A stretch of DNA of 61,100 nucleotides from Lachnospiraceae bacterium (GTDB taxonomy: Bacteria; Bacillota; Clostridia; Lachnospirales; Lachnospiraceae), in contig JAGPFR010000012.1 in assembly GCA_018056425.1 (NCBI GenBank), forward strand, positions 1 to 61,100, in the 5' to 3' direction. The position numbers and the translations under genes were made by a program. The notes below the pieces were generated by a model. It saw nothing but the letters and a program-made list of their open reading frames with translations, ran no database searches and was not told the DNA's origin. Positions 1-61,100 of the stretch are shown in pieces (the stretch's first letter is position 1; every line of letters starts with the position of its first letter).

Positions 1-144
1 AGATATGTCATAGGTGTATTGAAGGAAAATACCAAAGCACGGAAGGTATATGAATCCTGGAGCGGTAAGCTGTCGGAACATCAACATGACTTCACAGTGA
101 TGAATACAAGATATCCCGAAGTTTTTTATACTTATAAAATATGA
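1..144 (+). CDS. GNAT-family N-acetyltransferase, C-terminal end (partial)
   Basis: Reading frame 1 is open from the window edge to TGA at 142-144 and gives 47 residues. The stretch GVLKENTKARKVYES has the pattern usual near the C-terminus of GNAT acetyltransferases: a hydrophobic strand, an Asn, an Ala-Arg pair and a Tyr a few residues on. Members transfer an acetyl group from acetyl-CoA to an amine, but the substrate cannot be inferred. The start and the acetyl-CoA loop lie outside the window. Family assignment rests on this short motif only. Confidence 0.55.
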   Translation, partial: RYVIGVLKENTKARKVYESWSGKLSEHQHDFTVMNTRYPEVFYTYKI

Positions 145-193
145 AGTCCGGTCCATTAAGAATCCCGGAAGTATAGTTTAAGAAGAGGTGCCT

Positions 194-1222
194 ATGTTAA
201 CAGCTGTATCGCCTGTAAGCAGGAAAATAGACCGTGCAGAGAGAATCGAAAATACACTTTATCTATATTCAAAGCATGGGATCATGCGCATAGAACCAAA
301 GTCTGACAGTATCGTGCGCATTACGTATACCGTAAGTGACAGCTTTTCGGAAGAAAAAAAGCCCGGTGTTATAGCGGATGAGATATTCGGTGATTGGACA
401 TTAGAAAATGGATCCGATCGCTTAATAGAGATGAAACTTCCGAAGCTCACTCTGTCAATTGGCAAAAATGACGGAGCTGTCACATATTATGGTAATTCTG
501 GTAAAAAGCTTTTTGCTGAGTGTGATGGTAATCCGAGAGAATTCGAAGAATTTGAAATGCTTCATTTGGCAGATGCCCCTCAGAAGACCAGGATCATAGA
601 TACTGCAGACGGAAAGAAGGAAGTGATAGAAGAAGCACTTAAATCGACTTCCGGTAAAAGTTATCATATCCGTTACAGATTTAATCTGGGAGATGAGGCT
701 CTATACGGACTGGGTCAGCAGGAGAAAGGCTTCGCGTCACTGCGAGGAAAGAGATTATATGTTCATCAGGGTAACAGAAAGATCGCCGCTTCGTTTTTGG
801 TCTCAACCGCAGGATACGGAATCCTCACTGACTGTTACAGTCCGATGATATTTAACGATAATGAAAACGGAACATATATATATACTGAAAGTTCACCCGA
901 ATCGGATATGTATTTTATCGCCGGCAGTATGAATGAAGTGGTTCAGGGCTACAGATTCCTGACCGGAAAAGCTTCCATGCTTCCCAAATGGGCATTCGGT
1001 TATGTCCAGTCCAAAGAGAGATATGAGAATGAAGAACAGATACTTGAGGCTGTGAAGAAATCCAGAGAGCTCGGCATAGGCATTCAATTATGGTGTAGTC
1101 TGCCCATGAGATCCATTCATCTCCATCGATATCATCATCTTCTTCGACTTCGCGAGTCTCTCTGGTTGAGTTTGATGATGAAGGTGCTTCGCTTGCAGGC
1201 TCGCTGCCGCATCCGGCCATGA
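194..1222 (+). pseudogene. GH31 alpha-glucosidase-like gene, 3'-truncated (N-terminal part only)
   Basis: The ATG at 194 follows an AGAGGTG-type ribosome site; an in-frame GTG lies two codons upstream. The first ~300 residues match the N-terminal beta-sandwich of glycoside hydrolase family 31, including LGDEALYGLGQQEKGF, and reach the entry of the catalytic barrel (AFGYVQSKERY, then SRELGIGI). The family normally continues with an aspartate-containing catalytic barrel of several hundred residues. Here, after about position 1084, the frame turns into Arg/Leu/His-rich sequence that is the antisense of a lipoprotein gene, and it ends at 1222. The catalytic Asp region is absent, so the product should be inactive. 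Cause: a rearrangement in the strain or an assembly misjoin; the sequence alone cannot tell. Confidence 0.75.
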
Positions 1223-1271
1223 AAGTAAGTGCCATTGCAGTTAGCAAACCTAATACTTTGATCTTTTTCAC
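915..1271 (-). pseudogene. Lipoprotein N-terminus, 3'-truncated at the GH31 junction
   Basis: On the minus strand a GTG start at 1271 follows GGAGGAG with good spacing. The product begins VKKIKVLGLLTAMALTFMAG and continues to Cys21 in an MAGC lipobox, then Ser-rich and acidic residues (EEDDDIDGDEW). That is a convincing secreted lipoprotein start. From about position 1090 downward the frame is only the antisense of the GH31 fragment (CLCRALWISS...), so the mature domain is missing. Only ~60 residues appear genuine. It follows a small membrane-protein gene on the same strand by ~40 bases, so the two probably formed an operon. Confidence 0.6.
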
Positions 1272-1311
1272 AGTATTCTCCTCCGTGCTGTAAAAGCTTT
1301 GAATCTGACGA

Positions 1312-1461
1312 TCAATGATCGAGAAGTACTTTGAAGATAATGGGGCACAACATTGCGACAACTAATATAAGACACACAAGTGTTGCCACTTTATTCTTCA
1401 ACAGTGCAAAGAGAATAGTTGCGATTATGGACAGTATTAATAATGTAACCGCAAATACCAC
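1312..1461 (-). CDS. Small two-helix membrane protein (49 aa)
   Basis: GTG at 1461 is preceded by GGGGAG nine bases upstream. The frame runs 49 codons to TGA at 1312-1314. The product is almost wholly hydrophobic: helix one (residues 2-20, VFAVTLLILSIIATILFAL), a short basic turn (LKNKVAT), helix two (residues 28-46), and a charged tail ending LLDH. It sits just upstream of the truncated lipoprotein gene on the same strand. I do not recognise a family. The hydrophobic two-helix pattern and the SD site support a real gene; its job is unknown. Confidence 0.5.
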   Translation of the reverse strand: MVFAVTLLILSIIATILFALLKNKVATLVCLILVVAMLCPIIFKVLLDH

Positions 1462-1557
1462 TTCTTTGATCTCCCCGCTTCATAGTCGTTTTTTACTATC
1501 CTGCTAAATACTAGTAGTTTTTTATTAATTACATAAGTGCTGAAAAGTTACCAAAAT

Positions 1558-1588
1558 AAAAAAAACAGGTCACTTTTAGTGACCTGTT
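1558..1588 (-). terminator. Rho-independent terminator of the response-regulator operon
   Basis: A perfect 10-bp stem, AACAGGTCAC / GTGACCTGTT (1564-1573 and 1579-1588), encloses a 5-base loop. On the minus strand it is followed by eight Ts and a further AT-rich tract. It lies 23 bases past the stop codon of the response regulator. The flanking A and T runs could let it work in both directions. Confidence 0.85.
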
Positions 1589-1610
1589 AAAAAATATATG
1601 CCCGGCTGTA

Positions 1611-2231
1611 TTATTTCTTTTTTAATCTTGTTCTGATCTCGACGCGGTTCTTCAGATACATTTTATCTAGTATAATTGAAACGACCTTTTTGACATATCC
1701 GTAGGAATAATTGGTTTTGTCGGATATCTCCTTATTGGATAATCCGTCTGCAATAAGAAGAGCTACGTTCAGTTCCGATTCCGTAAGAGATTTTTCGAAT
1801 TTGCTGTATTCCGCGCTGTCATATCTGTCGGCTTTGTTTTCTGTGCGGGATGCAAGAGCTTTGCAGGCTTGATTTCTGACTCTTGCTATCAGTATATCCT
1901 TGATGAATGGTTTGGATATATAATCGGCAGCGCCCATTTCAAGTCCTTTGATCTCAAAATCAGGAGCGTCCATTGCGGTTAAAAAGACTATTGGAGTCTT
2001 TTCCTGACCGGATATGGCTCGTATGGCAGAAAAAGTCTCGTATCCATCCATTTCAGGCATGTCTATATCCAATAAGATAAGGTCATATTTCATGCCTTTT
2101 TCAAGAAGCCTTACGGCCTGCTTGCCTGATTTGGCCAGACTCACCTTAAAGCCTGCGTTTACCAGAATTTCTTCTCCGGTATTAAGCATGTTGATATCAT
2201 CATCAACATACAGAACCTTGATGTCCTCCAT
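1611..2231 (-). CDS. Response regulator, REC plus LuxR-type HTH
   Basis: The product is a cytoplasmic DNA-binding response regulator of 206 residues. The receiver domain (residues 5-120) has the acidic cluster YVDDD, the phospho-acceptor Asp55 in LILLDIDMPEMDG, the Thr of FLTAMD and the Lys of SKPF. The C-terminal part (LTESELNVALLIADGLSNKE...GYVKKVVSIILDKM) is a LuxR/FixJ-like helix-turn-helix. I chose ATG 2231 because GAGGG lies seven bases upstream; a GTG four codons earlier lacks a good site. The start lies inside the 3' end of the hybrid sensor gene, so translation is probably coupled. The upstream hybrid sensor is the likely partner, but that protein has no ATP-binding domain, so the phosphate source is unclear. 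Confidence 0.88.
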   Translation of the reverse strand: MEDIKVLYVDDDINMLNTGEEILVNAGFKVSLAKSGKQAVRLLEKGMKYDLILLDIDMPEMDGYETFSAIRAISGQEKTPIVFLTAMDAPDFEIKGLEMGAADYISKPFIKDILIARVRNQACKALASRTENKADRYDSAEYSKFEKSLTESELNVALLIADGLSNKEISDKTNYSYGYVKKVVSIILDKMYLKNRVEIRTRLKKK

Positions 2232-4101
2232 TGTTGCCCTCACTCATAAGTTCCCTTGTCAGTTCCAATGCTTTTTCAAACTCGATATCACCTGTGCATT
2301 TCCTGATCTGTGATATGAGAGTTTTACGTTCTTCATCCTGCTCCATGGATTCCAGCTGATCGATGATCTTTATGGCAGGTATCTGTTCGTTGCTGCCCAG
2401 GAATCTTACGAGTTCCTCCAGCAGTTCTTCACCGCTTCTTTCGTCCTGCGTGCTCTCATCTTTGCTGCGCGCAACGGATTCCCCGAATACGGACAGTCCT
2501 TCTATCAGACCGTTACAGGCTCTTTGCCATTCAATCTGTACCAGTTCCATACCGGAATCCACAAATTCTTTATCGGAAGCTCTTCCGTGCTTTTCCATCT
2601 TTCTGCAAATATCATAAAGCTCGGTTGCACCTATATTTTTTGCATTGCCTTTAAGGGAATGAAGTATGGTGGTGGTGCCGGCAAGGTCACCTGCACGAAC
2701 TGCTTCATCAAGTTGTTTGCCGAGTGGCTCTGCATTGTTTGTGAAATATCTGAGTACGTTTATATACAGGCCGAAATCGCCGCTTGCATACTTTAATCCC
2801 TCTTTGAGCGAAATGTCATATTTTTCCAGAAGGTTCGAGTAATTGGTAAGTTCTTCTTCTGTAAGGTTTGCTTTGGAAACGGCAGAATGCCTTTCAACAA
2901 GGTTCTTGGGGATGTATCTGGTGAGACACTGTTCGAGGTCTTTGAATGAAACGGGTTTTGAGATGTAACCGTCAAATCCCTTTTGTATGAATGATTCACG
3001 GATTCCGGGAGTTACATCTGCGGTAAGAACTATGATGGGAGTGTGGGATCCGTTTTTTCTTTCTTCTTCACGGATATGTTCAGTAGCTTCAAGTCCGTTT
3101 ATAACCGGCATCATGTAATCCATGAGGATAAGCTGATAATCGTTATGCTTTAAAAGTTCATAACATTTTTCAGCGCTGCTTGCCGTATCAACGGATACCT
3201 TGGTGTCGGCAAGCAGATATTTTACGACGGACAGATTCATGTTGTTATCATCGACTACCATGATCCTGGCCGATGTCATATCTGTGGGAACCACAGTGAT
3301 ATTATCGTCTGCAAAAACCTCCGAATGAGAATATTCGAGAAGTTTGTCCACCATTCCCAGAAGACTTCTGCTGGCTTCTTCGGCACCTGCAGCATATTCG
3401 GTTATTTGGTCATTGTCGCTCTCAAGCAGGATGAGTTCATTCATTCCCATTATCATATTGATGGGGGTTCTGATCTCGTGGCTCATCTGAGCAAGGAAGC
3501 GGCTCTTGGCCTCACTGGCTTCCTCTGCGATTTTTTGCTGTTTTCTGTGCTCTCTTATATAGAAGAGAAAGATAAGTCCGATACCTATTCCGGAAAGCAT
3601 TATTCCCATTATCTGGTCGATGAACCGGTCTGCCGGAGTATCAAATGCCTGAACACTGTCGGGGAATTTTACGGAATAGTAGCAGACTGCCGTGTAATAG
3701 ACTATTTCGACTATCTCTACCACGACAAGGGTCCATCCTTTGAACATAAGGAAAGAAAATGCAAGGGAAAAAGCAAAAAAACTCATCATTGAACCGTACA
3801 TGCCGCCCATTTCGAAAAACAAAACGGTGAACAGTCCCATGAAAACAGATAGAACGGTAAGAATATAACCGATGAAATATCTTCCGGTTTTGTCTACGAA
3901 ATAAAGAAGTGCTGCCGAACAGATTGCGGCTAACAGATTAATGATTCCGCCATCGAGCATCCCGATGCTCAGACTCTGGATTCCGGCAGTGATGCTTACG
4001 ATTATTCCGGCAAGTCCCAGTACCTTGAACAGCTTACGGTCAAGATCTTCTTTTTTTGTGAGATAGTGGATGAATTTATCTCTAAGTCCGACGATTTTCA
4101 T
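2203..4101 (-). CDS. Hybrid sensor protein lacking a HATPase domain (TM-HisKA-REC-Hpt)
   Basis: 632 residues. Five to six membrane helices occupy residues ~27-182. A HisKA dimerisation helix follows with the H-box SHEIRTPIN (His208). In ordinary hybrid kinases a ~110-residue ATP-binding domain with N, G1 and G2 boxes comes next. Here only ~18 residues separate the end of HisKA (~260) from the receiver domain (ARIMVVDDNN, phospho-acceptor Asp328 in LILMDYMMPV, Lys382). An Hpt domain with HSLKGNAKNIG (His481) follows, and then an acidic tail. All phospho-relay residues are kept but nothing can bind ATP. The protein may be phosphorylated in trans, act as a phosphatase or relay, or have lost the domain by deletion; the frame is intact throughout. 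The regulator gene overlaps its 3' end. Confidence 0.85.
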   Translation of the reverse strand: MKIVGLRDKFIHYLTKKEDLDRKLFKVLGLAGIIVSITAGIQSLSIGMLDGGIINLLAAICSAALLYFVDKTGRYFIGYILTVLSVFMGLFTVLFFEMGGMYGSMMSFFAFSLAFSFLMFKGWTLVVVEIVEIVYYTAVCYYSVKFPDSVQAFDTPADRFIDQIMGIMLSGIGIGLIFLFYIREHRKQQKIAEEASEAKSRFLAQMSHEIRTPINMIMGMNELILLESDNDQITEYAAGAEEASRSLLGMVDKLLEYSHSEVFADDNITVVPTDMTSARIMVVDDNNMNLSVVKYLLADTKVSVDTASSAEKCYELLKHNDYQLILMDYMMPVINGLEATEHIREEERKNGSHTPIIVLTADVTPGIRESFIQKGFDGYISKPVSFKDLEQCLTRYIPKNLVERHSAVSKANLTEEELTNYSNLLEKYDISLKEGLKYASGDFGLYINVLRYFTNNAEPLGKQLDEAVRAGDLAGTTTILHSLKGNAKNIGATELYDICRKMEKHGRASDKEFVDSGMELVQIEWQRACNGLIEGLSVFGESVARSKDESTQDERSGEELLEELVRFLGSNEQIPAIKIIDQLESMEQDEERKTLISQIRKCTGDIEFEKALELTRELMSEGNNGGHQGSVC

Positions 4102-4202
4102 GATATACAGACATACAAAATTCTTAAAACAACAGCTGCAATTTCATTATATATTTTTAAATGTTATTCATAAAACAATTGCTTTTGCGGTGATGCAATA
4201 GG

Positions 4203-4222
4203 AAAACGGATGTGATCCGGTT
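4203..4222 (-). terminator. Possible weak terminator after exonuclease III
   Basis: On the minus strand the short stem CGGAT-CAC-ATCCG is followed by TTTTCC, a few bases past the exonuclease III stop codon. The 5-bp stem with a 3-base loop is weak, and I offer it only because of its position. Confidence 0.35.
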
Positions 4223-4229
4223 GTGAGAT

Positions 4230-4985
4230 TTAATCCTTGATCACAAGTTCAACAGGGCAGTGATCCGAACCCATAATATCCGTGTGAATGTCGGCACTGA
4301 CAAGTCTGTCTTTAAGTTTTCCCGAAGCTACGAAGTAGTCGATGCGCCATCCCGCATTCTTTTCCCTTGAATGGAACATATATGACCACCAGGAGTAGAT
4401 GTCTTTTCTGTCAGGGTAGAAATATCTGAACGTATCGATATATCCGCTCTCGAGAACTTTGCCGAATGCTGCTCTTTCCTCATCGGAGAAACCTGCATTG
4501 TGGTGGTTTGATGACGGATTTTTAAGGTCGATCTCGTTGTGCGCCACGTTGAGATCGCCGCAGTAGATGACGGGCTTTTTCTTTTCCAGTTTAAGGATAT
4601 AAGAAAGGAAAGCTTCCTCCCACTTCATTCTGTAATCGAGGCGGGCAAGTTCCCTTTGAGAATTGGGGACATAGACTGTGATGAAAAAGAAATCCTTGAA
4701 CTCCGCAGTAATGACGCGGCCTTCGTGGTCGTGCTCCTCGATGCCTATTCCGTATGTTACGTTAAGCGGCTCGGTTTTTGTAAAAAGAGCGGTTCCGGAA
4801 TAGCCCTTTTTCTCGGCATAGTTCCAGTACTGATGATAGCCGGGGAGGTCTAATTCAAACTGTCCTTCGGAGAGTTTGGTCTCCTGAAGGCAGAAGATAT
4901 CAGCGTCTAATTTCTTAAAAGAATCTTCAAAGCCTTTTCCTGCACAGGCTCTGAGTCCGTTGACATTCCAGGATATGAATTTCAT
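4230..4985 (-). CDS. xth: Exodeoxyribonuclease III (AP endonuclease)
   Basis: 251 residues, normal length for the XthA/ExoA family of base-excision repair enzymes. These cut DNA at abasic sites and remove 3' blocking groups using a divalent metal. The exonuclease/endonuclease/phosphatase fold is readable end to end: MKFISWNVNGLRA (metal-site Asn7), LQETKL (Glu35), YVPNSQ with the active-site Tyr, CGDLNVAHNEIDL (Asp and Asn), WRIDYF and the terminal GSDHCPVEL (Asp-His pair). It reads on the minus strand upstream of the hybrid sensor gene, ~130 bases away, and has no functional link to it. Confidence 0.95.
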   Translation of the reverse strand: MKFISWNVNGLRACAGKGFEDSFKKLDADIFCLQETKLSEGQFELDLPGYHQYWNYAEKKGYSGTALFTKTEPLNVTYGIGIEEHDHEGRVITAEFKDFFFITVYVPNSQRELARLDYRMKWEEAFLSYILKLEKKKPVIYCGDLNVAHNEIDLKNPSSNHHNAGFSDEERAAFGKVLESGYIDTFRYFYPDRKDIYSWWSYMFHSREKNAGWRIDYFVASGKLKDRLVSADIHTDIMGSDHCPVELVIKD

Positions 4986-5059
4986 TATCTGAGTCCCTCA
5001 CAAAAAATTAACTTTAAATATTATATCATTCATTGCAACGGCGGTGAAGCGGATGTTGA

Positions 5060-5088
5060 TTTACGTGATCCTCCGAGGGGTGTATTAT
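5060..5088 (+). promoter_or_regulatory. Candidate sigma-70 promoter for the lipoprotein gene
   Basis: TTTACG at 5060-5065 and TATTAT at 5083-5088 are separated by exactly 17 bases, about 60 bases upstream of the lipoprotein start at 5151. The match is good at -10 and fair at -35. Confidence 0.45.
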
Positions 5089-5150
5089 TATCCTGTTCAG
5101 GCCTGAAGCGGTTTTCATATAAATTCTTTAAAAAGGATGATATTCAAATA

Positions 5151-5720
5151 ATGAAAAAAACAGGTAAAAAGATTATTGCTTTATTTGTTGCCGTGGTCTC
5201 AGTCATCAACCTTGCGGGCTGCGGATACAGTGGAGGAAAAGTTAAGAACGGTGTATATACCAATGATTATTTCGGAATAACCGTCACCCCTCCCGAATGG
5301 ATCGAATATGTGGAGAATCCCGAGGATGCGGATGACTGGGTCATAGCACTCAGCTACTGTTATATTCAGGGAGAAAAAGATTCGTTCATGGCTGAGTATG
5401 CACTTCAGAAACCCTCGGCGGGTCTTATGGTATGTTCCGAAGATAACCCCGGCGGAGTGACTGCGGATGATTTTGTAAAGAACATACAGGCTCAGCAGAA
5501 GGAGAAGCTGTTCTTTTCATATACCACCATCGTGGATAAGGATGTATATATAAACGATGTAGCCTTTAGGCAACTCACTTTTGACAGCAACGGAAACCAT
5601 CAGACATTTCTCGTCAAGGCTTACGATGACAGGATTCTGTTCATCTATATCTCAACCACCAGTCATGCCGTGGAAGACGGAGAAGAGGACGAACTTATCG
5701 CATCCGTTTCACGTCTTTGA
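5151..5720 (+). CDS. Secreted lipoprotein, function unknown (189 aa)
   Basis: The N-terminus is a typical lipoprotein signal: KKTGKK, a hydrophobic stretch, then LAGC with Cys24 as the lipidation site. The mature part has no motif I can name. It is acidic, with an aromatic-rich start (NDYFGITVTPPEWIEYV) that resembles small lipoproteins built on a beta-sandwich of the type seen in PsbP/DUF-like domains. That resemblance is weak. It stands alone between exonuclease III (divergent) and a membrane-protein gene, with a probable promoter of its own. The start ATG is reached after an AAAGGATG-like site. Confidence 0.7.
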   Translation: MKKTGKKIIALFVAVVSVINLAGCGYSGGKVKNGVYTNDYFGITVTPPEWIEYVENPEDADDWVIALSYCYIQGEKDSFMAEYALQKPSAGLMVCSEDNPGGVTADDFVKNIQAQQKEKLFFSYTTIVDKDVYINDVAFRQLTFDSNGNHQTFLVKAYDDRILFIYISTTSHAVEDGEEDELIASVSRL

Positions 5721-5879
5721 TCGTTACATGGTTAGGCAGGCAGTGGTGCCACTACTTTTTTCGTTGACAAAAAATGGGGGGATAGCATGATGATTACGGA
5801 TTTTTAATGTAGCAATAAACAGCGTTTTAGAGAAAGGAAAGTTTGATCTGATATTATGTGTTGATCATACAGGTGAGTT

Positions 5880-7241
5880 ATGCGGCTGGAAGAAAAAACT
5901 GATTTAATAAAAATCATTATTCATTACGCGCTTCTTCTGCTCTTGGGAGTGTTTGCATTGATATCGGTTAAAGGAATTGTTGCGTGTAATACCTATAATA
6001 TCAAAGAATATAAACCTGATTTCGATATTGCAATGATTATGATGATAGCTATATGGATGATGGTTTCCGGGATGCTTATGGTAAAAGATAAGGCATATGA
6101 AATATATACCGGAATTTGTTATTATCTGGGTCATGTATTCGTGATTATTTTCTGTATAGGTAATGCGTTGCAGGAAACTGCCGGCCATCATTTTATAGAG
6201 GCGGTAAGGTCTTCCACAGGAGCTGTAAACTTGCTTTTGCCGGTGATTAATGGAGTAAATCATCCGTTTTTATTATTGGTATTTCTTGCTATTCTGACGG
6301 CGGTTCTGATTCCGCATTTTTCCGCACGAGTTCTGATAATATCTATAACGTTCGAAATACTGTCTTGGTTAGCTCCCGGTAGCCGTGTTGCACTGATTAT
6401 TGCCATGGTGATTGCGGTTGTTTTGTTTGCACTGGCTGATAGTTCTTTAAGTAATTATATTCTGAAAGATATTCTGAAGGCCATGGTTAATGAAGGAACC
6501 GTTGAGACAGCCCATAATAGTTTCTATGATATAAAAAGACCTTTGGACTGGATATTTTTTGGATTATGTATCATAGGTGTGATTATTTCTTTTTTTACCG
6601 GAAAGGTTTACGGCTGGCTGGAATACATGAAGATTATTTTCGGAGATAATTATTCCGAAGCGTTGAATTTGTCAGAGGATATGATTGGAACCATAATACT
6701 TTCTTTTTGCGTATCCATGGCTGTTTCAGCGACAATTTCCTCGGGTATAAAGATTTACGCAAATAAAAAATCCAAATCAGTATTGGTGACGGTTTCATCC
6801 GTTCTGTTGGATTCGCTGATAAATATATGGATTTTGGACTGGATTGTAAATGTTTTTGTTCGCCTTTTTTATAAAGAGCACGGAATTATCATTTCGCCTC
6901 TTTTGGATTTAAATATCAGCACATTTTTGCCGGATAGCTTTATGAACAGATTGCCTTTATGGCTACAGATTGTATTGGTCCTCCTGCTTGTGGTTATTTT
7001 CTTGGTGGTGCTGTTTTATTCCAGTGCTATTACTATAATTATCTTTGTTTATGTTGCTGCTTCTTTAGTGAAGGGAGTGGTGTTTGTTTTTGCTGTCAAT
7101 TTTGTAAACTCATTTGTTCACGTGAATGTTACCGAAAGGAGTACATTGGCTGCATTTATTATTTTGTATTTTTTGAATATGCTTGTATCCGAATTGGCTG
7201 AAAATATTAATGGACCCGTTTCGACTATGGAAAATGTTTGA
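5880..7241 (+). CDS. Polytopic membrane protein, unknown (453 aa)
   Basis: ATG 5880 follows AGGTGAG. The product has about ten hydrophobic segments and short connecting loops: helices near residues 10-32, 48-66, 75-95, 115-170, 215-235, 260-285, 300-330, and four more to the end. I see no transporter or enzyme motif and do not recognise the family. Base use stands out: the gene is much richer in AT-ending codons (ATT, TTT, GTT) than its neighbours, above all the strongly biased pair directly downstream. Hydrophobic composition explains part of this; foreign origin or very low expression could explain the rest. Confidence 0.65.
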   Translation: MRLEEKTDLIKIIIHYALLLLLGVFALISVKGIVACNTYNIKEYKPDFDIAMIMMIAIWMMVSGMLMVKDKAYEIYTGICYYLGHVFVIIFCIGNALQETAGHHFIEAVRSSTGAVNLLLPVINGVNHPFLLLVFLAILTAVLIPHFSARVLIISITFEILSWLAPGSRVALIIAMVIAVVLFALADSSLSNYILKDILKAMVNEGTVETAHNSFYDIKRPLDWIFFGLCIIGVIISFFTGKVYGWLEYMKIIFGDNYSEALNLSEDMIGTIILSFCVSMAVSATISSGIKIYANKKSKSVLVTVSSVLLDSLINIWILDWIVNVFVRLFYKEHGIIISPLLDLNISTFLPDSFMNRLPLWLQIVLVLLLVVIFLVVLFYSSAITIIIFVYVAASLVKGVVFVFAVNFVNSFVHVNVTERSTLAAFIILYFLNMLVSELAENINGPVSTMENV

Positions 7242-7305
7242 TTGGAATCAGCTTGCACCGGTTGTTTGAAACGGCAATTTTATGTAAATCGGCATTCTGT
7301 TTATC

Positions 7306-7334
7306 TGTACAAAATTCCCATAAAATAGTATAAT
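7306..7334 (+). promoter_or_regulatory. Promoter for the Fe-S scaffold/GGGtGRT operon
   Basis: A perfect -10 box TATAAT at 7329-7334 is preceded, 17 bases upstream, by TGTACA at 7306-7311 (4 of 6 to TTGACA). The start codon at 7415 is ~75 bases downstream behind a strong AAGGAGG site. Both fit the high expression suggested by codon bias. Confidence 0.6.
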
Positions 7335-7414
7335 TCTTACTCAGATGCGTGATTTTATAAGTAGTTCAGAAGATCTATGATAAATCATTCACATTCTATT
7401 AAGGAGGCTACTAC

Positions 7415-8107
7415 ATGATTTATTCAACAGAAGTAAAAGCGATGTGCCCCGTACATCAGGGCGTTCATCACGGCGCTGCACCCATTCCTGAAGAAGCAAA
7501 ATGGGTAAAGGCTAAGGAAGTTAAGGACATCTCCGGATACACCCATGGTATCGGATGGTGCGCTCCCCAGCAGGGATGCTGCAAGCTGTCTCTTAACGTT
7601 AAAGACGGAATCATTCAGGAAGCTCTTGTTGAGACCATCGGCTGCTCAGGTATGACTCATTCCGCAGCTATGGCATCTGAGATCCTTCCCGGACTTACTG
7701 TTCTCGAAGCTCTTAACACCGACCTTGTATGCGACGCTATCAACACCGCTATGAGAGAGCTCTTCCTTCAGATCGTTTACGGACGTACCCAGTCCGCATT
7801 CTCTGAGGACGGACTTCAGATCGGTGCAGGTCTTGAGGACCTTGGAAAGGGAACCCGTTCAATGGTAGGTACCACCTATGGAACTCTTGAGAAGGGACCC
7901 AGATATCTCGAGCTTACCGACGGATATATCACCCAGCTTGCTCTCGACGAGAACGATGAGATCATCGGCTACAAGTACATCAACTTCGGTAAGATGATGG
8001 ACTTCATCAAGGCCGGCGACGATGCAGCCAAGGCAGTAGAGAAGGCTTCAGGTCAGTATGGCCGTGTAGCTGATGCTGTTAGATTTATTGACCCTCGTAA
8101 AGAGTGA
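7415..8107 (+). CDS. NifU/IscU-like iron-sulfur cluster scaffold protein
   Basis: 230 residues, cytoplasmic. The central region resembles the IscU/NifU N-terminal scaffold fold, with Cys residues in a comparable pattern: Cys49 and the pair Cys55-Cys56 (GWCAPQQGCCKLSL), Cys77 in ETIGCSGMTHSAA, Cys106 in LVCDAIN. An extra N-terminal segment carries Cys11 and three His (CPVHQGVHHG), unlike canonical IscU. Scaffolds of this class hold a nascent 2Fe-2S or 4Fe-4S cluster; this branch is not characterised as far as I know. There is no cysteine desulfurase next to it. Strong AAGGAGG site, perfect -10 box and a heavy bias to AAC, ATC, GAC and CTT point to high expression. The GGGtGRT gene follows after 18 bases. 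Confidence 0.85.
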   Translation: MIYSTEVKAMCPVHQGVHHGAAPIPEEAKWVKAKEVKDISGYTHGIGWCAPQQGCCKLSLNVKDGIIQEALVETIGCSGMTHSAAMASEILPGLTVLEALNTDLVCDAINTAMRELFLQIVYGRTQSAFSEDGLQIGAGLEDLGKGTRSMVGTTYGTLEKGPRYLELTDGYITQLALDENDEIIGYKYINFGKMMDFIKAGDDAAKAVEKASGQYGRVADAVRFIDPRKE

Positions 8108-8125
8108 TAAAGGGAGGATTAGAAA

Positions 8126-9145
8126 ATGGCAAAATTTGAATCATATGAAAGAAGAGAGCCCCAGATCCTTGCTAAACTCGCTGAGTACGGGATTAAGTCA
8201 ATCGATGAGGCTGAACAGATCACCAAAGACGCAGGACTTGATGTTTATCATCTGATCGAGGGAATCCAGCCCATCTGCTTCGAAAATGCTAAGTGGGCAT
8301 ACACCGTAGGTGCTGCCATCGCTATCAAGAAGGGATGCCGCAAGGCTGCTGACGCTGCAGCTGCTATCGGAGAGGGACTCCAGGCATTCTGTATCCCCGG
8401 ATCCGTTGCTGACACCCGTAAGGTTGGTCTCGGACACGGAAATCTCGGAAAGATGCTCCTTGAGGAGGAGACCGAGTGCTTCGCATTCCTCGCAGGACAC
8501 GAGTCATTCGCAGCTGCTGAAGGCGCTATCGGTATCGCAGAGAAGGCTAACAAGGTTCGTCAGAAGCCCCTTCGCGTTATCCTTAACGGACTCGGCAAGG
8601 ACGCTGCTCAGATCATCTCCAGAATCAACGGATTCACCTTCGTTGAGACCGAGTACGATCCTTATACCAACACCGTAAAAGAAGTTTCCAGAACCTGCTA
8701 CTCCAAGGATCCTGAGTCCCCCAGAGCTAAGGTTAACTGCTACGGTGCTAACGATGTTTGCGAAGGCGTTGCTATCATGTGGAAAGAGAACGTTGACGTA
8801 TCCATCACCGGAAACTCAACCAACCCCACCAGATTCCAGCATCCCGTTGCAGGTACCTACAAGAAGGAGAGACTTGAGGCAGGCAAGAAGTACTTCTCAG
8901 TTGCTTCAGGCGGCGGTACCGGACGTACCCTTCATCCCGATAACATGGCTGCAGGTCCCGCTTCCTACGGTATGACCGATACCATGGGACGTATGCACTC
9001 AGACGCTCAGTTCGCAGGATCTTCTTCAGTTCCCGCACACGTTGAGATGATGGGACTTATCGGAGCAGGTAACAACCCCATGGTTGGTATGACCGTTTCT
9101 ACCGCAGTTTCTATCGAAGAGGCTGCTAAGGCAGGAAAGTTCTGA
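8126..9145 (+). CDS. GGGtGRT family protein
   Basis: 339 residues with the name-giving motif GGGTGRT at 262-268, inside VASGGGTGRTLHPDN. The family is known as a conserved protein of unknown function in anaerobic Firmicutes. Other features: several Cys (51, 71, 89, 118, 191, 205, 212), a Gly-rich segment KVGLGHGNLGKMLLEEE near 99-115, a hydrophobic strand LRVILNGLGKDAA near 149-161, and a conserved-looking end HVEMMGLIGAGNNPMVGMTV. No signal peptide or membrane helix. AGGGAGG precedes the ATG. It forms a two-gene operon with the scaffold protein and shares its strong codon bias, so I infer it is an abundant protein that receives or uses an Fe-S cluster. The reaction is unknown. Confidence 0.88.
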   Translation: MAKFESYERREPQILAKLAEYGIKSIDEAEQITKDAGLDVYHLIEGIQPICFENAKWAYTVGAAIAIKKGCRKAADAAAAIGEGLQAFCIPGSVADTRKVGLGHGNLGKMLLEEETECFAFLAGHESFAAAEGAIGIAEKANKVRQKPLRVILNGLGKDAAQIISRINGFTFVETEYDPYTNTVKEVSRTCYSKDPESPRAKVNCYGANDVCEGVAIMWKENVDVSITGNSTNPTRFQHPVAGTYKKERLEAGKKYFSVASGGGTGRTLHPDNMAAGPASYGMTDTMGRMHSDAQFAGSSSVPAHVEMMGLIGAGNNPMVGMTVSTAVSIEEAAKAGKF

Positions 9146-9167
9146 TATTGAATAAGTCATAAATATG

Positions 9168-9203
9168 AAAACTCCCGAAGGCACGGCCGTCGGGAGTTTT
9201 TTT
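9168..9203 (+). terminator. Terminator after the GGGtGRT gene
   Basis: An 11-bp inverted repeat, AAAACTCCCGA / TCGGGAGTTTT (9168-9178 and 9190-9200), is followed by further Ts. It lies between converging genes and has A/T runs on both sides, so it probably terminates both the GGGtGRT operon and the minus-strand phosphatase gene. Confidence 0.88.
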
Positions 9204-9210
9204 ATCAGTT

Positions 9211-9771
9211 TTAATTCAGTTTCATCAGTTTGCAGTTTTCTATTCCATCAACCCAGAAATCTTTCAGATCGAGTTTTCGGACGTTGCATTTTATTGCAGA
9301 GTTCATGGCACCGTGTCCGACGATAAGAACGTCTTTTCCTTCTTCGATGAGAGGATAAACTTTCTCTTCCAAAAACTCTCTTGTTCTTTGCATCAGGTCT
9401 AAGATGCTTTCTCCGCCTTCGGGTCTTTCCAGATATTTCTCAGGTTCTTCGAAGAACACCTTTACATAGCAGTCAGGGTCCTTAAAACTGTTGTGAACGC
9501 CTTCGTATATACCGAAGCTCATTTCCCTGAGCCTGTCATCGTATATTATGGGAATGTCACGGTCTTTAAGCAGAATCTGTGCGGTTTCCCTGGCACGGGA
9601 CAGCGGAGAGCAGAAGCAGATGTCGAAGTGAATGTCCTTGTATCTGACAGCTGCCTCTTCGGCCATCTTTATGCCTGTTTCATTTAAAGGGATATCTGTT
9701 TTCCCCTGCAATATATGTTTGTCGTTCCAGTCCGTTCTTCCGTGACGGATAACGTATAAACTGCCGCTCAT
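9211..9771 (-). CDS. Histidine phosphatase (phosphoglycerate mutase-like)
   Basis: 186 residues of the histidine phosphatase superfamily. The catalytic RHG triad is in LYVIRHGRTDWN (residues 5-16), followed by LQGKTDIPLNETG and CFCSPLSRARETAQ, which carry the phosphate-pocket Arg residues. The acid/base Glu is expected in REMSFGIYEG, and the second His is in VLIVGHGAMNSA. Members close to this length remove phosphate from varied small molecules (cobalamin precursors, sugar phosphates, nucleotides), and the substrate cannot be read from sequence. It stands alone on the minus strand and converges on the GGGtGRT operon. Confidence 0.88.
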   Translation of the reverse strand: MSGSLYVIRHGRTDWNDKHILQGKTDIPLNETGIKMAEEAAVRYKDIHFDICFCSPLSRARETAQILLKDRDIPIIYDDRLREMSFGIYEGVHNSFKDPDCYVKVFFEEPEKYLERPEGGESILDLMQRTREFLEEKVYPLIEEGKDVLIVGHGAMNSAIKCNVRKLDLKDFWVDGIENCKLMKLN

Positions 9772-9858
9772 TAATGGCCCTTTCTTTTCACGTGATAATT
9801 TGTCTGAATTATTTTATACTATAGATTAGTTTTTTGCTATTCGAAGAGAGGTAAGAAA

Positions 9859-10428
9859 ATGAGCAAGACTGAATTTGCTAAACCCGGGAATTTTCTGTAT
9901 CCCCTTCCTGCCGTTATCGTAACGTGCCATGACGGCAAGGGACATAACAATATGATCACGATCGCGTGGACCGGAACTGTCTGCTCCGATCCTCCGATGG
10001 TATATATCTCTGTCAGAAAAGAAAGATATTCGTATCCGATGTTAAAAGAAACCGGAGAGTTCGTCATAAATCTTCCCTCCGAGGATATGGTCTATGCTCT
10101 GGATAAGGCCGGATGCACGACGGGCAAAAAGATTGATAAATTCAAGGAATTGGGCCTTACTCCGGCTAAGAGTTTCAAGGTTGACGCTCCGTCAATAAGT
10201 GAAGCGCCAGTATGTATCGAGTGTAAAGTGACTCGGATACTCGAACTCGGAACCCATGACATGTTCCTGGCAGAGGTTGTCAGCGTATCGGTTGATGAGA
10301 AGTATCTGGACGAGAAGGGTGTCTTCCATATGGATCAGTGTAAGCTTGTTGCATATGAGCACGGGGCATACAGAAAAATGGCTGACACCATCGGAACCTT
10401 CGGATATTCAGTAAGGAAGAAAAAATAA
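9859..10428 (+). CDS. Flavin reductase / flavoredoxin-like FMN-binding protein
   Basis: 189 residues of the flavin reductase-like (split beta-barrel) FMN-binding family. Recognisable segments: NFLYPLPAVIVTCHD at the N-terminus, MITIAWTGTVCSDPPMVYIS (the flavin-contacting strand and loop), REKETGEFVINLPS-type sequence, and AEVVSVSVDEKY. Members reduce FMN with NAD(P)H or carry electrons in anaerobes. The C-terminus ends in a basic KKK. Its stop codon overlaps the start of the next gene by one base (TAATG), so the next protein should be made by coupled translation. ATG 9859 follows GAGAGG. Confidence 0.85.
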   Translation: MSKTEFAKPGNFLYPLPAVIVTCHDGKGHNNMITIAWTGTVCSDPPMVYISVRKERYSYPMLKETGEFVINLPSEDMVYALDKAGCTTGKKIDKFKELGLTPAKSFKVDAPSISEAPVCIECKVTRILELGTHDMFLAEVVSVSVDEKYLDEKGVFHMDQCKLVAYEHGAYRKMADTIGTFGYSVRKKK

Positions 10429-10946
10429 TGGATAATAAAAACATTAAATCCGTGATCGCTGTCGGAGTGATCATTCTCTTAGCAGTCTTATGTATATGCA
10501 TATTTGTAAACAGATCTTACACGGGCGAAACCGTCTACGATTATACTGAAACTCAGATTTCGGAGCAGACCCCGGAGCTGGAAGCCTACGGCGAGATAAG
10601 CACGGAGCAGATAGAAGCCGGCGCGGTGGAAGGACCTGAGGGCTTTACCGTAGATGAAGAGGAACCTGAAGAACCCTGTGTTTATGTATTCAGAAACGAA
10701 AAGCTTCTGAACGAGCATTATGAGAAGCACGGAATAGAAATGGGATTTGCTTCCGCGGAAGAGTATCAGGCAGCGGCATCTGCGGTAATAACAAATCCTG
10801 ATTCATTATTCAAGACCGAAGCAGATGACGGTGACGGGGTATATTACCTTGAAGAAACGAATGAATTCGTAATACTGTCAACCGATGGATATATCAGAAC
10901 GTATTTCCTTCCAAGCTCCGGAAGAGCATACTTCGACAGACAGTAA
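10428..10946 (+). CDS. Membrane-anchored protein with toxin-like (BECR-type) C-terminal domain
   Basis: 172 residues: a short basic head, one membrane helix (residues 9-27), an acidic Glu/Pro-rich linker (~30-83), and a compact C-terminal domain from residue ~84. That domain (FRNEKLLNEHYEKHGIEMGF, then a NPDSLF step, GVYYLEETNEFVILS and DGYIRTYFLP) resembles a small nuclease-like module found at the ends of bacterial polymorphic toxins (barnase/EndoU/colicin/RelE-type fold), with matching His and Arg/Tyr positions. Topology puts it outside the cell. No immunity gene is visible next to it, so a housekeeping surface role is also possible. The resemblance is from memory of the family and needs a profile search. 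Confidence 0.55.
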   Translation: MDNKNIKSVIAVGVIILLAVLCICIFVNRSYTGETVYDYTETQISEQTPELEAYGEISTEQIEAGAVEGPEGFTVDEEEPEEPCVYVFRNEKLLNEHYEKHGIEMGFASAEEYQAAASAVITNPDSLFKTEADDGDGVYYLEETNEFVILSTDGYIRTYFLPSSGRAYFDRQ

Positions 10947-10983
10947 GATGACACGGGGACGTTTCCCCGTGTCATCTTTTTTT
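10947..10983 (+). terminator. Strong terminator hairpin with GGGGACGTTTC core
   Basis: A perfect 13-bp stem, GATGACACGGGGA / TCCCCGTGTCATC (10947-10959 and 10964-10976), has a CGTT loop and is followed by a seven-T run. It starts directly after the stop codon. The core GGGGACGTTTC also occurs in the long hairpin at 35419-35488. Confidence 0.92.
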
Positions 10984-11065
10984 ATCCTTTAAAGATTTTT
11001 TAAGAAATGACTTGTTACTATAACATCACAGTCGGGAATAAGTTTTGAAAATGATGAGGTAAAAA

Positions 11066-11860
11066 ATGGCAAATATTTGTTTGGAAGCTAAGGATCTGTG
11101 CAAGACATACATAGTTGACGGATTCAGCAATAACGTTCTTCAGAATATTAATCTTAAGATCGAAGAAGGAGAGTTTGTCTCGATAATGGGACCCAGCGGA
11201 TCGGGTAAATCGACTCTGCTTTATACGATAAGCGGAATGGATAACATGACTGCGGGAAAAGTTATCTTCGACGGTGAAGATCTTTCGGGGATGAATGATA
11301 AGCAGCTTACGAAAATGAGACTTCTCAAGATGGGTTTTATTTTCCAGCAGATGTATATGATGAAAAAACTCAGCATCATGGATAACATAGTACTTCCCGG
11401 TTATCAGGCAGGAATTGTCTCAAGGGATGAAGTCAATAAGAAGGCTGAAGACCTGATGAGAAGACTCGGTATCATCGAAACGGCAGGAAGAGAGATTACG
11501 GAAGTATCCGGAGGACAGCTTCAGAGAGCGTGCCTTGCAAGGGCACTTATCAACAGCCCCAAGGTTCTCTTTGCGGATGAGCCCACAGGTGCTCTGAATT
11601 CCAAAGCATCGATGGAAGTCCTCTCAGAGATGGTCAAAGCAAATGAACTCGGAACCACAGTACTGATGGTAACTCACAGCGAGAGAGTCGCGGCAAGTTC
11701 GGACAGAATCATATATCTGATGGACGGAGACATTCAGGGCGAACTTTTACTGGGTAAGATTCATCCTTCGGAAAATAATACGGATAATAAGAGCACTTCA
11801 GAGATTCTCCAGATAAGGGAAAGAAAACTCAGAAAATGGCTTGAAGAGATGGGGTGGTAA
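11066..11860 (+). CDS. ABC transporter ATP-binding protein (MacB/BceA-type)
   Basis: 264 residues. All ATPase motifs are present: Walker A GPSGSGKSTLL, Q-loop FIFQQMYMM, signature VSGGQLQRACLARAL, Walker B VLFADEPTGALN and the switch His in MVTHSE. The type matches ATPases that drive FtsX-domain permeases (MacB, LolD, BceA), which move or strip lipophilic compounds and peptides at the membrane. The C-terminus carries an extra ~35-residue basic tail. The permease gene starts at the stop codon, and a hydrolase lipoprotein, response regulator and histidine kinase follow in the same direction. I read the set as a stimulus-controlled defence or export operon. Confidence 0.92.
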   Translation: MANICLEAKDLCKTYIVDGFSNNVLQNINLKIEEGEFVSIMGPSGSGKSTLLYTISGMDNMTAGKVIFDGEDLSGMNDKQLTKMRLLKMGFIFQQMYMMKKLSIMDNIVLPGYQAGIVSRDEVNKKAEDLMRRLGIIETAGREITEVSGGQLQRACLARALINSPKVLFADEPTGALNSKASMEVLSEMVKANELGTTVLMVTHSERVAASSDRIIYLMDGDIQGELLLGKIHPSENNTDNKSTSEILQIRERKLRKWLEEMGW

Positions 11861-11861
11861 A

Positions 11862-14327
11862 TTGTATTTCAGAATGCTTAAAAGAGATATTAAAGATAAG
11901 GTTGCATTAAATATAGTACTTTGCATCTTCATGATGGTAGCTGCAACTCTTATAGTTGTAAGCATAGGATTTGTATATACATTCCTCGGTGGTATAGAGC
12001 GCACTTATGAAAAGTGTAATACATCGGACTTTATCTTCCTTACGGATAAAAGTATATCCATGGATGAAGAGCAGAACAGTATAATAACTGATCTTCTTCG
12101 CTCATATCCGAATATCGGGGATATAAATATATCGGAAAGAGTGTACCTTAGCACTTCCAGACTGGAATTTGATGGCATCGATAAAAGAAGTGTAACCAAT
12201 CTATACAATTCTTCTTTTATGATGGCACCGGTAAGCAGACTTCAGAATATTCCCTATGACCTTAACAATGAACTGTTCACTCTCGAAAGCGGCTGCATAG
12301 CTCTTCCTGAGGTGATGGCTCATAATGCCGGAAGTCATATCGGAGATAAAATAAGACTTACCACGGATATGGGAAATATCTATGAATTTACCGTTTCGTA
12401 TATTTTCAAAGATCCCAGTTCATCGATGATAAATAAGATCCTTTTTGCGGATGAAGATCTTGAAGTGCTTAAAGATGAATTTACCAAGACCATGTATCTT
12501 TATGAGGTTACACTTGTAAATCCTTTTTCATCTGTCGGTGAACTTCAGAACTGGGGATGGGATATACATGATGAACTTAAGAGATATTCCAATGAAGGTA
12601 TCATTACCGGCGGAGTCTATGAGATAACTACCGGCAAGAGCAATACCTTCACCGATGATGCAATGATGGCACTTATCGTAAGTATCTTTATGTGCCTTAT
12701 GGGAATAGCTTCCATCATTTTGATCTTTATGTGTATTTCTTTTACCCTTCATGCGACCGTAAAGCGGGAGGAAAAAGAAATCGGAACGATGAAAGCTATA
12801 GGTGTTGACTCCCTGTCATATAAAATGCTGTTCATTGTAAAATACATTGCATTTGCAATAATCGGAGGTATCGTCGGATTAGTAGCCGGAATACCTCTCA
12901 GCGAAGTGTTTGTCAGCAAATTTGTAGTAAATACTTTAAATCCCGACAGAAGTGTCATGATTATACTCGGACTTGCCGGAAGTGCTCTTTTCATTCTTCT
13001 GATGCTGGCGTTTTCTTTGATATCTCTCAGACGAATGAAGAAGATCTCCGTCATGGATGCGATACATGGTGAAAATAGAGGTGAGAGATTCAGCCGTATC
13101 CCCGGAGTCTCGCTTAGCAAAATAAAGAGGATATCTCCTCCAACCTTTCTGGCACTTCAGGATATCGTTCGTAAGATAAAGAGATATATCTTCCTCGTCA
13201 TCAGCTATGCCATCGGAATGGCTATCGTACTTTTGGTATTCCAGGTAAAACGGACCGTTGTAAGTGATGATTACAGGAAGATGTATTGGTATCAGGCTGA
13301 AAGAGACGTAATGATAAGACCAGATGATGATCTTAGAAACAGTCTTCTTAACAGACTCGGAAGCGAGAAGAATCTGTATCTGTATTATGAGAAATACTAT
13401 AACGAGAACGGTATCCCTCTTGATATTCAGATTATGGATATAGGAGAGGCATATCTGATAAACGGAGATGACAAGGTCGTTTCCGTTATAGCATTCGGAG
13501 ATTATGACATAAGCAGGATGGTTATCATAGATGGCGGTCATGCGCCCAAACTTGCGAATGAAGTTGCTGTATCACATTTCCTTAAGGAATGGCTCGGAGT
13601 GGAACTCGGTGATGTGATCACACTTGAATATAAAGTGTATTTGGAAGACGGTTTTGGCACTGAAACTGTCAGAAATGATTTTGTGGTAACGGCTTATGTC
13701 GAAAGCCTCGGCGGTGCAAGATCACCTCTTTTCTTTACATGTATAAATGACGGAAGCATCGTTTCGACAAACTTCGATATTTTTAACGAAGAGATCGTAT
13801 GCAATGATGATGAATATGATGCATATATAGAGAAGATGCGTGCAGTTAACGAGGATATTCTTATCTGGGATTATGATCAGGTTCTCGATTACGATCTAGG
13901 AAACACCTTCGGAAGACTGCTTGATTTCCTGGCACTTTCCATCGGTATCATCCTGACTGTAACACTTTTCTCAATGTCATTTTTATATCAGCAGATCTTT
14001 ATTGAGGAAGAAGCATCCGATATTGCAATGCTTAAGAGCATGGGATTTGACAAAAAGAGTATCAGAAAGTGGCATTTTGTCAGGTTTATTCTCCTGATAG
14101 TTATAGCTGCTGCTTTGGCGATCATCATTTCCATGACTGTCAGCAAGATAACATTTGAAGCGATTGGATGCGCGGCACTCGGAGTTGCTAATTTCGATAT
14201 CGCATCTCCTCCTCTTGCAGCGACTGTTCTTTTGCCTGCAGGGCTCGCAGCAATCGTATCTCTTGTTATGGCTGCGTCATTTGGTGCGATGGATCAGATC
14301 AGAATATGGAGGATCCGTAATGAATAA
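11862..14327 (+). CDS. ABC transporter permease, FtsX-type (821 aa)
   Basis: I chose TTG 11862 because GGGGTGGT lies four bases upstream, overlapping the stop of the ATPase gene; ATG 11874 is the alternative. About eight membrane helices: residues ~13-40, then groups of three near 275-400, one near 455-475, and three at the C-terminus. Two FtsX domains flank a large extracellular region (~40-270 and ~480-680). The order fits MacB/BceB-like mechanotransmitter permeases, which couple ATP use to extracellular work on a substrate. The stop overlaps the start of the downstream lipoprotein by eight bases. Confidence 0.88.
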   Translation: MYFRMLKRDIKDKVALNIVLCIFMMVAATLIVVSIGFVYTFLGGIERTYEKCNTSDFIFLTDKSISMDEEQNSIITDLLRSYPNIGDINISERVYLSTSRLEFDGIDKRSVTNLYNSSFMMAPVSRLQNIPYDLNNELFTLESGCIALPEVMAHNAGSHIGDKIRLTTDMGNIYEFTVSYIFKDPSSSMINKILFADEDLEVLKDEFTKTMYLYEVTLVNPFSSVGELQNWGWDIHDELKRYSNEGIITGGVYEITTGKSNTFTDDAMMALIVSIFMCLMGIASIILIFMCISFTLHATVKREEKEIGTMKAIGVDSLSYKMLFIVKYIAFAIIGGIVGLVAGIPLSEVFVSKFVVNTLNPDRSVMIILGLAGSALFILLMLAFSLISLRRMKKISVMDAIHGENRGERFSRIPGVSLSKIKRISPPTFLALQDIVRKIKRYIFLVISYAIGMAIVLLVFQVKRTVVSDDYRKMYWYQAERDVMIRPDDDLRNSLLNRLGSEKNLYLYYEKYYNENGIPLDIQIMDIGEAYLINGDDKVVSVIAFGDYDISRMVIIDGGHAPKLANEVAVSHFLKEWLGVELGDVITLEYKVYLEDGFGTETVRNDFVVTAYVESLGGARSPLFFTCINDGSIVSTNFDIFNEEIVCNDDEYDAYIEKMRAVNEDILIWDYDQVLDYDLGNTFGRLLDFLALSIGIILTVTLFSMSFLYQQIFIEEEASDIAMLKSMGFDKKSIRKWHFVRFILLIVIAAALAIIISMTVSKITFEAIGCAALGVANFDIASPPLAATVLLPAGLAAIVSLVMAASFGAMDQIRIWRIRNE

Positions 14328-15714
14328 GTTTAAGAAAAGAATATCCCTCCTGTGTGCCGGAGCAATGATGATAAGTCTGTGCGGGTGTTCATCACAAGCC
14401 GTAACGTCAACCGGGCTTGTAAAGGTGGGCTCATTAAATGTTGAGACAGCTCCCGGATATACAGATGAAAGCCCTGCCGAAACAGAGACAGGTTCTTGGA
14501 CTTCCGAAGACGGGCTTTGTACGATCAGGCAGTTCTCCACATATTATGATGTAACACTTGATTACGAAAACGGAAGCCCTGCTGAGGTCGGTGCTGCATA
14601 TGCAAAGACCATTCTTCAGGCAGTTCCTGATTATGAAACGCTTTTTGAGCCCTACCTTTTTGAGAATATCAGCTGCCTGTTCGGTGGACGTGAGATTAAT
14701 TACGAAGCTCTTGAAAAGAGGATAACTACTCTTGAATCATCAATACGCGATGAATACAAAGAGGAGATCGAAAGCTTTGCAAGAACGATCTCCGCAGGCG
14801 AGGAGGGATTTTCGGAAAACGGAAAACTCAGCTATATTGAAGCAATATCCATGCAGATGATTCCGGACGCATTAAGAGCAACCGCCTGCAGCGCACTTTC
14901 CGTCGGAGGGTCACATACTGAAAGCGGACACAGGATTTCTCTCAGAAATCTCGAATGGAATCTCGGAAGTACTTCTCAGATGACACTTCTCCATTCGGTT
15001 GCACACATGAAAAAAGGGGACAGATCTCTGACATCGATTGCCATGCTAGGTCTTCTCGATATGATCACTTCCGTTAATGATGACGGAGTTTTGATAGGCA
15101 TTCTTGATGTCGGCACCGTAAACCACATGGAGTTTGTCTATGAAGAGAAAAAATGTTATACATATGAAATAAGATATGCACTTGAGCAGTTTGACAATGC
15201 GAAGGATGCGGCTGAATTTCTTTCATCGGAAAGCGGAGATTTCACCTGGTGTAACAACCTTCTTGTATCGGATGATGAATCGGCTTTTTGCTGCGAAAAT
15301 CCCACAAGAGAAGTGGTGGAAGCCGGAAGAGCAATTCCGGTTATCAGGGATGCGGATACGGAACTGATGGAAGGGCTTGTATGGGATACTCCCGATGTTC
15401 TCTGCATTGTGAATTCTTTTGCCACTGTGGGTAATCAGGACGGCTTTACCGGAAATCTCGGAGAAACAAACCGTTTTACGAAGTATAATAACTGGGTAAA
15501 AGAAATCGGGATGTTTTCCGTAGCCGATATGAAAGGTATAATGGCAAGAGAGGTTGTGGACCAGTATGAAGTGGTAAATGTCCACAACAGCGGAACTGTT
15601 CACACCGTAATAGTTGATTATGCTACAGGTAATATTCACGTGGCATTCACATACGGAAAATGTGCCGATGATGTTCCCGAATATGTACTCGTAGGCAATT
15701 ACGGAGATAAATGA
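14320..15714 (+). CDS. Lipoprotein Ntn-hydrolase, C45/penicillin acylase-like
   Basis: 464 residues. ATG 14320 follows GGAGG and overlaps the permease stop. The signal ends in LCGC with Cys23 as lipidation site, so the enzyme should sit on the outer face of the membrane. After a ~165-residue helical region comes RATACSALSVGGSHTESG with Cys190, followed by RISLRNLEWN. This matches the catalytic start of choloylglycine hydrolase/C45 acyltransferase-type Ntn hydrolases: a nucleophilic Cys, then conserved Arg-Asn and Asp/Glu-Trp. Such enzymes cut amide bonds in acylated compounds (penicillin V, bile salts, N-acyl amino acids, peptides). Unusually, the nucleophile is far from the N-terminus, so autoprocessing would be required if it is a true N-terminal nucleophile. 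Its place between permease and two-component genes suggests it acts on the transporter substrate. Confidence 0.72.
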   Translation: MNKFKKRISLLCAGAMMISLCGCSSQAVTSTGLVKVGSLNVETAPGYTDESPAETETGSWTSEDGLCTIRQFSTYYDVTLDYENGSPAEVGAAYAKTILQAVPDYETLFEPYLFENISCLFGGREINYEALEKRITTLESSIRDEYKEEIESFARTISAGEEGFSENGKLSYIEAISMQMIPDALRATACSALSVGGSHTESGHRISLRNLEWNLGSTSQMTLLHSVAHMKKGDRSLTSIAMLGLLDMITSVNDDGVLIGILDVGTVNHMEFVYEEKKCYTYEIRYALEQFDNAKDAAEFLSSESGDFTWCNNLLVSDDESAFCCENPTREVVEAGRAIPVIRDADTELMEGLVWDTPDVLCIVNSFATVGNQDGFTGNLGETNRFTKYNNWVKEIGMFSVADMKGIMAREVVDQYEVVNVHNSGTVHTVIVDYATGNIHVAFTYGKCADDVPEYVLVGNYGDK

Positions 15715-15715
15715 T

Positions 15716-16396
15716 ATGACAGATATTCTCGTGATCGAGGATAACGAAGAGCTCGGACAGCTTATCACGGATTTTCTTAAACGCGAAGGATATTCCGTGG
15801 CGTGGGAAAAGAATGCGGAAGGCGGATTGGAACTGGTCAATGAAGCAGCATTTAAGATGCTGCTTCTTGACGTTATGCTTCCGGGTATGAACGGATATGA
15901 AGCACTTCAGGAAATCAGAAGGAACCAGAAACTCCCGGTTCTTATGATGAGCGCGAAGACGGATGAACAGAGCAAGGTTCTAGGCTTTGAAGTAGGTGCT
16001 GACGATTATATCGACAAGCCGTTTTCTTTTAAGGTACTCGGACTTAAGATCAAAGCATTGATGAAGCGTACCTACGATCTTACTGAGGACAGACAGCTTC
16101 TTACATATGAGAATATCACCCTTGATGTTGCGACAAAGACTGTTTACAAGGATGATAAGCCTGTTTCTGTAACAGGTAAAGAATACGAACTCCTCGAGTA
16201 TATGATGAGACATCCGGAGCAGATTCTTAATAAAGACAAGCTCTTTAATGAAATCTGGGGAGTTGACTGTTTCAGCGATCTCGGAAGCCTTAATGTTCAT
16301 ATAAGATGGCTGAGAGAAAAACTTGAGGAAGATCCGAAGAATCCCAAACTGATCAAAACTGTCTGGAGAGTCGGATATCAGTTCGGAGGAAATTAA
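15716..16396 (+). CDS. Response regulator, OmpR family
   Basis: 226 residues. Receiver domain with acidic pair VIEDNE, phospho-acceptor Asp52 in MLLLDVMLPGMNG, Ser of MMSAKT and Lys of DKPFSF. The C-terminal winged helix (KEYELLEYMMRHPEQILNK ... IRWLREKLEE ... TVWRVGYQFGG) is the OmpR/PhoB DNA-binding domain. The gene follows the hydrolase stop by one base and precedes its histidine kinase by two, so all five genes from 11066 to 17751 look co-transcribed. Its target is likely the operon's own promoter. Confidence 0.95.
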   Translation: MTDILVIEDNEELGQLITDFLKREGYSVAWEKNAEGGLELVNEAAFKMLLLDVMLPGMNGYEALQEIRRNQKLPVLMMSAKTDEQSKVLGFEVGADDYIDKPFSFKVLGLKIKALMKRTYDLTEDRQLLTYENITLDVATKTVYKDDKPVSVTGKEYELLEYMMRHPEQILNKDKLFNEIWGVDCFSDLGSLNVHIRWLREKLEEDPKNPKLIKTVWRVGYQFGGN

Positions 16397-16398
16397 AA

Positions 16399-17751
16399 AT
16401 GAAGAGAGCCGGAAAAATATATATCATAACGGCCTCTTTGTTTGCATGTATTTTCCTGGCCGCAAATCTTCTTTTCGGTGTGTTTGGCAGTAAGCAGGAA
16501 GATGACATATATGTTTTGATGAACAGAGTTTTCAGCGAGGTGGAAGAAAACTGCAAAGCGTTCTCTGCTGACGAACTCTCGGAAGAGACGGTTACATCGG
16601 TCATCGAAGATGTCTATTATGCTCACACCGGTGATTATGCTTCGGAATACGGAGCTTTAAGTCTTCCCAAAAGAGTCTATTATATCCCTGCAGAGTTTTA
16701 CGACACCAATGTCACTCTTTTGAACAGAGATAAAGAATTTGAGAAAGTCTGGGTGCTTAGCCGTGACGGCAAGGTTCTTGGATTTGTGATATTTGAATTT
16801 GCGGAATCGGGATATGTAAGCCTTCACATAATGCTGAATATATCTATTGCGGCTTGCTTTGTGATAGCCCTTGCGATATGCATCTATATTAATTTGTATG
16901 TTCTGAGACCTTTCACCAAATTTGCTTCCTATCCCGAAAAGCTGTCCAAAAACCAGCTTACCGAAAAACTTCCCGAGACAAAGAACCGCTTATTCGGACG
17001 TTTCACCTGGGGAATCAATATGTTAAACGATAAGCTCGCAAGTGACAGGAAGAGGATAAACGAACTCAGCCGCGATCACCTGACAATGCTGACCACCATC
17101 GCACACGGGATCAAGACACCCGTGGCCAACATCAAGCTTTATGCCGATGCGATAGAAACCGGGCTTTACCAGCCTGAAGGCAAAGTGAATGAAAGCGATG
17201 CCGAGGTCGCTGCGAAGATCTCAAAAAATGCGGATGACATTACGGAGATTGTTAAGGAACTGATCGATAAAGCATCGGGCGGATTTGTTGATTTTGAACC
17301 CGAGATAAGTTCTTTCTATCTCACCGAACTGACGGATTTCCTAAGTGAAGAGTACGGAAAGAGACTCGATGTTCTCAGGATCCCATATAAGTTCGAAGTT
17401 GCGGATAATGCCATGATCAGGAGTGATAAGAACGGCCTGTGCCGTATTCTGTCACAGCTTATGGAAAATGCGATAAAGTACGGTAATGGTGAAGGCATCT
17501 TCGTTAACATCACAAAAGACGAAGAGGGATATTACATATCGGTCAGAAATAAAGGAAAGGTTCTTGATAAAAAAGAACTGCCATTTATATTCAACAGCTT
17601 CTGGAGAGGCTCGAATTCCGAAGGCATCGAGGGAAGTGGTATAGGCCTGTTTGAAAGCTTTGAGATCGCACGCAGGCTGGACGGGGAGATCTACGCCTGG
17701 GCTGATGCGGAAAAGGGTGAGATGGAGTTCGAAGTTTTCCTGAACTCTTGA
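16399..17751 (+). CDS. Sensor histidine kinase
   Basis: 450 residues with two membrane helices (~8-30 and ~145-168) around a ~115-residue extracellular sensor region. A HAMP-like segment follows, then HisKA with H-box TIAHGIKTPVANIK (His236), and a complete HATPase domain: N-box QLMENAIKYGNG and G-boxes GSGIGLFESFEIA. This is a functional kinase, unlike the hybrid sensor at 2203-4101. It does not look like the BceS intramembrane-sensing type, which has almost no extracellular loop. The stop TGA lies inside the -35 box of the tetR promoter. Confidence 0.93.
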   Translation: MKRAGKIYIITASLFACIFLAANLLFGVFGSKQEDDIYVLMNRVFSEVEENCKAFSADELSEETVTSVIEDVYYAHTGDYASEYGALSLPKRVYYIPAEFYDTNVTLLNRDKEFEKVWVLSRDGKVLGFVIFEFAESGYVSLHIMLNISIAACFVIALAICIYINLYVLRPFTKFASYPEKLSKNQLTEKLPETKNRLFGRFTWGINMLNDKLASDRKRINELSRDHLTMLTTIAHGIKTPVANIKLYADAIETGLYQPEGKVNESDAEVAAKISKNADDITEIVKELIDKASGGFVDFEPEISSFYLTELTDFLSEEYGKRLDVLRIPYKFEVADNAMIRSDKNGLCRILSQLMENAIKYGNGEGIFVNITKDEEGYYISVRNKGKVLDKKELPFIFNSFWRGSNSEGIEGSGIGLFESFEIARRLDGEIYAWADAEKGEMEFEVFLNS

Positions 17752-17776
17752 CATAACAGGGTGTTTGATATAAGAT
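17748..17776 (+). promoter_or_regulatory. tetR promoter
   Basis: A perfect -35 TTGACA at 17748-17753 overlaps the stop of the histidine kinase gene. A 17-base spacer leads to TAAGAT at 17771-17776. The palindromic operator starts inside the -10 box, which predicts strong repression when TetR is bound. Confidence 0.75.
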
Positions 17777-17801
17777 AACGGTGTTACGTAACAATGTTAT
17801 C
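17774..17801 (+). promoter_or_regulatory. TetR-family operator (28-bp imperfect palindrome) at tetR
   Basis: The left half GATAACGGTGTTAC (17774-17787) and right half GTAACAATGTTATC (17788-17801) are reverse complements at 12 of 14 positions. The palindrome covers the -10 box and the expected transcription start of tetR. The right half recurs, nearly unchanged, upstream of the ABC genes at 18499-18513. This is the usual architecture of an autoregulated TetR-family repressor. Confidence 0.75.
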
Positions 17802-17816
17802 AAACCCGGAGTATTT

Positions 17817-18431
17817 ATGAAAAAAGAAAATGAACACGGAACCAGAGAGAATCTGATCGAAGCGGCCAAGAAGGAGTTTCTTGAAAAGGGCTATAACAAA
17901 GCGTCGCTCAGAACCATCTGCGCAAATGCGGGTGTGACTACCGGTGCTTTGTATTTTTTCTTTGAAAACAAAGCCGACCTTTTTGCGGCAATAGTCGATC
18001 CTCCGCTTAAGGAACTCAAATCAATTCTCATCAAACATTTCTCGGACGATGCAGAGCACGTAAAAAATCTTACCTCTTTCGAAGAGGCCGATATGGATCA
18101 TAGCGACATCAGCAATCTGATCGTCGGACATATCTACAATTACTACGATAGTTTTATGCTCCTGCTTAATGCTTCCGAAAATACCGTGTATGAAAATGTC
18201 GTAGATGAATTCGTTGAAATGGTGGACAGATCCATTCCCGCGATGATGACACAAGTCAGGGGATATACCTATGACGAGAACATGTCCCACTGGATGGCAC
18301 ACATATCGATAGATGCATTCATTCATGTTATCCAGCATGAGAGGGATGTGGACAAAGCCAAAGAACGCCTCGGTAAAATCCTGAATTATCTGGTACTCGG
18401 CTGGGTGCAGCTGGCAATGGAAAAGAAATAA
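17817..18431 (+). CDS. TetR/AcrR-family transcriptional regulator
   Basis: 204 residues. ATG 17817 follows GGAG; an upstream in-frame ATG at 17781 lies within the operator and is unlikely. The N-terminal helix-turn-helix is typical: TRENLIEAAKKEFLEKGYNK ... RTICANAGVTTGALYFFFENK. The all-alpha C-terminal ligand pocket is not recognisable to a substrate. The gene has its own promoter with a palindromic operator, and a matching operator stands before the ABC transporter genes downstream. I infer a repressor that senses a compound handled by that transporter and controls itself and the transporter. Confidence 0.92.
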   Translation: MKKENEHGTRENLIEAAKKEFLEKGYNKASLRTICANAGVTTGALYFFFENKADLFAAIVDPPLKELKSILIKHFSDDAEHVKNLTSFEEADMDHSDISNLIVGHIYNYYDSFMLLLNASENTVYENVVDEFVEMVDRSIPAMMTQVRGYTYDENMSHWMAHISIDAFIHVIQHERDVDKAKERLGKILNYLVLGWVQLAMEKK

Positions 18432-18443
18432 GTATTCAAATAA

Positions 18444-18482
18444 CCGCTTCGCAAAAGGGAATCTTCCTTTTTGTTGAAGCGG
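18444..18482 (+). other. Intergenic hairpin between tetR and the ABC operon
   Basis: CCGCTTC (18444-18450) pairs with GAAGCGG (18476-18482), and inside it AAAAGGGAA can pair with TTCCTTTTT. An A-run, not a T-run, follows on the plus strand, so it is not a standard terminator for tetR. It could slow or partly end read-through into the ABC genes, or stabilise mRNA ends. Confidence 0.45.
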
Positions 18483-18487
18483 AAAAA

Positions 18488-18513
18488 AATAACATTTACA
18501 TAACATTGTTATG
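18488..18513 (+). promoter_or_regulatory. TetR-family operator upstream of the ABC operon
   Basis: The core CATAACATTGTTATG at 18499-18513 is a perfect inverted repeat of 7-base arms around one central base. It matches the right half of the tetR operator (TAACAATGTTATC) at nearly every position. AATAAC at 18488-18493 mirrors the left half of that operator. A possible promoter, TTGAAG (18474) with a 17-base spacer to TACATA, would overlap this site. Confidence 0.7.
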
Positions 18514-18534
18514 TTGAAAGAGAGGGAACGATAA

Positions 18535-19236
18535 ATGTATCTTGAGATCAAAGATGTGAAGAAAAGCTATGGCACGGGCGGAAGTTATGTTCAGGTTCTG
18601 AAAGGCGTTAATACGGGTGTCGAGAAAGGACAGATGTGTGTCATTCAGGGCACATCGGGATCCGGCAAATCAACGCTTTTAAACTGCATAGGCGGTCTTG
18701 ATTTCATGGATTCGGGTTCCATTAAAGTAGACGGAACCGAAGTTTTCGGTATGAAGAACAAAGCACTTTCCGATTACAGAAGGGACAATCTCGGTTTTAT
18801 TTTCCAGTTTTATAATCTGGTTCCTAACCTTACGGTAAAAGAAAACATTCAGGTCTGCGAATATCTCACCAAAGATCCTCTTGATATGGATGAGCTTCTT
18901 GACGTGCTGGGTCTGACCGAACATCAGAATAAATTCCCCGCACAGCTTTCCGGCGGTCAGCAGCAAAGATGCGCTATAGCCAGGGCTCTGATCAAGAATC
19001 CGAAGCTTCTGTTATGCGATGAACCCACCGGTGCACTTGATTCAAATACATCAAGAGATATCCTTGTTCTCCTCGAAGAGATCAATGCAAAGTATGGTAC
19101 TACGATGCTGATCGTAACTCACAATAACTCGATCAAGAACATGGTTCACAAAGTAATATTCCTCAAGGACGGAATCGTTAAGAAAGAATACCTTAACGAA
19201 ACAAGAGTACCCGCAAGCGAATTGGAGGATCTGTAA
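18535..19236 (+). CDS. ABC transporter ATP-binding protein (LolD/MacB-type)
   Basis: 233 residues with Walker A GTSGSGKSTLL, Q-loop FIFQFYNLVP, signature LSGGQQQRCAIARAL, Walker B LLLCDEPTGALD and switch His in IVTHNN. It is the partner of the FtsX-type permease, whose start codon shares one base with this stop (TAATG). The SD is GAGAGGG. The operator just upstream ties it to the TetR regulator. Substrate unknown; the class handles lipophilic drugs, peptides and lipoproteins. Confidence 0.93.
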   Translation: MYLEIKDVKKSYGTGGSYVQVLKGVNTGVEKGQMCVIQGTSGSGKSTLLNCIGGLDFMDSGSIKVDGTEVFGMKNKALSDYRRDNLGFIFQFYNLVPNLTVKENIQVCEYLTKDPLDMDELLDVLGLTEHQNKFPAQLSGGQQQRCAIARALIKNPKLLLCDEPTGALDSNTSRDILVLLEEINAKYGTTMLIVTHNNSIKNMVHKVIFLKDGIVKKEYLNETRVPASELEDL

Positions 19237-21962
19237 TGAACAGAATTTTGAGGAAAAGATTTCCGAGACAGATAAAGGCGGATTTCTTCAGACTGGGAAG
19301 CCTCTTTCTGATGATAGCCCTTTGTATGTATATAGTTATTGCTCTGGTTGATGCGGCGGAAGTTATCATCACCGGAACCGAGAAGAATCAGATCGAAACC
19401 CATATCGAGGACGGACAGTTTACTGTATTTAATGCATTATCCCGGGCTCAGTTAGATGAGATAGAAAACGCAGGGGTTACGATCGAGCCCCACATCAGTT
19501 ATGACATGACGTTGGATGACGGTTCTGTTATCCGAGTGTTTGAAAACAGAACTCTGATCGATACCGTGGTCCTTGACATCGGAAGAGAGGCATCTTTCGC
19601 TAATGAGATCGTTCTTGAAAAGAGATATTGTGAAGAACATGACATCAGTGTCGGAAGTGTGCTCCTGATCGGGGGCGAGGAAATAACCGTTACCGGGATC
19701 GGAAGCTCCGTAGATTATGATGCACCTTTGAAAAAGCTCTCCGATACCGCGGTTGACAGCACTGTTTTCGGAACAGGATTTGTATCTGCGGAAGGATACG
19801 ATCATTTAAAAAGCATTGCAAAGACAAGCACTGAAGATCTGACATATGCTTTCATCCTGAACGGTGTTATGAGCTCCGATGATCTGAAACAGATGATAAG
19901 GAATTTTGAATTTGATTACAGATCCGTTGACGATCCTTATTATCTGGAACTCCTCGAAGATACATATGGCAAAAAAGATGAGATCCGTGACGGTATAAGC
20001 GAACTGGCGGACGGTGCGCGTGAGCTTAATGAAGGTGCTCGAGACCTTTATGACGGCGCGGGAGAACTTTATGACGGAGCAGGAGAACTTGAGGACGGCC
20101 TCGGACAGATCACAGAGGGAAGCGAAAAGTTATACGACGGAATAAAGAAGCTTAAGAAATCATTATCCGTTATTCCCGGTGCTTCAGACAGCGTAAAGCC
20201 GCTTGCGGAAGGAATGTCCGATCTTAACGATGCGGTTAACGAAGCATATGATGGAGCCGGAGAGCTGAGGGAAGGCGTGGGAGAGCTGTATGACGGCGCA
20301 GGTGAGCTCTATGACGGAACCGGTGAGCTTTATGACGGAGTGCTGGAATTGCAGGAAAGATCGGATGAACTCTTAGATGAGATCTTCAGCACTTCCCCCG
20401 ACAATCTGATCTCATTTCTTTTAAAGGAAGATAATCTCAGAATCGGAGGCGCTGCAGGCGATATCGAGATCAATAAAACCGTAGGACTTGTGGACGGGAT
20501 CGTTGTAATCATTCTTTTCACATATGTGCTTTCCGTGTTTGTGATCAATCAGATCAGAGAGGAAAGTTCTACGATCGGTGCACTTTACGCACTCGGCGTT
20601 AAGAAAAATGATCTTCTTAAACACTATATCTTCATGCCTACGATAATTTCGCTTCTCGGCGGAAGTATCGGTGCGGCTGTAGGGCTTAGCGGACTTGGAA
20701 GCAGCTGGCAGATGTCTGATTCCTACAACTACTACTCCATACCCGCATTCGGCAAAGTAATCCCTGCATATCTGATCGTCTATGCCGTAGTGATGCCGCC
20801 TGTCGTCAGCATAATCGTCAACTACCTTGTTATCAATAAGAATCTCTCGAGAACCGCCCTTTCACTTATCAGGAACGAGCAGAAGGTTTCGAAGAGTAAA
20901 GATATTGCACTTCCGAACATGCCTTTTATAAGGAAATTCAGGATAAGACAGATGCTTCGTGAAAGACGTGCCGTTCTGACCGTTATCCTGGGAATGGCGA
21001 TATCACTTATGATATTTATGATGGGACTTAACTGCTACGTCCTGTGTAAGCACATCGGAGAGTATTCGAGCAGGGATACGCGCTACGCTTACATGTACAG
21101 TTTTAAATATCCGCCGAAAGAAGTTCCCGAAGGCGGAGAGGCATGCTTTGTTACATCTCTTCAGAAAGAAAGTAACGGATATACTCTCGATGTTACGGTT
21201 ATGGGTATAGATGATGATAACCCGTATATAGATGTTGCAACCGTTTCAGGTAAAAACAGGTTCGTTATTTCAGATGCCGTTGCAGCTAAGTACGGAGTTT
21301 CGATCGGAGATAAACTTATCCTTACGGATAATGCGGAGGATATGGATTATGCTTTCACTGTTGAGGACATTGTTCCTTACACCGTGGGCCTTACCGTGTT
21401 CATGGATATAGACAGTATGAGAGAACTGTTCGGAGAATCTGATGATTATTACAACGTGGTCATGTCGGATCATGCACTCGATATCGAGGAGGGAAGACTT
21501 TATTCGGTAACCACCAAGAGGGACATCGATAAAGCCTCCGGAGTGTTTGTGGAACTGATGGCGCCTGTCTTTACTCTTTTGATAGGAATGAGCACCGTTA
21601 TCTTCTGCCTTGTAATGTACCTGATGACTTCCGTTATGATAGACAAGGCCTCGTTCGGAATCTCACTTATGAAGATATTCGGCTTTAATAAAAAGGAGGT
21701 AAAAAAGCTTTACCTTGACGGGAATAAAACAGTTATCGCAATCGGCGCACTTGTCGCAATTCCTCTAGCCAAGATCATTACCGATAAGATGTTTCCCATG
21801 TTTGTGGCAAATGTTGCCTGCGGACTTCCGCTGAAGTTCGAGTGGTACTACTACATTGCAATATATGCAGCGATCATAATATTCTATAATCTGGTAAGCG
21901 TGATCCTTACCGGCGAACTCAGCCGTATGACACCTGCGGAAGTTCTTAAGAACAGAGAATAG
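19236..21962 (+). CDS. ABC transporter permease, FtsX-type with Gly-rich heptad-repeat insert
   Basis: 908 residues. One N-terminal helix (~22-43) is followed by a ~210-residue extracellular domain, then a long repeat region (~252-385), then a first set of three FtsX helices (~420-525), a second extracellular domain, and a second set of helices (~760-900). The insert consists of seven-residue units of the form A-G-E-L-Y-D-G, split by a non-repeated stretch. Such Gly-containing heptads are known in YhgE/Pip and MmpL-like proteins and are expected to form an extended extracellular helical stalk. The DNA of the insert is also repetitive. Co-operonic with the ATPase and probably controlled by the TetR regulator. 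Confidence 0.88.
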   Translation: MNRILRKRFPRQIKADFFRLGSLFLMIALCMYIVIALVDAAEVIITGTEKNQIETHIEDGQFTVFNALSRAQLDEIENAGVTIEPHISYDMTLDDGSVIRVFENRTLIDTVVLDIGREASFANEIVLEKRYCEEHDISVGSVLLIGGEEITVTGIGSSVDYDAPLKKLSDTAVDSTVFGTGFVSAEGYDHLKSIAKTSTEDLTYAFILNGVMSSDDLKQMIRNFEFDYRSVDDPYYLELLEDTYGKKDEIRDGISELADGARELNEGARDLYDGAGELYDGAGELEDGLGQITEGSEKLYDGIKKLKKSLSVIPGASDSVKPLAEGMSDLNDAVNEAYDGAGELREGVGELYDGAGELYDGTGELYDGVLELQERSDELLDEIFSTSPDNLISFLLKEDNLRIGGAAGDIEINKTVGLVDGIVVIILFTYVLSVFVINQIREESSTIGALYALGVKKNDLLKHYIFMPTIISLLGGSIGAAVGLSGLGSSWQMSDSYNYYSIPAFGKVIPAYLIVYAVVMPPVVSIIVNYLVINKNLSRTALSLIRNEQKVSKSKDIALPNMPFIRKFRIRQMLRERRAVLTVILGMAISLMIFMMGLNCYVLCKHIGEYSSRDTRYAYMYSFKYPPKEVPEGGEACFVTSLQKESNGYTLDVTVMGIDDDNPYIDVATVSGKNRFVISDAVAAKYGVSIGDKLILTDNAEDMDYAFTVEDIVPYTVGLTVFMDIDSMRELFGESDDYYNVVMSDHALDIEEGRLYSVTTKRDIDKASGVFVELMAPVFTLLIGMSTVIFCLVMYLMTSVMIDKASFGISLMKIFGFNKKEVKKLYLDGNKTVIAIGALVAIPLAKIITDKMFPMFVANVACGLPLKFEWYYYIAIYAAIIIFYNLVSVILTGELSRMTPAEVLKNRE
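19990..20370 (+). repeat. Coding 21-base direct repeats in the permease
   Basis: Two clusters of degenerate 21-base units lie at about 19996-20155 and 20245-20350. A representative unit is GCGGGAGAACTTTATGACGG plus one base, encoding A-G-E-L-Y-D-G. Unit copies differ mostly at third positions. Such arrays can shrink or grow by recombination, so repeat number may vary between strains. Confidence 0.75.
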
Positions 21963-21981
21963 TAAAAGGACCTATTTTTTT

Positions 21982-22014
21982 AAAGGCAGGGAAAAATTTT
22001 TCCCTGCCTTTTGT
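21982..22014 (+). terminator. Terminator after the TetR-controlled ABC operon
   Basis: A perfect 30-base palindrome, AAAGGCAGGGAAAAA / TTTTTCCCTGCCTTT (21982-21996 and 21997-22011), ends in a short T-run. A perfect -10-like TATAAT (22015-22020) follows almost at once and may belong to an addB promoter, though no good -35 box is visible because the hairpin occupies that place. Confidence 0.85.
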
Positions 22015-22056
22015 TATAATGGGGATACAGGTTCAAAAAGTAAATGGAGAATCAAA

Positions 22057-25000
22057 ATGAGCTTACTCAGACTGATAACCGGACCTTCGGGCTCCGGTAA
22101 GAGCAGAACCGTATATGAAGAGGTCGTAAGAAGGGCCGGGGACGAAAGAGACCGTAATTTCTTTTTCATAGTCCCGGATCAGGCCGCCATGTCCGCACAG
22201 AAGGCACTGGTTTCATTGAGCCCGGACAAAGGAATACTCAATATCGATGTGTTTGGCTTCGGAAGATTCTCCCACAGAATACTGGAAGAGACCGGCCGGG
22301 AAGAGATCCCTGTTCTCGATGACATGGGAATGAGTCTTATCCTTCAGAAGATCGCTGCAGCTCACGAAAAGGATCTTCCGGTTCTGGGGTCAAGGCTTCA
22401 GTCCGCGGGTTATATCGCCGAGGTAAAGAGCGCACTTTCCGAATTCATGCAGTACGGTATCTCGCCGGATGGACTTAATGAACTGATCGACTGTTCTTTG
22501 GGAAGGGGAGTTCTTAAGGGAAAGCTGACCGATCTTAAGACTATATATACCCTCTTTGAAGATTATATTTCCGGTCACTACGTAACGAGAGAAGAAAAGC
22601 TGGATATACTCTGCAGTGCCATCCCCGTCTCATCGATCCTGCCCGATTCTGTGATCGTATTTGACGGTTTTACCGGATTTACTCCGGTTCAGATGAAGGT
22701 TATCTCCGCACTTATGGGAAGGTGCTCCGAGATGATCGTAACTCTTGAGTGTTCATATGACGAGGATGTCAGAACTGCCTCAGGTGAGGACGAACTCTTT
22801 TATCTGAGCCATAAGTGCGCCAATGCACTGCTGAAGATTGCAACCGAAAACGGGATGGATATCGCTGAGCCTTCCATGTGCGACAGGAAGATTCCCGATG
22901 CAGATCTGTCATATATCGAGAGAAATATCTTCAGGAAGAAAAGGTCCGCTCCTCCCATGGAATATTCCCATTCCGTACATATATCGGAGATGTCAGATCC
23001 TGCAAGAGAAGCCCATTATATCGGTGTTAAGCTTAAGGAGCTTCTCGAAAAGAAGGCCTATGCGTATCGGGACATTGCAATTGTGTGCGGAGACATAAAT
23101 GCTTATGCTCCGTATTTCGAACGTGAATTTTCTCTGATGAAGATCCCTTATTTCCTGGACTTTACCGGAGGCGTCAGATTGGATTATCTGTCTGAGACCA
23201 TTCAGGCTTATATAGATATCTTCGTTAATGATTATTCCAAGGATTGCATTATAAGGTTCTTAAAGGGCGGTTTGTCCGGACTTGACCGGTACGAGATCGA
23301 TCTTATCGATAATTACTTAAGGCAGACCGGGATCAGAGGATATTCCGCATGGCATAAGCCTTTTACCAGAAAGGTATATGCCCATAGAAAAGATGAAAAC
23401 TACTTAACCCGTATCAATGAGATAAGGGAGAAGATCATATCACTTACTTCCGTATTCGAAGGCGGGGATACTAAGGTAAAGGCTTCCGGAAGTCCCGGAT
23501 CCTATGTGCAGAATCTTTACAAGGCGCTGATAAAAATAGATGCTCCCGAAAAACTAAGAAGCCTGAAAAGGGAATTCGAAGAAAGAGGCGATGCAGAGCG
23601 AAGTAAAGAATTCGGTTCCATATGGAAGATGTTCGTTGATCTGTTTGACAAGATCTATCTTCTGACGGGTGATGAGGAGGTTAAGCTTGATACTTTTTCC
23701 GAGATGATAAAAGCAGGGATCGGAGAGATGAGGCTTGCTTCTCTTCCCAGGAATGTGGACAGAGTTCTTATAGGCGATATAGGAAGAACCAGACTTGAGA
23801 ATGTCAGGGTTTTGTTTATTGCGGGAGTAAATGACGGAAATATCCCCGCATCCACATCCGGCAAAGGTATAATCTCGGATCTTGACAGAGAGTTCTTATG
23901 TGAAAAAGGAATAGAGTTGTCACCAACGCCAAGGAGGCAGATGTATATACAGCGTCAGTATCTGTACATGAATATCTGCAAGCCTTCGGATGAACTCTAT
24001 CTGTCCTACTGCCGTGTTAAGACTGACGGTAAAGCCGCAAGACCCTCGTATCTGATACCCCTTATAAGGAAGCTTCTTCCATATACTTCGCAGGTCTCCT
24101 CGCCTGAGGAAGATGTTGTTGTAAAGAGAGTTGCGACCAAAGAAGATGCTCTGCAGATCCTTTCCAAGCTCATGAGGGACTATGCCGACATCGGTGAAGA
24201 GTATGACAAAACGGGAGAAACCTTTGCACTTTTTTCCGCTCTTGGAGATGAAGACGGAAGCAGAAGTCTTCTTAAATCATCCGTATATAAAAAGTATCTG
24301 GATCTTCCGCTTTCATCCGAAACTGCCGGCAAATTGTATCCGGGTGATCTGTATGGAAGCGTAAGCTCACTTGAGACTTATGCGGGATGCCCTTACAGAT
24401 ATTTCCTGAGCTTCGGCCTGCATCTTGTGCCCACATCCGAGGCGGAGATTCAGACATCGGACAGAGGTGCACTTGCTCATGACATTCTTAAGATGTTTAC
24501 GGATAAGCTTAAAAGTGACGGGATTGAATGGGTTTCTTTTACCGATGAGTATGCCGAAGAAGTCATTCCGGTACTTGCGGGTGAAGCCGTAGCCGGAAGC
24601 GGAATGGATATCTATCATGACAGTGCCAGAAACGAATATAACATCCGCAGGCTTTCAAGACTTGTCATTAATTCCGTCAGGATCATAAGAGACCAGCTCT
24701 CTGCAGGTTCATTCAGACCCGTTCAGGCGGAGAAGCCTTTTTCCATGAATATAGATCTGGGTGGCGGCAGGAATCTTCACATGACCGGTGTCATTGACAG
24801 AGTGGATACCGCACCCGGAGTGGGCGGAACCTATATCCAGATTGTCGATTACAAATCGGGTGACAGGGATATTGACCTGTCGATGCTTACGGACGGAAGA
24901 CAGATCCAGCTTCCGCTTTATATGTATCGTGAAAAAGAAAACACCGGCGGTATTCCTGCGTCCATGCTATATTTCCATATTCAGGATCCCTTGCTGAATA

Positions 25001-25461
25001 TTGACAGTCAGGACGGGATTGAAAAAGCTGCAGAGGAACTTCTTAAGAAGATGAGATCAAAGGGAGAAGTTCTGGGCGAAGAAGAGGCACTGAAGCTTCT
25101 GGACAGAGTCTTTGACGGAATGCCAGCGTCTGCTTCATCGGGGTACATAAATGTCTCGTTAAAAAAAGACGGAGCTTTTACCGCAACCAGCAAGGTGCTT
25201 CCGAGGGATGTCATGAATATGGTGATCGACGAAGCGGTAAATGTCGCCAAGTCCGAAGCATGCGAAATACTAAGCGGAAAGATATCCGTCGATCCTTACA
25301 AGTCGTCCTGCACTTATTGTCCCTTTGCGGGAGCATGCGGCATTGATAAGAAGATCCCCGGGTATAAGACTAAGAGCGATAAGAAAGAAAAACGCGGAGA
25401 AGTCATAGAAAAACTCCGCTCAAAATACAGTGAAGAAGGAGGTAACGAAGATGGCATTTAA
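22057..25461 (+). CDS. addB: Helicase-exonuclease AddAB, subunit AddB
   Basis: 1134 residues, normal for AddB, the partner of AddA in Gram-positive double-strand break processing (RecBCD equivalent). N-terminal Walker A: GPSGSGKSRTVYEE (residues ~8-21). The C-terminal nuclease has the PD-(D/E)XK core with IVDYKSGDRD. The four Cys that hold the 4Fe-4S staple are visible: one in ETYAGCPYRYFL and three in CTYCPFAGACG. The 3' end overlaps the start of addA by 11 bases. Family knowledge: AddAB unwinds and degrades DNA ends until it meets Chi, then loads RecA. Confidence 0.95.
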   Translation: MSLLRLITGPSGSGKSRTVYEEVVRRAGDERDRNFFFIVPDQAAMSAQKALVSLSPDKGILNIDVFGFGRFSHRILEETGREEIPVLDDMGMSLILQKIAAAHEKDLPVLGSRLQSAGYIAEVKSALSEFMQYGISPDGLNELIDCSLGRGVLKGKLTDLKTIYTLFEDYISGHYVTREEKLDILCSAIPVSSILPDSVIVFDGFTGFTPVQMKVISALMGRCSEMIVTLECSYDEDVRTASGEDELFYLSHKCANALLKIATENGMDIAEPSMCDRKIPDADLSYIERNIFRKKRSAPPMEYSHSVHISEMSDPAREAHYIGVKLKELLEKKAYAYRDIAIVCGDINAYAPYFEREFSLMKIPYFLDFTGGVRLDYLSETIQAYIDIFVNDYSKDCIIRFLKGGLSGLDRYEIDLIDNYLRQTGIRGYSAWHKPFTRKVYAHRKDENYLTRINEIREKIISLTSVFEGGDTKVKASGSPGSYVQNLYKALIKIDAPEKLRSLKREFEERGDAERSKEFGSIWKMFVDLFDKIYLLTGDEEVKLDTFSEMIKAGIGEMRLASLPRNVDRVLIGDIGRTRLENVRVLFIAGVNDGNIPASTSGKGIISDLDREFLCEKGIELSPTPRRQMYIQRQYLYMNICKPSDELYLSYCRVKTDGKAARPSYLIPLIRKLLPYTSQVSSPEEDVVVKRVATKEDALQILSKLMRDYADIGEEYDKTGETFALFSALGDEDGSRSLLKSSVYKKYLDLPLSSETAGKLYPGDLYGSVSSLETYAGCPYRYFLSFGLHLVPTSEAEIQTSDRGALAHDILKMFTDKLKSDGIEWVSFTDEYAEEVIPVLAGEAVAGSGMDIYHDSARNEYNIRRLSRLVINSVRIIRDQLSAGSFRPVQAEKPFSMNIDLGGGRNLHMTGVIDRVDTAPGVGGTYIQIVDYKSGDRDIDLSMLTDGRQIQLPLYMYREKENTGGIPASMLYFHIQDPLLNIDSQDGIEKAAEELLKKMRSKGEVLGEEEALKLLDRVFDGMPASASSGYINVSLKKDGAFTATSKVLPRDVMNMVIDEAVNVAKSEACEILSGKISVDPYKSSCTYCPFAGACGIDKKIPGYKTKSDKKEKRGEVIEKLRSKYSEEGGNEDGI

Positions 25462-28400
25462 TCCCACGCCGGAACAAAAAAAGATCATCGATGCCAGAAA
25501 CACCAGCCTCCTTGTAAGCGCTGCCGCAGGAAGCGGTAAGACCGCGGTGCTTGTGGAAAGGATCGTGTCTTTGGTCTGCGATGAAAAAGAACCTGTGGAT
25601 ATCGACCGCATACTTGTTGTTACCTTTACCCAGGCTGCCGCTGCGGAGATGAAAGAAAGAGTACTGAAAAGGATCAATGAAAAGCTTGAAGAAGATCCGG
25701 ATAACGAGCATCTTCAAAAGCAGGTGACATTGGTTCATCAGGCTCTTATAACAACCATAGATTCATTCTGTCTTGACGTGATCAGAAATCATTTCCAGGA
25801 AGTTGGAATAGAACCCGATTTCAGAGTTGCGGACGAGGGTGAAGCAAAACTGATCAAGCAGGATGTTCTCTCCCGCGTGCTCGAAAAAGCATATGCGGAT
25901 AAGGATCCGGAATTTATTGATTGCGTGGAAGCATTCTGCCCCGGAAATAATGACTCGGCATTGGAAGACATTATCATGGGGCTGTGCTCTTCTGCCGATT
26001 CATATCCCTGGCCCGTTGATTATCTTGAAGAGAGAAAAAAAGACCATGCGATAAAAACGGCAGATGATCTTAAGGGTTCGCTCCTTGAGAAAACAATTCT
26101 CAAGTCCTCCTACGGATATGCGCTTAATGCCGAGGGGTATATAGAAGCTGCCATAAGACTCTGTGAGGATCATGAATTCCTGAGTAAATACCTTGAAACG
26201 TTTTCCGATGACAGGGATTATTTTGAGCGGATCGAAGAGACCGCACAAAGCGGAGATCTTGAGGGAATGTATGAGCTCCTCTCAGGCAGGAAGGAAGCAA
26301 AGCGTACGCTTAAATCCTCCACCGCCAAAACGGATGAGGATAAAGAAGTCAGGGATACCTACGGAGAACCTGCCAAGAAATACAGGACTGCCGCATGGGA
26401 TATCATTGATAAGCTCTATGCCAAGTTTTATGCCTTTCCGCTTGATGAGCAGATAGAAATGATCGCAGAAAGCGGAAAAAGCGTAAATGTCCTTCTTGAT
26501 CTTGCGATTTCTTTTTTCGGGGAATATGCGGATGAAAAGAAAAAGAGACATGCCATCGACTTTTCCGATATGTCACATCTTGCACTTAATATACTTACGG
26601 ATCACAGAACGGAAAACGGTGAGCTGATTGTTTTGCCCACGGATGCGGCAATGGAATACAGGGACAGATTTGCGGAAGTTATGACAGATGAGTATCAGGA
26701 CTCCAACCTGGTCCAGGAGATCATTCTTACCGCAGTCTCCGCAGAAGAGATAGGAAGATTCGACAGATTCATAGTCGGTGATGTCAAACAGAGCATATAC
26801 AGTTTCAGACAGGCACGTCCAGATCTGTTTGTCGATAAGCAGCGAAAGTACGGTAAGATCCCTCCGCACATGGAGGTGGATCTGTCCGGTAATTTCAGAA
26901 GCCGGAGTGAAGTGATAGACAGTGTTAACAGTGTCTTTGAGCGCATCATGCACGAAGACTGCGGAGGCATCGAATACGGAGAGGATGCAAGGCTGATTGC
27001 AAAGGCATCTTTCCCTGAAAGTGAAAACTGTAAAACCGAGCTTCTCCTGTATGATAACAAGATGATGGAGGAAGCTGCGCAGACTGAAGCGGATGCTTTT
27101 AACGATAACGGCGGTGAAGGCAGGGAGTATTCAATGAGTGCCGCTGACTTCATGGATGACGTATCGGATAAGAGTGAGCTTGAGGCAATCATAGTTGCTC
27201 TTAAGATCCGGGATCTTATGAAGGCTCAGAAAATATTTAACGGAGACAGGGATAACCCCGGCCTTAGGAATATTTCCTACAGGGACATCGTAATATTAAG
27301 AAGGAGTGTAAGCGGTGTAACCGAAACCTATCGCAAGGTTTTTGCCGAGATGGGTATTCCTTTGTATGCCGAGGGAAAGAACGGATACTTTAAGACCACT
27401 GAAGTGAGTCTTCTTTTGCAGTATCTCAGAACGCTTAGCAATCCGCTGGATGATGTGCCGCTGTACAGTGTGATGCACTCGGTATTCGGGGACTTTGACG
27501 AAAACGAGATCGCATTGATAAGAGCGGGGAGACAGAGTGTATCTCTTTATGATGCTTTACTTATGGCTTCGGGGAGAAAAGATGATATATGCACCGATAA
27601 AATATCGGAGGCCTTGTCGCTTAAACTGAATTCATTTTTGGACAGGACGGATGAATACCGCAGGATGAGCGGCTACCTGACTGTTAGAGAATTGCTTGAG
27701 AAGATCACCGCGGATCATCACTATATCGAGATGGTTACCGCACTTCCGGGTGGTCAGGGAAGAACGGCCAATGTTCAGATGCTTCTTGTTATGGCATCTT
27801 CATATGAAAAATCCAGTTATCTGGGATTAAATGATTTCATCAGATATATCGACAACATGGAGAAATTCGAAGTTGATGCCGGGGAAGCGGGATCTGCTTC
27901 CGAAAATGCCGATGTTGTCAAACTAATGACCATTCACAAATCAAAGGGTCTCGAGTTTCCCATTGTCATCTTTGCGGGACTCGGCAGGCAGTTTAATTTC
28001 ATGGATCTTGCAAAGCCTCTTCTTACCGATGATATCCTCGGAATAGGCAGCAGATACACGGATACCAAAACAAGGCTTCGTTACAAGACTCTCAGATACT
28101 ATGCCGTAGCCGATAAGAAAAGATGTGACATCGTTGCGGAGGAAATGAGACTTCTGTATGTTGCCATGACAAGAGCGTGCGAAAAGCTCATTATGATCGG
28201 CGGTATAAAGGATGCGGAAAAGAGCATCGGCGAATATCTGGGATATCCGGCCGAGCGTCTTACATACGGATCTTTCCAGAATGCGGACTGCTATCTTGAT
28301 CTTATGCTTCCGGTAATAGGGTGCAGGGAAGTTCTTGATACCATAAGCATTAAGATGATAGATGCCGAGAAGCTTTATACCGATGAAAAGAGGGCGGTTG

Positions 28401-29338
28401 AAAGTGAGGCAAAAGGGCTTAGCGAATTTACCATGGCTGAAGGAGGCGACCTCAGGCTTGCCGATAAAGAGTCATTGGAAGAGCTGGAGAAGAAATTCTC
28501 ATATGTATACCCTTACGGGTATTTTGAAAATCTTTATACCAAGACTACCGTAAGCGAACTTAAGATGGCTGCCATGGCGGAGAAGGATGAGGGCGCGTAC
28601 GATCTGATGGAACATGGTGAGGATGAGACCGCGGTTCCTGTTTTCGCGGGTGGAAATACAAGCAGCATTTATGATGATGCGGAGGAAAGCCGTGATATGC
28701 CGGGTGAGGCAGCAGGCGCAACACCTAAGTTTATCATCACCGGAACCGAACGAGGTAACGCATATCACAGATGCATGCAGCTTTTATCCTGGGACCGCAT
28801 CCTCGGACCCGTGATCGGAACCGTTCCTTTATCATATGATGAATTTGTGACATTAATGTCGGATAATGAACCTTCGGTTATAGAATACATTAAAAAGTTC
28901 TGGTCCGAAGAACTTGCTGCGGGACATATCTCCGAGAAAACTCACGCTGCGGTTGCTCCTTACAAGATATTTACATTCTTAAAGTCCGAATTGTCATACA
29001 GAATGTGGAGAGCGGAAAGTGCACATCTTCTTAAGAGAGAGCAGCCTTTCGTATACGGCATACCCGCATCGAGGCTTCTTGATCCGGAGCACAAAAATGC
29101 AGGTTCAACGGCACTTGATCAAGAGATTCTTATGATACAGGGAATCATTGACGCATACTTTGTCGAGAACGGACAGATCATCCTTCTGGATTATAAGACC
29201 GATTCCGTGAAATCCATGGAAGAACTCTGGAAGAGGTATGAAACTCAGATGGATTATTACAAAGAGGCACTCGAGTCTCTTGAACATCTTCCCGTAGCCG
29301 AGAGATTCCTGTATTCTTTTAAACTCGGAATCTGTTAA
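25451..29338 (+). CDS. addA: Helicase-exonuclease AddAB, subunit AddA
   Basis: 1295 residues. ATG 25451 follows GAAGGAGGT; an in-frame GTG seven codons upstream lacks such a site. UvrD-like superfamily 1A helicase: Walker A AAAGSGKTAVLVERI, Walker B DEYQDSN, motif III-like GDVKQSIYSFRQARPDLF, motif V TIHKSKGLEFPIV, motif VI VAMTRACEKL. The C-terminal nuclease domain has ILLDYKTDSV, and an upstream RGNAYHRCMQ supplies the His of the PD-(D/E)XK site. Both subunits keep their nuclease residues. Translationally coupled to addB. Confidence 0.96.
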   Translation: MAFNPTPEQKKIIDARNTSLLVSAAAGSGKTAVLVERIVSLVCDEKEPVDIDRILVVTFTQAAAAEMKERVLKRINEKLEEDPDNEHLQKQVTLVHQALITTIDSFCLDVIRNHFQEVGIEPDFRVADEGEAKLIKQDVLSRVLEKAYADKDPEFIDCVEAFCPGNNDSALEDIIMGLCSSADSYPWPVDYLEERKKDHAIKTADDLKGSLLEKTILKSSYGYALNAEGYIEAAIRLCEDHEFLSKYLETFSDDRDYFERIEETAQSGDLEGMYELLSGRKEAKRTLKSSTAKTDEDKEVRDTYGEPAKKYRTAAWDIIDKLYAKFYAFPLDEQIEMIAESGKSVNVLLDLAISFFGEYADEKKKRHAIDFSDMSHLALNILTDHRTENGELIVLPTDAAMEYRDRFAEVMTDEYQDSNLVQEIILTAVSAEEIGRFDRFIVGDVKQSIYSFRQARPDLFVDKQRKYGKIPPHMEVDLSGNFRSRSEVIDSVNSVFERIMHEDCGGIEYGEDARLIAKASFPESENCKTELLLYDNKMMEEAAQTEADAFNDNGGEGREYSMSAADFMDDVSDKSELEAIIVALKIRDLMKAQKIFNGDRDNPGLRNISYRDIVILRRSVSGVTETYRKVFAEMGIPLYAEGKNGYFKTTEVSLLLQYLRTLSNPLDDVPLYSVMHSVFGDFDENEIALIRAGRQSVSLYDALLMASGRKDDICTDKISEALSLKLNSFLDRTDEYRRMSGYLTVRELLEKITADHHYIEMVTALPGGQGRTANVQMLLVMASSYEKSSYLGLNDFIRYIDNMEKFEVDAGEAGSASENADVVKLMTIHKSKGLEFPIVIFAGLGRQFNFMDLAKPLLTDDILGIGSRYTDTKTRLRYKTLRYYAVADKKRCDIVAEEMRLLYVAMTRACEKLIMIGGIKDAEKSIGEYLGYPAERLTYGSFQNADCYLDLMLPVIGCREVLDTISIKMIDAEKLYTDEKRAVESEAKGLSEFTMAEGGDLRLADKESLEELEKKFSYVYPYGYFENLYTKTTVSELKMAAMAEKDEGAYDLMEHGEDETAVPVFAGGNTSSIYDDAEESRDMPGEAAGATPKFIITGTERGNAYHRCMQLLSWDRILGPVIGTVPLSYDEFVTLMSDNEPSVIEYIKKFWSEELAAGHISEKTHAAVAPYKIFTFLKSELSYRMWRAESAHLLKREQPFVYGIPASRLLDPEHKNAGSTALDQEILMIQGIIDAYFVENGQIILLDYKTDSVKSMEELWKRYETQMDYYKEALESLEHLPVAERFLYSFKLGIC

Positions 29339-29370
29339 ATAAGACCCGTAGAGAGTATAATAGTTTCCAT

Positions 29371-30489
29371 ATGAAGCATGCGGGGCAAAAAGTAAAGAAA
29401 AAAAGTCGCCTCCCGGTTTACATCGGGAGGTTCTTTTTGTGGGTTTTTGCCACCCTGCTCACGCTGGTATTCGGCCTGTATGCAATGCTCTTTATGATCA
29501 ACAGGGGGCCCTCCGAACATTTCAGGGATCTGTTTGTCGTTTCGGTCATGGAATCGAGTGCCGGAGGAATACTCGCGGAGATGTTTTTAAGTGATGAGGA
29601 GATTTCTGAGATCATGGATCAGAACCGTGTCGAGGAGAGCGCCGAGATCACCGATACCTCCCTCATAAATATCCCCGGAAGTTCTAATGACATAATGTCA
29701 ACAGCCTCACAAACCGCGGATTTATCGGCTTCCGAGACTTCTTCCACCGATCAGAGTGAATTTGTCTATGACGACCCTGACGGAGACGGGATCGAGCTTC
29801 ATGAAGTTCACGGAACGACTTATTCGGGCATGATGATGATCGTATATGACCCTTCCAGAGTCGTCGTTTCAGCCATCCCGGAGTTCTCACACGGATACCA
29901 TGGCTGGACTCTTGAGCAGCACATTGAAAATAACGGCGCGGTTGCCGGAATAAACGGCGGCAAATATGAAGATACCAACGGACTCGGTGCGGGAGCCTGG
30001 CCCGAGGGGATCGTAATAGCGGGCGGCACTGTAAGATGCGGAAATGACGGCGGAACTTACGGAGTTTACGGGTTTGATGAAAACAATGTCCTGATCGTCG
30101 GCAGAATGACTGCCGCAAGGGCTATGGATATGGGGATCAGGGATGCGCTTACTTTCGGTCCCGCCCTTATAGTTAACGGAACTCCCGCAACACTTGCAGG
30201 TGCGGGCGGCGGACTTAACCCCAGAACCGCGATAGGACAGCGCTCTGACGGAGCAGTTCTATTACTTGTCATCGAAGGAAGAAAGACTTCATCACTCGGA
30301 GCCTCGATGGCGGATCTTATAGATGTGTTTGTTGAATACGGCGCGGTGAATGCTGCCAATCTTGACGGCGGAATGTCGTCCTCCATGTTTTATAACGGTG
30401 AACAGATAGTTGATAACTGTACGGTGCGTGATACGAGACGTATCCCAACCGCTTTTGTCGTACTTCCCATGTCTGAGGGAGATTCATGA
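29371..30489 (+). CDS. Membrane-anchored phosphodiester glycosidase-family protein (NAGPA domain)
   Basis: 372 residues: basic head, one membrane helix (~20-43), a Ser/Thr-rich linker (~85-130), and a C-terminal NAGPA-type domain. Diagnostic segments: AGINGGKYEDTNGLGAGAWPEG, GLNPRTAIGQRSDGAVLLLVIEGR and AVNAANLDGGMSSSMFYNG. This domain cleaves or remodels sugar phosphodiesters, and bacterial members act at the cell envelope. No SD precedes ATG 29371; instead a TATAAT box at 29356-29361 ends ten bases upstream, so the mRNA may be leaderless. The next gene overlaps its 3' end by four bases. Confidence 0.85.
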   Translation: MKHAGQKVKKKSRLPVYIGRFFLWVFATLLTLVFGLYAMLFMINRGPSEHFRDLFVVSVMESSAGGILAEMFLSDEEISEIMDQNRVEESAEITDTSLINIPGSSNDIMSTASQTADLSASETSSTDQSEFVYDDPDGDGIELHEVHGTTYSGMMMIVYDPSRVVVSAIPEFSHGYHGWTLEQHIENNGAVAGINGGKYEDTNGLGAGAWPEGIVIAGGTVRCGNDGGTYGVYGFDENNVLIVGRMTAARAMDMGIRDALTFGPALIVNGTPATLAGAGGGLNPRTAIGQRSDGAVLLLVIEGRKTSSLGASMADLIDVFVEYGAVNAANLDGGMSSSMFYNGEQIVDNCTVRDTRRIPTAFVVLPMSEGDS

Positions 30490-31592
30490 AAGAAAAAGCC
30501 GAAAAATACAAGAAGGGAGCAAGACTCTACAGGATCTTTCTTTTATCGTGGATCCTGTGTCTGCTTGTTGTGATCGCAGCGGCTTTAAACAGGTTTGATG
30601 AGTTCCTGATCAAATATGAGGCTGCATACAGAGCGAGTCTTCCCGAAGCGGTCGCTGCAGATCTTCTTACTCTTTTCCGGACGGAGGATACGGGATCTTT
30701 ATATGATCTTGCAACGGAAAAGCCTGGACACGGAATCTATGAAACCAGGGAAGATGTGGTCATCTATTTAAGAAAGTTTTTGCATAACGGTCCCATCACA
30801 CTTGATGTCGTAAGGTCTGAGAGTACGGACGATCACAATGTGTTTTTGATAGATTCGGGTGATGTTACGGTTGCCAGGGCGGAGTTTGTCAAAGAGCCGG
30901 TGGCGGATGTGCTTGAGATTCCCAAGTGGGATCTTACATCGCTCACGCTTTATGCCGATGATCCGAGGGGTATCCACATATCAGCCCCCGATAATGTAAA
31001 CCTTCTGATAAACGGGATTGAGTACACGGGCGTGGGAGAGGCAGGGCAGGAGCCGGTTGCGCAAAGGTTTGTCGGCGAATATGAAGATCTGCCCAGGATA
31101 AACGAATATGACATAGACGGGTTTTATTATCTTCCCGATGTTTCGGCTCTTTCGGATGACGGGACGATCCTTCCGGTTCTCTGTGATATGAACACATACA
31201 CATATTATGTGGATTATCCGAGGGATTCGGCTTACCGCACGGAGGTTGAAGCTGTCGCAAAAGAAGCCGTAGGGGCATATGCCACCTTCATATCCGGAGA
31301 CCTGTCCGAGGGCGAGCTGAAGAAGTATTTCACCGCCGACAACATATTCCTGTATTACATGGAGCATGCGGAACTGAAGTGGTTTACAAGGCACCGTGCT
31401 TCGGAGATCCACAGCGCCGAGGTCGTGGATTTCATAGCCTATTCGGATGATGTCTGTTATTGCGAGGTCATAGTGGAGCAGTATCTGACCATGGAATGGG
31501 GCCCCAGGGAACCGGAAGTCATCACCACGGACGGCAAGTTTTATTTTGTGAAACAGGGCGATGACTGGAAGGTTTTGGCAATTGAGTTTTAA
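30486..31592 (+). CDS. Membrane-anchored extracellular protein, unknown (368 aa)
   Basis: ATG 30486 overlaps the upstream stop (ATGA), with GAGGGAG as SD. One membrane helix (~16-36, RIFLLSWILCLLVVIAAALN) follows a Lys-rich head, so the rest is outside the cell. The C-terminal ~100 residues (from EVEAVAKEAVGAYATFISGD to DDWKVLAIEF) resemble an NTF2-like fold, a common small ligand-binding or scaffold domain in envelope proteins. I do not recognise the middle. Coupling to the NAGPA protein suggests the two act together in the envelope. Confidence 0.7.
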   Translation: MKEKAEKYKKGARLYRIFLLSWILCLLVVIAAALNRFDEFLIKYEAAYRASLPEAVAADLLTLFRTEDTGSLYDLATEKPGHGIYETREDVVIYLRKFLHNGPITLDVVRSESTDDHNVFLIDSGDVTVARAEFVKEPVADVLEIPKWDLTSLTLYADDPRGIHISAPDNVNLLINGIEYTGVGEAGQEPVAQRFVGEYEDLPRINEYDIDGFYYLPDVSALSDDGTILPVLCDMNTYTYYVDYPRDSAYRTEVEAVAKEAVGAYATFISGDLSEGELKKYFTADNIFLYYMEHAELKWFTRHRASEIHSAEVVDFIAYSDDVCYCEVIVEQYLTMEWGPREPEVITTDGKFYFVKQGDDWKVLAIEF

Positions 31593-31724
31593 TAGCGTTA
31601 TCTATATCGCAATTTGTGCAATTTGAGCGGCAACATTTGGTTATCTTTTTCCGTAAGGAATGTGATAAAATCGTTTTCGTAGGTTCCCTTTCAGAAAGGG
31701 AAGAAAGTGTACAGGAGGTACAAT

Positions 31725-33203
31725 ATGATTAATACACCCAAAGTCCGTGTAGGAATTGTGGCTGTAAGCCGCGATTGTTTCCCCGAGTCACTTGCGGTTA
31801 ACCGTCGCAAGGCACTTGTAGAAGCTTATACCAAGAAGTATGATGCAGCAGACATTTATGAATGCCCCATCTGCATCGTTGAGAGCGAGATCGACATGGT
31901 TAACGCTCTTGAAGATGTTAAGAAAGCAGGTTGTGAGGCTCTTTGCGTTTACCTCGGAAACTTCGGTCCCGAGATCTCTGAGACCCTTCTTGCTAAGCAT
32001 TTTGACGGCCCCAAGATGTTCTGCGCAGCTGCTGAAGAGAGCCAGAACGATCTTCAGGACGGAAGAGGAGATGCTTACTGCGGAATGCTCAATGCTAGCT
32101 ACAATCTCCGTCTCAGAAGCGTAAAGGCATATATTCCCGAGTATCCTGTCGGCGACGCTGAAGATTGCGCTGACATGATCCACGAGTTCCTTCCTATTGC
32201 AAATGCAATCTATGCTCTTAATAACCTTAAGATCATTTCTTTTGGTCCCAGACCCAACAACTTCCTTGCTTGTAACGCTCCCATTCAGCAGCTTTACAAC
32301 ATGGGAATCGAGATCGAAGAGAATTCAGAGCTTGACCTTTTCGAGAGCTTCCAGAAGCATGAGGGAGACGAGAGAATCCCTGCTAAGATCAAAGAGATGG
32401 AAGAAGAGCTCGGCGCCGGAAACAAGAAGCCCGAGATTCTTTCCAAGCTTGCTCAGTATGAGCTTACTCTCCTTGACTGGGTTGAGGCTCATAAGGGATA
32501 CAGAAAGTATGTTGCCATCGCAGGAAAGTGCTGGCCTGCATTCCAGACCATGTTCAAGTTCGTTCCCTGCTATGTAAACAGCCGTCTCACCGGAATGGGA
32601 ATCCCCGTATCATGTGAGGTTGATATCTACGGATGTCTCTCTGAGTTCATCGGACAGGTCGTTTCAAACGATATCGTTACTCTCCTTGACATCAACAACT
32701 CCGTTCCCAAGGATATGTACAACGAGTCCATCAAGGGCAAGTTCGACTATGAGATTACCGATACCTTCATGGGCTTCCACTGCGGAAATACCTGCACCAA
32801 GAAGCTTTGCAATTATGAGATGAAGTATCAGAAGATCATGGCTCGTGCGCTTCCCGTAGAGGTTACCAACGGAACTCTCGAAGGAGACATCGCTCCCGGC
32901 GACATCACCTTCTTCAGACTTCAGTCCACCTCAGACAATAAGCTTAAGGCTTATGTTGCAGAGGGTGAGGTTCTTCCCGTTGCTACCAAGTCCTTCGGCG
33001 GAATCGGCGTATTCGCTATCAAGGAGATGGGACGTTTCTATCGTCACGTGCTTATCGAGAACAGCTTCCCTCATCATGGCGCTGTTACATTCGCACACAA
33101 CGGAAAGGCACTTTATGAGATCTTCAAGTATCTCGGAGTTGAGTCTCTCGGATATAACCAGCCTAAGAGCCTTCCTTATCCCACCGAGAATCCTTTCAAG
33201 TAA
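31725..33203 (+). CDS. L-fucose/L-arabinose isomerase-like protein
   Basis: 492 residues, cytoplasmic. ATG 31725 follows AGGAGG; an upstream in-frame ATG at 31707 has no such site. The fold of the fucose/arabinose isomerase family is indicated by ALEDVKKAGCEALCVYLGNF, the mid segment IAGKCWPAFQTMFKFVPCYV, and the C-terminal TNGTLEGDIAPGDITFFRLQ. Sugar isomerases of this fold use Mn2+ bound by Glu, Asp and His; I see candidate ligands (CEVDIYG, FHCGNTC) but cannot confirm the full set, so the enzyme could act on another sugar. Codon use is strongly biased (AAC, ATC, TTC, CTT), as in the Fe-S scaffold pair, which implies high expression. Confidence 0.8.
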   Translation: MINTPKVRVGIVAVSRDCFPESLAVNRRKALVEAYTKKYDAADIYECPICIVESEIDMVNALEDVKKAGCEALCVYLGNFGPEISETLLAKHFDGPKMFCAAAEESQNDLQDGRGDAYCGMLNASYNLRLRSVKAYIPEYPVGDAEDCADMIHEFLPIANAIYALNNLKIISFGPRPNNFLACNAPIQQLYNMGIEIEENSELDLFESFQKHEGDERIPAKIKEMEEELGAGNKKPEILSKLAQYELTLLDWVEAHKGYRKYVAIAGKCWPAFQTMFKFVPCYVNSRLTGMGIPVSCEVDIYGCLSEFIGQVVSNDIVTLLDINNSVPKDMYNESIKGKFDYEITDTFMGFHCGNTCTKKLCNYEMKYQKIMARALPVEVTNGTLEGDIAPGDITFFRLQSTSDNKLKAYVAEGEVLPVATKSFGGIGVFAIKEMGRFYRHVLIENSFPHHGAVTFAHNGKALYEIFKYLGVESLGYNQPKSLPYPTENPFK

Positions 33204-33227
33204 TTCATATTAATATATGATACTTTG

Positions 33228-33255
33228 CCTGCCCGAGAAATCGGGCAGGTTTTTT
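33228..33255 (+). terminator. Terminator after the isomerase-like gene
   Basis: A 9-bp GC-rich stem, CCTGCCCGA / TCGGGCAGG (33228-33236 and 33241-33249), with a GAAA tetraloop and six Ts. It separates the highly expressed isomerase-like gene from the TSCPD gene. Confidence 0.92.
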
Positions 33256-33281
33256 GTAAACAGCAATATATAGGAGATATT

Positions 33282-33530
33282 ATGCAACACATTTCTTATA
33301 CCCCGAGCGGAGTTTGTGCGACGAATATTGAATTTGATATTGATGATGAGAACAGGCTCCATAATGTAGCATTCACGAGGGGCTGTAACGGCAATCTCAA
33401 AGCCATCGGAAAACTGGTAGAGGGTAAGGATGCTTCTGAGATAGCAAACATCCTCAGGGGAAACATCTGCGGAGCAAGAGGAACATCCTGCGCTGATCAG
33501 TTCTCCAAGGCAATCGAGTCGGTAATTTAA
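33282..33530 (+). CDS. TSCPD domain protein (TIGR03905-like)
   Basis: 82 residues. ATG 33282 follows TAGGAGA. The fold is the small TSCPD domain also found at the C-terminus of some ribonucleotide reductases. Key segments are TPSGVCATNIEFDID, FTRGCNGNLKAIGKL, GNICGARGTSCADQFSKAI. Four Cys (residues ~12, 32, 66 and 73) are placed as expected for a metal- or cluster-binding site. Its exact function is unknown; free-standing copies are common in Clostridia. The gene has terminators on both sides. Confidence 0.9.
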   Translation: MQHISYTPSGVCATNIEFDIDDENRLHNVAFTRGCNGNLKAIGKLVEGKDASEIANILRGNICGARGTSCADQFSKAIESVI

Positions 33531-33539
33531 CATGAAAGT

Positions 33540-33568
33540 GGCGGAAGGAACGGTTCTTCCGCCTTTTT
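33540..33568 (+). terminator. Terminator after the TSCPD gene
   Basis: GGCGGAAG (33540-33547) pairs with CTTCCGCC (33556-33563); a few inner A-T pairs extend the stem, and TTTTTC follows. It lies ten bases past the stop codon. Confidence 0.85.
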
Positions 33569-33693
33569 CTTCGTTTTGCCCATTTTTTGTAGCGTTAATT
33601 ATCCCTGTTATGGTAACATATACCCATAGCTTGATGCCCATGGGTGATGCAGGCACTTTGGGCGGATAATCGACCTGCAACAGGGGGAGCAAT

Positions 33694-35400
33694 ATGAAGG
33701 TACGGAGAATTAGTCTTACCTTACAGATCTTGCTGATCAACGTTGTCATTCTTGTTGTTGCTACTGCAGTTCTCGGAACCATATCGGTTAAACAATCAGC
33801 CTCCGCAATGGATCATCTTATCAAGCAGAGAATGATAGACATCGCCAATACCGCTGCTGCGGAGATTGACGGTGATGTTCTTGATGCGCTTGAAGACGGC
33901 GATCAGGAAACGGAGGAATATGCTTCGGTCCTTGATGATCTTGCCGCATACAGGGATAATACCGATCTTGAATATATCTACTGTATGGAAAAGAGCGACA
34001 GCGGTTTTATTTTCACTGTGGATGCGGATCCCGAGGAGCCGGCTGACTGGGGTGATGAGGTGGAAGTTACCGATGCTCTTGTAGTAGCCGGAAACGGTAC
34101 CGGAGCGGTTGACGATGAACCATACGCCGATGAGTGGGGCAATCACTACAGTGCATACAGTCCCGTATTTACATCATCAGGCAAGGTTGCGGGAATCGTA
34201 GGAGTTGACTTCAGTGCGGACTGGTATGATGAACAGATCGCCAATAATATCCGCACGATTGTATTTACCAGTCTGATCATTTTAGCTGTCAGTATTCTTG
34301 CAATCCTTTTCCTCTGCTTCAGGATCAATAAAGGATTTAAAACTCTTAACAATAAACTCAGTGATATCGCTGACGGATCCGGAGACCTTACCAAGAAGAT
34401 CGAGATCTCATCGGGTGATGAGTTTGAAGTTATAGCCGGTAATATGAATACCTTTATCGACCAGATAAGGGATATCGTTTCGGGAGTTAAGAATAATGTG
34501 GACAGTTCCGTATCCGCATCTAGTGAACTGACCAGTATTACGGAAAGAGCTACGGAAACGATGAACGAGCTTTCCAATGCCATTTCGGGTGTTTCAACCG
34601 GAGCGCTTCAGCAGGCTGAGGATGTAAACAACGCATCCGAAAATGTACGAAATATTGTTAACCGTCTCTCCGAAATGTCGGATACTGTTGAAACAGCCAA
34701 AGAATGCACAAACAGCATGGCATCCAATTCAAATTATGTGTCCGGAACATTCGAAGAGCTTATTGCTTCGGTTCAGGAATCCATGCGTGAGCTCGAGCAG
34801 GTTACCGAGGAGATGGGTAATGTAGGAAGTTTCGTTGAGGAAGTTATCAATGCGGCAGACGTGATCAACTCCATCGCCAACCAGACAAATCTTCTGTCGC
34901 TCAATGCTTCCATCGAGGCGGCAAGAGCGGGTGAAGCGGGACGTGGATTTGCGGTTGTTGCCGAGGAGATCGGTAAGCTTGCTGTTCAGTCCAATGAATC
35001 CTCCGCTTCCATTAAGACGATCATGGATGAGCTTAAGACCCAGACGGATAAGACGATAGGTCTTGTTACCAAGCTTAACGATGTAATGTCCAAACAGGAA
35101 ACAACCAGCATGAACTCCAAAGAATCCCTTACCACGCTGTTTGAAAACATTAACAGCACCAAGGAGAACTTTGAAGCAATCAGGACAAATGTTGAGTGTA
35201 TCAGTGAAGAATGTAATGTTCTTAATGATTCGATCAGCAGTCTGTCGGCAATCTCCGAAGAGAACGCATCTTCCGCAGAGATTACCGCAAATGCATGCAC
35301 CGAGATCACGGATATAATCAATAACGTTTCCGATAAGGCCGATAATATCAAGAAACAGTCCGATGACCTCGGAAATATGGTCGGAAAATACAAAGTATGA
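33694..35400 (+). CDS. Methyl-accepting chemotaxis protein
   Basis: 568 residues. Two membrane helices (~10-32 and ~190-212) enclose a ~155-residue extracellular sensor, probably a dCache/PAS-like domain ([29 protein letters not shown]). A HAMP segment follows (~213-265). The cytoplasmic signalling hairpin is clear: [20 protein letters not shown] and [20 protein letters not shown]. No C-terminal CheR-docking pentapeptide. It implies a chemotactic, flagellated cell, though no flagellar genes are in the window. SD AGGGGGAG. Confidence 0.94.
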
Positions 35401-35418
35401 TCACCGATGATTAAATAT

Positions 35419-35488
35419 GGGCCAGGGGGACGTTTCAGATTGGTTCACGGTATGACTGTGAGCCAATCTGAAACCGTCCTCCTGGCCC
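35419..35488 (+). repeat. Long near-perfect hairpin (REP-like or terminator) between the chemoreceptor and potA
   Basis: The left arm starts GGGCCAGGGGGACGTTTC and runs on into AGATTGG. The right arm starts CCAATCTGAAACCGTCC and ends TCCTGGCCC. They pair over ~25 bases with one mismatch and one bulge, and TTCAC/GTGAG extends the stem inward. Only a few Ts follow, so it is larger and more stable than a plain terminator. The core GGGGACGTTTC is shared with the terminator at 10947-10983. It may end the chemoreceptor transcript, but its form recalls dispersed palindromic repeats of Clostridia. Confidence 0.75.
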
Positions 35489-35557
35489 TATTGTATACCC
35501 CTGCAAAAAATGGAAAAATGTGCGCAATTCGGGTCTACTGACCCACGGAGGAAAGCA

Positions 35558-37009
35558 ATGAATTCATCTTCTACCGTACCGGAGCCTATAATCGAGCTTC
35601 GCAATGTTACCAGGAGGTTTGATGACAACGGGTTCATCGCAGTCGATAATTTCAATCTGTCGATTGAAAGAGGCGAGTTCGTCACATTCCTCGGACCTTC
35701 AGGTTGTGGTAAGACCACGACTCTTAGAATGATCGCAGGTTTTGACAGACCCACCAGCGGTCAGATCTTACTCGGAGGCAAGGATATCTCTAAGCTTCCG
35801 CCCAACAAGCGCCCCGTAAATACGGTTTTCCAACGCTATGCACTTTTTACCCACATGAATATCCATGACAATATCGCCTTTGGTCTTAAGCTTAAGAAAA
35901 TGGACCGTGAGGAGATAGATAAGAAGGTTAAGCATGTCCTTGAAATGGTTGACCTTGAAGGCTTTGAAGAAAGAAGCGTGGCAACTCTTTCCGGCGGTCA
36001 GCAGCAGCGTATCGCCATAGCCCGTGCTCTTGTCAATGAACCCGAGATTCTTCTTCTGGACGAGCCCCTCGGTGCTCTCGATCTCAAGATGAGAAAAGAG
36101 ATGCAGATCGAGCTTAAGTCCATGCATGATAAGCTCGGTATTACTTTCATATATGTAACCCATGATCAGGAAGAAGCCCTGACCATGTCCGATAAGATCG
36201 TCGTTATGAACGGCGGACAGATTCAGCAGATCGGAACTCCCGAAGATATCTACAACGAGCCAAAGAACGCGTTCGTAGCGGACTTTATCGGTGAGAGTAA
36301 TATTTTCAAAGGGATCATGACCGGTAAGTTAAAGGTAAGATTCTGCGGCGGTGAGTTTGACTGCATGGATGATGTTCCCGAGGGAACCCAGATCGATGCG
36401 GTTGTCCGTCCCGAGGACGTTATCCTGACCGCACCCGATAAAGGAACGGTAAAGGGCATCGTTACCAATGTCGTATTCAAGGGAATCCATTATGAGATAA
36501 CCGTAGAAAGCGGCAAGTACGAGATGGTGATTCAGTCCACCAAAACTCCGAAAATTGGAGAAGAGGTCGGAATGTGCCTTGAGCCTGACGGAATCCACAT
36601 CATGATCGCCGAAGACCACACCACCAGATTCGATGCGGATATCACGGACGAATACGGACTTGAATATAACGGAAAAGAGATCGAAGCAGATATCACCCGG
36701 ATCATCAAGGGTTCGACTCTTACTGACGGTATTCTTAAGGATTCTTCAGGAGAAACCATCAGACCCGAGAATATCAGGATCCATATATCCATCGAACCTG
36801 CGGATATCGAACTTACCGATGATGCCGAGAAGGGACTTACATCCGGCGAGATCGTCAACCTTATATATAAAGGAGACCATTACAGCTATGTCATCCGTAC
36901 CGCAAGAGGTCACGACCTTATCGTAGACGATGAGTACCTCTGGAACCTGGGAGATATAGTCGGTCTTATCATGCCCGCAGAAAAGATGACGTTCACACTT
37001 GCCAAATAA
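35558..37009 (+). CDS. potA: Spermidine/putrescine ABC transporter ATPase PotA (two TOBE regions)
   Basis: 483 residues. ATG 35558 follows GGAGGAAAG. Walker A GPSGCGKTTTLRM, signature LSGGQQQRIAIARAL, Walker B ILLLDEPLGALD, switch His in VTHDQEEAL. The family is normally ~350-380 residues with one TOBE domain. Here the C-terminus is ~110 residues longer and contains what looks like a second TOBE: RPEDVILT ... VVFKGIHYEITVES is echoed by IEPADIELT ... LIYKGDHYSYVIRT. Function: powers polyamine import with PotB, PotC and PotD, encoded directly downstream. The second TOBE may be a regulatory site. Confidence 0.92.
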   Translation: MNSSSTVPEPIIELRNVTRRFDDNGFIAVDNFNLSIERGEFVTFLGPSGCGKTTTLRMIAGFDRPTSGQILLGGKDISKLPPNKRPVNTVFQRYALFTHMNIHDNIAFGLKLKKMDREEIDKKVKHVLEMVDLEGFEERSVATLSGGQQQRIAIARALVNEPEILLLDEPLGALDLKMRKEMQIELKSMHDKLGITFIYVTHDQEEALTMSDKIVVMNGGQIQQIGTPEDIYNEPKNAFVADFIGESNIFKGIMTGKLKVRFCGGEFDCMDDVPEGTQIDAVVRPEDVILTAPDKGTVKGIVTNVVFKGIHYEITVESGKYEMVIQSTKTPKIGEEVGMCLEPDGIHIMIAEDHTTRFDADITDEYGLEYNGKEIEADITRIIKGSTLTDGILKDSSGETIRPENIRIHISIEPADIELTDDAEKGLTSGEIVNLIYKGDHYSYVIRTARGHDLIVDDEYLWNLGDIVGLIMPAEKMTFTLAK

Positions 37010-37021
37010 CAGGAGAATAGA

Positions 37022-37816
37022 ATGAAAGGAACATTTCAGAGGAAATATTTAGGTATTCCTTATGCGCTGTATCTCCTGGTGTTCGTCGTACTTCCGCTCA
37101 TTGTTATCGTAAAGTACGCATTTACCGATGCGAGCGGAAGGCCGGGAGTCGGCAATTTCATAAACTTTTTCACGGATCCGAATACATTGGGAACTCTCAT
37201 GTATTCGCTCTTCCTTGCTTTTGCCACTACTTTGATATGCCTTCTTATCGCATATCCTGCGGCATATGCCCTTGCTATGAGTAAGATCTCATCCAAGAGT
37301 GCGATCCTTATGCTCATGATCATGCCCATGTGGATCAACTTCACGCTTCGCATAACAGCTCTCAAAGAGCTCCTTACCGTGATCGAGGGAAATCTTGCAC
37401 TTCATCCTTTTGCAAATTCCGTCATAGGAATGACTTATGATTTCCTGCCATTCATGATACTTCCCATCTACAATCAGATCTCAAGGATCGACAAGAGCCT
37501 GCTTGAAGCGGCTTCCGACCTCGGTGCCGATTCGGTACAGGCATTCCTTCGGGTGCTTCTTCCCCTTTCAATGCCCGGTGTCATCAGCGGGATATCAATG
37601 GTATTTCTGCCTGCGATGACCAACTATGTTGTCCTTGATATGCTCTACAACAGCACCTATATCATGGGCAGCCTTATCGGAAGCTATTTCTCCGCATACG
37701 ACTGGCACGGCGGATCGACCATTTCATTGATCCTCCTTGTGATCATATGCATCTTTACGCTCGTAGTCGGAGGCAATGAAGGCGAGAAGACCGTGAGAGG
37801 AGGATCTGTATTATGA
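37022..37816 (+). CDS. potB: Polyamine ABC transporter permease PotB
   Basis: 264 residues, about six membrane helices. The ATPase-docking EAA loop is visible as LLEAASDLGADSVQAFLRVLLP. The N-terminus (YLGIPYALYLLVFVVLPLIVIVKYAF) is typical of PotB/PotH inner-membrane permeases. It is slightly shorter than E. coli PotB. Start follows CAGGAG; its stop overlaps potC by four bases (ATGA). It forms the membrane channel with PotC. Confidence 0.92.
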   Translation: MKGTFQRKYLGIPYALYLLVFVVLPLIVIVKYAFTDASGRPGVGNFINFFTDPNTLGTLMYSLFLAFATTLICLLIAYPAAYALAMSKISSKSAILMLMIMPMWINFTLRITALKELLTVIEGNLALHPFANSVIGMTYDFLPFMILPIYNQISRIDKSLLEAASDLGADSVQAFLRVLLPLSMPGVISGISMVFLPAMTNYVVLDMLYNSTYIMGSLIGSYFSAYDWHGGSTISLILLVIICIFTLVVGGNEGEKTVRGGSVL

Positions 37817-38637
37817 AAAAGAAAGCAGTCCTGACTCCCGTCATTCTTCTCATCGTGCTGCTGCTCATTTATGCGCCGATACTTATCCTTGCCTTCTACA
37901 GCTTCACGGATGCTTCGACCATAGGACAGAGGGCGGGCTTTTCACTTCAAAACTATGTAACTCTTTTCACAACTCCCGAACTTATGGAGATGATAAGAGA
38001 TACTGTTTTCCTCGCAATATCCGTTGCGGTCATCTCAACCGTTCTCGGAACGCTCGGTGCGCTCGGCTCCTTCTATTCAAAGCCTGCGGTAACTTCCGCA
38101 TACAGAATAGTGAACCAGGTGCCCGTTGTTAATGCCGATGTTGTCACCGGTTTTTCGGTGTGCATCCTTCTGGTGATCGTATTCGGTATCAACAAGGATA
38201 CGTTTTTCCCGCTTATTGCCGGACAGACCGTTATCTGTGCGCCCTTCGTATATCTCTCGGTATACCCCAAGCTCGGACAGATGGATCCTTCCATCTATGA
38301 AGCTGCGCTTGATCTTGGAGCATCACCTTCGGTTGCCGTCAGGAAAGTAGTTATCCCCCAGATCATGCCCGGCATTGTATCCGGATTTGTAATGGCTGTA
38401 ACGCTTTCTCTTGATGATTATTTCGTGGCAACCTATACAAAACCCGCTTCATTTGATACGATCTCAACCTATGTCGTTAATGCGACAAGGGGATCGCAGA
38501 CCAATATCAAGACAGCGCTCTGGGCTCTTTCCACCGTTATCTTTGCGATCGTTCTGGTCATTTGCATCGGAATGAACAGAAATACCGCAAACAAGGATAA
38601 GAAGAAAGTAAATAAGATGAGGAGGGCAAATGCATGA
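37813..38637 (+). CDS. potC: Polyamine ABC transporter permease PotC
   Basis: 274 residues, about six membrane helices, with the EAA loop IYEAALDLGASPSVAVRKVVIP. The first helix region LIYAPILILAFYSFTDAS is the PotC/PotI pattern. It ends in a Lys/Arg-rich cytoplasmic tail. Both ends overlap neighbours by four bases (potB upstream, potD downstream), the usual sign of coupled translation. Confidence 0.93.
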   Translation: MKKKAVLTPVILLIVLLLIYAPILILAFYSFTDASTIGQRAGFSLQNYVTLFTTPELMEMIRDTVFLAISVAVISTVLGTLGALGSFYSKPAVTSAYRIVNQVPVVNADVVTGFSVCILLVIVFGINKDTFFPLIAGQTVICAPFVYLSVYPKLGQMDPSIYEAALDLGASPSVAVRKVVIPQIMPGIVSGFVMAVTLSLDDYFVATYTKPASFDTISTYVVNATRGSQTNIKTALWALSTVIFAIVLVICIGMNRNTANKDKKKVNKMRRANA

Positions 38638-40166
38638 TGACGTTTAAGAAACTCTCCTCTAAAATGATCTCTCTGGCAAGTGCCGGTATTCTTTTGTCGG
38701 GAATAATACCTTCCATCCCTGCACAGGCTGCAGAAGATGTTATCACCATCAGAGTCTGCAACTGGGAAGAGTACATCGATGAAGGCGGCTGGGATGAGGA
38801 TGAAGTCATTGACCTGGAATCGGGAGATATATTCGGTGAGAATGCCCTCTATGAAGATTTCGAGGAGTGGTATTACGAGACCTACGGTCAGAGAGTAAAG
38901 GTTGAGTACAGCTGTTTCGGAACCAATGAAGAGCTCTATAACATGCTCACTTTAGGCGATGAGTTCGATCTTGTGGCTCCTTCCGAGTACATGATCATGA
39001 AGCTCATGTCCGAAGGAAAACTCGTTCCCTACAGCGACGAATTCTTCGACGAAGATAACGAATACAATTACTACATCAGAAATGTTTCCCCTTTTATCAG
39101 GGAGACTTTCGAGACCAATGAGATAAACGGTGAATACTGGAATGAGTACGCCGCATGCTATATGTGGGGGGTACTCGGCTTTCTGTACAATCCGGAATAT
39201 CTTACCGAAGAAGAAGTATCCACATGGAAGCTTCTTGTAAATGAAAACTATATACGTCAGATCACGACCAAGGACAATGTGCGTGACAGCTATTTTGCCG
39301 CACTCGGTGCCTTAAAGGGAGATCTGTTTTTAAGTGAGGAGTTTTTAAACGATCCCGATTATCACGAAAGACTCGGAGCGGAAATGAATGACACCTCCGA
39401 AGAGACCGTTGCGGAGGCTCTTGAATACCTTCAGAGAGTCAAGGACATCGTGTATTCTTTTGAAACCGATTCGGGTAAATCCGATATGGTAACCGGTAAG
39501 ATCTATTCAAATCTCCAGTGGTCCGGGGACGCGGTTTATTCCATGGATCTTGCCGAAGAAGAGGATGTTTATCTGGCTTATTCCGTTCCGGAAGAGTGCA
39601 CCAACCTCTGGTTCGACGGCTGGGTAATGCTTGATGCGGGAATAAAAGGAGATGCCGAAAAGCAGAAGGCATGCGAAGCTTTCGTAAACTTCCTGTCAAG
39701 ACCTGACAATGCTGTCAGAAATATGTACTATATCGGCTACACCTCATCAATAGCCGGCGGAACCGACGGAGATCAGATATTTGAATATATCGACTGGACA
39801 TATTCTGCAGATGAGGATGAGGAAGATACCGAAGAATATGATATCGGATATTTCTTTGACGCAGGCTCCGGCGGAGAATACGTGCTCACCGTTCCCGAAG
39901 ACCAGACTTACCGCCAGCTTTTTGCACAGTATCCTCCCAAGGAGGTTACCGACAGAAGTGCGGTCATGAGATATTTCGATACCGAGGCAAATGCCCGTAT
40001 CAATCAGATGTGGATCAACGTAAGATGCTTCAATATCGGCAAAATAAAAGCTGCCGGGTGGGCAGCTATAATACTGCTGGCTATTGCGATAGTTGCAGCA
40101 GTTACGGTAATGAAACTGGGAGATAAGAAGGCAAGAGTTAATCGTCGTCCTCTTCAGCACCAATAA
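38634..40166 (+). CDS. potD: Polyamine-binding protein PotD-like, C-terminally membrane-anchored
   Basis: 510 residues, clearly longer than the usual ~350. A cleavable signal is seen (ISLASAGILLSGIIPSIPAQA-type, about residues 12-32). The family start follows: VITIRVCNWEEYIDEG. Mid segments TLGDEFDLVAPSEYMIMKLM and YAACYMWGVLGFLYNPEYL match PotD, the extracellular spermidine/putrescine receptor. Differences: acidic insertions and a C-terminal membrane helix (~473-493, GWAAIILLAIAIVAAVTVM) with a basic tail, so the receptor is tethered by its C-terminus instead of an N-terminal lipid. The last 29 coding bases overlap an antisense small-protein gene. Confidence 0.88.
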   Translation: MMTFKKLSSKMISLASAGILLSGIIPSIPAQAAEDVITIRVCNWEEYIDEGGWDEDEVIDLESGDIFGENALYEDFEEWYYETYGQRVKVEYSCFGTNEELYNMLTLGDEFDLVAPSEYMIMKLMSEGKLVPYSDEFFDEDNEYNYYIRNVSPFIRETFETNEINGEYWNEYAACYMWGVLGFLYNPEYLTEEEVSTWKLLVNENYIRQITTKDNVRDSYFAALGALKGDLFLSEEFLNDPDYHERLGAEMNDTSEETVAEALEYLQRVKDIVYSFETDSGKSDMVTGKIYSNLQWSGDAVYSMDLAEEEDVYLAYSVPEECTNLWFDGWVMLDAGIKGDAEKQKACEAFVNFLSRPDNAVRNMYYIGYTSSIAGGTDGDQIFEYIDWTYSADEDEEDTEEYDIGYFFDAGSGGEYVLTVPEDQTYRQLFAQYPPKEVTDRSAVMRYFDTEANARINQMWINVRCFNIGKIKAAGWAAIILLAIAIVAAVTVMKLGDKKARVNRRPLQHQ

Positions 40167-40263
40167 CACCGCTTACGACTGAAGTTACAGCGGAAACAAC
40201 AACAGCTGCGATTATTACGACAAGCAGTCCGCCTGCAAGTACCAAAAAGATTCCTGATTCCAT
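40138..40263 (-). CDS. Antisense small membrane protein (41 aa) overlapping the potD 3' end
   Basis: On the minus strand ATG at 40263 is preceded by AAAGGAG with ideal spacing. The frame is 41 codons and ends TAA at 40138-40140. Product: MESGIFLVLAGG, a continuous hydrophobic helix (residues 5-35), then GAEEDDD, a sharply acidic end. It runs convergent to potD and overlaps its 3' end by 29 bases. A possible minus-strand promoter, TTGTAC-17-TAAAAT, lies upstream near 40311-40340. The strong ribosome site, the clean helix and the charged tail argue against chance. The family is unknown to me. Confidence 0.6.
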   Translation of the reverse strand: MESGIFLVLAGGLLVVIIAAVVVSAVTSVVSGVIGAEEDDD

Positions 40264-40392
40264 AAGATACTCCTTTTTACGCTACATGCGTGAGTTTCTT
40301 TTGACAGACAATATTTTAACATGTGCGGGCAAAAAGTACAACAAAGGCATTTTTCACAAAAAGGGAAAGCCTTTAAAATACTGGATTCCAGG

Positions 40393-40423
40393 GCTCTCCG
40401 GGGTTATCCCGGAGGGCTTTTTT
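40393..40423 (+). terminator. Terminator downstream of potABCD
   Basis: GCTCTCCGGG (40393-40402) pairs with CCCGGAGGGC (40408-40417) over 10 bp with one G-T pair, a GTTAT loop, then six Ts. It is the first strong terminator on the plus strand after potD, ~230 bases past its stop. Confidence 0.88.
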
Positions 40424-40462
40424 ATGCATTTGGCCGATTTTTTGATTTTTGCATTTTTTAAG

Positions 40463-40491
40463 TTGACCCTTTGTGCTCCTTGTTGTAAAGT
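40463..40491 (+). promoter_or_regulatory. Candidate promoter of the tad remnant
   Basis: TTGACC at 40463-40468 (5 of 6 to consensus), a 17-base spacer, and TAAAGT at 40486-40491. The predicted start near 40498 lies only ~12 bases before a terminator-like hairpin. Confidence 0.5.
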
Positions 40492-40509
40492 TGTCCTCAC
40501 CATCAGTTT

Positions 40510-40534
40510 GGGCAGTTTAAAGAACTGCCCTTTT
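40510..40534 (+). terminator. Terminator-like hairpin in the tad leader
   Basis: GGGCAGTT (40510-40517) pairs with AACTGCCC (40523-40530), with a TAAAG loop and TTTTAT after it. It sits between the candidate promoter and the first tad fragment, so it would act as an attenuator or simply end a very short transcript. Confidence 0.65.
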
Positions 40535-40571
40535 ATCATGTCTTTTTGCGGGCAGCTTTACGGGTGAATAA

Positions 40572-40907
40572 ATGATTAATACTACCGAAAATGCCCGCGA
40601 TCTTCTTGAATCCCTTACGGATGAATACATATCGCGCAGGGGAAACGAACTCATCTTATTAAGACGCGGCGTTATCACAAAAGAAAAATTTATGGCTGAT
40701 GCGGGTGAATACATCCTTTCAAGATTTGACGGGGATGTAAGCCTTAGGGACGGCCTTATCAAAGAGTTTGAGGAATATATCTTCGGATACTCGGTGCTGA
40801 CTCCTCTTATCGACGATCCCGATATCTCGGATCCTGAATGCGGCATGTACCGGACAGATCTGTGCGGGAACGATTCATTCAACCTCCGCCATGAGAGCAC
40901 CGGATAA
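40572..40907 (+). pseudogene. Tad pilus ATPase (TadA/CpaF-like), N-terminal fragment
   Basis: 111 codons. The N-terminal helical part of TadA-type secretion ATPases is recognisable: LRDGLIKEFEEYIFGYSVLT, then PLIDDPDISD. In intact proteins this region is followed by the rest of the N-terminal domain and a ~280-residue RecA-like ATPase core. Here the frame stops after ~20 unrelated residues and no Walker motif is present. The next fragment overlaps in another frame. I read this as a large out-of-frame internal deletion of tadA. Confidence 0.55.
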
Positions 40908-41079
40908 ACTTGTTGATTATGCGATGTATGAGAGCAGATATTCCAGAAATGAACTTATGAGAATGATGGATTGCTTCAAGACACTGGTCTTTATGAAGGA
41001 TTTCAAGGTAGCCAATGTATACGCATGCAAGGGCTGGAACGAGGAAAGGAGGGAACTGGACTATGAACGCATTTTGTAA
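40891..41079 (+). pseudogene. Probable C-terminal fragment of the same Tad ATPase
   Basis: 62 codons in a different frame, overlapping the preceding fragment by 17 bases. The sequence ESRYSRNELMRMMDCFKTL and VFMKDFKVANVYACKGW fits the helical C-terminal tail of Lachnospiraceae TadA-like ATPases, followed by a strand and end. Assignment rests on position between the TadA N-terminal fragment and a TadB-like gene plus general pattern. The ATPase core between the two fragments is absent. Confidence 0.4.
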
Positions 41080-41590
41080 TGTGTGCGTATTTATCCTTCT
41101 GGCAGCAGGCTTATACGGACTTATGGAAAGAGCGAAAGGTACCGAGAAGATCAGAAAAGCCGCGATGTATATGGCGGTGAGGATAGATAAGAATGAAACA
41201 AAAAGCGCGATCGAAAGAAGAAAGAGGATCAAAGAAAGAATTGAAGAAGAGACATTTCTTGCCGGAATTGACAGAGCACTTGAATACAGCTGTATCAAAA
41301 GAAAGCATCCGAAAATGACTTCGGAAAAATTCATAGCAGGATTAAGCATCATGAGTGCTTTGATACTGATATCCGCAGGTTTGCTGCTTGGATTTATTCC
41401 GTCACTGATAGCATGCGGGATTTTTCTGGCCGGAGTCTATATCGTGATCAGATGTCTGGAAATATCGGCACTTAAGAAAACAGGAGATGATCTTCCGAGA
41501 CTTCTTGATCTTCTTGGGTCCTTTGCCATATCCGGAGCTGTTTATCTGCTTTTTACGGAGGCCTTAGGAACGGATATATGTATGTGGTGA
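41063..41590 (+). pseudogene. TadB-like pilus membrane protein, truncated
   Basis: ATG 41063 follows AAAGGAGGGA and lies inside the 3' end of the previous fragment. 175 residues: N-terminal helix (~5-20), a basic cytoplasmic stretch, two helices (~92-140), then SALKKTGDDLPRLLDLLGSF-type sequence. That last segment is where the type II secretion F (T2SSF) domain of TadB begins, but only ~20 residues remain and the protein ends in unrelated sequence (YLLFTEALGTDICMW). Intact TadB proteins are ~300 residues or more. The T2SSF domain is lost, so the pilus platform would not form. Confidence 0.5.
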
Positions 41591-41600
41591 AAAGATTCTG

Positions 41601-42044
41601 ATGTATATGTTTTCACTTATTACGGTTGTCCTCTGCCTTGCCTTAGCTTCCGCGGAAGACATACTTACCAAAAAGGTAGCGGATGTCATCTGGTGGATAT
41701 GCGCTCCGGCATGTCTTTTGATATTACCTGTCTCAATGTCTTGTCCCGGATTTTGGGATTTTTTGGAATGCCTTTTTGCGATATTTATCCAGGAACATAT
41801 TATGTGCAGATTTTACGGAAGGGCCGACAGCCATGCTTTTTCCTGCTGTGCCGTAATTTTGATCTTCCTGGGTAGCGGACTGGAAGGGCATATTTACCAT
41901 ATGTTCATATCACTGATCCTTTTGTCGGTTCATCAAAAGCTTCTCAACAATATAGGAAACCGGGGAAAGCTGATCTCCCCGGTTCCTTTTATTCCATATA
42001 TATCAATTGCATTTGTGATATGTGTCATTATAGTGACTCGTTAA
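41601..42044 (+). CDS. Prepilin peptidase A24-like protein (TadV/CpaA-type)
   Basis: 147 residues, about five membrane helices, the short form typical of Tad loci. The first active-site Asp is in SAEDILTKKVADVIWW (Asp ~20). The second lies in FYGRADSHAFS, a variant of the GxGD motif. These aspartic peptidases clip the leader from prepilins such as Flp. The frame looks intact although the other tad genes here are broken and no pilin is nearby. No clear ribosome site precedes ATG 41601. The 3' end overlaps the convergent DUF5808-like gene by 17 bases and contains a strong hairpin. Confidence 0.7.
   Translation: MYMFSLITVVLCLALASAEDILTKKVADVIWWICAPACLLILPVSMSCPGFWDFLECLFAIFIQEHIMCRFYGRADSHAFSCCAVILIFLGSGLEGHIYHMFISLILLSVHQKLLNNIGNRGKLISPVPFIPYISIAFVICVIIVTR
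41954..41990. terminator. Bidirectional terminator-like hairpin inside the A24 gene 3' end
   Basis: AGGAAACCGGGGA (41954-41966) pairs with TCCCCGGTTCCT (41976-41987) with one bulged A, followed by TTTTATT on the plus strand. It lies within the coding sequence, ~55 bases before the A24 stop. On the minus strand it is ~40 bases past the stop of the DUF5808-like gene, so its natural role is probably to end the minus-strand CPBP/GntR operon. Confidence 0.65.
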
Positions 42045-43440
42045 GCTGAGCATAGACAGAGCATGTTTCTGAAGGAGTTGCGCTGCTTATGTAATAAATC
42101 TTACCGGAAGAGGTAACGATCTTAATGGCTACCATTTTATCGGGAGCGAGGAATACTTTACATGCTTCACCCTCCACACTGAAATTGCCTTTCAGAAGGG
42201 TTTCCATACCTGTACCGTTTGTGCGTACAAATCTTAATCCTCGGATATCTTCTATGTATTCAACACTTTCGATATCGCTTACCGGTATCACATACTCATC
42301 TCTTAACTGATGACATATGACATTTCCGTCGGAAACTCTGAGACTGATGGGAGTGGATTCCAGCATTCCGACCCATATGATAACCAGGATTGAGAATACG
42401 ATGGATAGCGCAGCCAGAAATCCAATGACTTTGCCTGCGGGATGAGCCATGTTTATGGTGCTTCCGACACCTGCCCGTTTCTCTACGTTGAGTCTCTTGT
42501 CCGAAGGATTGTAGTAGAACATTCCCGCAATCCAGAAATCGTCATCATCCTGAATCACAGTCATATCCTTGTGATAGATCTTCTCTATGCTCTGATCGGT
42601 ATGTACAAATATGGCAAGCGCACCCATGACCAGGATCATATATAAACCTATTCCTGCGATCATGACGATGCCGGAACCTGAGAGTATTTCAAGGAGTGAG
42701 AGTGCACACCCTAAGATGGAGTTTGCCCATAACATCAGCACGAACATCTTTGCCATATTCTTTTTCTTGGCTCTGTTGTAGTTGGCATTTATATCACTGT
42801 CTGTTGATATAACTTCGCTTTTGATACGATCCATGACGAAACCGATGATGGTTATCATGATACCGACCAGAAATATGGATCCGCACACAGAAGTTGCAAG
42901 AAATGTTCCTGCCGCCGCCAAATCTGATGTTTTGATGATCTTAAGATCGGCAAGAAGCGCGATGATAACGGTCAAAATTCCCACGATATTGGGGAGGATT
43001 ACTGAACCCGGTTTCAGGGCTCTTACGGTTCCCACGGTTTTAAGATCTGTATAGCTGATGCCTTTTTCAGCAATTAATCCAAGGCTCTTTTTAAGAGCCT
43101 TCATTTCTTTGTTGCCGAAAATATAAGGGACGGATATGGCAAAAACAGCTATAAAGACAAGCATTACCCATATGAATGTTCTCATGGGCAGTGTTCCGAG
43201 GAACAGGAGGACTACTGAGATCACGGTAAATACAATGTTAAGCCTGAAAGCGGCTTTATTGTTTTTATCCGTGATGGAATCTATCTTTTCGGATACTTCC
43301 GGTTCGGTAAATTCTTTCCTGTTTGTGACTCCGAATATGAGCTTTTTTTCCCGCCATTTACGGGGATACAAAAGCGAATAGGTTATCCAGATAGTGGGTA
43401 CCAGACATATAAACATTATTATTCCGAAAAAAGTATTCAT
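42028..43440 (-). CDS. Membrane protein with DUF5808-like segment
   Basis: 470 residues with about eight membrane helices in three clusters (~3-22, 68-108, 145-215, 230-280, 335-365). The cytoplasmic segment DDDDFWIAGMFYYNPSDKRL plus NVEKRAGVGSTINMAHPAGK matches the DUF5808 pattern of Gram-positive membrane proteins often found beside GntR regulators. The C-terminal ~100 residues look like a PH-like beta domain (VIPVSDIESVEYIEDIRGLR). Function unknown. It is the last gene of a three-gene minus operon with the GntR regulator and CPBP protease. Confidence 0.78.
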   Translation of the reverse strand: MNTFFGIIMFICLVPTIWITYSLLYPRKWREKKLIFGVTNRKEFTEPEVSEKIDSITDKNNKAAFRLNIVFTVISVVLLFLGTLPMRTFIWVMLVFIAVFAISVPYIFGNKEMKALKKSLGLIAEKGISYTDLKTVGTVRALKPGSVILPNIVGILTVIIALLADLKIIKTSDLAAAGTFLATSVCGSIFLVGIMITIIGFVMDRIKSEVISTDSDINANYNRAKKKNMAKMFVLMLWANSILGCALSLLEILSGSGIVMIAGIGLYMILVMGALAIFVHTDQSIEKIYHKDMTVIQDDDDFWIAGMFYYNPSDKRLNVEKRAGVGSTINMAHPAGKVIGFLAALSIVFSILVIIWVGMLESTPISLRVSDGNVICHQLRDEYVIPVSDIESVEYIEDIRGLRFVRTNGTGMETLLKGNFSVEGEACKVFLAPDKMVAIKIVTSSGKIYYISSATPSETCSVYAQLNESL

Positions 43441-43448
43441 ATTATTCC

Positions 43449-43823
43449 TCAGCCTTCCGTTCCGTAAAACTCATCGATAAGATTTAACAGGTCTGCTTTT
43501 GATACGCCTGATAACCGGCATTCCGAGACTATCCTTTTAAGCTCTGTTTTATTGCCGTCACTGATGATGCCCTGTTGTTTGATAGAGGTTCTTATTCTGG
43601 CACCGTTTTTGCGGTCCGTCATGATATAGCCTTCGGTTTTTAGAAGCTGATACGCTTTGCTGACCGTCATGGTGTTTATACCCATTTCCATGGCCAGGGC
43701 TCTGACTGTGGGGAGCTGCTCGCCTCCTTCAAGTTCGCCGGAAGAGATGCCCATGACGATCTGATTTCGTATCTGCATATATATCGGGACGTCCGATAAT
43801 TCGTTGATACGTATTATCATCAT
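43449..43823 (-). CDS. GntR-family regulator, YtrA-type (short)
   Basis: 124 residues. The N-terminal winged helix-turn-helix is typical: PIYMQIRNQIVMGISSGELE, then GEQLPTVRALAMEMGINTMT and VSKAYQLLKTEGYI. Only a ~45-residue helical tail follows, the mark of the YtrA subfamily, which lacks an effector-binding domain and usually controls transporter or envelope-stress operons. Its start overlaps the CPBP stop by four bases. The inverted repeat at 44787-44809 downstream of the operon's -10 box is the likely operator. Confidence 0.9.
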   Translation of the reverse strand: MMIIRINELSDVPIYMQIRNQIVMGISSGELEGGEQLPTVRALAMEMGINTMTVSKAYQLLKTEGYIMTDRKNGARIRTSIKQQGIISDGNKTELKRIVSECRLSGVSKADLLNLIDEFYGTEG

Positions 43824-44722
43824 TCGGTCTCCTTTGCTGTTTTATTTTTACCCGAACAGATTGAGAGGATAATGGCAAGTATTACGGTGGGGATCATGGA
43901 GATAAGTCCTACGGTATGAGGTCCGAAGATCATCAGATTCGCATATTCGGGCTTTGATAAATAAGCGAATATTGTAAGAGCATTGATGGCTCCGTGGAAG
44001 AGTGAGGGTATCCAGATGATACCTGTCTTCTCATAGTAATAGTCCGCAACGATTCCACCCGCCGTGGCGAAAATACAGAATGCAAAAAGTCCGAGGAAGG
44101 GTGCTCCGGGGTAATCTGTTCCATACTCATATCCGGCAAGTATCATTACGGGCCAGTGCCACATACCCCAGATGATACCGCCGATGATGCGTCCGGGAGT
44201 GGTTCCGAATCTGTCCTTGAGATAAGGGTAAAGGGCGCCTCTCCAGCCTATCTCTTCACCTAATGCAAGGAACATATTGATGAAGGGGGTATATGTTACG
44301 GCTTGGACGATGGAGATGATCACAAGGGTTTTAATGGACATTCCCAAGGCTTCGTACTGTGCAAGTGCAGCTTCCGGTATGGTAGAAGTAAGGGTCGTGA
44401 GTTCCGGATCGTATCTGTCCGGGAAAATAATGAAATAAAGCCATGCTCCCAGTGCGGATACCAGCAGGGGAGTCCAGAGAGCCAGGAAAATAAAACGAAC
44501 CTTTCCGCCGAGTCTGGGAATAAATCCCATTCCCTTAAGAGGGATTCTTGCTATGAGTGTTCCTGCCATGGGGGCGAACATGCAAACGGATAAAAGCAGC
44601 TGAAAGGCTATAATGTTGCCCTTCTGTGCCAGGAGGCTTGCGATGACCATTATCACCCATGCAATACCGAATGTTCCGATCATATACAGTATGAATTGTT
44701 TCTTGGTTGTCTTTTCTCTCAT
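43820..44722 (-). CDS. CPBP-family intramembrane glutamic endopeptidase
   Basis: 300 residues, about eight membrane helices. The CPBP (Abi) motifs are present: LALGEEIGWRGALYPYL (paired Glu and Arg), GIIWGMWHWPVM (first His) and IWIPSLFHGAINALTIF (second His). Members are membrane proteases related to Rce1; in bacteria some process or give resistance to bacteriocins. It is the first gene of the operon with a YtrA-type regulator, a combination that suggests an envelope-stress or peptide-immunity module. Confidence 0.88.
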   Translation of the reverse strand: MREKTTKKQFILYMIGTFGIAWVIMVIASLLAQKGNIIAFQLLLSVCMFAPMAGTLIARIPLKGMGFIPRLGGKVRFIFLALWTPLLVSALGAWLYFIIFPDRYDPELTTLTSTIPEAALAQYEALGMSIKTLVIISIVQAVTYTPFINMFLALGEEIGWRGALYPYLKDRFGTTPGRIIGGIIWGMWHWPVMILAGYEYGTDYPGAPFLGLFAFCIFATAGGIVADYYYEKTGIIWIPSLFHGAINALTIFAYLSKPEYANLMIFGPHTVGLISMIPTVILAIILSICSGKNKTAKETE

Positions 44723-44786
44723 AATATGCCTCGTTTCATAAGGTTTAATGTTTTGATTTCTTACTTGCGAAAGTATTTTGTATTCT

Positions 44787-44809
44787 TTGTATTACTCCAA
44801 CTAATACAA
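44787..44809 (-). promoter_or_regulatory. GntR operator candidate at the CPBP operon start
   Basis: A perfect 8-base inverted repeat, TTGTATTA / TAATACAA, with a 7-base centre. It lies immediately downstream of the minus-strand -10 box, at the expected transcription start. Shorter copies of the half-site flank it (TTTGTATT, ATATACAA). The position and symmetry fit binding by the dimeric regulator encoded in the same operon. Confidence 0.7.
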
Positions 44810-44838
44810 GATATACAACTCCTTTTCCCTTCTGTCAA
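44810..44838 (-). promoter_or_regulatory. Promoter of the CPBP-GntR-DUF5808 operon
   Basis: On the minus strand a perfect -35 TTGACA (44838-44833) is followed by a 17-base spacer and TATATC (44815-44810). The adjacent palindrome covers the start site. Confidence 0.75.
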
Positions 44839-44899
44839 GTCCTATCATAAAATTCCTGTGAATAACGGTAAAATATGCATGAATGCCCGCGTCCCGATG

Positions 44900-44929
44900 T
44901 TGTTAAGGGGGCGTATTTTGTGATAAAAT
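44900..44929 (+). promoter_or_regulatory. Promoter for the glycosyltransferase operon
   Basis: TTGTTA at 44900-44905, an 18-base spacer, and TAAAAT at 44924-44929 (5 of 6). It is divergent from the CPBP promoter, ~60 bases before the glycosyltransferase start. Confidence 0.5.
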
Positions 44930-44991
44930 ACACCATGTATGCTCGTATCACATAAACGGCTTTTGCTTTGTCTTCCGGGAGGACATTTCTT

Positions 44992-45999
44992 ATGACGATA
45001 TCTTGCGTAATGATAGTCAAAAATGAAGAGAACATCCTTGCGAGATGCCTTGACAGTATCAATGATCTTATGGATGAGATTGTCATTGTCGATACAGGTT
45101 CATCGGATAAGACCAAGGACATCGCGCGTAAGTATACCGATAAGATATATGACTTTGCCTGGACCGGAGATTTTTCCGATGCGAGGAATTTCGCATTTTC
45201 AAAGGCAACCTGTGATTATATCTATTCTGCTGATGCGGATGAGATCCTCGACGAAGCAAATCATGAGAAGTTTGCCAATCTGAAAGCCATTCTTCCCGAA
45301 GAGGTCGAGATAGTTCAGATGAGATACGGCAATCAGCTCGAGCATGCAACGGTCTATAATTTCGATGAGGAATTAAGACCCAAGATGTTTAAGCGTTTAA
45401 GACAGTTTGTCTGGCAGGATCCTGTCCATGAGATGATCAGACTCGACCCCGTCATTTACGACAGCGATATCGTGATCACACATAAGCCCGAGGCAAATCA
45501 CGGAAGCAGGGATCTTGAGATCTTCTCCAAGTCGACCATCGGCGGCGGACAGCTCAGCAAGAGACTCTTTGATATGTATGTCAGAGAGCTTTTTATCACC
45601 GGAAGCGAAGATGATTTCAGGAATGCGCTTCCTTACTTCGTAGCATGTGCTGCAGATACGAATCTTGATCCGGACAGCGTCAACAAGGCATGCCTTGTGA
45701 TCGCACATATTGCCAGGATTCATGGCGATATCGTCATGTTTTTCAAGTATATAACCAAAACCATGGCAACCGATCCTTCGTCGGAAGTATGTATGGAACT
45801 CGGACTTTTCTATGAGAGGATCCAGGACTTTGAAGAAGCTGCTATCTGGTATTACAATGCGGCGTTCGAAACACTTCCTTCGATCTACATCACATCCTCC
45901 GGCAAAGATGCCGCAGAGGGACTTAAGAGAGTATATGAGCAAATGGGCCTGCCCGAGGTGGGTCAGAAATTTGCGGAAGATATAGAGGCAAAAGCATGA
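44992..45999 (+). CDS. Glycosyltransferase family 2 with C-terminal helical repeats
   Basis: 335 residues. ATG 44992 is taken because GGGAGGA precedes it; an earlier in-frame ATG at 44968 overlaps that site. The GT-A fold begins ISCVMIVKNEENILARCLDS, with IVDTGSSDKTKDIARKY and the metal-binding YIYSADADEIL. The rest is helical and TPR-like (GLFYERIQDFEEAAIWYYNA). This type adds sugars to proteins or surface polymers; the acceptor is unknown. Its stop overlaps hisC by four bases. Confidence 0.87.
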   Translation: MTISCVMIVKNEENILARCLDSINDLMDEIVIVDTGSSDKTKDIARKYTDKIYDFAWTGDFSDARNFAFSKATCDYIYSADADEILDEANHEKFANLKAILPEEVEIVQMRYGNQLEHATVYNFDEELRPKMFKRLRQFVWQDPVHEMIRLDPVIYDSDIVITHKPEANHGSRDLEIFSKSTIGGGQLSKRLFDMYVRELFITGSEDDFRNALPYFVACAADTNLDPDSVNKACLVIAHIARIHGDIVMFFKYITKTMATDPSSEVCMELGLFYERIQDFEEAAIWYYNAAFETLPSIYITSSGKDAAEGLKRVYEQMGLPEVGQKFAEDIEAKA

Positions 46000-47045
46000 A
46001 TTGGGAATCAAATGTCAGAAAAGTAGTACCTTATGTTCCGGGTGAGCAGCCTGCGGGCAAAGTCATCAAGCTCAATACCAATGAAAATCCCTATCCTCCC
46101 GCACCGGGAGTGGAGGCACTTCTTAAGAACTTCGATGTATCTCTTTTAAAGAAATATCCCGAGGCGGATTGCCATACACTGACAAATGCGCTTGCGGAAA
46201 AATATAACGTGAAGCCCTCGCAGGTCTTTGTCGGAGTAGGTTCCGATGACGTTCTTGCGATGGCTTTTCTTACTTTTTTCAATTCGGATAAAAGTATTCT
46301 TTTCCCGGATATTACCTATTCCTTCTACGATGTGTGGGCATCACTTTTTAAGATCCCCTATGAGCAGATTCCGCTTGATGATGAATTCAGGATTCATCCG
46401 GAGGATTATGAGAAGGAAAACGGAGGAGTCGTAATAGCCAATCCCAATGCTCCCACAGGTGTGTTCATGGGACTTGACGGGATCAGGAAGATACTTGATG
46501 CAAACCGTGATGTGGTCTGCATAGTTGATGAAGCGTATGTTGATTTCGGTTCCGAGAGTGCGCTTAAACTTCTTGACGAATATGACAATCTTCTCGTTAT
46601 CCAGACATTCAGCAAGTCCAGATCCATGGCAGGACTCAGGATCGGATTTGCCATCGGCAGCGAGAAGATGATCGGGTACCTTAATGATGTGAAATATTCA
46701 TACAACTCTTATACGATGAATTCCATCACTCTTGAGATAGGTGTTGAAGCCGTAAGGGATGATGCGTATTTCAGATCTACCTGTGAAAAGATCATCGCTA
46801 CAAGAGAAAGACTTAAAGGCCAGCTCAGGGAGCTGGGATTTGAATTCCAGGATTCCAAGACTAATTTCATCTTTGCAAAACATGCATCGGTTCCCGCAGA
46901 GCATATCTTCAAGGAACTTAAGAGCAGAAATATCTATGTCAGATATTGGAATAAACCCCGTATCAGCGAATATCTGAGGATAACCGTCGGCACGGATGAG
47001 GAATGTGACACGCTTGTCGCTAATTTAAAAGAGATCTTAAACTAA
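45996..47045 (+). CDS. hisC: Histidinol-phosphate aminotransferase HisC-like
   Basis: 349 residues, a fold-type I PLP aminotransferase. HisC features: KLNTNENPYPPAP, the substrate segment SDDVLAMAFLTFFN, IANPNAPTGVFM, DEAYVDFG, and the PLP-lysine site TFSKSRSMAGLRIGFAIG. It converts imidazole-acetol phosphate and glutamate to histidinol phosphate. No other his genes are near, so a broader aromatic aminotransferase role is possible. Translation is coupled to the upstream glycosyltransferase. Confidence 0.9.
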   Translation: MNWESNVRKVVPYVPGEQPAGKVIKLNTNENPYPPAPGVEALLKNFDVSLLKKYPEADCHTLTNALAEKYNVKPSQVFVGVGSDDVLAMAFLTFFNSDKSILFPDITYSFYDVWASLFKIPYEQIPLDDEFRIHPEDYEKENGGVVIANPNAPTGVFMGLDGIRKILDANRDVVCIVDEAYVDFGSESALKLLDEYDNLLVIQTFSKSRSMAGLRIGFAIGSEKMIGYLNDVKYSYNSYTMNSITLEIGVEAVRDDAYFRSTCEKIIATRERLKGQLRELGFEFQDSKTNFIFAKHASVPAEHIFKELKSRNIYVRYWNKPRISEYLRITVGTDEECDTLVANLKEILN

Positions 47046-47057
47046 GGAGAAAAATAA

Positions 47058-47531
47058 ATGATCGATTACATAATCAGTTTTTTTATTTCCATGGTACCTC
47101 TTGTGGAGATAAGGGGAGCCGCAATATACGGAGTTACAAAAGGACTTGATATCAGAATCCTTTATCCCATCTGTATCCTCGGAAATATGCTTCCCGTTCC
47201 CGTTATTTTCTTTTTTGCAAGAAAAGTTCTGGAGTGGGGCAAGGATAAGAAGATCATCGGAAAGTTCTTTACCTTCTGTCTTGAAAAGGGACACAAGGGC
47301 GGAGCAAAGCTTCAGGAAAAAGCAGGACGCGGACTTTACTGGGCTCTTTTCCTCTTCGTAGGAATTCCGCTTCCCGGAACCGGCGCTTGGACCGGAACTC
47401 TTGCATCAAGTATCCTCGATATGGATTTTAAGAAGAGTGTCATTGCGGTCATGCTGGGTGTAGTTCTGGCCGGAACCATCATGGGACTCGGAACTGCCGG
47501 TATACTTACCATAATAGGAATCGGAGGCTGA
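47058..47531 (+). CDS. Small multidrug export-like membrane protein (Sm_multidrug_ex)
   Basis: 157 residues, about four membrane helices. It starts MIDYIISFFISMVPLVEIRG and contains LYWALFLFVGIPLPGTGAWT with an Arg/Gly-rich loop before it. The ...PLVE.RGA... and PLPGTGAW.G motifs mark this family, which has only a predicted export role. AAGGAGA precedes the ATG. Sits between hisC and a methyltransferase in the same run of genes. Confidence 0.85.
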   Translation: MIDYIISFFISMVPLVEIRGAAIYGVTKGLDIRILYPICILGNMLPVPVIFFFARKVLEWGKDKKIIGKFFTFCLEKGHKGGAKLQEKAGRGLYWALFLFVGIPLPGTGAWTGTLASSILDMDFKKSVIAVMLGVVLAGTIMGLGTAGILTIIGIGG

Positions 47532-47532
47532 A

Positions 47533-48336
47533 TTGGATTCTTACCAGGCATTTGCAGGTGTATATGATGAGCTGATGAATGACGTTCCTTATGATGCGTG
47601 GACGGACCGGATCGACCGCGATATCAAAAGGTTCGGTATCAGCAAGACTAAAACTGCATACGCTGCGGATTCCGAAAGCAAAGAAGCTCTTCTTGAAAGT
47701 GAAAGAAATCTGGTTGCCGATATCGGATGCGGAACGGGAACCGTCACACGCAAACTCCATGATCTGGGTTATGATGTTTTCGGCATCGACTCATCACCCG
47801 AGATGCTTTCGAGGGCCATGGATTCGGACGAAAACAGACAGATCATGTATCTTAACCAGGATATGAGAGAGCTGGATCTGTATTCCACGATAGGAACTGC
47901 CGTGAGCATTTGCGACAGTATAAACTATCTGCTGGAAGATGAAGATCTTGATGATGCTTTTGCGGGAATCTCCAAGTTCCTATACCCCGGCGGATTATTT
48001 ATTTTCGATTGTAATACTTCTTACAAATACAGAGAGTCGATAGGCGAATCCACCATTGCGGAAGCCGGTGAGGATGTATCGTTTATCTGGGAAAATTATT
48101 ACGACGAAGAAGAAAATGTCAACGAGTACGATCTTACTCTTTTTATAAAAAGAGAAGACGGATTATATGAACGTGCCGAAGAAACACACCTGCAGAGAGG
48201 AATCGAAGCAAGTGACATCAAAAGGCTTTCTGCGGCACACGGATTGGAGATCGTATATATGGTCGATTCCGAAACGGAAAAAGAGGTTATGGATGAAACC
48301 GAAAGAATATATGCGGTCCTTAGGAAGATGGATTAA
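47533..48336 (+). CDS. SAM-dependent class I methyltransferase
   Basis: 267 residues. TTG 47533 follows GGAGG five bases upstream and lies one base after the previous stop; no ATG gives a full N-terminus. The SAM-binding motif I is VADIGCGTGTVTRKL, followed by DVFGIDSSPEML and a motif-IV-like segment AVSICDSINYLLEDEDL. The N-terminal YDELMNDVPYDAW is common to this methyltransferase group. Substrate unknown. Its stop shares one base with the hslO start. Confidence 0.9.
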   Translation: MDSYQAFAGVYDELMNDVPYDAWTDRIDRDIKRFGISKTKTAYAADSESKEALLESERNLVADIGCGTGTVTRKLHDLGYDVFGIDSSPEMLSRAMDSDENRQIMYLNQDMRELDLYSTIGTAVSICDSINYLLEDEDLDDAFAGISKFLYPGGLFIFDCNTSYKYRESIGESTIAEAGEDVSFIWENYYDEEENVNEYDLTLFIKREDGLYERAEETHLQRGIEASDIKRLSAAHGLEIVYMVDSETEKEVMDETERIYAVLRKMD

Positions 48337-49244
48337 TGTCAGAAGAAAATAATACAAAAGACTATATCGTTACCGCAACTGCGGCTGATTACCATATCAG
48401 GGCTTTTGCCTGCACCACCCGTAATATCTGTGAAGAGTCAAGAAGACTCCACAACACCAGTCCCGTTATGAGTGCGGCTCTCGGAAGAACTCTCACCGCG
48501 GCTGCGATGATGAGTATCATGATGAAGGGTGACGGGGACAAGCTTACGATTCAGATAAAATCCGACGGACCTTCGGGCGGACTTACAGTCTGTGCGGATT
48601 CACACGGTAACGTAAAAGGATATACTCCCGTTCCGGATTGTATTGTTCCCGCACACGGTAACGGACATCTCGGAGTATCAACCGCCATCGGAAACGGCGA
48701 TCTTATCGTAGTTAAAGACCTCGGACTTAAAGAACCCTATGTCGGAAGGATCGCTCTTCAGACAGGAGAGATCGCAGAGGACATTACGTATTATTTTGCG
48801 GTATCCGAACAGACTCCTTCATCCGTAGGACTCGGCGTTTTGATGAACAGGGACAATACCGTCAGATGTTCCGGCGGATTTATCATTCAGCTGATGCCTG
48901 ATGCAAGCGATGAAGATATATCTGTCATTGAGAATAACCTGAAGAGTCTGAAGAGTGTTACCGAAATGCTCGATGCGGGAATGACTCCCGAGGATATGAT
49001 CGAGGAAGTTCTCAGAGGTCTTGATGTCAGATTCAATGACAGGTACGACACGGCATACAAGTGTGACTGCTCAAGAGACAGAGTCGAGGCAGTGCTTGTA
49101 AGCCTGGGTGAAAAAGAGATCACGGACTTTATCAAAGCCGGCAAGGATGTAGAGATACATTGTGATTTCTGTGATACCGATTATGTATTTAACCCGGATG
49201 AATTAACTGAGATCCTGAAAAAAAGCAGGGCTCTTAAGAAATAA
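48336..49244 (+). CDS. hslO: Hsp33 redox-regulated chaperone
   Basis: 302 residues. Family hallmarks: DGPSGGLTVCADSHGNVKGY, GNGHLGVSTAIGNGDLIVVKDL-type sequence in the dimer core, and the C-terminal zinc switch with CDCSRDR and CDFCDTDY (Cys-X-Cys and Cys-X-X-Cys). Oxidation releases zinc and turns on holdase activity that protects proteins during oxidative stress; useful for an anaerobe meeting oxygen. Overlaps the methyltransferase stop by one base. Confidence 0.95.
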   Translation: MSEENNTKDYIVTATAADYHIRAFACTTRNICEESRRLHNTSPVMSAALGRTLTAAAMMSIMMKGDGDKLTIQIKSDGPSGGLTVCADSHGNVKGYTPVPDCIVPAHGNGHLGVSTAIGNGDLIVVKDLGLKEPYVGRIALQTGEIAEDITYYFAVSEQTPSSVGLGVLMNRDNTVRCSGGFIIQLMPDASDEDISVIENNLKSLKSVTEMLDAGMTPEDMIEEVLRGLDVRFNDRYDTAYKCDCSRDRVEAVLVSLGEKEITDFIKAGKDVEIHCDFCDTDYVFNPDELTEILKKSRALKK

Positions 49245-49256
49245 AAGGAGACGAAA

Positions 49257-50471
49257 ATGGTCAAAGTAAATGATAACTATTTAAAGCTTCCCGGAAGCTA
49301 TCTTTTTTCCACCATCGGAAAGAAGGTAAAAGAGTACAGTGAAGCTCATCCCGATGCAAAGATCATCAGACTCGGAATCGGTGATGTAACACAGCCCTTG
49401 GCTCCAGTAATCATCACCGCTCTTCACAGCGCTGTAGATGAGATGGGAAATAAGGATACGTTCAGGGGATATGCTCCCGATCTCGGATATGAGTTTCTGA
49501 GAAACGTGATCGCAGATACCGATTACAAGCAGAGAGGATGCGATATCTCGGCTGATGAGATCTTTGTTTCAGACGGTGCCAAGTCAGACTGCGCAAACAT
49601 TCAGGAGATCTTCTCCGTGGACAATAAGATCGCGGTCTGTGATCCGGTTTATCCCGTTTACGTTGATTCAAACGTAATGGCAGGAAGAACCGGAACGTAT
49701 GATCCCAAGACCGAGAACTGGTCCGACGTGATATATATGCCCTGTCTTGAAGAAAACGGATTTGCTCCCGAGCTTCCTGCAGAGACTCCCGATCTTATCT
49801 ATCTGTGCTATCCCAATAACCCCACCGGTTCTGCCATCACCAAGGATGAACTTCAGAAGTGGGTTGATTATGCCAATAAGGTCGGAGCCGTCATCCTCTA
49901 TGATGCGGCTTACGAAGCATATATTTCCGAGGACAACATCCCTCATTCGATCTATGAGTGTGAAGGAGCAAGAACCTGTGCGATCGAGTTCAGATCATTT
50001 TCCAAGAATGCGGGCTTTACCGGCGTAAGACTAGGCTTTACCGTAATTCCCAAGGATCTTAAGGCAGGAGATACTCCTCTTCATCCTCTCTGGGCAAGAC
50101 GTCACGGAACCAAGTACAACGGAGCTCCCTACATCATTCAGAGAGCCGGCGAAGCTGTTTATTCCGAAGAAGGGAAGAAGCAGTTAAAAGAGCAGGTTGC
50201 TTATTACATGAACAATGCAAAGGTGATCTACGAAGGCCTTAAGAGCGCGGGCTACAGCGTATCGGGCGGAGTAAACGCTCCTTACATCTGGCTCAAAGCT
50301 CCAAACAATATGACCAGCTGGGAATTCTTCGATTTCCTTCTCGACAAGGCACATGTCGTAGGAACTCCCGGATCGGGCTTCGGTCCCAGCGGAGAGCACT
50401 TCTTCAGACTCACCGCATTCGGAACTTACGAGAATACTCTCGAGGCTATTGAAAGAATCAAAAAACTGTGA
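49257..50471 (+). CDS. dapL: LL-diaminopimelate aminotransferase
   Basis: 404 residues. The PLP-lysine site is EFRSFSKNAGFTGVRLGFTV. Family-specific segments: LPGSYLFSTIGKKV, RLGIGDVTQPLAP, FRGYAPDLGYEFLRN and LCYPNNPTGSAITK. The enzyme makes LL-diaminopimelate directly from tetrahydrodipicolinate in lysine and peptidoglycan synthesis, the route used by many Clostridia. SD AAAGGAGA. Last gene of the 45-50.5 kb run, followed by a terminator. Confidence 0.96.
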   Translation: MVKVNDNYLKLPGSYLFSTIGKKVKEYSEAHPDAKIIRLGIGDVTQPLAPVIITALHSAVDEMGNKDTFRGYAPDLGYEFLRNVIADTDYKQRGCDISADEIFVSDGAKSDCANIQEIFSVDNKIAVCDPVYPVYVDSNVMAGRTGTYDPKTENWSDVIYMPCLEENGFAPELPAETPDLIYLCYPNNPTGSAITKDELQKWVDYANKVGAVILYDAAYEAYISEDNIPHSIYECEGARTCAIEFRSFSKNAGFTGVRLGFTVIPKDLKAGDTPLHPLWARRHGTKYNGAPYIIQRAGEAVYSEEGKKQLKEQVAYYMNNAKVIYEGLKSAGYSVSGGVNAPYIWLKAPNNMTSWEFFDFLLDKAHVVGTPGSGFGPSGEHFFRLTAFGTYENTLEAIERIKKL

Positions 50472-50518
50472 TATAGTCTGACCACGGTTTAAAACCGCTT
50501 CTATTACAACGTTCAAAT

Positions 50519-50565
50519 AAGAGACTTATGTTTTCCCAAAGGGAAGACGTGGGTCTCTTTTTTTG
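50519..50565 (+). terminator. Terminator after dapL
   Basis: AAGAGAC (50519-50525) pairs with GTCTCTT (50553-50559), and within it GTTTTCCC pairs with GGGAAGAC around an AAA loop. Seven Ts follow. It ends the glycosyltransferase-to-dapL run before the surface-protein gene. Confidence 0.85.
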
Positions 50566-50590
50566 TGTCTTGAAAACGGGAGGTAATTAT

Positions 50591-52693
50591 TTGAAAAAGA
50601 AATACGTAAAGAATCTGATACTTGTGATCGCAGTTACTCTGATATCCGCATTGATACTGTTATCGGGATTTGCCGCAGGTGTGGCCGAAGCATCAGGACT
50701 TCCGTCACCGGATGCGGTGCTTGAAACTTACAGGCAGAATCCGTATATACGTTTCTACGAAGGGACGCAGGGCATTGCCTGGACGACCATACATCCGGAC
50801 GGTTATTCCGTCACAGCTTCCGGTGCATACATATACGGCGGCGGAGTAAGTATCTACAGGGGAAATGCGGGAGATGAGATAATCCCTGCCGGTGTTGTTT
50901 CCAGAAGAGAATTACAGGGACCATTGCCCGCCGGTCATCATTATTATTCCGCCATGCTGAACAATACGGTCGTGCCCGGCGGGCAATGGGTTTTGTCGCA
51001 TGTCGATGCACGCTGTATTCATGGCCCCTTTGAAGCTGCCGGGGATTACGAATATTACGGTATAAACGGATTGCCCAATATCAAATGCGGCGGGCAGTAT
51101 GATTCGGGATGGATAGCATACTGTGCTGACTGCGGAACGCAGCTTACGGGGCTTGTTTATACAAATGATGACTGCGTAGGAAGGATCGGATATATCTTTG
51201 CGGGGGATGAGGATTTCAGAAGCAAGTATCCTGCAGAGTATATGTTTATATGTCCTCTTCGCGGGGATAATCTGGAAAACGATCTTCACATGTCTTCCCA
51301 TGTATGTAACTGTTTTGTATCTGCTAACAGATACAGGATCACCTACGATGGAAACGGTGCAACAAATGGAAGCATGACAGGCTCGCAGTGTTATTACGGA
51401 GGAGCGACTGAGTATGAGGGAAATCCCGTAACAGGAGATACCCGGTTAAAAGAAAACGCATTTAAGCGTCCGGGTTATGTGTTTGCAGGATGGAGCGATA
51501 CACCTTCGGGACAGGTTCTTTTTTGTGATAAGTCATCGACTTTAAGCCTGGAAAATTATTTTACGTATCTGGGTGACAGCGGCGATGCATCGGATAATAA
51601 GGAAATAGTTCTATATGCTGTCTGGAAGAAAACGGACTCAACTCTTAACATTTCCGGAGGCTCGTTTGGAGATTCGGGCGGATCATACAACGGAGTTGTT
51701 AACGGGTCATTCGTCGCAGGATCAAATTCTTTTTCGAAGGGCTATTTGGATATAACAAATGTTTCACCGGAGCTGCTTACCCGTCCAAACGGTTACAAAG
51801 TGAGTTTTGTCACTTACGGCGGAAATCCTGTTCCCGATATGTATGCATCAACGCTCCTTACGGGCTGGAAAATAGAATCGGAAGAATCCGGAGCCCGCCG
51901 GGTAGATATCAGCGAAGGGGATATTCATATATCGGGGCATATGTCAGGCAGGATCACGGATGTTTATTCGGACGGCGGTTTTATATATGTACATTCTTCG
52001 GAAGTTAATGAAAACTGCGATACTGCTACCGCCGAGTGGAAAAGTACATCGATCGTACTCCCTGCCGGAACATTTCAGGGATTGGTTTTTGACGGATGGT
52101 ATACCGATCCTTCGGCAAAACCTGACACATATGTCGGAAAAGGCGGTGATCTGTACATACCTGAATCAGATACTGTGCTCTATGCTTCTTTTTCCGGCTT
52201 GGATATGACCGCTTCACCGGATTATATGGGAAATGAAGATTTTGGCCTTCTCAGATATAACGGACTTACGGACCTTAATATTCCGCGTGCTACGGAATAC
52301 GATCTGTACCGGTATTTTATCTCTGACGACTATCCGTCATTTAACTGGAGAGAAGCTGCATACGATGACAAGGGAGCATATTCCGGAGGAAGCGTAAGGA
52401 CATACGCAGGCGGCGGAAAATATTCTGAGTACAGTGCACCTGTATCCGGTATATATACATTCGGTCTGTGGGGAGGTGCAGGCGGTTCATACGGACAATA
52501 TGCCGGAGAAAACGGAGAGTATTCATCATGCAGGATTTTTCTGAACAGCGGAGATGTAATAGGCATATATACCGGCAAAGCAGGGAGCGCGACGAGTAAT
52601 GCAAACGGAAGCGTCTGCTACGGCGGTGAAGCTTCATATATCACCGTAAACGGAAATTTGGTCATGTCATCTGCCGGAGGAAAAGGTGCATAA
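50591..52693 (+). CDS. Large surface protein with InlB repeats and Gly-rich domain, N-terminal part
   Basis: 700 residues. TTG 50591 follows GGGAGGT; earlier in-frame ATG lies in the dapL terminator and is unlikely. Signal sequence with hydrophobic stretch ~8-30. A Cys-rich region follows (IKCGGQYDSGWIAYCADCGT), and then an InlB-type repeat: YRITYDGNGATNGSMTGS ... RPGYVFAGW ... ILYAVW. A second repeat-like end occurs at FDGWYTDPSAK. The C-terminal part is Gly-rich (FGLWGGAGGSYGQYAGENGE) and is cut at GGKGA by TAA. Relatives carry on with further Gly-rich and Ig-like domains. Those appear in another frame directly downstream, so this looks like one gene broken in two. Confidence 0.75.
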   Translation: MKKKYVKNLILVIAVTLISALILLSGFAAGVAEASGLPSPDAVLETYRQNPYIRFYEGTQGIAWTTIHPDGYSVTASGAYIYGGGVSIYRGNAGDEIIPAGVVSRRELQGPLPAGHHYYSAMLNNTVVPGGQWVLSHVDARCIHGPFEAAGDYEYYGINGLPNIKCGGQYDSGWIAYCADCGTQLTGLVYTNDDCVGRIGYIFAGDEDFRSKYPAEYMFICPLRGDNLENDLHMSSHVCNCFVSANRYRITYDGNGATNGSMTGSQCYYGGATEYEGNPVTGDTRLKENAFKRPGYVFAGWSDTPSGQVLFCDKSSTLSLENYFTYLGDSGDASDNKEIVLYAVWKKTDSTLNISGGSFGDSGGSYNGVVNGSFVAGSNSFSKGYLDITNVSPELLTRPNGYKVSFVTYGGNPVPDMYASTLLTGWKIESEESGARRVDISEGDIHISGHMSGRITDVYSDGGFIYVHSSEVNENCDTATAEWKSTSIVLPAGTFQGLVFDGWYTDPSAKPDTYVGKGGDLYIPESDTVLYASFSGLDMTASPDYMGNEDFGLLRYNGLTDLNIPRATEYDLYRYFISDDYPSFNWREAAYDDKGAYSGGSVRTYAGGGKYSEYSAPVSGIYTFGLWGGAGGSYGQYAGENGEYSSCRIFLNSGDVIGIYTGKAGSATSNANGSVCYGGEASYITVNGNLVMSSAGGKGA

Positions 52694-54128
52694 AAAGACA
52701 CTTATTACCTATACTCCCTGCGGTGATGACAGATATATCCATATCGTTGTTTCCGACAGGGCGGGTAATAACAGCACGGTTTTCAGCATGGCGATAGACG
52801 GAGAGGGCGCTCACATCCCTTATCCCATTGTGACAGAAGATCTGAACATCGTGCAGCAAACCGGTGTATATGCAAGCCCTGAAAGAGACAGGACCTATTA
52901 TGTGAGAGCGGACGGAAGCACTGCGTTTTTGCTTGATTTTTCTGCACGGATAATGGGATATGCAAGAAACTCATATCAGATCGATACCGCACGCATTCAC
53001 AGGAGCGGAAGCGAATACGCGGAGTTTTCTTTTGACAGGAATATGAATATTTTAGAAGACTGTGATGCCCGGGTGACGGATACCAGGTATTTCGGGCCGT
53101 TTACGATGCAATGTGCGGAAGTTAAGGATGCGGTTAGAAGCGAAAGAAGTGCCCGCCTTTCATTTACCGGCGAATACACTACCATGTCCGAAGAAGAGAT
53201 GTATATCTACCCCACGGCCCATGCTCATTTGGAATCGGGATGGGATATATATGGTCTTGCTGACGGCATTGTTTCAAGCAATCTGCAGGATGATCTGACT
53301 CACGGAATAACCCTGATCGGTGACGGAACGGCTCCCGAGTGCATGGTTTCTGTTAACGGCTCCGGATATGTCAGGCTTTCAGAGTGCAATATATCGAATG
53401 TCACAATGGAATATGTTGTGGACAGAAGATTTGATGATGTTGTCATAGACCTCTATGTTCGTGACAGCGGTGCGGGGCTTAAAGAAGGATTTACCGTAAA
53501 CATAGTAAATCTTGATAACGGACTGGAGTCTTCGATTCGGAGCACAGGCGATCATTACGCCATGGAACTCAAAATGGATCCCGATTCGGAAGAAGCATGT
53601 TTTGAAAATATGCTTTTTAACGGAAGATTTGTCATAAGGGTAAGTTCGGAGGATAACGTCGGAAATTCCGGGATTGAGGAGAGCGCGGGTCTTACCGAAC
53701 TTGATGTAAGCGGAGAAATAGTCAGGTTACTGGATTTTGTCTCGGGACCCTTGATCGATGAAATGGGTAGAAGATATATCAAAAAAGGAGAGAGCGGATA
53801 CGTCGTTTCAAAAGTGTGGGGATATCCCGACGCGGTTTTGGTTTCTTTTGAAGACGAGAGTTTAAGTAAGTATGACGTTCTTTATATCTGCGGCTCATAT
53901 GTTCCGGATATATGCCGGGATTATGCAGGGACTGTGATCCGTACCGATCCTCCGGGGTATATTTATGAACTGAATACGGATTTTACGATTCCGCTGGATT
54001 ATCCCGCAAATTCATTGAAGGTTACGATAACGGCCTTTAAGGGAGATGAAACCGTAACCTGGGAAGCGGAGTGTGAAGTGATCTCATCCGGCTCTGTGCT
54101 TGATGAATTGATGACTGTGCTCAGATGA
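52686..54128 (+). CDS. C-terminal part of the same surface protein, in a different frame
   Basis: 480 codons from a GTG at 52686, overlapping the preceding stop by eight bases. No signal peptide. The first residues TLITYTPCGDDRYIHIVVSD plus RAGN look like the end of an extracellular Ig-like domain, not a protein start. Beta-rich modules with DRAGN/EDNVGN-type ends follow (SSEDNVGNSGIEES), plus a possible Ig-like C-terminus. An earlier GAGG could allow re-initiation. I read it as the remainder of the surface protein after a frameshift or out-of-frame deletion. It could only be exported if the two halves were one polypeptide. Confidence 0.6.
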   Translation: MHKKTLITYTPCGDDRYIHIVVSDRAGNNSTVFSMAIDGEGAHIPYPIVTEDLNIVQQTGVYASPERDRTYYVRADGSTAFLLDFSARIMGYARNSYQIDTARIHRSGSEYAEFSFDRNMNILEDCDARVTDTRYFGPFTMQCAEVKDAVRSERSARLSFTGEYTTMSEEEMYIYPTAHAHLESGWDIYGLADGIVSSNLQDDLTHGITLIGDGTAPECMVSVNGSGYVRLSECNISNVTMEYVVDRRFDDVVIDLYVRDSGAGLKEGFTVNIVNLDNGLESSIRSTGDHYAMELKMDPDSEEACFENMLFNGRFVIRVSSEDNVGNSGIEESAGLTELDVSGEIVRLLDFVSGPLIDEMGRRYIKKGESGYVVSKVWGYPDAVLVSFEDESLSKYDVLYICGSYVPDICRDYAGTVIRTDPPGYIYELNTDFTIPLDYPANSLKVTITAFKGDETVTWEAECEVISSGSVLDELMTVLR

Positions 54129-54148
54129 ATTATAATATCCTTATAATT
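54128..54148 (+). other. AT-only hairpin before the beta-propeller gene
   Basis: AATTATAA and TTATAATT (54128-54135 and 54141-54148) form an 8-bp stem around TATCC, right at the stop of the preceding gene. It also contains TATAAT-like boxes. It may mark a promoter or operator for the gene at 54169, but no -35 box is clear. Confidence 0.3.
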
Positions 54149-54168
54149 TATATTGTGAGGTCATTATC

Positions 54169-55170
54169 TTGAAAAGATCACTTAATTTTTTTGGAATTAT
54201 AATATGTGCATTTGTTATGTCGCTTTCATTTCACACCGTGGTAAATGCCGCACCCGGTGCGGGCATGGGTACGGTTTTTCCCTTGAAGACAAGCGAGTAT
54301 TCGAAGAGCGCGGTATCAACACAGCAGGTATCCCTTAACGGTATCAACTTTATAGTGGATACTTATCATGACCGTATTCTGTACAACGATACCCCTAACC
54401 TCGGATATAATCTCTTTTCCTGGAAGGTTATGGCAGATGATTTCAATAAGCCCCATTCCATTTCTTCCGACGGCACAGTCTATCTGGTAACCGATACAGA
54501 CAATAACAGGGTTGCTACCTATACCAGACTTCCGAGCGGAGAATTCATAGAGCTTCAGAGTTTTGAGAATGTAGGGATCAGGCCTCACTACTGCGTATAC
54601 GATGCTCCTTCCGCATCTTTCTATGTATGGAGTTCCTATACGGGAGAGATGTATATCTATAAGAGAACCGCCGGAACTTATGCAATGACTCTTTCTGCGG
54701 TTAAGAAGATCCCTGCTCTTTACGGGCTTTATACCAGATCCTTTACGATAGATGGAAACAACATTCTTCTCTGCAGTCAGGGTGCAGGTGGGATCGTCGT
54801 GGTCAATAAGAAAACTTTCGCGTTCGTGGGAGCCTATCCCGTACCCGATCAGCTTGGCGGTGTGGTTCAGGTTGTTCACGCGGGAGGTCATTATTATCTG
54901 ACGACATCCTCCGACAGATACGGCAATATGAACATGGCCGCAACATACAGGAGCAGTACGCTTGCGGGATTCATGAATCTTACAACCTGTGAAGATGTAA
55001 CGGCTAAGCTTGGCGGAGTAACCGGTATGCAGATCCCTTATTATATAACGGAGTGCGGAGGCCTGTATTATGTAAGACTTATCGGACAGGCTTCGGGATA
55101 CCGCGACAAGGGATGCATATTTACTGAGGATGCATTCGGAAATATTCAGATCCTGAGCACTTGGCCCTGA
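54169..55170 (+). CDS. Secreted beta-propeller (NHL-like) protein
   Basis: 333 residues. TTG 54169 follows GTGAGGT. A signal peptide is clear (LNFFGIIICAFVMSLSFHTV, cleavage near VNAAPGAG). The body consists of repeated ~45-residue units: NFIVDTYHDRILY, PHSISSDGTVYLVTDTDNNR, YCVYDAPSASFYVWSS, RSFTIDGNNILLCS. This is an NHL/YncE-like six-blade propeller, normally a binding scaffold. No catalytic residues are evident. It may work with the large surface protein upstream; this is inferred from position only. Confidence 0.78.
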   Translation: MKRSLNFFGIIICAFVMSLSFHTVVNAAPGAGMGTVFPLKTSEYSKSAVSTQQVSLNGINFIVDTYHDRILYNDTPNLGYNLFSWKVMADDFNKPHSISSDGTVYLVTDTDNNRVATYTRLPSGEFIELQSFENVGIRPHYCVYDAPSASFYVWSSYTGEMYIYKRTAGTYAMTLSAVKKIPALYGLYTRSFTIDGNNILLCSQGAGGIVVVNKKTFAFVGAYPVPDQLGGVVQVVHAGGHYYLTTSSDRYGNMNMAATYRSSTLAGFMNLTTCEDVTAKLGGVTGMQIPYYITECGGLYYVRLIGQASGYRDKGCIFTEDAFGNIQILSTWP

Positions 55171-55189
55171 TATATATTTAGGACACATA

Positions 55190-55219
55190 AAAAGCTGCCG
55201 CATAAATGTGGCAGCTTTT
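55190..55219. terminator. Bidirectional terminator between converging genes
   Basis: AAAAGCTGCC (55190-55199) pairs with GGCAGCTTTT (55210-55219), extended inward by two more pairs. A-run on one side and T-run on the other serve both the propeller gene (plus) and the metallophosphoesterase gene (minus). Confidence 0.85.
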
Positions 55220-55232
55220 ATAGTGCGATTGA

Positions 55233-56402
55233 TCAGTTCCCGGATACATCCGTTTCTTGAATATATCCTTCGGGTACGACATGTACAACACCGATGACTC
55301 CTATGAATGTGGGAGAGAAGATATGCTGTGTCAGTCCTTCCCTTATCTCACCTTCCCATGCGGCGTGCATATGTCCTGCAAGAACGTAGGCACAGTTTGA
55401 ATCATCGCCGTACAGAAGATTCAGATAATCCCACATCTCCGCATCGGGGATATAGTTTTCACTGTTGGGTGCCCAGTAGTAAACCTTGTTTCTGACGAGC
55501 ATTGAAAGCTGCTCGAGTGTGGGATCTACCTGAGAATAATAGGGAACATGGGTTGCCGCTATTACCGGAACACCTCTTGTATAAAGATCCGTCAGGACCT
55601 CCATCTGATCTTCACCGGGCTTTTTGATGGAAGCATTGACTCCCGCGATTATGAATTCACCGAAATCAATGTACTTGTGAGTGTTATCGTCACCGTCCAG
55701 TTCTGCGTGGAGGTCGTGTGCTCTGTAATCATCAAATCCGGTACTTCCGTCGCTGTACCAGGTTCCGTAATCGTGATCCGCTCTTATATAGAGGATTCTG
55801 TCCTGAGGATACTTTAATCTGTCATACTCCGTTTTGAGAGCTTCCATATTGGAGGTGCTGCAATAATCGAGAAGGTCGCCTCCGAATATTACCGCATCAA
55901 AATCATTGTAGTTCAGATAATTAACTATCTCGGGCCATAACTCATCGCCGTGAACTCCGTCGGGAGTTATGGACAGGGTTTCGTATCTTGATTCAACGGT
56001 CTCGAGACTTCCCTCATACACATCCCCTGCTTCATGATCCGTTATCATATGTATATCCGAAACCCAGGCAATGGTGTATTCTTCTTCCAGTCCGGGGATC
56101 TCGATATAAACATTTTCCTCTACAAAATCATAAGCGGGTGCCGGATATACCGGCTCGGGCTCAGGTTCCGGTTCCGGTTCGGGCTCAGGTTCCGGAATGT
56201 CTGAAACCTCTATCGGTACGGGCGATTCACCGGAAGGGTCCGGCAGTACGAAGAACAGGATAAGTCCCGTGATCGTAAGTGCCAGAAGAAATGCTGAGAG
56301 TATGATTGTGATCCTGGTATCTTTATCCACACCCTTTTTGGGTGTGGATTTTATTTTTTGCTTATCGGTCTTATCAATGACCTTCTTTTTTTCTGAGGTC
56401 AT
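55233..56402 (-). CDS. Membrane-anchored metallophosphoesterase
   Basis: 389 residues: Lys-rich cytoplasmic head, one membrane helix (~32-53), a Glu-Pro spacer (EPEPEPEPEPEPEP at ~71-84), then a calcineurin-like metallophosphoesterase domain outside the cell. Metal-site motifs: VSDIHMI, FGGDLLDY, IRADHDYG, AATHVPY and AGHMHAAW. The third motif is usually GNHD; here it is ADHD, with Asp in place of the conserved Asn, which may alter activity. Substrate unknown. Its start overlaps the end of the zinc-ribbon gene, so the two are one minus-strand operon. Confidence 0.85.
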   Translation of the reverse strand: MTSEKKKVIDKTDKQKIKSTPKKGVDKDTRITIILSAFLLALTITGLILFFVLPDPSGESPVPIEVSDIPEPEPEPEPEPEPEPVYPAPAYDFVEENVYIEIPGLEEEYTIAWVSDIHMITDHEAGDVYEGSLETVESRYETLSITPDGVHGDELWPEIVNYLNYNDFDAVIFGGDLLDYCSTSNMEALKTEYDRLKYPQDRILYIRADHDYGTWYSDGSTGFDDYRAHDLHAELDGDDNTHKYIDFGEFIIAGVNASIKKPGEDQMEVLTDLYTRGVPVIAATHVPYYSQVDPTLEQLSMLVRNKVYYWAPNSENYIPDAEMWDYLNLLYGDDSNCAYVLAGHMHAAWEGEIREGLTQHIFSPTFIGVIGVVHVVPEGYIQETDVSGN

Positions 56403-58108
56403 TATCTGTTAACCCTGATGTTTTCTCTGATCCACGCTCTGGTTGTTGCGGATGTTCCGTTAGTGAAGCTTACCTGGTATGCGGGATCCGCACCATCGCT
56501 GATATCGTTGAAGATCCAGAAATGGTTCATCTCAAAGTGGGTTTCATCAGTCTTGGATGGATCGAGGACGACGATCACTCCGTCGAACTCCTGCATCTTT
56601 TCTATTTCATTATTAAATGCGACCATGTAAGGGGCAGAATCGATGCCGGCTTTATCGCTGTAGTAGATTCCGTCGTGAAGAAGCATAAGGTTATAGTCGG
56701 TATCACGAAGAACCGAATCTATTCTGTCGAGTGCATCTTCATAGGTCATGCTTCCGTTAGCAATGCCTGTTTCGATATCTTTTCTGGTCTTCCATGCAAG
56801 GGAATAGATGTAACGAAGTCTCATGGGATCGTCAAGATCGTCTTCGTTAAAGAGGATTCTGTCCCCGTCCTCATCAACGATGGAAGCGGCATCTTCCATG
56901 AGCTCCCATGCTTCGTCTCTTGACCAGTTCTCACGTGATGTGATCTCGTTGATGGCGTAGATATACTTTCCTCTGTAAACTTCGATGAGTGCATCGCTTT
57001 CTGCACCGATTCCGCAATCATCGAATTTGATTCCTGCATTTGTCATCGCATCGGCATAACCGAGGATCTCGTCATAATACTCTCTTGACTGGATATAAAG
57101 TCCGGAGCTTACATGCTGACCGTCGAGAAGTGCGATTGAATTTCTTACCTGCTGGGCATACTTTTCGAAAACTTCGGCTGCTTCCTTGGAAACATCATCT
57201 GCAAGCTCATACTTGCTTGCAAGCTTGATATATCCGTCGAGTGCGGTTCCGTAATCATCGGTGATGAGTTCGGACTTGTCGCCCTCTTCAACTGCGGCAT
57301 CTATCTCATCCATGATGTCGCTGATCTCCTGACGTCTTGCCTCGGCAACTTCGGGATCCTCTTCGGGCTCTTCCTCGTCTTCGCCGGGAGTTTCTTCATC
57401 TTCTTCGTTATTGTCGTTATCCGGAGCTTCTTCGGTGCTTTGTGAAATGCCCGAGGTGATGCGTGATAATACACCGGTTGCCTTAAGTGCGAGAAGGATG
57501 GCAACTATAAGTGCGCAGATCGCGAGCACTATGATAAGGATAATTCCCTTTGAGCCTTTCTTTGCTTTTTCTTCTCCAGCAGGTGCGTTTTGCACGGGAG
57601 CATTCTGAACAGGTGCACTCTGAACGGGAGTTGCGGGTGCTTTGGCGGTTGAGGCCACAACGGAAGAAGCGCCTGCGGGCTTCTGATTCTGGTCTACCGG
57701 AGTTCCGCACTTGGTACAGAACTTTGCGCCGGGCTGCATCTTAGCTCCACACTTGATACAAAATACGGGAGGAGCGGATACGGGAGTCTTGACGATCATG
57801 GATTCGGGATCCTTGATGTCGGGTTCGGGCTTTATCTCGGGCTTAACGGGCTCAATCTTTAAAGGCTCCTTTACGGGCTCCTTGCTTTCCTGAGGTTTTT
57901 CTTCACTCATGGGCTTGGGCGTTACGATGACAGGCTGCTCGGCCTTTACTTCTTCTTTCTTGGGTTCTTCGGCCACCGGCTCCTGCTTTACTTCCTCTTT
58001 TTTGGGTTCTTCAGCCTTCGGCTGCATATTCTCGGGGATCTTGGTTCCGCATTTGATGCAGAATTTCTCCTGACCGGTAAGTTCTGTTTGACAATTAGGA
58101 CATTTCAT
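56402..58108 (-). CDS. Double zinc-ribbon, single-pass membrane protein
   Basis: 568 residues. Two zinc ribbons face the cytoplasm: Cys3-X2-Cys6 with Cys17-X2-Cys20, and Cys117-X2-Cys120 with Cys131-X2-Cys134. Between them is a Lys/Glu/Pro-rich segment with an internal duplication (AEEPKKEEVKQEP and AEEPKKEEVKAEQ). A PVQ/NAP repeat (~160-176), one membrane helix (~189-209) and an acidic extracellular linker follow. The rest is an all-alpha extracellular domain ending FEMNHFWIFNDI. Proteins of this plan are common in Lachnospiraceae; the function is unknown. It reads divergently from the ABC gene set at 58.3 kb and overlaps the metallophosphoesterase gene. Confidence 0.82.
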   Translation of the reverse strand: MKCPNCQTELTGQEKFCIKCGTKIPENMQPKAEEPKKEEVKQEPVAEEPKKEEVKAEQPVIVTPKPMSEEKPQESKEPVKEPLKIEPVKPEIKPEPDIKDPESMIVKTPVSAPPVFCIKCGAKMQPGAKFCTKCGTPVDQNQKPAGASSVVASTAKAPATPVQSAPVQNAPVQNAPAGEEKAKKGSKGIILIIVLAICALIVAILLALKATGVLSRITSGISQSTEEAPDNDNNEEDEETPGEDEEEPEEDPEVAEARRQEISDIMDEIDAAVEEGDKSELITDDYGTALDGYIKLASKYELADDVSKEAAEVFEKYAQQVRNSIALLDGQHVSSGLYIQSREYYDEILGYADAMTNAGIKFDDCGIGAESDALIEVYRGKYIYAINEITSRENWSRDEAWELMEDAASIVDEDGDRILFNEDDLDDPMRLRYIYSLAWKTRKDIETGIANGSMTYEDALDRIDSVLRDTDYNLMLLHDGIYYSDKAGIDSAPYMVAFNNEIEKMQEFDGVIVVLDPSKTDETHFEMNHFWIFNDISDGADPAYQVSFTNGTSATTRAWIRENIRVNR

Positions 58109-58197
58109 AAATAATTCTCCCTTTTATCCTTATTGAAGACATTGCAGGCAGATTACGTATACCTGTGACAAATCTGTCAAAAAAACCGTCTTCCGTA

Positions 58198-58226
58198 TTG
58201 AAAACACGTAATTTGTACATTATTAT
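58198..58226 (+). promoter_or_regulatory. Promoter of the 58-61 kb ABC operon
   Basis: TTGAAA at 58198-58203, a 17-base spacer, and TATTAT at 58221-58226, ~90 bases before the ATPase start. Both boxes match consensus well. Confidence 0.65.
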
Positions 58227-58232
58227 ATGTAC
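58215..58232 (+). promoter_or_regulatory. Palindrome around the -10 box (operator candidate)
   Basis: GTACAT (58215-58220) and ATGTAC (58227-58232) are perfect inverted repeats with the -10 box TATTAT exactly as the 6-base centre. A regulator bound here would block the promoter. No regulator gene is next to it, so the binding factor is unknown. Confidence 0.5.
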
Positions 58233-58314
58233 TTCATCAATTATATATATGGGAGAATATTATTGCAATAAGCCCCTAAAGCAAATATAATTTTGAATGT
58301 ATATGGGTGGTGAT

Positions 58315-58953
58315 ATGGTTGAAGTCAGAGATATCCGCAAATCATACGGTAGAAAACTCGTCTTGGGTGGAGTCGGGTTTTCGGCACAGCCCGGTGAACA
58401 GATCGCGCTTGTCGGCAGGAACGGTTGCGGCAAGAGCACACTCATGCAGATAATGGCCGGTCTGATAAAAGCTGATTCGGGAACGGTATCGTATTTCGGA
58501 CAAGCTATCAAAACCGGAAGCAGTTTTTCTCATACTGTCGGTTATCTGCCACAAGAGAATCCATTGATCGAAGAATTGTCGGTCGCAGACAATATTTCGC
58601 TTTGGTCCGGCAAAAGAGTAAGTCCGGATGATGAAGTTGTTAAGATGTTTCATCTTAAGGAACTTCTGAAAGAGCCGGTTTATAAACTTTCCGGCGGAAT
58701 GAAGCGAAGGGTGGCCATTGCCTGTGCCTGCGTGCACATGCCTCCGGTCATGCTCATGGATGAACCGACCGCTGCACTTGACATTTACTACAGACTTGAA
58801 GTCCGTAAGTGGATGAAGCAGTACAGGGATATGAACGGAACCATTATTACCGTTACTCACGATTCCGACGAAATGTCGGATTCGACAAGATGCCTTCTTA
58901 TAGAAGATGGCATCATTAAAGAATACGAGGAGGAAAAGAAAAATGCATTTTGA
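58315..58953 (+). CDS. ABC transporter ATP-binding protein (ABC-2 export type)
   Basis: 212 residues. ATG 58315 follows GGGTGGTGAT; an earlier in-frame ATG at 58297 is less well placed. Walker A GRNGCGKSTLM, Q-loop YLPQENPLIEE, signature LSGGMKRRVAIACAC, Walker B VMLMDEPTAALD, switch His in TVTHDSDE. The closest type is the CcmA-like ATPase of ABC-2 exporters. It overlaps the next gene by eleven bases. The partner permease is probably the gene starting at 60603. Confidence 0.9.
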   Translation: MVEVRDIRKSYGRKLVLGGVGFSAQPGEQIALVGRNGCGKSTLMQIMAGLIKADSGTVSYFGQAIKTGSSFSHTVGYLPQENPLIEELSVADNISLWSGKRVSPDDEVVKMFHLKELLKEPVYKLSGGMKRRVAIACACVHMPPVMLMDEPTAALDIYYRLEVRKWMKQYRDMNGTIITVTHDSDEMSDSTRCLLIEDGIIKEYEEEKKNAF

Positions 58954-60556
58954 TCCAATCACAGGCGAGAAGATCATGGATCCCGGTGACGAGGTTCAGG
59001 CAACCGCCGAAAATACCGCCAATCAGGCACAGGCTGACGCTGCTCAGGTTAATAACGCAGCTGCGCAGCAGGCAGCCCAGAATGCCGCTCAGTTCCAGCA
59101 GGCACCCCAGTTCCAGCAGGCACCCCAGATTAACGCAGAAAGCAATAACGTTAAGAAAGGAATGCCCATCGGAGCGGTTATCGGAATCATCGCTGCTGTT
59201 GTTGCGGTTATTGCTGTCGTAGCAGTTTTTGCTTTCAAAGGATTCGGAGCTAAGGTTTCACTTCTTAATACAATTACCAACGCATTTGATGGCGAATATC
59301 TCTATGATGCAACCAAGGATCTCGGATTCAAGCCTTTCGGTGATATGAACGTTAAGGTAGAGATGGAGATCGAAGATGTAGAGGTTCTTATGAACCTTGC
59401 AAGTGAGGCTTCATCACACACCAGATCCGTTTATTCGGAGGTCACTTACGACGGATTCACCATTGATGCAACCGCATATATCGACGAGAAGCAGATTCTT
59501 GCTTCCTGCCCTCTTATCGGAGATTATCTCTTCACCTATGATTATTCAAGCGATAAGCATGACGGAGTGATCGCAGATATCCTTGATGAGGAAGATCTTG
59601 AGGTTTCCGATCTCAATGCGCTGATCGCATTCCTTAACGACAATTCAGGTTCTATCGAAAAATTCTATACCAAGTCGGTTGCATACTTTACCGATTGTGC
59701 CGCAAGCCTTGATTTCAAGAAGACCGGAAACAAGGAAACCTTCACCGTTAACGGCGATAAGGTAGAGTGCAAGGAGTATGCTGTTGTTATTTCTGACGCA
59801 ACAATTGTAGACTGGATTTCCGGATATCAGAAAGTTGTAGAGGATTTTGCCGATAGTAATGCCGATCTTGTAAGTATGCTTGAAGATCTTACCGGAGAAG
59901 ACCTTGACATCGAAGAGGCTTTTGAGGATCTCATCGATGAGATAGACGGAGGTTCAGAAGTTACCCTTTCCATCTTCACCAAGGGAAGTATCACTGCTGC
60001 TATCCGTCTTACCAATGAAGACGGAGATCAGTATTACGAGATCCAGCTTCAGGGCGGAGATTACCTTGCTCAGAACGTTGAGGTCGTCTATAACGATGAC
60101 GGAGACGAAGAGACCGTTTTCACCATTTCGGGTAAGACCAAGGGCGATGTTCAGACCACCACTATCGAAGATGAGGACGGAAATTTCTCACTCGAGTATT
60201 CTTTCAACAGAAAGACCGGTGAGTTTGAGATGACCATGGAAGAGTATGGATATGAGGAATATTCATGTGAAGCTACCATCACTTTCGACAAGAATTCTTA
60301 TACCATTGATTTTGATACACTCTCTGTAGGCGGCGATGAGCTTCCTTTTGATAAGTACATCATTACCTATTCAACCAAGCCTGAGATCGTTAAGCCTAAG
60401 GGAGAAGAGTTCGATCTCGGGGCGGCAGATGAGGACGATTTCGAAAATCTTGGAGAAGAAATCCTCGAAGAGCTTGAGGATAACGATGAGCTGATCGAGC
60501 TTTTGGAAGATCTCGATATTGATTTTGATGACCTTATGTATTCCATGTACTACTGA
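58943..60556 (+). CDS. Membrane-anchored protein with Gln/Ala-rich head, unknown (537 aa)
   Basis: ATG 58943 follows GAGGAGG, inside the 3' end of the ATPase gene. N-terminal MHFDPITGEKIMDPGDEV sits where related proteins have a zinc ribbon, but the Cys are absent. A low-complexity Gln/Ala/Asn run follows (~20-65, with a tandem AQFQQAPQFQQAPQ), then one membrane helix (~76-98). The large extracellular part (~100-537) is beta-rich and very acidic, with an Asp/Glu-rich tail. I know no family function. Position between the ABC ATPase and permease genes suggests it is part of the transporter, perhaps an extracellular receptor or substrate. Confidence 0.7.
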   Translation: MHFDPITGEKIMDPGDEVQATAENTANQAQADAAQVNNAAAQQAAQNAAQFQQAPQFQQAPQINAESNNVKKGMPIGAVIGIIAAVVAVIAVVAVFAFKGFGAKVSLLNTITNAFDGEYLYDATKDLGFKPFGDMNVKVEMEIEDVEVLMNLASEASSHTRSVYSEVTYDGFTIDATAYIDEKQILASCPLIGDYLFTYDYSSDKHDGVIADILDEEDLEVSDLNALIAFLNDNSGSIEKFYTKSVAYFTDCAASLDFKKTGNKETFTVNGDKVECKEYAVVISDATIVDWISGYQKVVEDFADSNADLVSMLEDLTGEDLDIEEAFEDLIDEIDGGSEVTLSIFTKGSITAAIRLTNEDGDQYYEIQLQGGDYLAQNVEVVYNDDGDEETVFTISGKTKGDVQTTTIEDEDGNFSLEYSFNRKTGEFEMTMEEYGYEEYSCEATITFDKNSYTIDFDTLSVGGDELPFDKYIITYSTKPEIVKPKGEEFDLGAADEDDFENLGEEILEELEDNDELIELLEDLDIDFDDLMYSMYY

Positions 60557-60602
60557 TAGAAACGAACTGCCGGTTTCGTCAGTGTGAGAACCACTCTTTG
60601 GA

Positions 60603-61100
60603 ATGAACTATTCTTTACAGTACATAAGAATAGAGCTTAAAAGAGCCGCTCATGCATTGATGAGCGGTATGGTTACACTTATTATCATATCTGTTATTAC
60701 ACTGGGCTCTGCGGCAGCGTTATATACGCTGTTGCAGAGCCTTGGTATTTCCGAACCTGTTAAGATTGCCGTATCAACTCCGGGAGACGGCTCCATGTCC
60801 AAGATCGCTATCAGACTTTTGCAGGGAATGGATTCCATAAAAGCAGTATGCAAATTTGAACTTACCGATGAGCAGAGCGCCCGGGAAGGCGTTTATGACG
60901 GTACGTACGGAGCGGCCATAGTTCTGCCCGAGAACTTCTACGAGGGTGTTAATACCGGTATTAATCCTCCTGCACTTATTCTGGTTCCGGAAAATATGAC
61001 GGACGGACTCAGGAGTTTCGGAGATCTCCTGGAGGCTTCGGTATCACTGGTCGATACGGTTGAAGGCGGGATATATGCCGTGACGGATGCGTACTATGTT
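60603..61100 (+). CDS. ABC-2-type permease, N-terminal part (runs off the window)
   Basis: ATG 60603 opens a frame of 166 codons with no stop before the window edge. Product: MNYSLQYIRIELKRAAHALM, a membrane helix (~22-45, MVTLIIISVITLGSAAALYT), then an extracellular domain with GTYGAAIVLPENFYEGVNTG. Helix 1 followed by a long outside domain with an 'I-P-x-N/D-F' type segment is the pattern of ABC-2/YhgE-like export permeases. It lies 46 bases after the preceding gene and is the expected partner of the ATPase at 58315. No clear SD is visible. The rest of the gene is outside the window. Confidence 0.7.
   Translation, partial: MNYSLQYIRIELKRAAHALMSGMVTLIIISVITLGSAAALYTLLQSLGISEPVKIAVSTPGDGSMSKIAIRLLQGMDSIKAVCKFELTDEQSAREGVYDGTYGAAIVLPENFYEGVNTGINPPALILVPENMTDGLRSFGDLLEASVSLVDTVEGGIYAVTDAYYV

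Follow-up and report, generated by a model that had tools for sequence, protein, structure and literature searches.

The DNA analyzed here, a 61,100-nt stretch from a Lachnospiraceae bacterium (the window), carries a compact run of five genes on the forward strand. The first (11066..11860) encodes an ABC ATPase of the MacB/LolD/BceA kind (ABC_tran, 1.1e-33) in which a Walker A motif (GPSGSGKS), SGGQ, and ADEPTGALN can be read and which has relatives in the PDB. It is followed by an FtsX-type permease (11862..14327; FtsX, 1e-13, in two stretches), a C45-family Ntn-hydrolase lipoprotein (14320..15714) with a lipobox cysteine, Cys23, and a predicted nucleophile, Cys190, an OmpR/PhoB-type response regulator (15716..16396; Response_reg, 9e-27; Trans_reg_C, 4.9e-26), and a sensor histidine kinase (16399..17751; HisKA, 1.7e-7; HATPase_c, 1.9e-15). 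Hydropathy predicts that the kinase has two helices, with a loop of ~120 residues outside the membrane (~122 over 14 kinases). The permease reading frame opens at a TTG at 11841, and the family profile match starts at a TTG at 11862; with the latter as start, successive genes are spaced by a 1-base gap, an 8-base overlap shared by the permease and lipoprotein genes, a 1-base gap, and a 2-base gap. The initial annotation had described this order, common direction, and tight spacing, and the ORF coordinates and domain searches bear it out. A terminator-like hairpin (10945..10978, forward strand; 15-pair stem and a T run) separates the upstream gene from the ATPase gene, a promoter/terminator scan found no terminator 3' of the kinase gene, and no tRNA was found in the window. 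Positions 17817-21962 hold a TetR regulator, an ABC ATPase, and a 908-aa FtsX permease whose outside part bears tandem ELYDGAGELYDG-type repeats (DNA repeats at 20001-20340); this trio also adjoins the C45 operon in L016, L017, L020, and L025.

The five-gene unit is real and conserved, and it is undescribed within the literature that we searched. Relatives were collected with two peptide patterns in titled genome records, a procedure biased toward close relatives, which yielded 91 C45 relatives, 80 of which were kept for locus counts. By record titles these 80 are mostly rumen and gut Lachnospiraceae and Oscillospiraceae, and Saccharofermentans, Acetivibrio, and two Treponema records are also among the C45 relatives. 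It had been proposed that the C45 lipoprotein should recur beside FtsX ABC genes, and this is what we found: the permease, in whole or in part, lies in the C45 gene chain at 79/80 loci, two pieces (L064 and L070) scoring <150 bits, and the sole miss, L060, is on a contig that starts inside the C45 gene. An ATPase is in the chain at 72/80 loci, separate regulator and kinase genes at 65/80, and all four partners at 61/80. At L094 a regulator lies in frame behind C45, which would raise the latter two counts to 66 and 62. Across the 80 loci the ABC and FtsX genes occur in two orders, and the two-component pair may stand on either side; a relative from another genus (38%) has the order FtsX-ABC-C45-RR-HK. 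Within the same genus or family, every locus of sufficient length (12/12) keeps the five genes in the order of the window, which argues that this order is beyond chance; the kinase of L019 is truncated by the contig end, and L028, a thirteenth contig, is a fragment.

Not every locus is complete. Among the 15/80 without a separate regulator or kinase gene are five at a contig end (L051, L077, L080, L083, and L105), L094, and nine others (L063, L065, L066, L070, L090, L095, L096, L099, and L103) that lack the genes despite at least 1.9 kb of downstream sequence. Four of these nine (L063, L090, L095, and L103) have <2 kb upstream, where some relatives hold the pair. The ATPase gene is missing at 8/80 loci, including L070 and L103 away from a contig end. 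No sixth shared gene emerged, since proteins unmatched by any of the five profiles form no cluster spanning more than 8/80 loci; the broadest, at 8 loci, resembles a reading frame on the strand opposite the regulator gene, and the next ones span 7. Several loci were odd in other ways. In Acetivibrio mesophilus (L078:6947-8367) the C45 frame is split in two, by pseudogene formation or sequencing error, and at L094:6947-9130 the C45 enzyme and response regulator share one 727-codon frame with the regulator at 503-726, a fusion that is odd for a surface lipoprotein and perhaps a sequencing error. At L106:9654-14300 a further ABC-FtsX pair lies next to the C45 operon and is followed by a beta-lactamase-family protein (PF00144) with a signal-like start, perhaps another ABC-plus-hydrolase pair. 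The module is also present in the two Treponema records (L073 and L082), which form long branches among Clostridia in the permease tree, suggesting either inter-phylum transfer or misbinned contigs.

The unit is rare. With the genome of the window counted each time, the C45 protein occurs in 14/143 relatives, in 2/295 genomes of an order sample, in 8/397 family genomes at E 0.001 (two of these weak partial matches), and in 1/299 phylum genomes at E 1e-20, the one being its own. A search of the taxonomic class for the C45 family matched 78/293 genomes. We inspected the best 30 places of that class search, 29 of them besides the locus of the window. Four of these (L141-L144) belong to the present clade, and in all four an FtsX gene with the orientation of C45 immediately precedes it; within 1.5 kb flanks, the other 25 C45 genes have no FtsX directly upstream in that direction, and L127 shows a weak FtsX match in convergent orientation (see L154).

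The reciprocal search, with the permease profile, matched 57/200 family genomes at E 1e-30, a count that takes in the C45 type. The six matches >900 bits all fall at C45 loci, one of which (G407:C3) has merely the start of C45 on its contig. From the weaker matches we chose 20 loci; none has C45, and in 18/20 a regulator and a kinase are encoded no more than 6.5 kb away on the strand of the permease. Such enzyme-less FtsX-ABC-RR-HK modules (L188-L207) seem to be common across the family. When 93 permeases were placed in one tree, a single branch (SH-aLRT 100) divides the 73 C45-linked permeases from the 20 enzyme-less ones, and from this one-branch split it seems that a widespread FtsX-ABC-RR-HK core gained, or lost, the C45 enzyme once. 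Where records hold two copies of the unit, C45 and permease share their nearest relative in L085, L087, L086, L055, and L106; in L044, L042, and L096 the nearest relatives differ within the same group. Over 58 loci, distances of C45 correlate with those of the permease (0.952), kinase (0.924), regulator (0.894), and ATPase (0.856), and the permease's two outside domains (0.921 each) do not exceed its membrane part (0.939 and 0.919). We therefore rejected co-divergence as evidence of direct contact, since it is high for all partners and thus unspecific.

The enzyme is assigned to the C45 family by NCBIfam NF040521, which it matches at 89.7 bits against a cut-off of 85, whereas Pfam AAT scores 12.2 bits, under its cut-off of 23.2. 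The same contrast holds among 60 C45 sequences (the window plus 59 of 72 ORFs, near-copies having been dropped by eye): NF040521 matches 60/60 at E 0.001 and AAT 3/60 at E 0.01. In the family alignment Cys190 and Arg209 are invariant (81/81 rows), position 212 is Glu in 70/81 and Asp in 11/81, and Asn253 (80/81), Asn313 (78/81), and Arg385 (80/81) are nearly so. This Cys/Arg/acid/Asn set aligns with that of 14 other C45 proteins. Neither the enzyme (P0001) nor its profile (A2) matched the PDB by sequence, so the evidence for its fold is the predicted model. The model has an Ntn hydrolase fold with a cysteine as the would-be N-terminal residue, as had been foreseen for Cys190: the aligned range starts at model residue 190, opposite residue 143 of self-activated acid ceramidase, residue 126 of human NAAA, and residue 1 of the PvdQ and penicillin acylase chains, at 12-13% identity in the structure alignments. 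The nearest folds are acyl-side-chain and N-acyl-lipid amidases. In fold and nucleophile position the model resembles isopenicillin N acyltransferase, NAAA, and acid ceramidase; it differs from those C45/Ntn amidases in being a lipoprotein tied to an ABC operon, with Glu as the acid in most rows. The invariance of Cys190, the predicted Ntn fold, and the linkage to FtsX ABC genes support this part of the initial annotation, and none of the findings that would have refuted it turned up.

For the permease, family work used 56 sequences (the window plus 55/71, near-copies again dropped by eye). Family hydropathy (profile A3) predicts about 8 helices and two extracellular domains of ~230 residues each, at residues about 44-276 and 468-696. 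The structural model (pLDDT 82.7) has a YbbP-like fold: its top Foldseek match is YbbP (9ge6; E 6.7e-20). It also matches LolCDE, MacB, HrtB, and FtsX. In VIA-align, YbbP (Z 20.0, 655 residues, rmsd 6.7; 9ge6 aligned over 8-824) and BceB (Z 20.1, 494 residues, rmsd 10.4) tie. Among solved chains YtrF is closest in sequence (1.2e-13), with YbbP at just E 0.23, and the permease falls outside the curated YbbP family NF041854 (16.2 bits against 999). An ATPase, together with a permease built of four-helix units with a large extracellular domain after helix 1, places the pair among type VII (MacB-like) ABC systems.

Upstream of the first gene (10988..11009, forward strand) lies an 11-bp direct repeat, TTTAAAGATTT/TTTAAGAAATG, followed by an extended -10-like element, TGTTACTAT; the full repeat stretch reads TTTAAAGATTTTTTAAGAAATG, then TGTTACTAT. 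A promoter scan of the operon front found no sigma-70 -35/-10 pair. OmpR-type regulators bind direct repeats of this kind, and we propose this one as the putative site at which the response regulator encoded in the operon binds. At up to 3 mismatches the 2.56-Mb assembly contains this one site and no other (a reversed control gave 0; within the window, 1 site against 0.01 expected). Because it was found just there, the regulator seems, from sequence, to serve the C45 operon alone. Among the relatives, 36/80 carry the repeat in the orientation of the module and ahead of whichever transporter gene (ABC or FtsX) comes first, and it was not found at this threshold in the other 44/80. In 34/36 it lies within 124 bases of the called ORF, the exceptions being L056 (636 bases before) and L081 (713 bases). 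Where regulator and kinase come first (L072, L076, and L108), it sits between the kinase and ABC genes. Contig L032 has an extra copy at its end, on the opposite strand, and one match in 1.05 Mb came from the reversed control. A variant with up to 4 mismatches, scored without a reversed control, lies just upstream of the permease in 15/20 enzyme-less modules.

The initial annotation likened the operon to BceAB/BceRS modules, with which it shares an FtsX-type ABC pair, an OmpR regulator, and a kinase in one operon. This comparison fails on permease topology and kinase loop. In the parts of PMC12484072 consulted, BceB has ten helices, of which 7 and 8 flank its sole extracellular domain, and BceS has an extracellular loop of ~25 residues; two permease domains, about eight predicted helices, and a kinase loop of ~120 residues led us to reject a Bce-type module here. 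The nearest known systems are YbbAP-TesA, which joins an ABC machine to a lipid hydrolase, and the nsr operon, which combines a hydrolase, an ABC transporter, and a two-component system. The extracellular enzyme, which had been presented as an undescribed addition to such modules, thus has precedents in both as far as the consulted parts of those reports go; what stands of that claim is that the C45 enzyme class is new to them. Among the open-licence papers searched, no title or opening of an abstract describes a C45 enzyme combined with both an FtsX ABC pair and two-component genes, and PMC11279074 mentions neither NSR nor an acylase.

According to the sections of PMC12646458 available to us, type VII ABC systems power extracytoplasmic partners through mechanotransmission, and in YbbAP-TesA of Escherichia coli a periplasmic hydrolase is joined with an FtsX-type permease that is proposed to extract hydrophobic molecules from the membrane and hand them to the hydrolase. 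Judged from the same sections, the present operon shares with YbbAP-TesA a separate ATPase, a long FtsX-type permease with two extracellular domains, and an extracytoplasmic acyl hydrolase. Whereas TesA is an esterase/thioesterase, the partner here is a lipoprotein predicted to be an Ntn amidase; family hydropathy predicts about 8 helices for the C45-linked permease against 10 in YbbP, and the term two-component is absent from the YbbAP-TesA paper (PMC12646458). The nsr operon of Streptococcus agalactiae, as described in part of PMC4698656, sets NSR beside an ABC transporter and a two-component system, five genes in all, and confers full nisin resistance. Here, too, going by the genes alone, five genes supply a membrane-associated enzyme, an FtsX-type ABC pair, and a two-component pair. 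The excerpts consulted also mark the differences: NSR inactivates nisin through proteolysis, whereas the enzyme here is of the C45 kind, and NsrFP, a BceAB-type transporter, has one extracellular domain (PMC12484072), whereas the permease here is YbbP-like. The unit is accordingly a variant of known ABC-plus-hydrolase and resistance-operon kinds and not a new category.

Taken together, YbbAP-TesA, nsr, acid ceramidase, and a C45 lipoprotein encoded beside a megasynthase lead us to propose that the operon may be a self-contained, self-regulated detoxification unit against an N-acylated amphiphile, likely a fatty-acylated antimicrobial, a reading to which we give an even chance. The histidine kinase would detect the amphiphilic N-acylated compound or the resulting envelope stress, and the regulator would turn on the operon from its single dedicated promoter. 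The ATPase and two-domain permease would then work together as a type VII mechanotransmission machine, lifting the acylated compound from the membrane's outer face and offering it to the lipid-anchored C45 enzyme, which might dock on the permease. After shedding its own N-terminal propeptide, the enzyme would cut the acyl-amide bond with Cys190, and resistance may follow. In favor of detoxification count the linkage of C45, the split in the permease tree, the invariant Cys190 set, the YbbP-like permease, and the analogy to nsr, as well as the absence of a broad extra gene cluster and of any synthase recognized by the starts of the long ORFs in the 80 loci. Against it count the unspecific co-divergence, the tie between BceB and YbbP, the closer sequence match of the permease to YtrF, the repeat missed in 44/80 loci, and the loci lacking regulator and kinase genes. 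The enzyme may also be accessory, given that enzyme-less modules with a variant of the promoter repeat exist.

As to the substrate, one outgroup C45 lipoprotein (30% identity) adjoins a megasynthase with AMP-binding, condensation, and ketosynthase domains and an ABC exporter, which hints at acylated peptides. In two such loci (L148:1-9455 and L153:1-9535) the C45 lipoprotein gene is flanked on one side by an ABC exporter and on the other by a large synthase, the neighbors having been recognized by domain search in L148 and by ORF reading only in L153; these outgroup enzymes could be prodrug-type deacylases. For the operon of the window, beta-lactams, bile salts, or the cell's own lipid are possible substrates, bile salts being less likely because the relatives include Acetivibrio mesophilus and many rumen genomes.

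It is also conceivable, if unlikely, that the unit works by FtsEX-like control, in which the ABC machine transports nothing and switches the tethered C45 enzyme conformationally, with a component of the cell's own envelope as target. FtsEX and related type VII systems do regulate extracellular hydrolases, as stated in the accessible part of PMC12646458, and the tight linkage of enzyme and permease would fit such a switch. However, amidases acting on acyl side chains and N-acyl lipids, not cell-wall enzymes, are the nearest folds to the C45 model, and a rare and patchy distribution (14/143, 2/295, and 1/299) is unlike a housekeeping envelope function.

We think it rather improbable that the enzyme serves signal processing, with C45 trimming an acylated signal or drug, the kinase sensing the product, and the ABC pair acting as effector. 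The kinase does expose ~120 residues outside the membrane, its divergence tracks that of C45 (r 0.924), and the promoter repeat occurs in the genome only at the C45 operon. Yet the enzyme-less modules retain kinase and regulator (18/20) and a like repeat (15/20, at up to 4 mismatches), so that sensing need not involve C45, and C45 is found at some loci where no two-component genes are seen.

Maturation of a product of the cell itself, in which the ABC pair would export a precursor bearing an N-acyl group that C45 then strips off, as PvdQ deacylates a precursor in pyoverdine maturation, is very improbable: the outgroup C45 lipoproteins at two loci do adjoin a large synthase and an ABC exporter, but that exporter is of a different ABC type (ABC_membrane), extra gene families reach at most 8/80 loci, and none of the nine ORFs of at least 1000 aa in the 80 loci (flanks up to 7 kb) is synthase-like, judged by the starts of these long ORFs only.

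Returning to detoxification of an N-acylated amphiphile, a bolder form can be put forward tentatively, as possible but doubtful: the operon might encode the first ABC machine feeding an Ntn amidase, a two-component-induced type VII complex that draws N-acylated lipids or lipopeptides out of the membrane and delivers them to a tethered, self-processing C45 enzyme, one cassette having passed between Clostridia and Treponema. It would be a bacterial counterpart of saposin-assisted acid ceramidase, which, in the portion of PMC5915598 consulted, is thought to take ceramide at membranes with the help of saposin-D. If the proposed detoxification role is right, amide chemistry and inducible control would join the young ABC-plus-hydrolase class founded by YbbAP-TesA. 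With its single promoter site and fixed set of partners, the unit is directly testable, and a hunt for its substrate could reveal an unknown rumen lipopeptide. Gut and rumen bacteria would then face an acylated antimicrobial or lipid amide worth a dedicated sensor, machine, and enzyme.
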